Source: Nanobdellota archaeon
GTDB lineage: Archaea > Nanobdellota > Nanobdellia > SCGC-AAA011-G17 > UBA489
Assembly: GCA_030699455.1 (NCBI GenBank)
Contig: JAUYMN010000005.1
Coordinates: 1 to 32,396 of the forward strand
Direction of reading: 5' to 3'
Length of the DNA stretch: 32,396 nucleotides
Below the pieces are notes generated by a model. The model saw nothing but the letters and a program-made list of their open reading frames with translations, made no database searches and was not told the DNA's origin. Below are positions 1 through 32,396 of the stretch, in pieces; the stretch's first letter is position 1; each line of letters starts with the position of its first letter. The position numbers and the translations under genes were made by a program.

Positions 1-193
1 ATAATATATAATAATTAATATATACATTAAACAATAAAACAATAAATATCAATAAAACTAAGTTTCTGAGCCATAAAATAAAGAATCACGATAATAACAA
101 TAACAATTTTTTATAAATTCTCTATAGGAAATCATGGTGTAGGGCTATAGCAAAATCAACAGATTTTTAATAGTATAATTTACTAAACATTCA

Positions 194-865
194 ATGGATA
201 TTATATTTTTTTTAATTATATTTTTAGTTTGTTCTTATATCATATTATATTTAATAACAAAAAAAATAAAAAAAACAATATTTTATACAATTATTATATT
301 AGGAATATTGATGACATTAACATTATTAATTGTTATAACAGATTCTCAACAATTAAAAAAGATGGAAACATCAAAATCATTATTTTTATATGAAAAAGAT
401 AATAATTATATATTAGGGGTTATTGTAAACTTTTCAAACTCAGAATCAAAATCATTATCAACTAAAGAGATAAAAGAAATAAAAACTATACTAAACACAG
501 ACAAAACTAAATTAAAAGAAAAATATTTTAAAATATTTATTTTTAAAGAAGAACCAATGGAGAAATTATTACCTAAACAAACAAGAATATCATCTAATGT
601 AAAGTTTCCGAAAAAAGTATTATTAGACGGTTTAAATAATGAAGATTTAAATTTGAGTAGTTCATATTTTATAACTATTGTATTAAGTATATTTCAAAAC
701 ATACAAAATAAGGAGGTTCTTTTAGTATTTTTAAATGAATATAAAGCAGATAACATAAAAATTTACCCACCTATAAAAGCAATATCCTTATTGTCAAGTA
801 TGCCGGAATCAATATTAAATAAGGTGGTTTTAAATATGCCTGAAAAAAAGGAAGAATATCCTTAA
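194..865 (+). CDS. hypothetical membrane protein
   Basis: ORF with two hydrophobic N-terminal helices; ATG start; no family recognised. Confidence 0.6.
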   Translation: MDIIFFLIIFLVCSYIILYLITKKIKKTIFYTIIILGILMTLTLLIVITDSQQLKKMETSKSLFLYEKDNNYILGVIVNFSNSESKSLSTKEIKEIKTILNTDKTKLKEKYFKIFIFKEEPMEKLLPKQTRISSNVKFPKKVLLDGLNNEDLNLSSSYFITIVLSIFQNIQNKEVLLVFLNEYKADNIKIYPPIKAISLLSSMPESILNKVVLNMPEKKEEYP

Positions 866-911
866 AAACAAGAAAAGATTTATATATTACTGGAGATTAA
901 ATTAACTGAAA

Positions 912-1175
912 ATGGCAGAAGAAGACAAGAACTATTCAAAATCGCTTTTAGGAAAGACAGTAGTCACCAAAACAGGAAAGAGATTTGGAGAAGTGGGTAA
1001 TATCTCATTTGAAGTAAGAACTGGTGAATTAATGCAGATAATATTAAAAAACCCAACAGCATATACAGAAGGCATGGATTTGGAAAGAGACGATAACAAC
1101 CAGCTTTTGATACCTTATTCATCTGTAATAGCAATTGGTGATTTTGTTGTTGTATCAGAAGAAGACATAGCTTAA
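912..1175 (+). CDS. PRC-barrel domain protein
   Basis: 87 aa with PRC-barrel-like pattern GKTVVTKTGKRFGEVGNISFEVRTGEL...IPYSSVIAIGDFVVV; TATA-like TTTATATATT about 30 nt upstream. Confidence 0.8.
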   Translation: MAEEDKNYSKSLLGKTVVTKTGKRFGEVGNISFEVRTGELMQIILKNPTAYTEGMDLERDDNNQLLIPYSSVIAIGDFVVVSEEDIA

Positions 1176-1196
1176 TTTTCTTTCAAACTCAAAAAA

Positions 1197-3077
1197 ATGA
1201 CTACAACAGACTATAAAAATTATAAAACAACTAAGGACATTTCTGTTAGTAAATCCACAGTGGATCAGATTATTGGACAGGACGAAGCAGTAAATATAAT
1301 AAAAAAAGCAGCAAGACAAAGAAGAAATGTTTTATTAATTGGAGAACCAGGCACAGGAAAATCATTAGCAGGCCAGGGTCTCGCAGAACTAATACCTGAT
1401 GAAAGTTTAGATGATATTATATCAATGGATAATCCAGAAGACAACCACAAACCCCTAATAAAAATATTTCCTAAAGGAGAAGGGATAAAAACAATAAACA
1501 AAATTAAGTTAGAATCATTAAAACAGTTCAAAGGTCAGACAATTTTCTTTTATATTTTAATAATCATCACAATAGTTTCGCCGTGGTGGATAAGAAAAGG
1601 ATATGGGGATATTATGGCAGCAGCTTCATTAATTAGCTCAATGATGTTAGTTGCTTTATTTGTTTTGTTTATGAATTTGAATAAAAAAATGAATAAAAAA
1701 GCCATCAAAGTTCCAAAGATTTTAATTGATAACTCAAAAAAAGAAAAAGCACCATTTATAGATGCCACAGGATCACATACAGGAGCATTATTGGGTGATG
1801 TATTGCACGATCCTCTCCAAAGTGGGGGTCTCGGAACACCAGCATATGAAAGGTTGGTTCCAGGAATGATTCACAAGGCAAACAAAGGGGTTCTTTTTAT
1901 AGATGAAGTAGGTAACATGTCTCCAGCAACACAACAAGAGATACTAACATGTATGCAGGAGAAGAAATACCCAATAACCGGACAGTCAGAAAGATCATCT
2001 GGTGCAATGGTAAGGTCAGAAGACGTTCCAACGGACTTTGTATTGGTTGCAGCCGGAACATTAGACTCAATTAAAAAAATGAATCCAGCATTAAGATCTA
2101 GGATACGCGGTTATGGTTATGAAATAAACATGAACAGCCAGATGGAAGATAATTTAGAAAATAGGCACAAATTAGCAGTTTTTGTTGCACAGGAAGTAAA
2201 AAAAGACGGAAAAATTCCACATTTTACAAAACAAGCAGTCGACGAAATAATTCAAGAAGCTAAAATACGTGCAGGAGCATCAAAGAAACTAACATTACGT
2301 TTGAGGGAATTAGGAGGATTAGTTAGGGCAGCAGGGGATCTGGCATTAGAGGAAAATTCAAAAATAGTCCAGTCAATACACGTAAAAAAAGCAAAGATAC
2401 TAGCAAGAACATTAGAACAGCAAATTGTTGATAAATACATAAAAAACAAAAAAGACTACGAGGTTATTGTAACTACGGGGTCAAGGGTTGGACGGGTAAA
2501 TGGGCTTGCAGTAATGGGTTCAGACTCATACTATTCAGGATTAGTATTGCCAATAGAATCAGCAGTAACACCTGGTGGAAAAAGGGCAGAATTTGTTGCA
2601 ACAGGAAAACTAGGGGCAATTGCAAAAGAAGCGGTAAAAAATGTATCAGCAATAATTTTAAAATATTTTGGAGAAGATATCAAAGAAAAATATGATATTT
2701 TTATACAATTCCTACAAGTTGCCTCAGAAGGGGGAGGAGTGGAAGGCGATTCAGCATCAATAGCAGTGGCAACAGCAATAATATCAGCACTTAAAAAAAT
2801 TCCAATAAGACAAGACACAGCAATGACAGGATCCTTATCTGTCAGGGGCGAAGTAATGGCAGTGGGGGGCATAACACAAAAGATAGAAGCAGCAATCCAT
2901 GCAGGAATAAAAAGAGTCATAATACCAAGGACAAACGGCAAAGACATTTTACTAACAAGACAGCAACAATCAAAAATAAAAGTAATACTTGCAGATAACT
3001 TAACAGATGTTTTAAAAGAAGCACTTGTATGGAAAGGTCATGAAAAAATACTAAAAAAAATAACAGCCTCCAAATAA
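1197..3077 (+). CDS. lonB: archaeal ATP-dependent protease LonB
   Basis: Walker A GEPGTGKS, Walker [11 protein letters not shown], internal TM segments, C-terminal Lon protease domain with GDSAS catalytic Ser region and [12 protein letters not shown]. Confidence 0.95.
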
Positions 3078-3238
3078 GATTCTACAAATTTAAATAATAG
3101 TTTATAAATATTTTTTGAGTTGTAAACCCATTTGAAACCCACATATTTTACATTTAAAATAAGTCAAATCCCCCGACCACATTTTAATAAAATCCAAAAT
3201 AAAAACACTTATAATCTCATATTTCTGATAAAATTAAC

Positions 3239-3685
3239 ATGATAGTAAACTTTACATTGGATAAAATTTCAATAGAAAAAACAGGGATATCCAAAGGCAC
3301 AATAGAGGCCAAAAATAGCATAAAATTCCTAGATGTGGCAGAGAGCACACTTCCAGAAACGATGAAAGACCAGCACCTCATCAAATTTAAATTTCAATAT
3401 AAAATTTCATATCTCCCAAACATAGCCACAACGGAAATCATAGGCCACATTCATTTTATGTCTGATAAACAAACAAAAGACAAAATATTAAAAGCATGGG
3501 ACAAAGAATCAAAAATAGACCAATCCTTATCAAGAGACCTGGTAAATTATTTATTTCAAAGATGTAGTGTGATGGCACTTTCACTTTCTCAACAGGTGGG
3601 ACTTCCACCACACATAGCCCTTCCAAAAATAGCCATAAAATCTAGGGGCGAAGAACCAAAAAAAGAAAAGCCAAGGGCCTCATAA
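3239..3685 (+). CDS. hypothetical protein (possibly SecB-like fold, weak)
   Basis: 148 aa ORF, ATG, TATA-like ACTTATAATC about 26 nt upstream; fold suggestion is a guess. Confidence 0.55.
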   Translation: MIVNFTLDKISIEKTGISKGTIEAKNSIKFLDVAESTLPETMKDQHLIKFKFQYKISYLPNIATTEIIGHIHFMSDKQTKDKILKAWDKESKIDQSLSRDLVNYLFQRCSVMALSLSQQVGLPPHIALPKIAIKSRGEEPKKEKPRAS

Positions 3686-3745
3686 TTAAACACCTAAACT
3701 AAACTCCTACATAAATTTATATATTTCTTTGTAGTGCCCACAGTT

Positions 3746-4315
3746 ATGTACATCAGAACAAAATCTAGAAAAAATAAACAAGGAATCAAAAAAGAATATG
3801 CATATTTAGTAACATCTAAACGTCGCAAAAACAGCAAAAAGCCACCAAAACAAAAGATTATAGCATATTTAGGCCAGGTTATTCAGCTAAAAGATATACA
3901 ACAAACAACAACAAACAACAAACCATTAAAATCAATATTTAGAGACATGTTAAAAGAATTATTGATATTTAACGGCTTTAAACAGAAAAACAAAAACATC
4001 CTAACAAAAGGGGACATTCTCATTGATATATCAAAAAACAGAGTAATAAACATCAAAACAGCCAGAAAGATATGTTTAAGGGTAAATGAAGGCCATATAA
4101 CAGGTTATACCCTAAAGAAGCTTTTTAATTATAAGCCAATAGAAGCCACCAAAAAGGAGGTAGGCCTTGATTTTGCCAAAACATTGGTGTCTGCAGGTCT
4201 AAAACCTTCTAAGGAAGACTTTTTAACCTTATACTCAAAAATTTTAAGGTTTCCACAGGAAATGAAGGGGTTCACGCAACAACACGCAACAACACGCAAC
4301 AACACACAACGATGA
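3746..4315 (+). CDS. hypothetical basic protein with decamer-repeat-encoded C-terminal tail
   Basis: ORF track starts at GTG 3734, but ATG 3746 lies about 26 nt after TATA box TTTATATATTT (3716-3726). C-terminus GFTQQHATTRNNTQR is encoded by the 10-bp repeat. Confidence 0.65.
   Translation: MYIRTKSRKNKQGIKKEYAYLVTSKRRKNSKKPPKQKIIAYLGQVIQLKDIQQTTTNNKPLKSIFRDMLKELLIFNGFKQKNKNILTKGDILIDISKNRVINIKTARKICLRVNEGHITGYTLKKLFNYKPIEATKKEVGLDFAKTLVSAGLKPSKEDFLTLYSKILRFPQEMKGFTQQHATTRNNTQR
3902..3921 (+). repeat. two tandem copies of CAAACAACAA
   Basis: direct reading; same unit variant as in the 4622-4721 array. Confidence 0.8.
4273..4310 (+). repeat. 10-bp tandem repeat: 3x CACGCAACAA + partial CACACAAC
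   Basis: direct reading at the 3' end of the 3746-4315 ORF. Confidence 0.95.
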
Positions 4316-4367
4316 CTAACAACAAGAAAGCTTAAATAATTCCATAACCACCCACTCTTGATAACAA

Positions 4368-5048
4368 ATGGATGATAAAAACAGCTTATTTCAAGAAAAT
4401 ATACGCAATTCTTTCTCTAAAGTCAAATTAGACATAGATTTATTCTCAGAAAATCTAAATATCTTAAAAAAAGACATTGATAACTTAAAAAATGAAAATT
4501 CAGACTTAAAATTAAAAATAAATGAAATATTCGAGATTTTAAAGGAAATTAAGGCTAATATGGGTAATAACCACAATAGTGAAAATCCCATTTTTTTTGG
4601 TTCTACCGGAAATAATGGGGTCACGCAACAACACGCAACAACACGCAACAACACACAACAACACACAACAACAAACAACAACAAACAACAACACACAACA
4701 ACACACAACAACACACAACAAGCAAATCCTCGAGAATTATACCTCGAAAACATCTTCAAAAGCCTCACAGATCGCGAATTTTCTACATTTTTGGCAGCAT
4801 ACGAGATATCAAGGGAATACGGAGAAGTCACCTTTCAACAGCTCGCAGAGCGTTTAAAGCTTACAGAAGCGTATTTAAGAGGTTTAGTAAGAACAATTAT
4901 TAACAAAAAGGTACCCCTCGAGAAAGAAAGAGTCATGCACGGCAGAGTCTCTATTTTTATCAGAAAAGACTTCGACGTATCTACCCTAGAAAAAATAATG
5001 CGTAGGAGACTGGGAGATAGCTCCGAACAAATGAAACTTGGTAATTAA
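4368..5048 (+). CDS. coiled-coil / repeat linker / winged-helix-like DNA-binding protein
   Basis: N-terminal heptad-like region LNILKKDIDNLKNENSDLKLKINEIFEILKEI, QQHTTTHNNT linker, C-terminal HTH-like FQQLAERLKLTEAYLRGLVRTIINKKVPLEKER. Confidence 0.7.
   Translation: MDDKNSLFQENIRNSFSKVKLDIDLFSENLNILKKDIDNLKNENSDLKLKINEIFEILKEIKANMGNNHNSENPIFFGSTGNNGVTQQHATTRNNTQQHTTTNNNKQQHTTTHNNTQQANPRELYLENIFKSLTDREFSTFLAAYEISREYGEVTFQQLAERLKLTEAYLRGLVRTIINKKVPLEKERVMHGRVSIFIRKDFDVSTLEKIMRRRLGDSSEQMKLGN
4622..4721 (+). repeat. 10-copy perfect-period 10-bp tandem repeat (CACRCAACAA/CAAACAACAA)
   Basis: direct reading: CACGCAACAA x3, CACACAACAA x2, CAAACAACAA x2, CACACAACAA x3. Confidence 0.97.
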
Positions 5049-5452
5049 AATGGGATTTATCCCTCACTTTTCAAAATTCTTTCGATTTTTGGGCTTTTTA
5101 TAAAAACCATGTTTACTTTTAACCCTAATTCAACTATTAGATACCTCTTTTTCACAGAAACCCATAGTTTAAAATTATTCAACAATAAAAAGCTCACTTT
5201 CTCAAAATTAAACTAAAAAAGAACGTATATTTTCAAAGCCACCACCACAAAAACTCCCTTTTTATGTTTTACATGATCAATAACCTTTTTATTTTTACTC
5301 ACTTTTTATAAATAAACCCTTTTTCAAAGCCCACACTACCTCTAACCAATAATTTATGATGCTAACCCACCATCATGGCTACCATTTCTATCCTCTAATT
5401 TTAGAAAATAGTAAAAATTCACACTTTTTTTCAAAATATTTTTATTTTTTTA

Positions 5453-5664
5453 GACGTCGACGGATCATAACCACAATAGATTATATTTTAACAGCATCCT
5501 AAAAACACGTCGTAGACGTCTACAAAATTACTGTTTATTTATAAAAGGCGTCGACGAGCTTTATAAAAGGCGTCGACGAACCTGTCGATAACGCGTCGAC
5601 GACGCGTCGACGACGTCTACGAACCGTCGACGACACGTCTGTAGACGTCTACGACACGTCGTAG
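5453..5664. promoter_or_regulatory. cluster of CG-centred palindromes, candidate operator/centromere-like array
   Basis: six GTCGAC and four GACGTC in about 210 bp; GTAGACGTCTAC palindrome twice (5512-5523, 5641-5652); ACGCGTCGACG twice in tandem (5591-5612); CTACGAC-AC-GTCGTAG (5649-5664). Confidence 0.75.
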
Positions 5665-5697
5665 AATCCTACGACGCATTACCAAACAAACAGTATG

Positions 5698-5706
5698 TTT
5701 ATAAAG
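5698..5706 (+). promoter_or_regulatory. TATA box for the 5729 gene
   Basis: GTTTATAAAG about 26 nt upstream of ATG 5729, immediately after the palindrome cluster. Confidence 0.6.
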
Positions 5707-5728
5707 GAAAACAGCCTTAAAACACCCC

Positions 5729-6361
5729 ATGGGCTTTCTATTCTTCCGGAAAAAAAGGTCAGAGTCTGATGAAGCGTTAGAAAAAGTAAATCAGATATCC
5801 AATAATTTAAAAAATTCATTTAACAGAATAAAATCAGACATAAAAGTAATTCGTGACTGGCTTTCCTTTTTCAAAACTAAAAATGAGGAATACAATCAGA
5901 ATTTTAAGAATATAGAATCTAGGCTGGATGAAATGGGGGAAGTCCTCGCATACTTAACTGAAAAGGATCAAATTATACAAAAAGCCCAAATATCACCAAA
6001 AGCACCAAAAGAAGCCCAATACTATGATTATGAAGAACCAAGATCTACAAAAATAACACCATTAGACCACCTCACAGATACTCAAAAAGCCATATTTTTT
6101 CGTTTAGGGGCATTTCAAAGAGAGTCTGGTCAAGAATGGACACCACTAAAAACACTTGCACAGGACATATACCCTGGAAAAACATATGATAAGGTTCGTT
6201 CAACCATCTCTGAATACATTGGAATTTTAGTGGATGTAAGTCTAATCAAAAAAAATCGCAAAGGCAAACAAACATACATAGGGATTACAGAAAAAGGACA
6301 AGAATACCTCCAACAAAACGCTCCAAAGAATACAAAAAAACCACTTCAAAAAGGAAAATAA
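5729..6361 (+). CDS. coiled-coil / winged-helix-like DNA-binding protein
   Basis: N-terminal predicted coiled coil (VNQISNNLKNSFNRIKSDI...IESRLDEMGEVLAYL), C-terminal wHTH-like LTDTQKAIFFRLGAFQRESG...YDKVRSTISEYIGILVDVSLIKKNRKGKQTYIGITEKGQEYL. Confidence 0.7.
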   Translation: MGFLFFRKKRSESDEALEKVNQISNNLKNSFNRIKSDIKVIRDWLSFFKTKNEEYNQNFKNIESRLDEMGEVLAYLTEKDQIIQKAQISPKAPKEAQYYDYEEPRSTKITPLDHLTDTQKAIFFRLGAFQRESGQEWTPLKTLAQDIYPGKTYDKVRSTISEYIGILVDVSLIKKNRKGKQTYIGITEKGQEYLQQNAPKNTKKPLQKGK

Positions 6362-6591
6362 GGACATATTAAAACAATAAATGATTGATCTACCCATATT
6401 CACAAAATTTAGTCAATTTTTTTCTCAAGGGCACTAAAAAAGGAGCATTACCATCAATTAATAATAGCAACTAAACGTTTATATGATTTTGTGGTAAAAT
6501 TATAATACATAAAAATTACCTAAGATTAAAATATATAAACAATAAAAACCAATCATTTATAAATAGATATATTATCTCAGTTGCCTAAAAA

Positions 6592-6978
6592 ATGAGTAAT
6601 GAAGTGACAACAAAGATAGGAACTTACTTTCCAAGTGATGCTGGAAAAGTAGATGTAGTATACTCACAAAAGGCAGGCAGATCTCCTTCAAGAGACCAAA
6701 AAGTAAATCCCAAATGGGGCATTGATCGCAGAGCAAATGATATGCCACCATATCTAGTTTTAATAAAAGACAGAAAGGGCAGTAGTGGGGTTGTTTTTGG
6801 TTCAGAAGAACCAATTAATCCAGAACATCTAACAGAATTGAGTACATTAATAACTGAATCAATAAGACCATTAGAAAGAAGACCAACATTTTCAGAAATT
6901 GCAAGAATACTGGAAAAAAATTTAGAAGGAAACTGGAATTACAAACCGGTAAAAACTGAATTGACATCTATAGAATAA
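6592..6978 (+). CDS. hypothetical protein
   Basis: 128 aa, ATG, TATA-like TTTATAAATA about 30 nt upstream. Confidence 0.6.
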   Translation: MSNEVTTKIGTYFPSDAGKVDVVYSQKAGRSPSRDQKVNPKWGIDRRANDMPPYLVLIKDRKGSSGVVFGSEEPINPEHLTELSTLITESIRPLERRPTFSEIARILEKNLEGNWNYKPVKTELTSIE

Positions 6979-7007
6979 TTTTTAACTAATACCACCCCTA
7001 TTAATTT

Positions 7008-7139
7008 ATGAAACATACAGACATCTGTCCAAGTTGTAAAACTAAACTTCATAAAGGAGAACACAAATATTCTGACGGGATTTATGAAGTGAACTATTGT
7101 AAAAAGTGTGGTTATCGCCGAGAAGAACCAGCAGAATAA
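7008..7139 (+). CDS. small zinc-ribbon protein (43 aa), absent from the ORF track
   Basis: translation MKHTDICPSCKTKLHKGEHKYSDGIYEVNYCKKCGYRREEPAE*, two CxxC knuckles. Confidence 0.65.
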   Translation: MKHTDICPSCKTKLHKGEHKYSDGIYEVNYCKKCGYRREEPAE

Positions 7140-7240
7140 TACTGATTAAAACTTTTAAGTATTAACTATAATTTTATTGTGACCATAAAAAGGCTAAACT
7201 TAAATAATTCCACTTAGTCGATTAACTGCCTTAACACAAA

Positions 7241-8062
7241 ATGACAAGATATACATTCACACCCAAACAAGGCTATTTAATTACTGGTGAGGACAATATG
7301 GATATTTCACCAACATTAAGGTTCAATACAAGAGGTGTAATAAGGCCAAAAAACAACTATTTGCTCAAATTAAAAGTTTTAGACAGTATAGACCCGGATA
7401 AAGACATACTACACCCACTATTAACAAATCTGGCAAGACATGATGAGTCAAGCGTCCACTATGTAACATTTACAGCCCACTGCGATGATGTATGCCATGA
7501 AGGTACAATAGAAGCAATAGTAACAAACAAAGGAGAGGTTAGTTATGAGGCCAAAAATATTAGGCTATCACCCAATGGATTCCCAGATTTAAGGGCCATA
7601 AGAACAAAGTGGCATGCAAATATAACAAATAATCCCGACCTGCAAAACAAAAAAGGTCTATCCCTAGATGAGTTTATAACCATTTATAATGACATATTTG
7701 ATGAAGAAGTGTCTTTTTATGATGCATCCTCATTCGGATCTAGAAGCAACTTTTTAGAATCTTTTAGTATTTTCCTAAATTGTGCCTCAAAGAAGCAACA
7801 ATGGGACGTTTGCATACAGTACGAGGGTTACTCAACAAAACAGACAGAAGAAAGAGATGTTATTAGAGTATACACTCCATTTTTAACATCCAGATCGGGA
7901 AAATCAAGAGTAACAAAGGATAAGGCTCTTATGGATGAGATGATAGCACACCTCCGGATGTATATGGACACATTTGTCAAAATCCAAGTGCCAAAAAGTA
8001 AAATCCCTGTGATGTCTGAAGAAGAATATGCTATCCTACAGGCAAGAAGGGGTACCAACTAG
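7241..8062 (+). CDS. hypothetical protein
   Basis: 273 aa ORF, ATG, TATA-like CTTAAATAATT upstream, TAG stop. Confidence 0.65.
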   Translation: MTRYTFTPKQGYLITGEDNMDISPTLRFNTRGVIRPKNNYLLKLKVLDSIDPDKDILHPLLTNLARHDESSVHYVTFTAHCDDVCHEGTIEAIVTNKGEVSYEAKNIRLSPNGFPDLRAIRTKWHANITNNPDLQNKKGLSLDEFITIYNDIFDEEVSFYDASSFGSRSNFLESFSIFLNCASKKQQWDVCIQYEGYSTKQTEERDVIRVYTPFLTSRSGKSRVTKDKALMDEMIAHLRMYMDTFVKIQVPKSKIPVMSEEEYAILQARRGTN

Positions 8063-8206
8063 GGTATAAGTAACCCAGAAGTGCAAAATAACAGCCTGAG
8101 ACCTAAAGGCTCAAGATTCATATGAGTTCATATAATACACATTATATGAACTTTTAGTGATACGAAAGTTATAAATATAAAGGCTATCATATAAAATATT
8201 ACAAAG

Positions 8207-8554
8207 ATGGCGATAAAACTTAATAGACCCGGAGTAGTCTGGATTTATTCTGTTATAGTCGCTTTTAGCGTGTTGTTCTCAATCTTTGACTTGGTCGGCG
8301 CATTAGCCTCCTCTGACTACCTTGTTGTAATATTTTCATTATTAATGATAGTCTCACAAGCAATATTCCTTTATTTATTCTTTATGTTAAGCAGAAAATC
8401 ATTAATGTGGTTATACATCTCTTTGGGTGTAGGTTTTGTCTTTAGCCTAATAGCTCTAGACTGGCTAATTGTTATTATAATCCCTATCTTTGGATGGATT
8501 GTGTGGGATTATATTTCGCATAAAAAAGTCAAAGGAAAACCTATTTTTGTATAG
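8207..8554 (+). CDS. small membrane protein (3-4 predicted TM helices)
   Basis: hydrophobic segments VWIYSVIVAFSVLFSIFDLVGAL, YLVVIFSLLMIVSQAIFLYLFFML, WLYISLGVGFVFSLIALDWLIVIIIPIFGWIVWDYI. Confidence 0.65.
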   Translation: MAIKLNRPGVVWIYSVIVAFSVLFSIFDLVGALASSDYLVVIFSLLMIVSQAIFLYLFFMLSRKSLMWLYISLGVGFVFSLIALDWLIVIIIPIFGWIVWDYISHKKVKGKPIFV

Positions 8555-8594
8555 TGTTTGTATCTTTTCTCGATTGAATTAACCCCAAATTTTA

Positions 8595-8815
8595 GCCTTA
8601 TCTGCACCGTATAGGGTGCAGTCTTATACACATAGCCTTACAGGAACATTACTCGCTTTGCTGTGTGATGTACGCAGACAATAAAATGCATGTAGCATGA
8701 AAAGCTTTGAACTCTTCGGGCACATAATACCCGCGTTGCAAATTTTTTCTTCGAAAAAGTCAAGCTTCGTCGTGTGTTGGCTCGACTCGGTCGCAAAGTT
8801 TTGCATTATATGAAG
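8595..8815. other. GC-elevated hairpin-containing intergenic segment (candidate structured RNA or dispersed element)
   Basis: CTGCACC-GTATAG-GGTGCAG stem-loop (8602-8621), CGGG...CCCG, TTTTTC-TTC-GAAAAA; visibly more GC than flanks; no convincing protein. Confidence 0.4.
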
Positions 8816-8863
8816 TTTTGGAAAATTTTATAAATTATGTTTTAAAAAACATTTTTGAACAAA

Positions 8864-9325
8864 ATGACTTACGAAAGACATTTAGAAATTGCAAGAAGGA
8901 TAGGTCCTAGGTTAAAAGAGAGGGTACTGTATGTTTTTGGAAACGTCCCCAATGCAGGCAATGCTTTTGCACGGCACATAGGTGTAAGCAGAAATACAGG
9001 GCTTACTATGATAAGAAGATACATAAATGGGGATCTTCGCAATATATCACCATTTGTTAAAGCGGCAAATGAAACTCAGAGGAAAAATAGACTCAATCAA
9101 ATAGTACATCTTTATGATATTCTTGGCATAAAGTATGATGATCCAATTGTTAAGGATACCCAAAGAATAAATCCTAATTTTGTAATGCCTAGTGATTCAA
9201 CAGACTCAAACAGGCTGGATTTGGAGAGTTCTTTACTTGGCGACATAAAAAATCTAGAAATTGATGAAATTGTACACTTAAAGAGACTCGCTGAAATATA
9301 TATCCGCTCAAGAAATAATTCTTAA
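8864..9325 (+). CDS. hypothetical protein, possible HTH
   Basis: ATG at 8864 preferred over TTG 8855; AFARHIGVSRNTGLTMIRRYINGDLR resembles an HTH. Confidence 0.6.
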   Translation: MTYERHLEIARRIGPRLKERVLYVFGNVPNAGNAFARHIGVSRNTGLTMIRRYINGDLRNISPFVKAANETQRKNRLNQIVHLYDILGIKYDDPIVKDTQRINPNFVMPSDSTDSNRLDLESSLLGDIKNLEIDEIVHLKRLAEIYIRSRNNS

Positions 9326-9327
9326 AA

Positions 9328-9918
9328 TTAGGAAGAGGCGTTCAACAAACTTCCAAGGTGCCCAAACTGTGCACTAAATCCCGAATACAACGCCAATAAC
9401 CCACATAGGACAAAAGCTAGCACAGTAAGGGTAATTAAAATTCCAGGTATATCTTTTAATTTTCTAGAGCCAAAAAAGTAGCTCCCCATGCTTCCCAAAC
9501 CAGCAAAAGCAAAAATTGCAGTTGTTCCTAAAGGTGATTTTGACATTGAATAGCTGTAGATGTTTCTGGCAGTCCATAACAAAATAACACCAGAGACTAA
9601 CGCAAGATAGGATGCAGGCCGTTTATCAAGTCTTTTATATAAGATTGTGCCTGAAACAATCATAAGTATCGAAAACATAAAATAACCCACACCATAAACC
9701 TCAATATACTGTTTAGGTATTGGTTCAGTAAAATACATAATAAATGCAAATAATGATGTTATTATTCCAATAATGATAAACATCAAGCCATAGGTCTTTT
9801 CACCACCAAAACTTAACTTCTTTTTATGATATTGGTGTAAACAAGAACCAAACAGCAATGCGCCAACACCAACGATCATCAGACCAAAAGCAAGCGGATT
9901 ATATGAAATAGCTATCAC
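9328..9918 (-). CDS. multi-TM membrane protein
   Basis: 196 aa with about six hydrophobic segments. Confidence 0.65.
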   Translation of the reverse strand: MIAISYNPLAFGLMIVGVGALLFGSCLHQYHKKKLSFGGEKTYGLMFIIIGIITSLFAFIMYFTEPIPKQYIEVYGVGYFMFSILMIVSGTILYKRLDKRPASYLALVSGVILLWTARNIYSYSMSKSPLGTTAIFAFAGLGSMGSYFFGSRKLKDIPGILITLTVLAFVLCGLLALYSGFSAQFGHLGSLLNASS

Positions 9919-10158
9919 CTCTCAAGATAATAAAGTTTTTCTAAATTTATAAAGCTTTTTAATAATTTTTTAGTGGTTTATGCCTCTTTGTTTATTTCTT
10001 GAGACCATATTAACTAAATTAAACTTATAGTTTTTTCTTAAATGTTTTAAGATATTAATATTACTAAAATTATTAGGCATATCTTATATATTTTAATAGT
10101 TAATACTATTATAACTTTTAATTTTTAATTAAATATTTTATTTCAAACAACAACAACA

Positions 10159-10473
10159 ATGTTTATAAATAAAAAATATTCTTATTTATCCCAACAGAGG
10201 TGGTTAAATATAGCAATAGGTGATTGGATTTTAGCAAGAAGTGATTCTTTCAAAGATTTGCTGGCTAATCTAAGAGATCATAAAATAAACACAAAGAATT
10301 CTTTTGGAAGAGTTAAGGATAAGCACAGAGATTACGAAGCAAAACTTCGCGAACAGGACGCAAGAATAAGAGAATTAGAAGGAATTATTAGTTCAATTCA
10401 GATGGTTGGAGAAATTCCGGTGCCTACACCCAGATTCAAGAAAGCAAACAAAAAAAACAAAAGAAAACGTTAA
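10159..10473 (+). CDS. hypothetical protein, basic with C-terminal coiled-coil and Lys-rich tail
   Basis: 104 aa ORF; YEAKLREQDARIRELEGIISSIQ heptads; KKANKKNKRKR tail. Confidence 0.55.
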   Translation: MFINKKYSYLSQQRWLNIAIGDWILARSDSFKDLLANLRDHKINTKNSFGRVKDKHRDYEAKLREQDARIRELEGIISSIQMVGEIPVPTPRFKKANKKNKRKR

Positions 10474-10559
10474 AGAAAAATAAATTCCTGCTAAATCTGT
10501 TAATAATTTATAAAAATTAATATCTTCAAAGATATCCATAAAATCTTACTACTTAAATA

Positions 10560-11393
10560 TTACAGATTGTCCATTGGACTTTGCACTTTTTTTAGTTGTT
10601 CTGTAGACACCTTAGTATATCTCTGGGTTGTAGATATATCTGAGTGTCCCAATAGCTCTTGTATAATTCGTATATCTGTTCCGGTTTCCAACAGGTGTGT
10701 TGCAAAAGAGCTTCTTAATGCATGACAAAAAATCCGTTTTTTAATCCCTGATTCAACAGCAGCTTCATTGACAATCTTCTGTGCCATCCTTGTCGTTATA
10801 TGGCCTTTGTAGGAATTAAATATATAATCAGAATCATGTTTCCTATTTTTCAGATAATTTTTCAAATTTCCAATAAAACCGTTGGACAGTATTATGTTTC
10901 TATCTTTTTTGCCTTTTCCAGACCGAACAATGCCCATTTTTTCATGCAAATCCAAATCATTGACCTTTAATTTTACAGCCTCAGAAACTCTTAAACCAGA
11001 AGAATACAACAATTCAATCAATAACCGGTGTTTGGTATTTTTTGGAGCATCAAGCAACTGTCTTATTTCCAATTTAGTTAAAACTGTTGGCAATTTTTTC
11101 TCAATTTTTGGAGCTTTAACTTCTGTAAAAATATTCTTCTTTAGTATATTTGTAAAATAAAATTTTATAGAAGATAATGCCAAGTTAATTGAAGCAGGCT
11201 TATGTTTTTTTGACATAAGGTGAGCAATGTATTTTTTTACATCCTGTTCATTAACGCCCTTTACAGGCTTATTTACATAACTTAAAAAATCATTATTGTG
11301 CCTCAAATAACTTTTTATAGTTGCATCAGAATACCCTCTTATTTTTAATTCTGTTTTCAAATTATCCAAAACAACACCACCTTTTGTTCGCAT
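10560..11393 (-). CDS. xerA: tyrosine recombinase, Xer/XerA-like
   Basis: GLRVSEA (R), GKGKKDR (K), HALRSSFATHLL (HxxR), LLGHSDI (H), QRYTKV (Y); start chosen at MRTKGG, about 23 nt from a TATA-like ATATTTAAG; ORF track extends to 11429. Confidence 0.85.
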   Translation of the reverse strand: MRTKGGVVLDNLKTELKIRGYSDATIKSYLRHNNDFLSYVNKPVKGVNEQDVKKYIAHLMSKKHKPASINLALSSIKFYFTNILKKNIFTEVKAPKIEKKLPTVLTKLEIRQLLDAPKNTKHRLLIELLYSSGLRVSEAVKLKVNDLDLHEKMGIVRSGKGKKDRNIILSNGFIGNLKNYLKNRKHDSDYIFNSYKGHITTRMAQKIVNEAAVESGIKKRIFCHALRSSFATHLLETGTDIRIIQELLGHSDISTTQRYTKVSTEQLKKVQSPMDNL

Positions 11394-11445
11394 AATATGG
11401 AGTAGATAAGAGCTTAAATATGTTTCCAACTTAAATAAAATTGCA

Positions 11446-11727
11446 GTGAACAGAAGAAGTAATATCTTACCTAAAAAATTATCTATTGGCTTGGAAAGCT
11501 TTATGCTTGGATTAGCTATGCTGTCTCCATCTAGTCATAATCAATTTTCAAGTAGACATGGGACGGCAGTTGGAACAGTAAACAATTACACATACAATTG
11601 TAAGTATGCTAACAATAATATCACAACAGCTGAGCCAAGGGGATACCACGAGATAAGTAGGTTAAGGAAATATGGCAAAACAGATCATGCACCAAGACAA
11701 GTTTATACAGAATCTAATAGGGTTTAA
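11446..11727 (+). CDS. hypothetical protein
   Basis: 93 aa ORF with GTG start, divergent from the recombinase. Confidence 0.35.
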   Translation: MNRRSNILPKKLSIGLESFMLGLAMLSPSSHNQFSSRHGTAVGTVNNYTYNCKYANNNITTAEPRGYHEISRLRKYGKTDHAPRQVYTESNRV

Positions 11728-11753
11728 TTGAAACAATATAACAGATTGCAATA

Positions 11754-12089
11754 ATGGCAAGAAGGGAAGGTATGGAAAAAGTATGTCAAGCCCTTAAGGT
11801 CGATGGGGCTATAAGGTTTGACAAACCCAAATCAGGCATAGAAGTATTAGTTACAGACATTCAATCTAAAAGTGGAGATAGAATTGGGAGTTTTGAGGTT
11901 TTCAAAAGAGGCAGCCACAGGGTCAATGATGCCTTATCTGGAAAATTTAAATTAAATCCAGGGGATGGAATCAATTTAGGTGGTGGCATCATCATAAAAG
12001 CATTAAGAAGAACTATTTTTGGGCAGGGCATTTACATACTGTGTAAATATCCAAAAAGTTATAGAGTTACACATATCATATACTCATAA
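11754..12089 (+). CDS. hypothetical protein
   Basis: 111 aa ORF, ATG. Confidence 0.5.
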   Translation: MARREGMEKVCQALKVDGAIRFDKPKSGIEVLVTDIQSKSGDRIGSFEVFKRGSHRVNDALSGKFKLNPGDGINLGGGIIIKALRRTIFGQGIYILCKYPKSYRVTHIIYS

Positions 12090-12127
12090 CATTTAGATTT
12101 AATAAATTCACAATTAAGATTAATCAA

Positions 12128-12529
12128 TTATATATTAAAGATAAACTTCTTGCCAATATCATCGGTGTTAAAGGTATCTCTGTTAACTTCCAAAACATAT
12201 TTCGCATTTGCCTGAGGGATATACTGTTTGCAAGGATCTTCGCTACACGGATCAGCTTTTAACACATCAACAATCTTAAAATCAGCGTCAATAAAAACCA
12301 TGTCAAGTGGAATCAAGGTATTTTTCATCCAGAAATTTTGTGCCATCTCTTCAGGAAAAACAAACAACATCCCACAATTATCACATAGATTATCCCTGTT
12401 CATCAAACCAGTAGTCATCTCACTATATTCATCAGCAATCTCAACATGTATTTTTTTATCTTCCATTTTGACATAAGGAGAACTACATGCAACAGCAAGC
12501 AATAACAAGGCAAAGAGAATTTTTTTCAT
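12128..12529 (-). CDS. DUF192 family protein, probable lipoprotein/exported
   Basis: MTTGLMNRDNLCDNCGMLFVFPEEMAQNFWMKNTLIPLDMVFID motif typical of DUF192; N-terminal signal with AVACSSP. Confidence 0.9.
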   Translation of the reverse strand: MKKILFALLLLAVACSSPYVKMEDKKIHVEIADEYSEMTTGLMNRDNLCDNCGMLFVFPEEMAQNFWMKNTLIPLDMVFIDADFKIVDVLKADPCSEDPCKQYIPQANAKYVLEVNRDTFNTDDIGKKFIFNI

Positions 12530-13227
12530 CCAAAATAAGTTTGATTCCTCTTTTCGGCTTTTGTTGAAAATTCCTGCGACTTGGAAATTACACCCTTCAG
12601 CCGTTTCTCAAACATCTCCGCTTTTTTCAGCAAGGGGGAATAATCCAAATTTAATTTTAGATACTCATCAAGTACACATAATATTTTTGCAGCGGCTCTT
12701 GAATCTGGCAGAGAAGAATCAGTCTCAGCAAATATGCCAGTACTCAGAATATCATCCCTTAACATTAATGCACCAGTAACACCAACAAGTATGCCTTCAA
12801 CTAATGGCTCTCCATGTTTTGATTTAAACTTTTTTGAATCAGAAAGATAATATGCTTTTGGCTCTTTTGAGGTATTTATTGCTTGACTTCCAACACCTTC
12901 TAAGCTGATTATTTCTTTTGCCTTAAGTTCTTTTGCAATTTTTACTAGTACATCGGATATTTCCCATTCAAACCCCTGCATGTTTGCAAGAGCATGCAAA
13001 ATAACAATATTCTTCTTTTTAGAATAAAATATTCCGAGGGGATCAACAGGCCTGCTCGCATGAACTGCAACAACAGGGGGTATTTCCTCCATCCGTATAT
13101 AGCCTATCTTGGTAGCACCAAGATGTTCAATCAAAAATTCAGTAGCAATCGTACCAACAAGTCCAAATCCGGGAAATCCTTCAATTATAACTGGACTTTT
13201 TGGTTTAACTTTAAGTTTATACCTCAT
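12526..13227 (-). CDS. PAC2 family (proteasome assembly chaperone-like) protein
   Basis: PVIIEGFPGFGLVGTIATEFLIEHLGATKIGYI... typical archaeal PAC2; ATGA overlap with the DUF192 gene. Confidence 0.88.
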   Translation of the reverse strand: MRYKLKVKPKSPVIIEGFPGFGLVGTIATEFLIEHLGATKIGYIRMEEIPPVVAVHASRPVDPLGIFYSKKKNIVILHALANMQGFEWEISDVLVKIAKELKAKEIISLEGVGSQAINTSKEPKAYYLSDSKKFKSKHGEPLVEGILVGVTGALMLRDDILSTGIFAETDSSLPDSRAAAKILCVLDEYLKLNLDYSPLLKKAEMFEKRLKGVISKSQEFSTKAEKRNQTYFG

Positions 13228-13446
13228 GTGTTAAACAAATAACATTTGGTTTAAATATCTTTTCTTTATGGTGTATCATTGAAAAGATATTTTAGATTGT
13301 CATAACAGTAATATTATGCCACTATATTCTGGGAAAAATATCCCAATTACCTGCAGAGGAATTTATTATCTATAAATGAAGAGGTTTTTAACAGCCCCAA
13401 ACCCAACATAAACTTTTTTAAACAGGTTTTCAATCCAAACAATCAC

Positions 13447-13521
13447 GGGTCCATAGCTCAGCCTGGTCGGAGCACTTGGCTCTTAACCAAGGGGTCGGGG
13501 GTTCAAATCCCTCTGGATCCG
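13447..13521 (+). tRNA. tRNA-Lys(CTT)
   Basis: acceptor GGGTCCA/TGGATCC, anticodon arm CTTGG-CTCTTAA-CCAAG (anticodon CTT), T-loop GTTCAAATC; CCA not encoded. Confidence 0.93.
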
Positions 13522-13546
13522 CATTTAAAATTCTTCCAGGAATAAA

Positions 13547-14374
13547 CTATTTTGCCAGCAGATATTCCTTATGGATGAACAAGCTTCGCATAAACCAATA
13601 CATTGCATAAAGCTCAAGAGCAAAAGGAAAATACCCAAGATAGCCGAGGATTGGCATTTCAAATATCTTAAAAAATCCAACAAAGGGAACATTGTAAGTC
13701 CATTTAGGGATAGCCCAATAGTTCCAAAATTCCCAGAAAAATCCTAAGATAATACCTGCAAATAAAAGTGAAAGCGGTATTGCTAATTTTCCATCACGTA
13801 AATGTTGAATAACACTCGGTTGTTTGTGGAGGTAATTGATGGGATCAAGAATAAAGAAAAGGCTCAGCCATACCAATGGGAATGTATAAACTGGAAAAAT
13901 AAATGGCAATATAAAACAAGCAACACCAACACCAATTAAAACATAAAGAAAAGATTTTGTTATTTTATATTTTTTATGTAACATCTTTTTTTCAAAAATA
14001 TTAAAAGACCTGATTAATTCAGCAGTTTCAAAAAGTGCAGGAAGCACAGTAGCAAAAGAAATAGAACCAAAAAGATTTCTGAAGTTGCCATGTCCTTCCA
14101 GCCCCATATAACTCCAATTGCTTACACTGACATTTAGAAATTCAAAAATCCACCAAAATATCATAGATAGTATGGCCATGCCAATTAACTGTGAAAATCT
14201 ATTGCTAATGAGTGAATTTTTTCTTAGTTTGTAAACTAAGGCATCAATTACAAGGATATAACCAAGCCATACAAGCGGAAAATACCAGTTAGCAAAAGGC
14301 TGTAGTTTAAAAAAGAAATTAAGTTCCACCAGAACAATAAGAACAATTCCTATAATTCCATATTTTTTAAACAT
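13547..14374 (-). CDS. polytopic membrane protein with internal duplication
   Basis: repeat A NWYFPLVWLGYILVIDALVYKL...IFWWIFEFLNVSVSNWSYMGLEG; repeat B VYTFPLVWLSLFFILDPINYL...LGFFWEFWNYWAIPKWTYNVPFVG. Confidence 0.75.
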   Translation of the reverse strand: MFKKYGIIGIVLIVLVELNFFFKLQPFANWYFPLVWLGYILVIDALVYKLRKNSLISNRFSQLIGMAILSMIFWWIFEFLNVSVSNWSYMGLEGHGNFRNLFGSISFATVLPALFETAELIRSFNIFEKKMLHKKYKITKSFLYVLIGVGVACFILPFIFPVYTFPLVWLSLFFILDPINYLHKQPSVIQHLRDGKLAIPLSLLFAGIILGFFWEFWNYWAIPKWTYNVPFVGFFKIFEMPILGYLGYFPFALELYAMYWFMRSLFIHKEYLLAK

Positions 14375-14412
14375 ATTGCCAAAAAAATGATTATAATATT
14401 TAAAGATGACGG

Positions 14413-14751
14413 ATGAATTATTGTAAATTTGAAGAAAGACAGCGAAGAATCCAATGTTATATCAGGTTAATAGGATCAATATGTGGTCAGTTAGAGAGAG
14501 TAGATTATGAAGAGTCAATAATAATGCTTGATCCACACCTATCTGTTAGCTATCATTCAAGAGATATCGCGAGACCAGAGATAGTGAATGATCCAATTAT
14601 TCTTTCATATCTTGGCCAGCCGGTAGGAATGCACCCCGTTGAAAAAAAAGAGATAGAAAGATATGTGGAAGAATACAAAAGGGACTTTTCTACAGCACTT
14701 ACTCAAAGAGAAAAAGCGCTTTCTGAGATTTTAGACCATAATAAAAATTAA
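14413..14751 (+). CDS. hypothetical protein
   Basis: 112 aa ORF, ATG, AATATTTAAAG TATA-like element upstream. Confidence 0.55.
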   Translation: MNYCKFEERQRRIQCYIRLIGSICGQLERVDYEESIIMLDPHLSVSYHSRDIARPEIVNDPIILSYLGQPVGMHPVEKKEIERYVEEYKRDFSTALTQREKALSEILDHNKN

Positions 14752-14863
14752 CATAAATCTAATCCCACACAGTATTCCTTAATTTTTACCAGCATCATCC
14801 ATAAAATTTCTTAAAACACTTTTCAAATACCTTAATTTTAAACAATCTCAAAACTCCACGAAG

Positions 14864-15718
14864 TTAATTTCGCAGCACTTCATAAATAGAATCAAAAATG
14901 GGTTGATCAGTGGAAAAACTATAAAATCCGGCGCCAAAAGAACCGGCAATCCATTTTAATTTTGCATTGTGTTCATCCTTTCTTTTAAAATAAACTTTTT
15001 TAGCAACATTATCCATAAAAGCTCTTACAACTTCACTTGTTTCAAGATCTCTTAATTTCAAATCACCTTTAAGGTTCATCTTCTGTTCAACTTCATCCAA
15101 GACCTGTATTAATTTTATTTCACAATTTTTAAATCTTCCAAGACTTCTTTCAATTTCTTTAATATCATAAAAAAAATCACTGATGACAATAATCATACTC
15201 CTAGAGCCTATTTTTTTTACATAACCAACTAAAGATTCTTCAAAGTTACTCTTACCTTTGGCCTCTTTGGTCTTTAAATAATCTATTACCTTTACAAACT
15301 GTCTTTTGCCCCTTCTCGGAGTAAACATCTCCAAGCTGTCTGAAAACGTGCTTAAAACAAACTTTTCATTCTTTTTCATTGCCATGTATGCAAACGCAAG
15401 CCCAATCATAGAAGCATAATCAAACTTTTCAACTTTTCCAGAGGCATACCCCATTGATTTGCTTGAATCTATGATGATATGCACAGTAAGGCTTTTATCT
15501 TCTTCATATTTTTTTACATGTAACTTGTCCGTCCGTCCATACACTTTCCAGTCAATATCTCTAAAATCATCACCAGAAGAATATATTCTGTGATCTTTGA
15601 ACAGATTTCCCTTGCCAGTGTGGAAGCTCCTTCTTTCACCAATGTAATTGGAAGAAATCCTTTTTTGAATCAGCAGGCTCATTCTATCCAGATGTTTAAG
15701 AAAATCATCTTCAATCAT
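14864..15718 (-). CDS. DUF58 / vWA-like domain protein
   Basis: FHTGKGNLFKDHRIYSSGDDFRDIDWKVYGRTDKLHVKKYEEDKSLTVHIIIDSSKSM (DUF58 signature, DxSxS). Confidence 0.92.
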   Translation of the reverse strand: MIEDDFLKHLDRMSLLIQKRISSNYIGERRSFHTGKGNLFKDHRIYSSGDDFRDIDWKVYGRTDKLHVKKYEEDKSLTVHIIIDSSKSMGYASGKVEKFDYASMIGLAFAYMAMKKNEKFVLSTFSDSLEMFTPRRGKRQFVKVIDYLKTKEAKGKSNFEESLVGYVKKIGSRSMIIVISDFFYDIKEIERSLGRFKNCEIKLIQVLDEVEQKMNLKGDLKLRDLETSEVVRAFMDNVAKKVYFKRKDEHNAKLKWIAGSFGAGFYSFSTDQPIFDSIYEVLRN

Positions 15719-16665
15719 TTTAAGAGATATTTAACTACATCATCTCCATCAAAATTATTTCTCTCAGCTTCAAAATTCAAAATAATTCTGTGCCTCAATA
15801 TAGGCAAGGCCATTTCTTTAATATCTTCTTTGCTAACATAATTTCTTCCCTCAATAAGCGCTTTTGCTTTTGCAGCCATTAACAAACCTATGCTTGCTCT
15901 CGGGCTTGCACCGTACTCAATTAATTCTTTGTGACTTCTTGTTTTTTGCACAAGTCTAACAACATAATCTTTTATATCATTTGCAACTGGAATTTTTCTT
16001 ACCATATTCTGCATCTGGATTATTGTATTTGCATTTAGGAGTGGTTTAAGCTCATCATTGCTTCTATTTTCTTCGGCATATCTGTTTAATATTTCAGCTT
16101 CAGCTTCTTTGCTTGGATAATCTGTCTTAATCTTAAATAAAAATCTGTCGCTCTGTGCTTCCGGCAACGGATAGGTACCCTCCTGCTCAATAGGATTTTG
16201 TGTAGCCAAAACAAAGAATGGCTGATCCATTTTAAAAACCTGCGTGCCAACTGTAACCTGCTTCTCCTGCATCGCTTCAAGAAGGGCGCTTTGTGTTTTT
16301 GGCGTTGCCCTGTTTATCTCATCCATCAAAACCATATTTGCAAATAGCGGTCCTTTCTGAAATACAAAATCTCTCTTGCCATTCATTTCTTCTAGGACAT
16401 ATGTTCCAATAATATCTGATGGCATTAAATCAGGAGTTCCCTGTATTCTGCTGAAACTTAAATTCATAAGCTTGGCTAAAGTGTTTACTGTAAGTGTTTT
16501 AGCCAGTCCAGGATAACCTTCCAACAATGCATTTGCTCCACATAAGATAGAAATTATAACTTGCTTTAAAACATCTTCCTGACCAACAACAATATACTCT
16601 GCATGGTCAAGAACCTCATCAACAATTCTTTTTACATCTTGGACAGATTTTATATTTGAATCCAT
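15715..16665 (-). CDS. moxR: MoxR-family AAA+ ATPase
   Basis: Walker A LLEGYPGLAKT, Walker B MVLMDEINRATPKTQSALLEAMQE, LATQNPIEQEGTYPLPEAQSDRF. Confidence 0.95.
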   Translation of the reverse strand: MDSNIKSVQDVKRIVDEVLDHAEYIVVGQEDVLKQVIISILCGANALLEGYPGLAKTLTVNTLAKLMNLSFSRIQGTPDLMPSDIIGTYVLEEMNGKRDFVFQKGPLFANMVLMDEINRATPKTQSALLEAMQEKQVTVGTQVFKMDQPFFVLATQNPIEQEGTYPLPEAQSDRFLFKIKTDYPSKEAEAEILNRYAEENRSNDELKPLLNANTIIQMQNMVRKIPVANDIKDYVVRLVQKTRSHKELIEYGASPRASIGLLMAAKAKALIEGRNYVSKEDIKEMALPILRHRIILNFEAERNNFDGDDVVKYLLK

Positions 16666-16713
16666 TTAACATACTCCTCACTGCAACCCATCACCCCGCA
16701 ACTAACAAAAATT

Positions 16714-17511
16714 TCACTGTTTATTAAGATTATTGTAAAAGTTCTCTACTATTTCCATCTCATCTACATTTATACTTTCACTGTATGAAGAATCCTGTTT
16801 TCCACCAATCACGCCAGTGAATTTCTTGCCGTTAGAACTGCCTTCTCCAAGTTCGCCATTTTTGTCAAGATCCAGCTCATTTGCTTCAGTAGCTAATTCA
16901 AACTCAAGTTCCCTTTTTCCTACATTGATATCACTTTCTTCCCCATATATATCACCAGTTTTTCTTCCAGGAGTATTGCTTTCATCATCAAGAAACAGCC
17001 CAGTAATTCCACTGATACCCCTATCAAATCCGTCAGATTTTACGGCACTAACAAGATTAAATCCACTAAACTGCATGTAGAATATCAACATACCAATGGC
17101 AAAAATACCACCAACCCTTTTTAATGTTCTCTTGCCACTAAGTAAATCATAAATTCCAACGAAACCAATTTTCTCAGCAACTTCCAAGTTTAATCTTTCT
17201 ATTATTTCATTTGTTCTTTCAGAATTATCAGATGCAGTCCTAAGCTGCCATTCAAGATCAGGTATTTTCTTCTCAATTTCTCCCAAACTGGCTTTCTTTG
17301 CAGATTTAAGGAATCCAAAGACAAGATAACCCCCACCTATGATTATTGAATACATGAAGGATATGCCAAATAAAAGTAGCGCACCAGATACTATCAGGCT
17401 GATTAATATGCTGTCCAAAAAACAATCAAAGAACTTAGTATAAACAAGCCCCCTTTTCAAACGGGAGATATCCCCCCTAATATTTACCATCATTACAAGT
17501 ATGGTGAACAA
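16714..17511 (-). CDS. membrane protein of the MoxR-vWA cluster (unknown)
   Basis: two TM regions, acidic C-terminal region; overlaps the upstream gene. Confidence 0.65.
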   Translation of the reverse strand: MFTILVMMVNIRGDISRLKRGLVYTKFFDCFLDSILISLIVSGALLLFGISFMYSIIIGGGYLVFGFLKSAKKASLGEIEKKIPDLEWQLRTASDNSERTNEIIERLNLEVAEKIGFVGIYDLLSGKRTLKRVGGIFAIGMLIFYMQFSGFNLVSAVKSDGFDRGISGITGLFLDDESNTPGRKTGDIYGEESDINVGKRELEFELATEANELDLDKNGELGEGSSNGKKFTGVIGGKQDSSYSESINVDEMEIVENFYNNLNKQ

Positions 17512-18059
17512 ACACTCAAACTCATGTCAATATCGCCATTGTCATCAGTTATGCATAGCTTGTATGCATCAACAAGTTCCCTCTGAGTAATCAAATCATC
17601 TTCTAATCCTTTAATTTGGCTTTTTAGCTCCTTAATATCTCCGTCAAGCTCGGTTTTTTCTTTTTTTAAAATATCATTAATATCTTTAAGGTCATCATTC
17701 TCTTTGTTTAGTTCACTTTCACTATTCTTTTTTTCCTCTACCTTTTGTGCTAGGTCATTAACATTACCACTCAAATTTTCCAGTTCAGAAGTTTTCAATG
17801 CAAGCTGGTCACTCAAGACCTGATTACCTTTTTCCAATGAACTGACCCTTGAAAAATACACAAAAACGCCGGCAACCAAAACAATAACAAGCACCAAAGA
17901 AACAACCTTCAGCCCATTGCCACTTTTGTGGACATGCCTGACATCATAATCACCTTTTTTTTCAAACTGCAAACCACTCTCTTTCAGCTTTGTGAGCTCC
18001 TTGTTAACTCTCTCCAAATCTTTTTCTCTTTTTTTTGCTCTCCACTCTTCTATGCCCAT
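17493..18059 (-). CDS. single-TM coiled-coil protein of the MoxR-vWA cluster
   Basis: TM VVSLVLVIVLVAGVFVYF followed by a long coiled coil (VNDLAQKVEEKKNSESELNKENDDLKDINDILKKEK...). Confidence 0.7.
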   Translation of the reverse strand: MGIEEWRAKKREKDLERVNKELTKLKESGLQFEKKGDYDVRHVHKSGNGLKVVSLVLVIVLVAGVFVYFSRVSSLEKGNQVLSDQLALKTSELENLSGNVNDLAQKVEEKKNSESELNKENDDLKDINDILKKEKTELDGDIKELKSQIKGLEDDLITQRELVDAYKLCITDDNGDIDMSLSVCSPYL

Positions 18060-18085
18060 GATGTTTATTTCAAAATAAATCCAGT

Positions 18086-20386
18086 TTAAATATTTTTGCG
18101 TTCCTGAATAGTCCTAAGCCACACATCCATTATAAAAATAATCATGGCAAGGGCAATAAACGGCCATATAAACAATTCCTCATCCACGCTTAAAACATTG
18201 GCCTTTTCTTTAAGATAATTTGAAATATCTCCAAGCTCTTCAGCCCCGCTGAATATTTTCCCGCCACTTATATGAACAATATTCTCCAGTTCTTCATTAA
18301 TTCCCAAGAATTCAAATTCATCATTATAATTTACATCATATTTATCATCTCCAAAATCATAAAATCCAGGACTTTCAGCACGAGTCAAAGCCATATACGC
18401 CCCATCAGCCCTCTTTTCAAACTTTAGATTGCTTCCAGAAGGTTTCTCTCCTTTTATTATGAGCCTGATATCCTCACCAACCCTTGCATTTTCAACAGAG
18501 AAAAAATATGGTTTTTTTCTTTCGGCATCTCCAGCACCCCAACTTATAATTCTGCTAACTAATTTTGAGTCCTGTCCTTTATACATATCTCCTGCCCAAA
18601 AATCTCCATTGTCTGTTGAAAGAACGGCAATTCTCCCAAGCCCCTGTCTCCATACACTTAGAACAGGATCACCCTTGCCAGAGGTAACTAAAAGCTGAGC
18701 AGAATTTTTTGGCAAAACTTGGTTAGTTCCATAAACATCCCCAGTAATCACCATTTTCTCAGTTATGAAATGTTTTGCATCTTCAATCTTTAACCCAGAA
18801 GAATCAGCCTTCGTTTCCTCAGGATCACCAAATTCAAATGCCAGCTGATGTGCCTGACTTGCCAGATAATATTGCCCTCCGGTGAAATCACTGATTCTTT
18901 CTAAAACTGAGTTTGGATTGTTTCCCACACCAACAGAATAGATTTTAACACCATTATCAAACGCGTTATTAATAATAGGCATCCAATCTCCCTGGCTTGC
19001 ACCGTCACTAATTAATATTATATTTTTTCCACCACCCTTCCCATTTAGCATCTCAAGGGCAGTGTTTATCCCAGCACCAATATTGGTGTATCCCTCGGCT
19101 TTAAGTGATGCAATTTTGCTTTTTATTTCAGTCTTATCTTTGTCTTCAAGAAGTCCAAGTTCTTCAATAACAACACCATCTGAGCTGAATGCAACAGCAC
19201 CAAGGTTATGCTGATCCGCAATATTATCCACAACACTCATCGCAAGAGCCTTCGCAACTTCTGCTCCTGTACTCACACCATAATCCGTACCAGTACTGCT
19301 TGATATATCAATAACAATTACTACATTTACATTACCTGATTTTTTCCCGACACCTTCAACTTTCACAGGAAGCAAATCTTCAAAATCACTTCCAGAATAT
19401 CCGCCATATTCAAAAGAATTCTTTCCACCAACAACAACAAGACCATTTCCATTTTCCACATAAGACTTTAACAGTTTTACATTATTTTCAATCTCAGAGA
19501 TACCCCTGTTGTCAATGACGACTGCATGATATCTATCAAGATTGTATAATCCACCAATACTAACATCATATAACTTAAGCAGTGTCTGATGTAGTGGACT
19601 CCCTTCTCCCCCAACCAGCAATATTTTTGGCTTCTCAACAACCTTCAGGCTGTGGTAATAAACATTGTTTTCTTCAAAGAAGTCCTTATCTAAAATTCTT
19701 GCAGTAATCTCATGGTACCCTTCACTGAATTTAGTAGTATATTCAAGATTTGTAGAGCTTCCACCCATAACCTCTTTCCCATCAACAAGCAGTTCCAAAA
19801 TTCTTTCAGAATCATCTGTGCCATCCACAAAAACATTGAATGTAGCTTCGCTGTTAGAGCCAACCTTTGATGGGCCAACAATAGAAACAGAGTAATCATC
19901 TTCTTCAGGCTCTTTTTTCAGAAGGCTTATGCTGAGATTTTCTATGACTGCAATTTCTTTTGCTTTCTCCAACAGCTCTCCATCATTAACATTCCCATCA
20001 CTTAGCAGCACAATATTCTTTCCATCTTTCATAGATGAAATTAAAGCATCCCCTACATTGGAAACCAAACCTTCTCCAAAAACATCAAAATTAACTCTTC
20101 CATTTCCCTTTAGCTTGTCATAAACAGTTTGTCCAAGATTTTCACCAAACACATCATAGGATGAACTGTTATCTTCTAGAACTGCCAGTTTTGATACCCC
20201 TCCACCAAACATATTAAATGGAGAGTATAATCCTGCAAGTGCAAGCACCAACATTAGTAAGATAATACTTCTTGTAAAAAACAACCTTTTATTTGTATGC
20301 ATCAATACAAGCATGACCAGTAGTACCACTAATATCAAAGTAAGATATCCAGGTGATACAAAATAATTGTTCAGGAAATCAAACAT
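18086..20386 (-). CDS. large membrane vWA protein with GATase1-like/BatB-like architecture
   Basis: N-terminal TMs, MIDAS DISSS in VVIVIDISSSTGTDYG, C-terminal TM near FIWPFIALAMIIFIMDVWLR. Confidence 0.85.
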   Translation of the reverse strand: MFDFLNNYFVSPGYLTLILVVLLVMLVLMHTNKRLFFTRSIILLMLVLALAGLYSPFNMFGGGVSKLAVLEDNSSSYDVFGENLGQTVYDKLKGNGRVNFDVFGEGLVSNVGDALISSMKDGKNIVLLSDGNVNDGELLEKAKEIAVIENLSISLLKKEPEEDDYSVSIVGPSKVGSNSEATFNVFVDGTDDSERILELLVDGKEVMGGSSTNLEYTTKFSEGYHEITARILDKDFFEENNVYYHSLKVVEKPKILLVGGEGSPLHQTLLKLYDVSIGGLYNLDRYHAVVIDNRGISEIENNVKLLKSYVENGNGLVVVGGKNSFEYGGYSGSDFEDLLPVKVEGVGKKSGNVNVVIVIDISSSTGTDYGVSTGAEVAKALAMSVVDNIADQHNLGAVAFSSDGVVIEELGLLEDKDKTEIKSKIASLKAEGYTNIGAGINTALEMLNGKGGGKNIILISDGASQGDWMPIINNAFDNGVKIYSVGVGNNPNSVLERISDFTGGQYYLASQAHQLAFEFGDPEETKADSSGLKIEDAKHFITEKMVITGDVYGTNQVLPKNSAQLLVTSGKGDPVLSVWRQGLGRIAVLSTDNGDFWAGDMYKGQDSKLVSRIISWGAGDAERKKPYFFSVENARVGEDIRLIIKGEKPSGSNLKFEKRADGAYMALTRAESPGFYDFGDDKYDVNYNDEFEFLGINEELENIVHISGGKIFSGAEELGDISNYLKEKANVLSVDEELFIWPFIALAMIIFIMDVWLRTIQERKNI

Positions 20387-22178
20387 GGTAGGTCTCGCTC
20401 CTTAATTTTTTATTTCCGACAATCCACTCTATTATAACAAGAATCATTGCAGTAATAATAAGCCATTCCCATATACTTTTTTTTACTAATTCATCTTTAT
20501 TGATAACAGATATATTTTCACCTTCACCACTAGTAGCACTTTCTTCAAGACTAGACTCTCTTTCATTCAGAAGATTTGCAGAATATATCCTGCCTTCAAT
20601 TTTATAAAAGCCCGCCTCATCAAATAATATAATATTACTTTTCATGTTTCTTCCTGATGGTTTTTCAAATGAAACCTCATCTCCGAAGGATATTGTGCTT
20701 CCAGTAAGGAGATTCATGGTGCCAATACTCCTCACACCACCAAGATGTTTTACAAACCTTGTCCAAAATAGCGGATAATCTGGCCTGTTTTGGAATCCCT
20801 CATTCTCATTAGGAATCCCATAGTAACCTATCAATCCACTGCCAGATGGTTGCACCATAATCAAAGGCTGATCTCCAGAAGTAACATAAACTCCGTCGCA
20901 TTTTCCTTGACATTTTATCTGTCGGACAGTATCCTGCCTTCCAAAATCAAGCCCCTGCGTAAATGATGCATCAGTGGTTATTGAAGAATCCCCTCCTCTT
21001 ACTTCGCTTCCGATATCAAAATTCAGCAGTCCTGCATAATTGCCAGATATGCCATCTTCAGCAAAGACAATTATGCTTTTCCCGGAGTTCAATTCTTCAC
21101 TTAGCATTTCTGAGAGCTTGCTGTTTATGCTCTTGATTTCACTTAAAATATAAACATCGTAATTACCTTTTTTTGCACTGCTTGGATTCTTCACGGAAAG
21201 GTCTATCTCACTTGATGCCTCAAGTGCAGCTTGAAGGTATTTGTTTTCTCCGCCAGTTATCAAAAGAACTTTTGCATTTTCATCCTGCTGGTTTGAAATG
21301 TGAACATTGTTATCCCCTCTAATTTCATCATCCAAAAGAAGCTTAATAGTGCTACTTCCAAAGACAGTATCAAACTTATAGCTATAGGTCTCACCTTCAT
21401 TAAGAGTAATAACTTCATTTTTTCCATCATAGTTAATAGATACCTCTTTATTGCCACAGCAAAAATTCTTTACTACTGCAACACCATTTGTCTTTCCAAG
21501 AATTAATGAGATAAATCCAGCATTATCTTTGTTTTTTGTATTGATATTTATAAGATTAACAGGAATGCCCATGTCTTTTATGGTCTTTATTTCCCCATCA
21601 ATGTTTTCACCTTCAGTTTCTAAAAAGTCACTTATAACTACTATTGCTTTATCGCCAGAAACATCTTCTGCAATTTCCCTTGCAGCTTTCAGGCTTTCCG
21701 TTATAGCAGATCCAGTATCCTTTTCCGTCAGGCCTTTTATCTCCTTTCTTGCTTGATTTTCATCACCCTCTTCAAGAAGGATATTTGGCTTGCTTCCAAC
21801 GAGGATTATTGTGTTTTTATCGCCTATGTTGTTAAGTGCAGACTCTTTTAGATTATCAAATTTATTTCCACTAATGCTTGCACTTGTATCAAGAACCAAA
21901 ACAACAGTGCCACTGCTAACATTGCTCACAGTTATATATGGCGCGGCAAAAAATAATGCTATCAATCCAAGGATTAATATTTGCAACAACAACAACCAGT
22001 CCTTTATCATTCTCCTGAAAAATCCAGATTTGCTTTTGAATTCCCTTGACTTGTTTAGAAAAATGAGGGAAGGAATAACAACCTCTTTTGGTTTTGGTCT
22101 TATGAAATAAAGAATAATAAATGGCAGTAATGCCAATAGCCCAAATAATCCTACCAAGTTGCCAATGCCAATATTCAT
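20379..22178 (-). CDS. BatA N-terminal domain / vWA membrane protein
   Basis: N-terminal GLFGLLALLPFIILYFIRPKPKEVVIPSLIFL (BatA-like), MIDAS VLVLDTSASISG, C-terminal TM. Confidence 0.87.
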   Translation of the reverse strand: MNIGIGNLVGLFGLLALLPFIILYFIRPKPKEVVIPSLIFLNKSREFKSKSGFFRRMIKDWLLLLQILILGLIALFFAAPYITVSNVSSGTVVLVLDTSASISGNKFDNLKESALNNIGDKNTIILVGSKPNILLEEGDENQARKEIKGLTEKDTGSAITESLKAAREIAEDVSGDKAIVVISDFLETEGENIDGEIKTIKDMGIPVNLININTKNKDNAGFISLILGKTNGVAVVKNFCCGNKEVSINYDGKNEVITLNEGETYSYKFDTVFGSSTIKLLLDDEIRGDNNVHISNQQDENAKVLLITGGENKYLQAALEASSEIDLSVKNPSSAKKGNYDVYILSEIKSINSKLSEMLSEELNSGKSIIVFAEDGISGNYAGLLNFDIGSEVRGGDSSITTDASFTQGLDFGRQDTVRQIKCQGKCDGVYVTSGDQPLIMVQPSGSGLIGYYGIPNENEGFQNRPDYPLFWTRFVKHLGGVRSIGTMNLLTGSTISFGDEVSFEKPSGRNMKSNIILFDEAGFYKIEGRIYSANLLNERESSLEESATSGEGENISVINKDELVKKSIWEWLIITAMILVIIEWIVGNKKLRSETYHV

Positions 22179-22250
22179 GAGTAAATAAAATTTTTACAAC
22201 TTAAATAAATATAGAAACAACAGTAAATATTAATATAGTAAATAAAAAAA

Positions 22251-22526
22251 TTAGAGTATATCTCTAATCTTTTCTATGTGCTCAGCCACCCTATGACCCG
22301 TATCAGTAAGCTTGATTGTTTTTATTCTGCCATTCTTTGCAAACTCTACTAACTTAGCAGTTTCCATTTCCTGGAGAATCTTTACCGCATGGCTGTAAGT
22401 ACAGTCTACTTCCTTTGCCAGCACTGAGCCATATCTGCTCTTGTTGCTATTCCGTAAAGCTACCAACATCATTGCTGGTTTTGATCTAAAGAAAACTTCA
22501 AAAATTTCCTTTTCAGTCTTTTTCAT
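22251..22526 (-). CDS. winged-helix transcriptional regulator
   Basis: 91 aa, SKPAMMLVALRNSNKSRYGSVLAKEVDCTYSHAVKILQEMETAKLVEFAKNGRIKTIKLTDTGHRVAEHI. Confidence 0.85.
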   Translation of the reverse strand: MKKTEKEIFEVFFRSKPAMMLVALRNSNKSRYGSVLAKEVDCTYSHAVKILQEMETAKLVEFAKNGRIKTIKLTDTGHRVAEHIEKIRDIL

Positions 22527-22707
22527 TAATTGCTCCCCCCGTTAAAATTTTGAAAATGTGAATTTTATTCTCAATTTTCCTTATGTCAACTTTATTTTTT
22601 TCAGTCCTATTTAAACCTTTGCTTCCAATAGTATACATTTGAGACTATATTTAAATAGTAATGGAGAAAACCAAAAAGGCTTTATATATTCTCCTCAAAA
22701 TTTATGT

Positions 22708-23979
22708 ATGCTAGACATTAAATTTATCGTTGAAAATTCAAATTTAGTAAAGGACAATTTAAAAAAGAGATTTAAAAAAGACAGGATATGGATGATTGAT
22801 GAGCTTGTGAAAGATTATGAGCATCAAAAAATATTGCAGAAGAAGGTAGAAGACATCCGCGCAAGAAGAAATTATATTTCTAAGGAAATAAATCAGCTGA
22901 AAAAGAAAAAGCAGGATGTTTCAAAACAGCTTAAAGAAGCATCATCTATCCCACAGAAACTGGCTGAATTCGAAGAGGATTTGGAATTGCTCAGGGAAAA
23001 GATAAATGAGAAGATGCTGCAGATTCCAAACATGCTTCACGAAAAAGTTCCAATTGGGGAAGATGCTTCAAAAAATCAGGAAGTAAAAAAAATAGGCACT
23101 CCCAAAAAGTTTTCTTATGAGCTTGTTAATCATGAAGACCTTGCAGAAAAACTTAACATTGCAGATTTTGATGCAGGAAGAACAGTTTCCGGACAGGGAT
23201 TTAATTATATATTTGGAGAACTTGCACAGTTAGATAATGCACTTCAAAGATATGGAATAGACTTTCTCATAAAAAAAGGTTTTACGCTGGTAGTTCCCCC
23301 GCTTATGTTAAATAAAAAATATTTGTCAGGAACAGTTAACCTTGCAGACTTCGAAGAAGTAATATACAAAATAGAAAATGAGGATTTATTTTTAATTGGC
23401 ACAGCAGAAAATCCATTGGTCGCAATGCTCCATAACAAAACACTAAACACAAAAGATCTGCCAATAAAATTATGTGCAGTTACGCCATGCTTCAGGAAGG
23501 AAATAGGTGGTCATGGCGTGGATTCAAAAGGATTATTTAGGATGCATCAGTTCAACAAGGTTGAGCAGGTAATGCTGACCGCCCCAAAAGATTCATTCAA
23601 GGAGCTGGAAAACCTGCAGAAAATCTCAGAGGATTTTTTTAAGAGTCTTGAAATACCCATAAGGGTTATTGAAATATGCTCAGGAGATCTAGGAGACAAA
23701 CAAGCAAGGCAGTATGATATTGAGGCATGGTTCCCAAGACAAAAAGCTTACAAGGAAGTTACCTCTGCAAGCAGTTGCACAGATTACCAGTCAAGAAAAT
23801 TAAATATAAAACTTGCAGATGAAAATGATTATGTCCATATTTTGAATAACACAATGGTTGCAACTTCAAGAGCAATGGTTGCGATTCTTGAAAACTTTCA
23901 ACAAAAAGATGGCTCAGTAAAAGTACCAAAGGTATTGCATAAATACTTAAATTTCACAGAAATCAAGTCAAAAAATTAA
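22708..23979 (+). CDS. serS: seryl-tRNA synthetase
   Basis: MLDIKFIVENSNLVKDNLKKRF start; class II motifs TVVPPLMLN-like, CFRKEIGGHGVDSKGLFRMHQFNKVEQ, TSASSCTDYQSRKLNIK; TATA TTTATATATT about 23 nt upstream; ORF track start 22639 is over-extended. Confidence 0.95.
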   Translation: MLDIKFIVENSNLVKDNLKKRFKKDRIWMIDELVKDYEHQKILQKKVEDIRARRNYISKEINQLKKKKQDVSKQLKEASSIPQKLAEFEEDLELLREKINEKMLQIPNMLHEKVPIGEDASKNQEVKKIGTPKKFSYELVNHEDLAEKLNIADFDAGRTVSGQGFNYIFGELAQLDNALQRYGIDFLIKKGFTLVVPPLMLNKKYLSGTVNLADFEEVIYKIENEDLFLIGTAENPLVAMLHNKTLNTKDLPIKLCAVTPCFRKEIGGHGVDSKGLFRMHQFNKVEQVMLTAPKDSFKELENLQKISEDFFKSLEIPIRVIEICSGDLGDKQARQYDIEAWFPRQKAYKEVTSASSCTDYQSRKLNIKLADENDYVHILNNTMVATSRAMVAILENFQQKDGSVKVPKVLHKYLNFTEIKSKN

Positions 23980-24209
23980 GCAGTACGAACAAATCTATTT
24001 TCACTTACACGATACTTTGCATTACATTCTTCAGAGCATTTGATAACAAAATTTAACAAGGTTTTACTATCAACTTCTATTACAAAAGGAGATAATTTTC
24101 TAAAGCTACCTATGTCTTTTACCCTCCCACTGTTTCCAAGAACGCTTTTTATTCTTTTATTCATCCATTTAACAATGGCCTTGTCTTTGAATTCAATAAT
24201 GTAACTCAT
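23976..24209 (-). CDS. hypothetical small protein
   Basis: 77 aa, 4-nt overlap with serS stop, ATG with TATA-like sequence upstream. Confidence 0.6.
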   Translation of the reverse strand: MSYIIEFKDKAIVKWMNKRIKSVLGNSGRVKDIGSFRKLSPFVIEVDSKTLLNFVIKCSEECNAKYRVSENRFVRTA

Positions 24210-24288
24210 AAAATTAAGAATAAACCATAATATATAAGTTTTATTAATCCAAAATTTTTATAAACTCTATCCAAATTATCCAAAATAT

Positions 24289-26406
24289 ATGACTGAACTG
24301 ATATTTACAGAGAAGCCAGCCCAGGCTGAAAAGATAGCATTTGCCCTAGCAGATACAACTCCAACAAAAAAGACCATCGGAAAAGCACCTTATTATGAAT
24401 TAACCCATAATGGAAAAGAGATTATTGTTGGTTGTGCAGTTGGTCATTTATACGGATTAAAAGAAGAAAAGAAAAAAAAAGCAGGCTGGACATATCCGGT
24501 GTTTGATGTGTCATGGATAGAGGCGCACACAATAAGAAAATCACAGGCATTTTCAAAAGATTATTTATTAGCACTAAAGCAGTTGGTAAAGAAAGCAGAT
24601 AGTTTTGTAGTTGCTTGTGACTTTGATTCAGAAGGTTCAGTCATTGGATATAACTGCGTTAGGTTCATAGCAAAGAAGAAAGATGCAAAGAGAATGAAAT
24701 TCTCAACACTAACAAAAGATGAATTGATAGAATCATACAAAAATGCTTCAAAACACCTCGATTTTGAAATCATAGAGGCAGGTGAAACAAGGCATTACCT
24801 CGATTATTTCTGGGGCATATCCCTTTCAAGGGCATTAACATTGGCAATCAAATCAACAGGAGCCTTTAAGCTTATGACTTCAGGTCGTGTTCAAGGCCCG
24901 ACATTAAAGGTAATTGTAGATAAAGAAAAAGAAATTGCAAAATTCAAGCCAGAACCTTATTGGGAAATACTTCTTGAAGGAACTGCAAATGGCTCCCAAA
25001 TAAACGCAAACCACAAAGAAGGAAAAATATTTGATAAAAAACGTGCAGAAGAAATAATAAAGAAAACAAAGGATAAAAAAGCAACAATCACAAGTGTTAC
25101 AGCAAAAGAAGTAAATAAAGCAGCACCAAACCCATTTAATTTAACAAATTTACAAACAGAAGCATATTCATTATTTGGCATAACTCCCAAGGATACATTG
25201 TCAATTGCACAAGATCTTTACTCTTCAGGTTATATCTCATATCCAAGAACATCCTCACAAAAATTGCCTCCAGCCTTAGGTTACAAAAAGATAATTGAAA
25301 AATTAAGCAAGCAAAAAGAATATTCTGAATTATGTAAAAAACTATTATCCAAAAAATCTTTAAAACCAAATGAAGGAAAGAAAACAGATTCAGCACACCC
25401 TGCAATTTTTGCAACAGGTGAAAAAGGGAGAATGACAGATAAGCAAAAGAGAATTTATGATTTGATTGTAAGGCGATTTTTGGCAACATTTGGGGAAGAT
25501 GCAGTAAGAAAGACAGTTACAGCAGAGATAGATGTTAATTCTGAAATATTCTTTGCAAAAGGAACAACAACAATAAAGAAGGGGTGGCATGAGTATTATG
25601 GTCCGCACGTAAGATTAAAAGAAGAAGAGCTCCCGCCATTAAAGGAATCACAGGAAATAAAAAATCCAAAAATAAAAAGAGAAGACAAGCAAACAACACC
25701 ACCAAACAGGTATTCTCAGGCATCAATTATAAAGCAGATGGAAAACCTCAACATAGGAACAAAAGCAACAAGATCGGCGATTTTGGATGCATTATACCAG
25801 AGGAGCTATATAACAGACAATTCAATAACTGCAACATTGCTGGGCATGGAGACAGTAAACTCTCTTGAAAAATATTGCCCTGAGATTCTTGACACAGATT
25901 TGACAAGACATTTTGAGGAAGAAATGGATCAGATTCAGGAAGGGAAAAAAAAGCAGGGCGAAGTTCTCGAAGAAGCAAAGGAGACATTGATCAAAATATC
26001 AAATCATTTTAGAAAACATGAAAAAGAGATTGGTGAAGTATTAATAAAAGCCTCAAGAGAAACAGAATACAAGCTGAACACTATTGCAGAATGTCCAAAA
26101 TGCAAAAAAGGAGTTATACAAATACGTAACGGAAGATTTGGAAAATTTGTTGCATGCAACCAATATCCTGAATGCAAGACCACGTTTTCATTGCCAAGCA
26201 ATTCATTAATAAAAACATCAGATGTTAAATGCAAGGAATGTGGATTTTATACGGTGCTGGCAATTCGTGCGGCAAAAAGGCCATTCAACTATTGCTTAAA
26301 TCCTGAATGCCCTCCAAAGGTTGAGTGGAAAAAGCAACAGGAAGCAAAAAAATTAGAAGCAGGAATTCTTCCAAAGAAAACAGCTAAAAAAAGAATTAAA
26401 AAATGA
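24289..26406 (+). CDS. topA: DNA topoisomerase I (type IA, archaeal)
   Basis: TOPRIM LIFTEKPAQAEKIA...VACDFDSEGSVIG, SSGYISYPRTSSQKLP active Tyr region, C-terminal zinc fingers CPKCKKGVIQIRNGRFGKFVACNQYPECKTTF. Confidence 0.96.
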   Translation: MTELIFTEKPAQAEKIAFALADTTPTKKTIGKAPYYELTHNGKEIIVGCAVGHLYGLKEEKKKKAGWTYPVFDVSWIEAHTIRKSQAFSKDYLLALKQLVKKADSFVVACDFDSEGSVIGYNCVRFIAKKKDAKRMKFSTLTKDELIESYKNASKHLDFEIIEAGETRHYLDYFWGISLSRALTLAIKSTGAFKLMTSGRVQGPTLKVIVDKEKEIAKFKPEPYWEILLEGTANGSQINANHKEGKIFDKKRAEEIIKKTKDKKATITSVTAKEVNKAAPNPFNLTNLQTEAYSLFGITPKDTLSIAQDLYSSGYISYPRTSSQKLPPALGYKKIIEKLSKQKEYSELCKKLLSKKSLKPNEGKKTDSAHPAIFATGEKGRMTDKQKRIYDLIVRRFLATFGEDAVRKTVTAEIDVNSEIFFAKGTTTIKKGWHEYYGPHVRLKEEELPPLKESQEIKNPKIKREDKQTTPPNRYSQASIIKQMENLNIGTKATRSAILDALYQRSYITDNSITATLLGMETVNSLEKYCPEILDTDLTRHFEEEMDQIQEGKKKQGEVLEEAKETLIKISNHFRKHEKEIGEVLIKASRETEYKLNTIAECPKCKKGVIQIRNGRFGKFVACNQYPECKTTFSLPSNSLIKTSDVKCKECGFYTVLAIRAAKRPFNYCLNPECPPKVEWKKQQEAKKLEAGILPKKTAKKRIKK

Positions 26407-27104
26407 AAGCATCAGTACTCATTGGGACACCAACACATGAAGAAGATAAAATTTTCTTTGAAAGTTATTTTAACTCCATAAAAAACCAGGATTACCCATG
26501 CAAATTAATAGTAGCAGACAATTCAAAATCAGATGATTACTCAAATGAGCTAAAGAAAAAAAATATAGATGTAATAAAGGTTAGTTGGATTGATTCAAAA
26601 TATGATAGGGTTTTAGAATCAAGAAAGGAGATTACAAAAAAATTCCTTGAGGGAGATTATACACATTTATTTTGGGTTGATTCAGACATAATTCTGCCAA
26701 AAAAGGCCATCTCAGTGCTTTTGGAAGCGAATAAAGACATAATCTCGGGAGTATATCTAAGTTCTTTCACATATCCACAGTTCAAATTGATACATCCTGT
26801 CGCATATAAGCTCACACATGATGAAAATCTAAGGCTACCATTGCAGGCCGGAGAAATAAGAATAAACCATGTAAAAGAAATGCATTCTGTCGGATTTGGA
26901 TGCTGTCTGATAAAAAAAGAGGTTGCAGAAAAAATAAGATTAAGAAGAATCCCAAATACATCTTCAACAGAGGACATTTTATTTTGTTCAGATGCAAGAA
27001 AAAATAATTATAAGACATTCATACATGCAGGCGTATTATGCAAACACGGGCATAAGATGGATGATGGAATACACTACCTCGATGCAAACAACTACATAAA
27101 ATAA
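26403..27104 (+). CDS. glycosyltransferase, family-2-like
   Basis: SVLIGTPTHEEDKIFFESYFNSIKNQDYPCKLIVADNSKSDD, HLFWVDSDIILP (DxD); ATGA overlap with topA. Confidence 0.82.
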   Translation: MKASVLIGTPTHEEDKIFFESYFNSIKNQDYPCKLIVADNSKSDDYSNELKKKNIDVIKVSWIDSKYDRVLESRKEITKKFLEGDYTHLFWVDSDIILPKKAISVLLEANKDIISGVYLSSFTYPQFKLIHPVAYKLTHDENLRLPLQAGEIRINHVKEMHSVGFGCCLIKKEVAEKIRLRRIPNTSSTEDILFCSDARKNNYKTFIHAGVLCKHGHKMDDGIHYLDANNYIK

Positions 27105-27700
27105 AAACCATCATCAGAAAGACTGAATTCTTTTGAAATTTCTTTTGGTTTTAATATTTTTATTATTCTTTTTCCATTAGATTCATCCAGAAATATAATA
27201 TTATCACACCATTTTTTAACATAATTTTTTCCAACTGGTTCTGCTTTGTTTTCTTTAATGTCTTGGTAAACTTGATTGCAGACAATTATTGGTTTATTCC
27301 TGCTTATTTCCTTTAATATTCTCATCTGCCTTGCCAGTTCATTATTGCTTTTGTTATAATCTACTTTGCTAACTTCTCTGTAATGTTTTCCAACAGTATC
27401 AAGACCAATCACATCAAACAATTTTTCATTGTCTAATATCTTTCCTATCATTTCAGCCTGTTCACTAAAATTTTTTGGTTTTATAACAATCAGACTGCTC
27501 AATTCTGTTTCTTCTGATATTTGTTTGAACCTCTCAATGCTGAACCCATTTTCGGAATCTATGATAAATACCTTTCCTTGTGATAGCTTAGCAATCTCCA
27601 TCAAGAACGTTGTTTTTCCAACTCCTGCTTTTCCATAGACTAAAAACAGCCCCCTTTCCAGCTTAATGCCACTATTTTCCAGAAATTCTTTGAGATTCAT
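27092..27700 (-). CDS. radB: RadB-like RecA-superfamily ATPase
   Basis: Walker A LVYGKAGVGKTTF; VFIIDSENGFSIERFKQI; FDVIGLDTVGKHYREV; convergent 13-nt overlap with the glycosyltransferase gene. Confidence 0.8.
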   Translation of the reverse strand: MNLKEFLENSGIKLERGLFLVYGKAGVGKTTFLMEIAKLSQGKVFIIDSENGFSIERFKQISEETELSSLIVIKPKNFSEQAEMIGKILDNEKLFDVIGLDTVGKHYREVSKVDYNKSNNELARQMRILKEISRNKPIIVCNQVYQDIKENKAEPVGKNYVKKWCDNIIFLDESNGKRIIKILKPKEISKEFSLSDDGFYFM

Positions 27701-28203
27701 GTGAATTATAATTTGATGCCGTTTATTAAATTAAGCATATTATTTCATAGAAATATTATCAAATAAATCTTAAACTTCAGAATACTTTCGGAAATAATTG
27801 GGAACAGCATTTAAACCGAAAATTCTGGAAGATTTTTATGAAAATTCCACTAAAACTGGTAAGAAGGATACTGTATATCACTCTGATTTTTATAAGATAT
27901 TTGCAGATAAGAAAGAAAAGGATAGATACTGAGTGTAGTTGTGATAATCTGGTAAGAGATAGATAGGTTGTTTAAAGAAGAGCTGAACTTCGTTGGGTTT
28001 GTAAATAAATGGTTGATATTATTCTAAGATATTTATATAGATATTACATGGGTATTACAAAAGACATAAAATGAAACACAAGATTTAATTCTACAATTTA
28101 CACAGATATGATTTTCACATTAAATGAACGTTTTATTGTTAAAAAAATAAAAGCATCATTTGTAATTTAACTACCATTACAAAATAGCAAAGCTCAAAAA
28201 AAC

Positions 28204-28219
28204 GGCTTTGCACAAAAAC
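28204..28219 (+). repeat. left copy of 16-bp inverted repeat GGCTTTGCACAAAAAC
   Basis: exact reverse complement of 32247-32262. Confidence 0.85.
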
Positions 28220-28920
28220 TAGCTGTCTTTTTGTGCAAAATCAAAAGTTTTATACTTTTCAAGAGTATACTTTTCAAAATTAGAAATACTTTCTTTATTT
28301 CCAGATTTCAACTCTTTTATGTACTTGTAAAAATCCTGAGAGATTATACCCAAGAATTTGCAAGGGTTTATCAAGATAGTTCTTTCTTTCGTACCAGTCT
28401 CTCTTAAATAAAGAGCAGCATCAAAATCCCTAGACACAACCACATCTTTTTTTATCATACCATCATGAAACAAGCCGCATCTAACTTGATCATAAAAATG
28501 TTCGAGTCTTTTTTCTGAGATTATGTTATTGGAAATTTTAAAGATTCTTCTAAATCCGCGAATAAAACATTTTTTAGAACTATTTCGACTTGGTTTTCCT
28601 TCCCTATACTGCTGATTTCCTTCTATATAGCTAATTGCAATTTGAAGTACAACCAAATCATTATTTTTATCCTTCATTAACTTTTTTGCAACATCTAAAA
28701 ACCAACCATTTACTTGGTCTTCATAAATTAGTATTCGTGTTTCTATTTTATTAATATCATATTCATTAAACCAATCAGGTTTATTTAGGTCTAGCCATTT
28801 TCTTTTATTTATTGTAACTTCTTTTCCTTTTATCAATAGCTGGTAAAAATTTTTACTTACTGCCTTTTTTTGATATTTCCATTTTAATTGATTCCTAAAT
28901 ATTTTGTAGTAGTTTTTCAT
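28219..28920 (-). CDS. hypothetical protein with HEPN-like RCGLFH (Rx4H) motif
   Basis: ...KRLEHFYDQVRCGLFHDGMIKKDVVV...; ATG 28920 chosen over TTG 28935; TAG stop. Confidence 0.6.
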   Translation of the reverse strand: MKNYYKIFRNQLKWKYQKKAVSKNFYQLLIKGKEVTINKRKWLDLNKPDWFNEYDINKIETRILIYEDQVNGWFLDVAKKLMKDKNNDLVVLQIAISYIEGNQQYREGKPSRNSSKKCFIRGFRRIFKISNNIISEKRLEHFYDQVRCGLFHDGMIKKDVVVSRDFDAALYLRETGTKERTILINPCKFLGIISQDFYKYIKELKSGNKESISNFEKYTLEKYKTFDFAQKDS

Positions 28921-28927
28921 TTTATTT

Positions 28928-29716
28928 TTATACAAAATTTCTTTCTAGTTCCTCGATTTTGGTTTTAACTTCATTATTTGAAAGGTCTAGCCACGGAAGC
29001 AGATGATATACTAATGCTGTATTTTCAACACTATGCATACTTAGTATTACAGTATGTACATCTTTTAGTTTTTCATAAATTTCTGCAACACTATACCTCG
29101 CAATTTCTTTCGGTTTGACTTTTTTAGTGTCTCTAAAGACTATCGTTGCTGGAGGCTCAAAATATGTGCCTTCGTGGTCAACACTGTTTCTTAATGTTGA
29201 ATCTACAAAAGATTTGATATTGTCTAATTTCAATGAATATTTTTTTTCTAGTTCTGATAGACAGTTTAATAGTCTTGGAATGCTCAACTGGTTTTCATTA
29301 GGATTTAGTCCACATAAATAAACAACCCTTTTCAGCTTTTTCCAAAAGATTTCACAAGTGGAAGCATAAGCTCTTCCAAGTTTCAAAGCAGTAATCTCAT
29401 TTACATCTTGGTGTAATTCCTTGACCATCTCAGCCTGTTCTTTTAGCCGTTGTATAATTCCAAGACCCTCGACATGGTCTTTGAGTATTGTAAAATTTAT
29501 CCATATTTGTTCTTTCCAGATTTCTCCAATAACTTTAGCATATTCTCTATTTATTTGAAGAAATAAGTTGAGTCTATCAGGTCTTCCCCTAAAAATAGGC
29601 AAGAAGGGTAAGTCTTTACATTGTTTTTCGTTTATTTCTTTCAAATTTCTTATCGCTTTTTTTGGGTCTTTCAAAAAATCTTTCTGCATATCTTTAATAT
29701 CTTGTAATGTAACCAT
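28928..29716 (-). CDS. hypothetical protein with HEPN-like RNSVDH (RNx3H) motif
   Basis: ...IKSFVDSTLRNSVDHEGTYFEPPATIVFRDTKKVK...; ATG 29716 is about 28 nt from TATA GTATATAAAG; ORF track extends to TTG 29725. Confidence 0.6.
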   Translation of the reverse strand: MVTLQDIKDMQKDFLKDPKKAIRNLKEINEKQCKDLPFLPIFRGRPDRLNLFLQINREYAKVIGEIWKEQIWINFTILKDHVEGLGIIQRLKEQAEMVKELHQDVNEITALKLGRAYASTCEIFWKKLKRVVYLCGLNPNENQLSIPRLLNCLSELEKKYSLKLDNIKSFVDSTLRNSVDHEGTYFEPPATIVFRDTKKVKPKEIARYSVAEIYEKLKDVHTVILSMHSVENTALVYHLLPWLDLSNNEVKTKIEELERNFV

Positions 29717-29767
29717 TTTGAACAATTAGCAATCACTTGTATATAAAGAATAGTTCCATTACCCGAA

Positions 29768-29963
29768 GGCTCTGTAGAAAGTTAAAGATTTAAGGAGGCT
29801 TGCGCCTCCACCCCAGTATCAAGCAAGATATGAGGTGATGAGAATGGTGCAGTTTAATTATAATAAACTTGTGGCAGAAGCCCACAAGGTCATCGCAGAG
29901 GAACATGTTCCTCTGCATTGGAGCAAGACAAAAAATGAATTGTTTGATATACATACCATATGA
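29768..29963 (+). mobile_element. IS-like 5' remnant: TIR-like end plus truncated transposase-like start
   Basis: GGCTCTGTAGAAAGTT resembles IS ends; about 75 bp downstream an SD-like GAGGTGATG precedes MVQFNYNKLVAEAHKVIAEEHVPLHWSKTKNELFDIHTI*. Confidence 0.4.
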
Positions 29964-30017
29964 ATATTGTTCGTGCTTTTTCCAGGTTGAGCAGAAGGAT
30001 TATTGTCAATAAATGTA

Positions 30018-30659
30018 ATGCTTGAATGCGAGAGGTGTTTCTGGCTTCAGCTCATTAAGAAAATAAAGAGACCATCAGGGGCATTTCCTTCACTTCCTGG
30101 AGGCATGGACAAGATTCTTAAGTAGCATTTTGATAGGTTCATGGAGAAGGACGAGCTTCCGCCAGAAATTAGAAAGCAAGGCGTTGCCAACGGCTATAAA
30201 TTGATTGATGACAAAGCAATATTAGAAATTTGGAGAAAAAACAGAAAAGGCGTTCAGTATAAAGATAAGACATCAGGAATAATCTTGATGGGTGCCGTCG
30301 ACAATATCCTATCCAATGGCAAGAAGCTTGTCGTATTGGACTACAAGACAAGAGGTTATCCTCTCAAGGAAGATACAGCAGAGCATTATCAGGCACAGCT
30401 AGACATCTACAATTTCCTCCTGAGAGAGAATGGTTATGACACCGTAGATTACGCTTACCTTTTATTTTACCATCCTGAGAAAGTGCTGGATAATGGTGAT
30501 GTAGTATTTAATACAGACTTGGTAAAAATAAATACAAATGCCGAAAATGGTTCGAAAGTTTTCAGGAAAGCTATAAAAATATTGGAGTCTAATAAAGCTC
30601 CTGAGTCGAGTCGAGATTGCAAGTTTTGTAAGTACCTTAAAGAAGGAGGTAGCTCTTAA
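30018..30659 (+). pseudogene. Cas4/RecB-like PD-(D/E)XK nuclease interrupted by in-frame TAG
   Basis: 30018-30122 encodes MLECERCFWLQLIKKIKRPSGAFPSLPGGMDKILK, TAG at 30123-30125, same frame continues HFDRFMEKDELPPEI...GAVDNI...LVVLDYKTRG...QLDIYNFLL...CKFCKYLKEGG to 30659. Confidence 0.7.
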
Positions 30660-30660
30660 A

Positions 30661-30828
30661 ATGGGTGGTGGAAAGCGCAATTATCGGACTATGAGGTCAC
30701 AGTTTAGAAAAAAAGCAAAAAAAGATGAATCACAAGATAAGGTTGATGAACCTAAGAAAAAACCAAGCGATGAAGACGTAAATAAACTTTTGGAGTTGTT
30801 TAAGAAAAAAGATGATGAAAAAAATTGA
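30661..30828 (+). CDS. small basic protein (55 aa), absent from the ORF track
   Basis: MGGGKRNYRTMRSQFRKKAKKDESQDKVDEPKKKPSDEDVNKLLELFKKKDDEKN*; between nuclease and methyltransferase, overlaps methyltransferase start. Confidence 0.55.
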   Translation: MGGGKRNYRTMRSQFRKKAKKDESQDKVDEPKKKPSDEDVNKLLELFKKKDDEKN

Positions 30829-31642
30829 CAGGCCTACATTTGTGAAGTGGGCTGGTGGGAAAAAACAATTGATAGAACAATTTAAACAATTTTTTCCACA
30901 AGAAGCAGAAAGATACTTTGAACCATTTGTTGGTGGCGGTGCAGTTGCTTTCTATGTTATACAAAAGAACCACCTGAAAGAAATTTACCTGTCAGATATA
31001 AATGAAGAATTAATCAATTGTTATGAAGTGATACGGGGCAATGTTGAAGAATTAATAGACAAACTGAAACAACACCGAAACAATCATAATAAGGAATATT
31101 ATTATGCTATAAGAGAATTGACACCAGAAATTTTATCGAAAGTAGAAAGAGCCTCAATATTTATTTACTTAAATAAAACTTGTTTTAATGGTTTATACAG
31201 GGTAAATTCAAAAGGAAAATTTAATGTTCCAATGGGGAGCTATAAGAACCCATCAATCTTCCACGAAGATGATTTAAGAGAACTATCAAAAATACTGAAA
31301 AATGTAAAAATCTTAAAAATGCATTTTGAGAAAGTATCAGAATATGCAAAAAAAGGAGACTTTATTTATTTTGACCCGCCTTATTACCCTCTTCAAAAAG
31401 GGAAAAGCTTCACATCATATACAAAAAATAATTTTTCAGAAAAAGACCAGATAAGATTAGCAGAGGTATTTCGAGAGCTAGACAAGAAAGGTTGTAAGGT
31501 TATGTTATCCAACAGCGACACAAAATTTATCAAAGAATTATACCAAGGATACAATATTCACATTGTTAAAGCAAAAAGAATGATAAATTGCGATGCCACA
31601 AAACGAGGGGCTATAAATGAGGTCGTCGTAACAAATTATTAA
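30812..31642 (+). CDS. DNA adenine methyltransferase, D12 class (Dam-like)
   Basis: FVKWAGGKKQLIEQFKQFFP, YFEPFVGGGAVAFYV, NKTCFNGLYRVNSKGKFNVPMG, IYFDPPYYPL. Confidence 0.93.
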   Translation: MMKKIDRPTFVKWAGGKKQLIEQFKQFFPQEAERYFEPFVGGGAVAFYVIQKNHLKEIYLSDINEELINCYEVIRGNVEELIDKLKQHRNNHNKEYYYAIRELTPEILSKVERASIFIYLNKTCFNGLYRVNSKGKFNVPMGSYKNPSIFHEDDLRELSKILKNVKILKMHFEKVSEYAKKGDFIYFDPPYYPLQKGKSFTSYTKNNFSEKDQIRLAEVFRELDKKGCKVMLSNSDTKFIKELYQGYNIHIVKAKRMINCDATKRGAINEVVVTNY

Positions 31643-32169
31643 CCACCAATTTGAGTTGCTTTGCTTACAATAACAAATATTTCTTTCTCTTGCAATATAC
31701 TATCCATTAATTCCTTAAAAACTCTTGCTGGCTTTTCAGGAGGCATATTTTTCTCCATTTTTATCATTAATTCAATTAGATGTCCAATAAACTCAACAGA
31801 ATACTCGCCATATTTATTAAGCTCATTAAACTCCTCAAGCTTCTCTGGAGTTGTTTCTCTCAATTCACATTTGGCTCTGTCTTCTTTACTACAAAATCCT
31901 TCTACACGTTCATACATATCTCTTAAATATTTTAAGAATTTCATAGTAAGTTCTTTATCATGCTCTTTTTTAACCAAAATATCTATAACCCAATGAATAT
32001 GTTTTGGCGTTCTAACTCTCTTTCCATCTTCTTTGTATTTAATTAAAATGTCGTGGTCTGGATTATGCCCTCTACTTCCTTCAAAGACACCAATAGTAAC
32101 CCCATCCAATTTGATCTCTTTGATTGATTTAGCTTTTCTACCTGTTCCATCTCTTGGAGAGTATTCCAT
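31639..32169 (-). CDS. hypothetical protein, convergent with the adenine methyltransferase; candidate restriction partner
   Basis: 180-aa ORF (ATG 32169 preferred, about 27 nt from TATA TTTAAATAA); stop overlaps methyltransferase stop; function inferred only from position. Confidence 0.6.
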   Translation of the reverse strand: MEYSPRDGTGRKAKSIKEIKLDGVTIGVFEGSRGHNPDHDILIKYKEDGKRVRTPKHIHWVIDILVKKEHDKELTMKFLKYLRDMYERVEGFCSKEDRAKCELRETTPEKLEEFNELNKYGEYSVEFIGHLIELMIKMEKNMPPEKPARVFKELMDSILQEKEIFVIVSKATQIGG

Positions 32170-32208
32170 AACTTTGGGCAATACCTTCTGTTATTTAAAG
32201 AATCCGAC

Positions 32209-32257
32209 TTTTTGTGCAACACACCTACATTTTGTGCAGAAAGTGAGTTTTTGTGCA
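32209..32257 (+). promoter_or_regulatory. three phased TTTTTGTGCA boxes between divergent promoters
   Basis: TTTTTGTGCA 32209-32218, ATTTTGTGCA 32229-32238, TTTTTGTGCA 32248-32257; 20- and 19-bp spacing. Confidence 0.6.
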
Positions 32258-32262
32258 AAGCC
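32247..32262 (-). repeat. right copy of 16-bp inverted repeat (GTTTTTGTGCAAAGCC)
   Basis: exact reverse complement of 28204-28219. Confidence 0.85.
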
Positions 32263-32314
32263 CAAAAAAACATAACATTTATATACAAGACATGTATACA
32301 CAGACGTATACACA

Positions 32315-32396
32315 ATGAAATCAATCAATGAAGCCTCAATAATCTGTAATAATTGTAATACACATACAACCAAAACATGTATAATAAAGAACGGTT
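32315..32396 (+). CDS. partial Cys-containing hypothetical protein running off the window
   Basis: MKSINEASIICNNCNTHTTKTCIIKNG...; TATA TTTATATAC at 32278-32286. Confidence 0.4.
   Translation, partial: MKSINEASIICNNCNTHTTKTCIIKNG

Follow-up and report, generated by a model that had tools for sequence, protein, structure and literature searches.

The working arrangement closest to the locus described here is that of the iteron partition sites tubC/TubR and parC/ParR, direct-repeat iterons of plasmids that lie upstream of a gene for a DNA-binding protein; the protein covers the repeats and thereby shuts down the operon that encodes it (PMC5016525), and TubR is a wHTH protein. The SegAB system of the Sulfolobales combines palindromic sites near the origin with a site upstream of the operon, and its SegB protein, which has a ribbon-helix-helix (RHH) fold and a ParA partner, binds the consensus TCTAGA-S-TCTAGA, which is odd-centred with an AGA-g/c-TCT core (PMC12284271). 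WhiP, a winged-helix protein, is encoded beside an archaeal origin, oriC3 of Sulfolobus (PMC4010727), and AspA of pNOB8 is an archaeal centromere-binding protein. Archaeal oriC1 joins origin recognition box (ORB) sequences and linkage to cdc6 with an extra origin motif, ucm, that has a binding protein of its own, UBP. In Bacillus subtilis, the DNA-binding protein RacA tethers a chromosomal site to the membrane or the pole. Noc of the same bacterium tethers chromosomal sites to the membrane via an N-terminal amphipathic helix (PMC4331003).

In the window, which is the whole stretch of 32,396 nucleotides analysed, two genes on the plus strand flank the array described below. According to the AlphaFold2 models, gene A (4368-5048) encodes an N-terminal coiled coil (residues 3-66), a disordered linker (74-115) and a C-terminal wHTH domain (121-214), and gene B (5729-6361) encodes a protein with the N-terminus MGFLFFRKKR, a long coiled coil (12-87) and a C-terminal wHTH domain (111-196), which is modelled with confidence. 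The two proteins are homologous (hhalign probability 98.6, E 1e-15). When the window proteins were scanned, neither A nor B matched a Pfam or NCBIfam family above the cut-off, and their relatives gave only weak and scattered HTH matches in these databases. Both genes are near-universal in the order: of the 61 genomes searched, 54 have B and 50 have A, mostly as single copies, and the pair stands side by side at the 41 loci studied; the profile of family A gave matches in 179 of the 240 genomes of the phylum, many of the relatives compared being incomplete genomes.

Foldseek searches with B returned generic wHTH proteins, mostly repressors, and the list included TubR (6aht) and AspA (4rs8), with matches no better than those to common repressors. 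AspA also gave a weak profile match (E ~0.005), which is no better than that of generic MarR/ArsR proteins, and differs in that no ParB-pNOB8 or ParA partner is encoded beside B. A hydrophobic-basic motif, approximately M-x-W/F-x-F-x-K-K, is found at the N-terminus of 34 of the 38 B proteins (5729-5760 in the window) and might be an anchor to the membrane or to a partner. This would make B comparable to Noc, if the N-terminus does bind the membrane, although the motif is only about 10 residues long and the likeness is one of description.

The intergenic region between A and B measures exactly 680 bp (5049-5728), as had been estimated in the preliminary description, which also listed a dense cluster of palindromes ending at 5664. 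A motif search of the window located every one of them where it had been placed: GTCGAC at 5456, 5550, 5572, 5595, 5606 and 5626, GACGTC at 5453, 5515, 5612 and 5644, GTAGACGTCTAC starting at 5512 and 5641, ACGCGTCGACG starting at 5591 and 5602, and CTACGACACGTCGTAG at 5649-5664. A final element, CTACGACG (5669-5676), carries the cluster to 5676. When the gap was shuffled 2000 times with its dinucleotides preserved, GTCGAC and GACGTC together occurred 0.20 times on average and at most 3 times, compared with the ten sites observed, and the 11 perfect 8-bp palindromes of the cluster with a shuffle mean of 2.3 and a maximum of 9. All six copies of CGTCGACG in the 770-kb genome lie inside the cluster, so that the random scatter over the genome that was named beforehand as an argument against a functional site was not seen. 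Chance or low complexity as the origin of the cluster is ruled out by the shuffles together with the genome-wide counts. With up to one mismatch, GTAGACGTCTAC occurs twice in the cluster and once elsewhere in the genome (C12:36903); this lone copy (L001:1501-1512, G000) is located just 3' of a RadA-type gene.

The palindromes are the units of a phased array of the iteron CGTC[G/T]ACGA (5453-5676, plus strand), mostly 11 bp apart, the units of the core (5549-5676) standing approximately one or two helical turns from each other. Exact units are found at 5549, 5571, 5594, 5605, 5614, 5625 and 5646 on the plus strand and at 5510 on the minus strand, and further near-matches are present in the cluster. 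In relatives with the same type of array, the core CGTC[G/T]A is spaced by 11 bp (n=24), 10 bp (n=5) or 12 bp (n=4), and the 11-bp spacing is one helical turn. The sites CGTCGACG and AGACGTCT are even-centred. About 20 bp past the final iteron begins a TATA-like box of gene B, TTTATAAA (5698-5705, plus strand), which was recognised by sequence only, and similar boxes lie within the array at 5538 and 5560. No Rfam match to a structured RNA was found across 3000-7000. The 11-bp phasing, the one-way CTCACTTT repeats and the ORBs in and before A, which are described below, as well as the conserved pairing of the flanking wHTH genes, are additions to the preliminary description.

Phased short repeats upstream of a wHTH gene, with 11 bp as the dominant spacing, are a feature that the tandem A-B loci share with tubC. 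In nearly all of these loci a phased array lies directly upstream of B, in many of them with its centre ~70-110 bp before the B start, and CGTCKACGA units are concentrated upstream of B in most congeners. The sequence of the array differs by family (CGTCTACGAAC, GTGACGTCAC, GAACGTTC, GTTAACTGTTAAC and TAACAATAAC types), and drifted types, including GTTAAC and TAACA, keep the position upstream of B. The conservation upstream of orthologues that had been set as a test was therefore found, with the arrays recurring in place and drifting in sequence. Array k-mers track the distance between B wHTH domains when the A wHTH is controlled for (partial Mantel 0.505, 0/2000 permutations), this one proxy being the only control for phylogeny. 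Uniqueness in the genome, recurrence upstream of B and co-variation with the B wHTH support the initial proposal that the array is read by an adjacent wHTH protein, and B is probably this reader.

At convergent loci, in which B is flipped towards A, the wHTH domain of B differs and little or no array is found at the promoter. In four of them (L078, L092, L105 and L107) a 12-bp periodic array is located within the coding linker of B, and an array in the same linker was recognised by eye in the class relatives L197, L199, L205 and L208; the B genes of the convergent loci L082, L087, L093 and L102 gave no clear sign of a periodic array.

Upstream of the array, the gap contains three copies of CTCACTTT found by motif search on the plus strand (5063-5070, 5193-5200 and 5298-5305). 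The A-to-B regions of the 41 loci carry 92 of these repeats in the forward and none in the reverse orientation. The copies in the window and in the clusters of more distant orders stand ~100 bp apart, and their sequence is shared between orders, unlike that of the B array. The extended form AAC[C/T]CTCACTTT is concentrated at the A-B locus in most of the 14 genomes tested, and the A-B gap of G015 lacks the CTCACTTT repeats. In more distant orders (L209-L211 and L214), CTCACTTT clusters adjoin B-A genes, and no ORB was found in A at these loci.

Another component of the locus is located in gene A itself. The coding sequence of A contains an ORB, TCTACCGGAAATAATGGGGT (4602-4621, plus strand), and GTTCCACAGGAAATGAAGGGGTC with its close variants is present in 41 of 41 A genes, always on the strand of A. 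This ORB fits the published common motif TCCA[CG]T[TG]GAAA[TC][GA]AAGGGGT (PMC4164010). Its translation is the linker peptide STGNxGV, although in four A genes (L071, L072, L077 and L088) the box is translated in a different frame, which indicates that selection acts on the DNA and rules out conservation at the level of the peptide. The ORB is directly followed by 10-bp tandem repeats (4622-4731, plus strand) encoding a Q/N/T linker, and in the relatives by tandem repeats of 4 to 10 bp. The window and its congeners (L070-L073) have a second ORB ~110-135 bp upstream of A, which in the window is TCCACAGGAAATGAAGGGGT (4252-4271, plus strand), followed before the A start by 10-bp C/A-rich tandem repeats, AACACGCAAC (4272-4310, plus strand). 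Repeats upstream of A and inside A of the same genome share 423 7-mers, compared with 129 expected and a maximum of 218; this match within genomes suggests that A reads both, that is, the repeats beside the ORBs.

These features tie the A-B locus to the origin, together with the closeness of cdc6 and a compositional signal in one relative, and the earlier proposal of an origin or partition link thus gains support from a cluster that lies within an ORB- and cdc6-linked locus. As at described orc1/cdc6 origins, the ORB motif is matched (41/41 loci) and cdc6 is nearby, since orc1/cdc6 lies 4-15 kb from the A-B locus in seven relatives. In the genome under study cdc6 is located on another contig (C12:231-1337), with an ORB at C12:103 that is probably the partner of a cdc6-type ORB, TCTATAGGAAATCATGGTGT, at the contig edge in the window (121-140, plus strand), which would form one arm of oriC. 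It seems to be here that contigs C12 and C14 both terminate; the start of the window (1-193) is a contig break that probably falls within oriC, and C12 begins with the other ORB and cdc6. A survey of cdc6-upstream regions (nine loci, seven of them legible) revealed, in several relatives, an AT-rich stretch with ORB-like boxes in inverted orientation on its two sides. The A-B gap contains no inverted ORB pair, all ORBs at the locus point one way, and none is located in the array. The core of oriC seems to lie upstream of cdc6, at least 4 kb away, which places the array near, and not in, a classical origin. The locus resembles oriC1 with its ucm motif in the ORB sequence, the cdc6 linkage and an additional motif that may have its own binding protein, and differs in having an ORB within a coding sequence and always in the same orientation; the comparison with ucm is made by description.

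The strand asymmetry at fourfold sites of G012 has its change point at 220-238 kb, where cdc6-A-B occupies 232-241 kb (0/200 permutations); the change point of G031 is weak (237.6 kb, 14/200), and G015 has no compositional switch at the locus. The asymmetry of G015 (L110-L146, a contig of 736,702 bp) is uniform, the plus strand being A-rich at fourfold sites in all bins and C-rich overall, in genes of both orientations, with no origin/terminus switch. Because of this uniformity round the contig, the raw GC skew of this one-contig relative is uninformative, and the uniform asymmetry suggests that replication might be one-directional, as was proposed for a Microgenomates bacterium (PMC7143001).

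The reading that we prefer, with a probability of about 0.6, is that the array, as approximately ten phased, dyad-symmetric iterons, is the DNA site of the neighbouring protein B and belongs to a polar, origin-linked module. The order of this module would be the ORB and short tandem repeats in A, the CTCACTTT repeats, the B-iteron array and B. B would dimerise via its coiled coil and occupy the phased sites along one side of the helix, giving a compact nucleoprotein body beside oriC. Such a body might control the promoter of B and also act as a centromere or an origin anchor, possibly via the hydrophobic-basic N-terminus of B, and the paralogue A probably acts likewise, both at its promoter and at the repeats that adjoin the ORB. 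The B-bound array would thus be centromere-like or a site of initiation control that also controls B; the data fit both segregation and initiation control. Binding, oligomerisation, autoregulation, anchoring or segregation by B are each something that we infer.

Unlike the tubC/TubR and parC/ParR sites, the array is chromosomal and origin-linked, B combines a long coiled coil with a C-terminal wHTH, and no gene similar to TubZ or ParM adjoins it; no cytomotive NTPase of the TubR/tubC kind was found among the scanned window proteins. The preliminary description had noticed no SegAB genes in the window, and a scan of 20 window proteins agreed with it, giving no clear match to ParA/SegA. No motor gene adjoins B, and the ParA-like ATPases of the genome lie elsewhere, not at the locus. 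Among the relatives, no ParA-like ATPase was found in one 92%-complete congener, and in G015 there was only a weak match. Since B has no motor gene as its neighbour and not every genome encodes a ParA-like ATPase, it is unlikely that the system is driven by ParA. More speculatively, and as a suggestion that we make with reserve, A and B with their fast-evolving arrays, the ORB in A, a polar 'centromere' and a membrane anchor in the N-terminus of B could form a ParA-independent, class-wide means of chromosome maintenance in archaea with tiny genomes.

The explanation that survives best beside the preferred one, with which it overlaps, is a role in replication control, in which A and B would help to initiate or regulate replication at the origin, in the manner of WhiP or an iteron Rep protein, and the array would tune initiation. 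We consider it possible, though doubtful. The ORB is joined directly to the repeats of A, the wHTH model of A resembles, among others, the winged helices of ORC/Orc1 (7jgr and 2v1u in Foldseek), and some members of the A family match DnaD_N weakly; these wHTH similarities are, however, generic, the array is without ORBs, and its 11-bp phasing and rapid change in sequence are no less reminiscent of partition sites. WhiP itself is the larger protein and has two wHTH domains but lacks a long coiled coil. The A-B locus is also distinguished from that of WhiP, by description, by the presence of cdc6 and ORBs. A regulatory use of such elements does have a parallel in Haloarcula hispanica, where extra ORB clusters were proposed to regulate oriC2 (PMC4010727).

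It is rather unlikely that the array is an operator only, at which B would repress or activate the transcription of its own gene with no part in chromosome maintenance. For the tandem loci an operator would be explanation enough, as in many of them the array centre stands at its short distance upstream of B, beside a TATA-like box, and the promoter of A also carries repeats matching those of its own linker. Approximately ten sites over 220 bp, in one place per genome, are nevertheless many for an operator, the arrays in the coding region of B instead of the promoter at several convergent loci argue against an operator-only role, and the locus is repeatedly linked to ORBs and cdc6.

A recombination site or the remnant of a mobile element, for example a target of the XerA-type tyrosine recombinase encoded near the locus (10560-11429), is very improbable, given that nearly all genomes of the order have A and B, mostly once each and side by side, and that the array sequence shifts between families in step with B. 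Least probable of all, and hardly to be entertained, is an archaeal SegB-type centromere, which the preliminary description had suggested from the GTAGA/TCTAC ends of palindromes now placed near an origin, much as SegB sites also cluster near oriC1: the odd-centred 13-bp AGA-S-TCT motif is absent, the consensus and its centre differ from the even-centred sites here, both neighbours are modelled as wHTH and not as RHH proteins, no SegA adjoins them, and the SegB sites described in the literature occur dispersed along the chromosome, whereas the sites of the array are at one place.

No description of the A-B locus was found in the open-access literature, and its novelty is provisional because subscription papers and preprints were outside the search. 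To our knowledge, the initiation of replication and the segregation of chromosomes in such archaea are largely unknown, and the module, spread across a large group of archaea with tiny genomes, looks like an undescribed way of managing the origin. Judged by the size and the gene content of the genome, the archaeon under study is probably of the DPANN type. The near-universal gene pair, the iteron arrays, the coding ORB and the one-way repeat make a testable candidate for the missing machinery of origin management or segregation. Ori-Finder 2 scans only intergenic DNA for ORBs (PMC4164010), which suggests that it and other predictors restricted to intergenic DNA would miss ORBs located inside coding sequences.

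Several other genes may be mentioned. At the convergent loci L078 and L092, the gene immediately upstream of the flipped B encodes a Xer-type recombinase. In the window, the minus strand of 14864-22178 carries an ordinary-looking operon with a MoxR-type AAA ATPase and membrane and vWA-like proteins, and a D12-class adenine methyltransferase, possibly a restriction-modification gene, is encoded near the window end (30812-31642).
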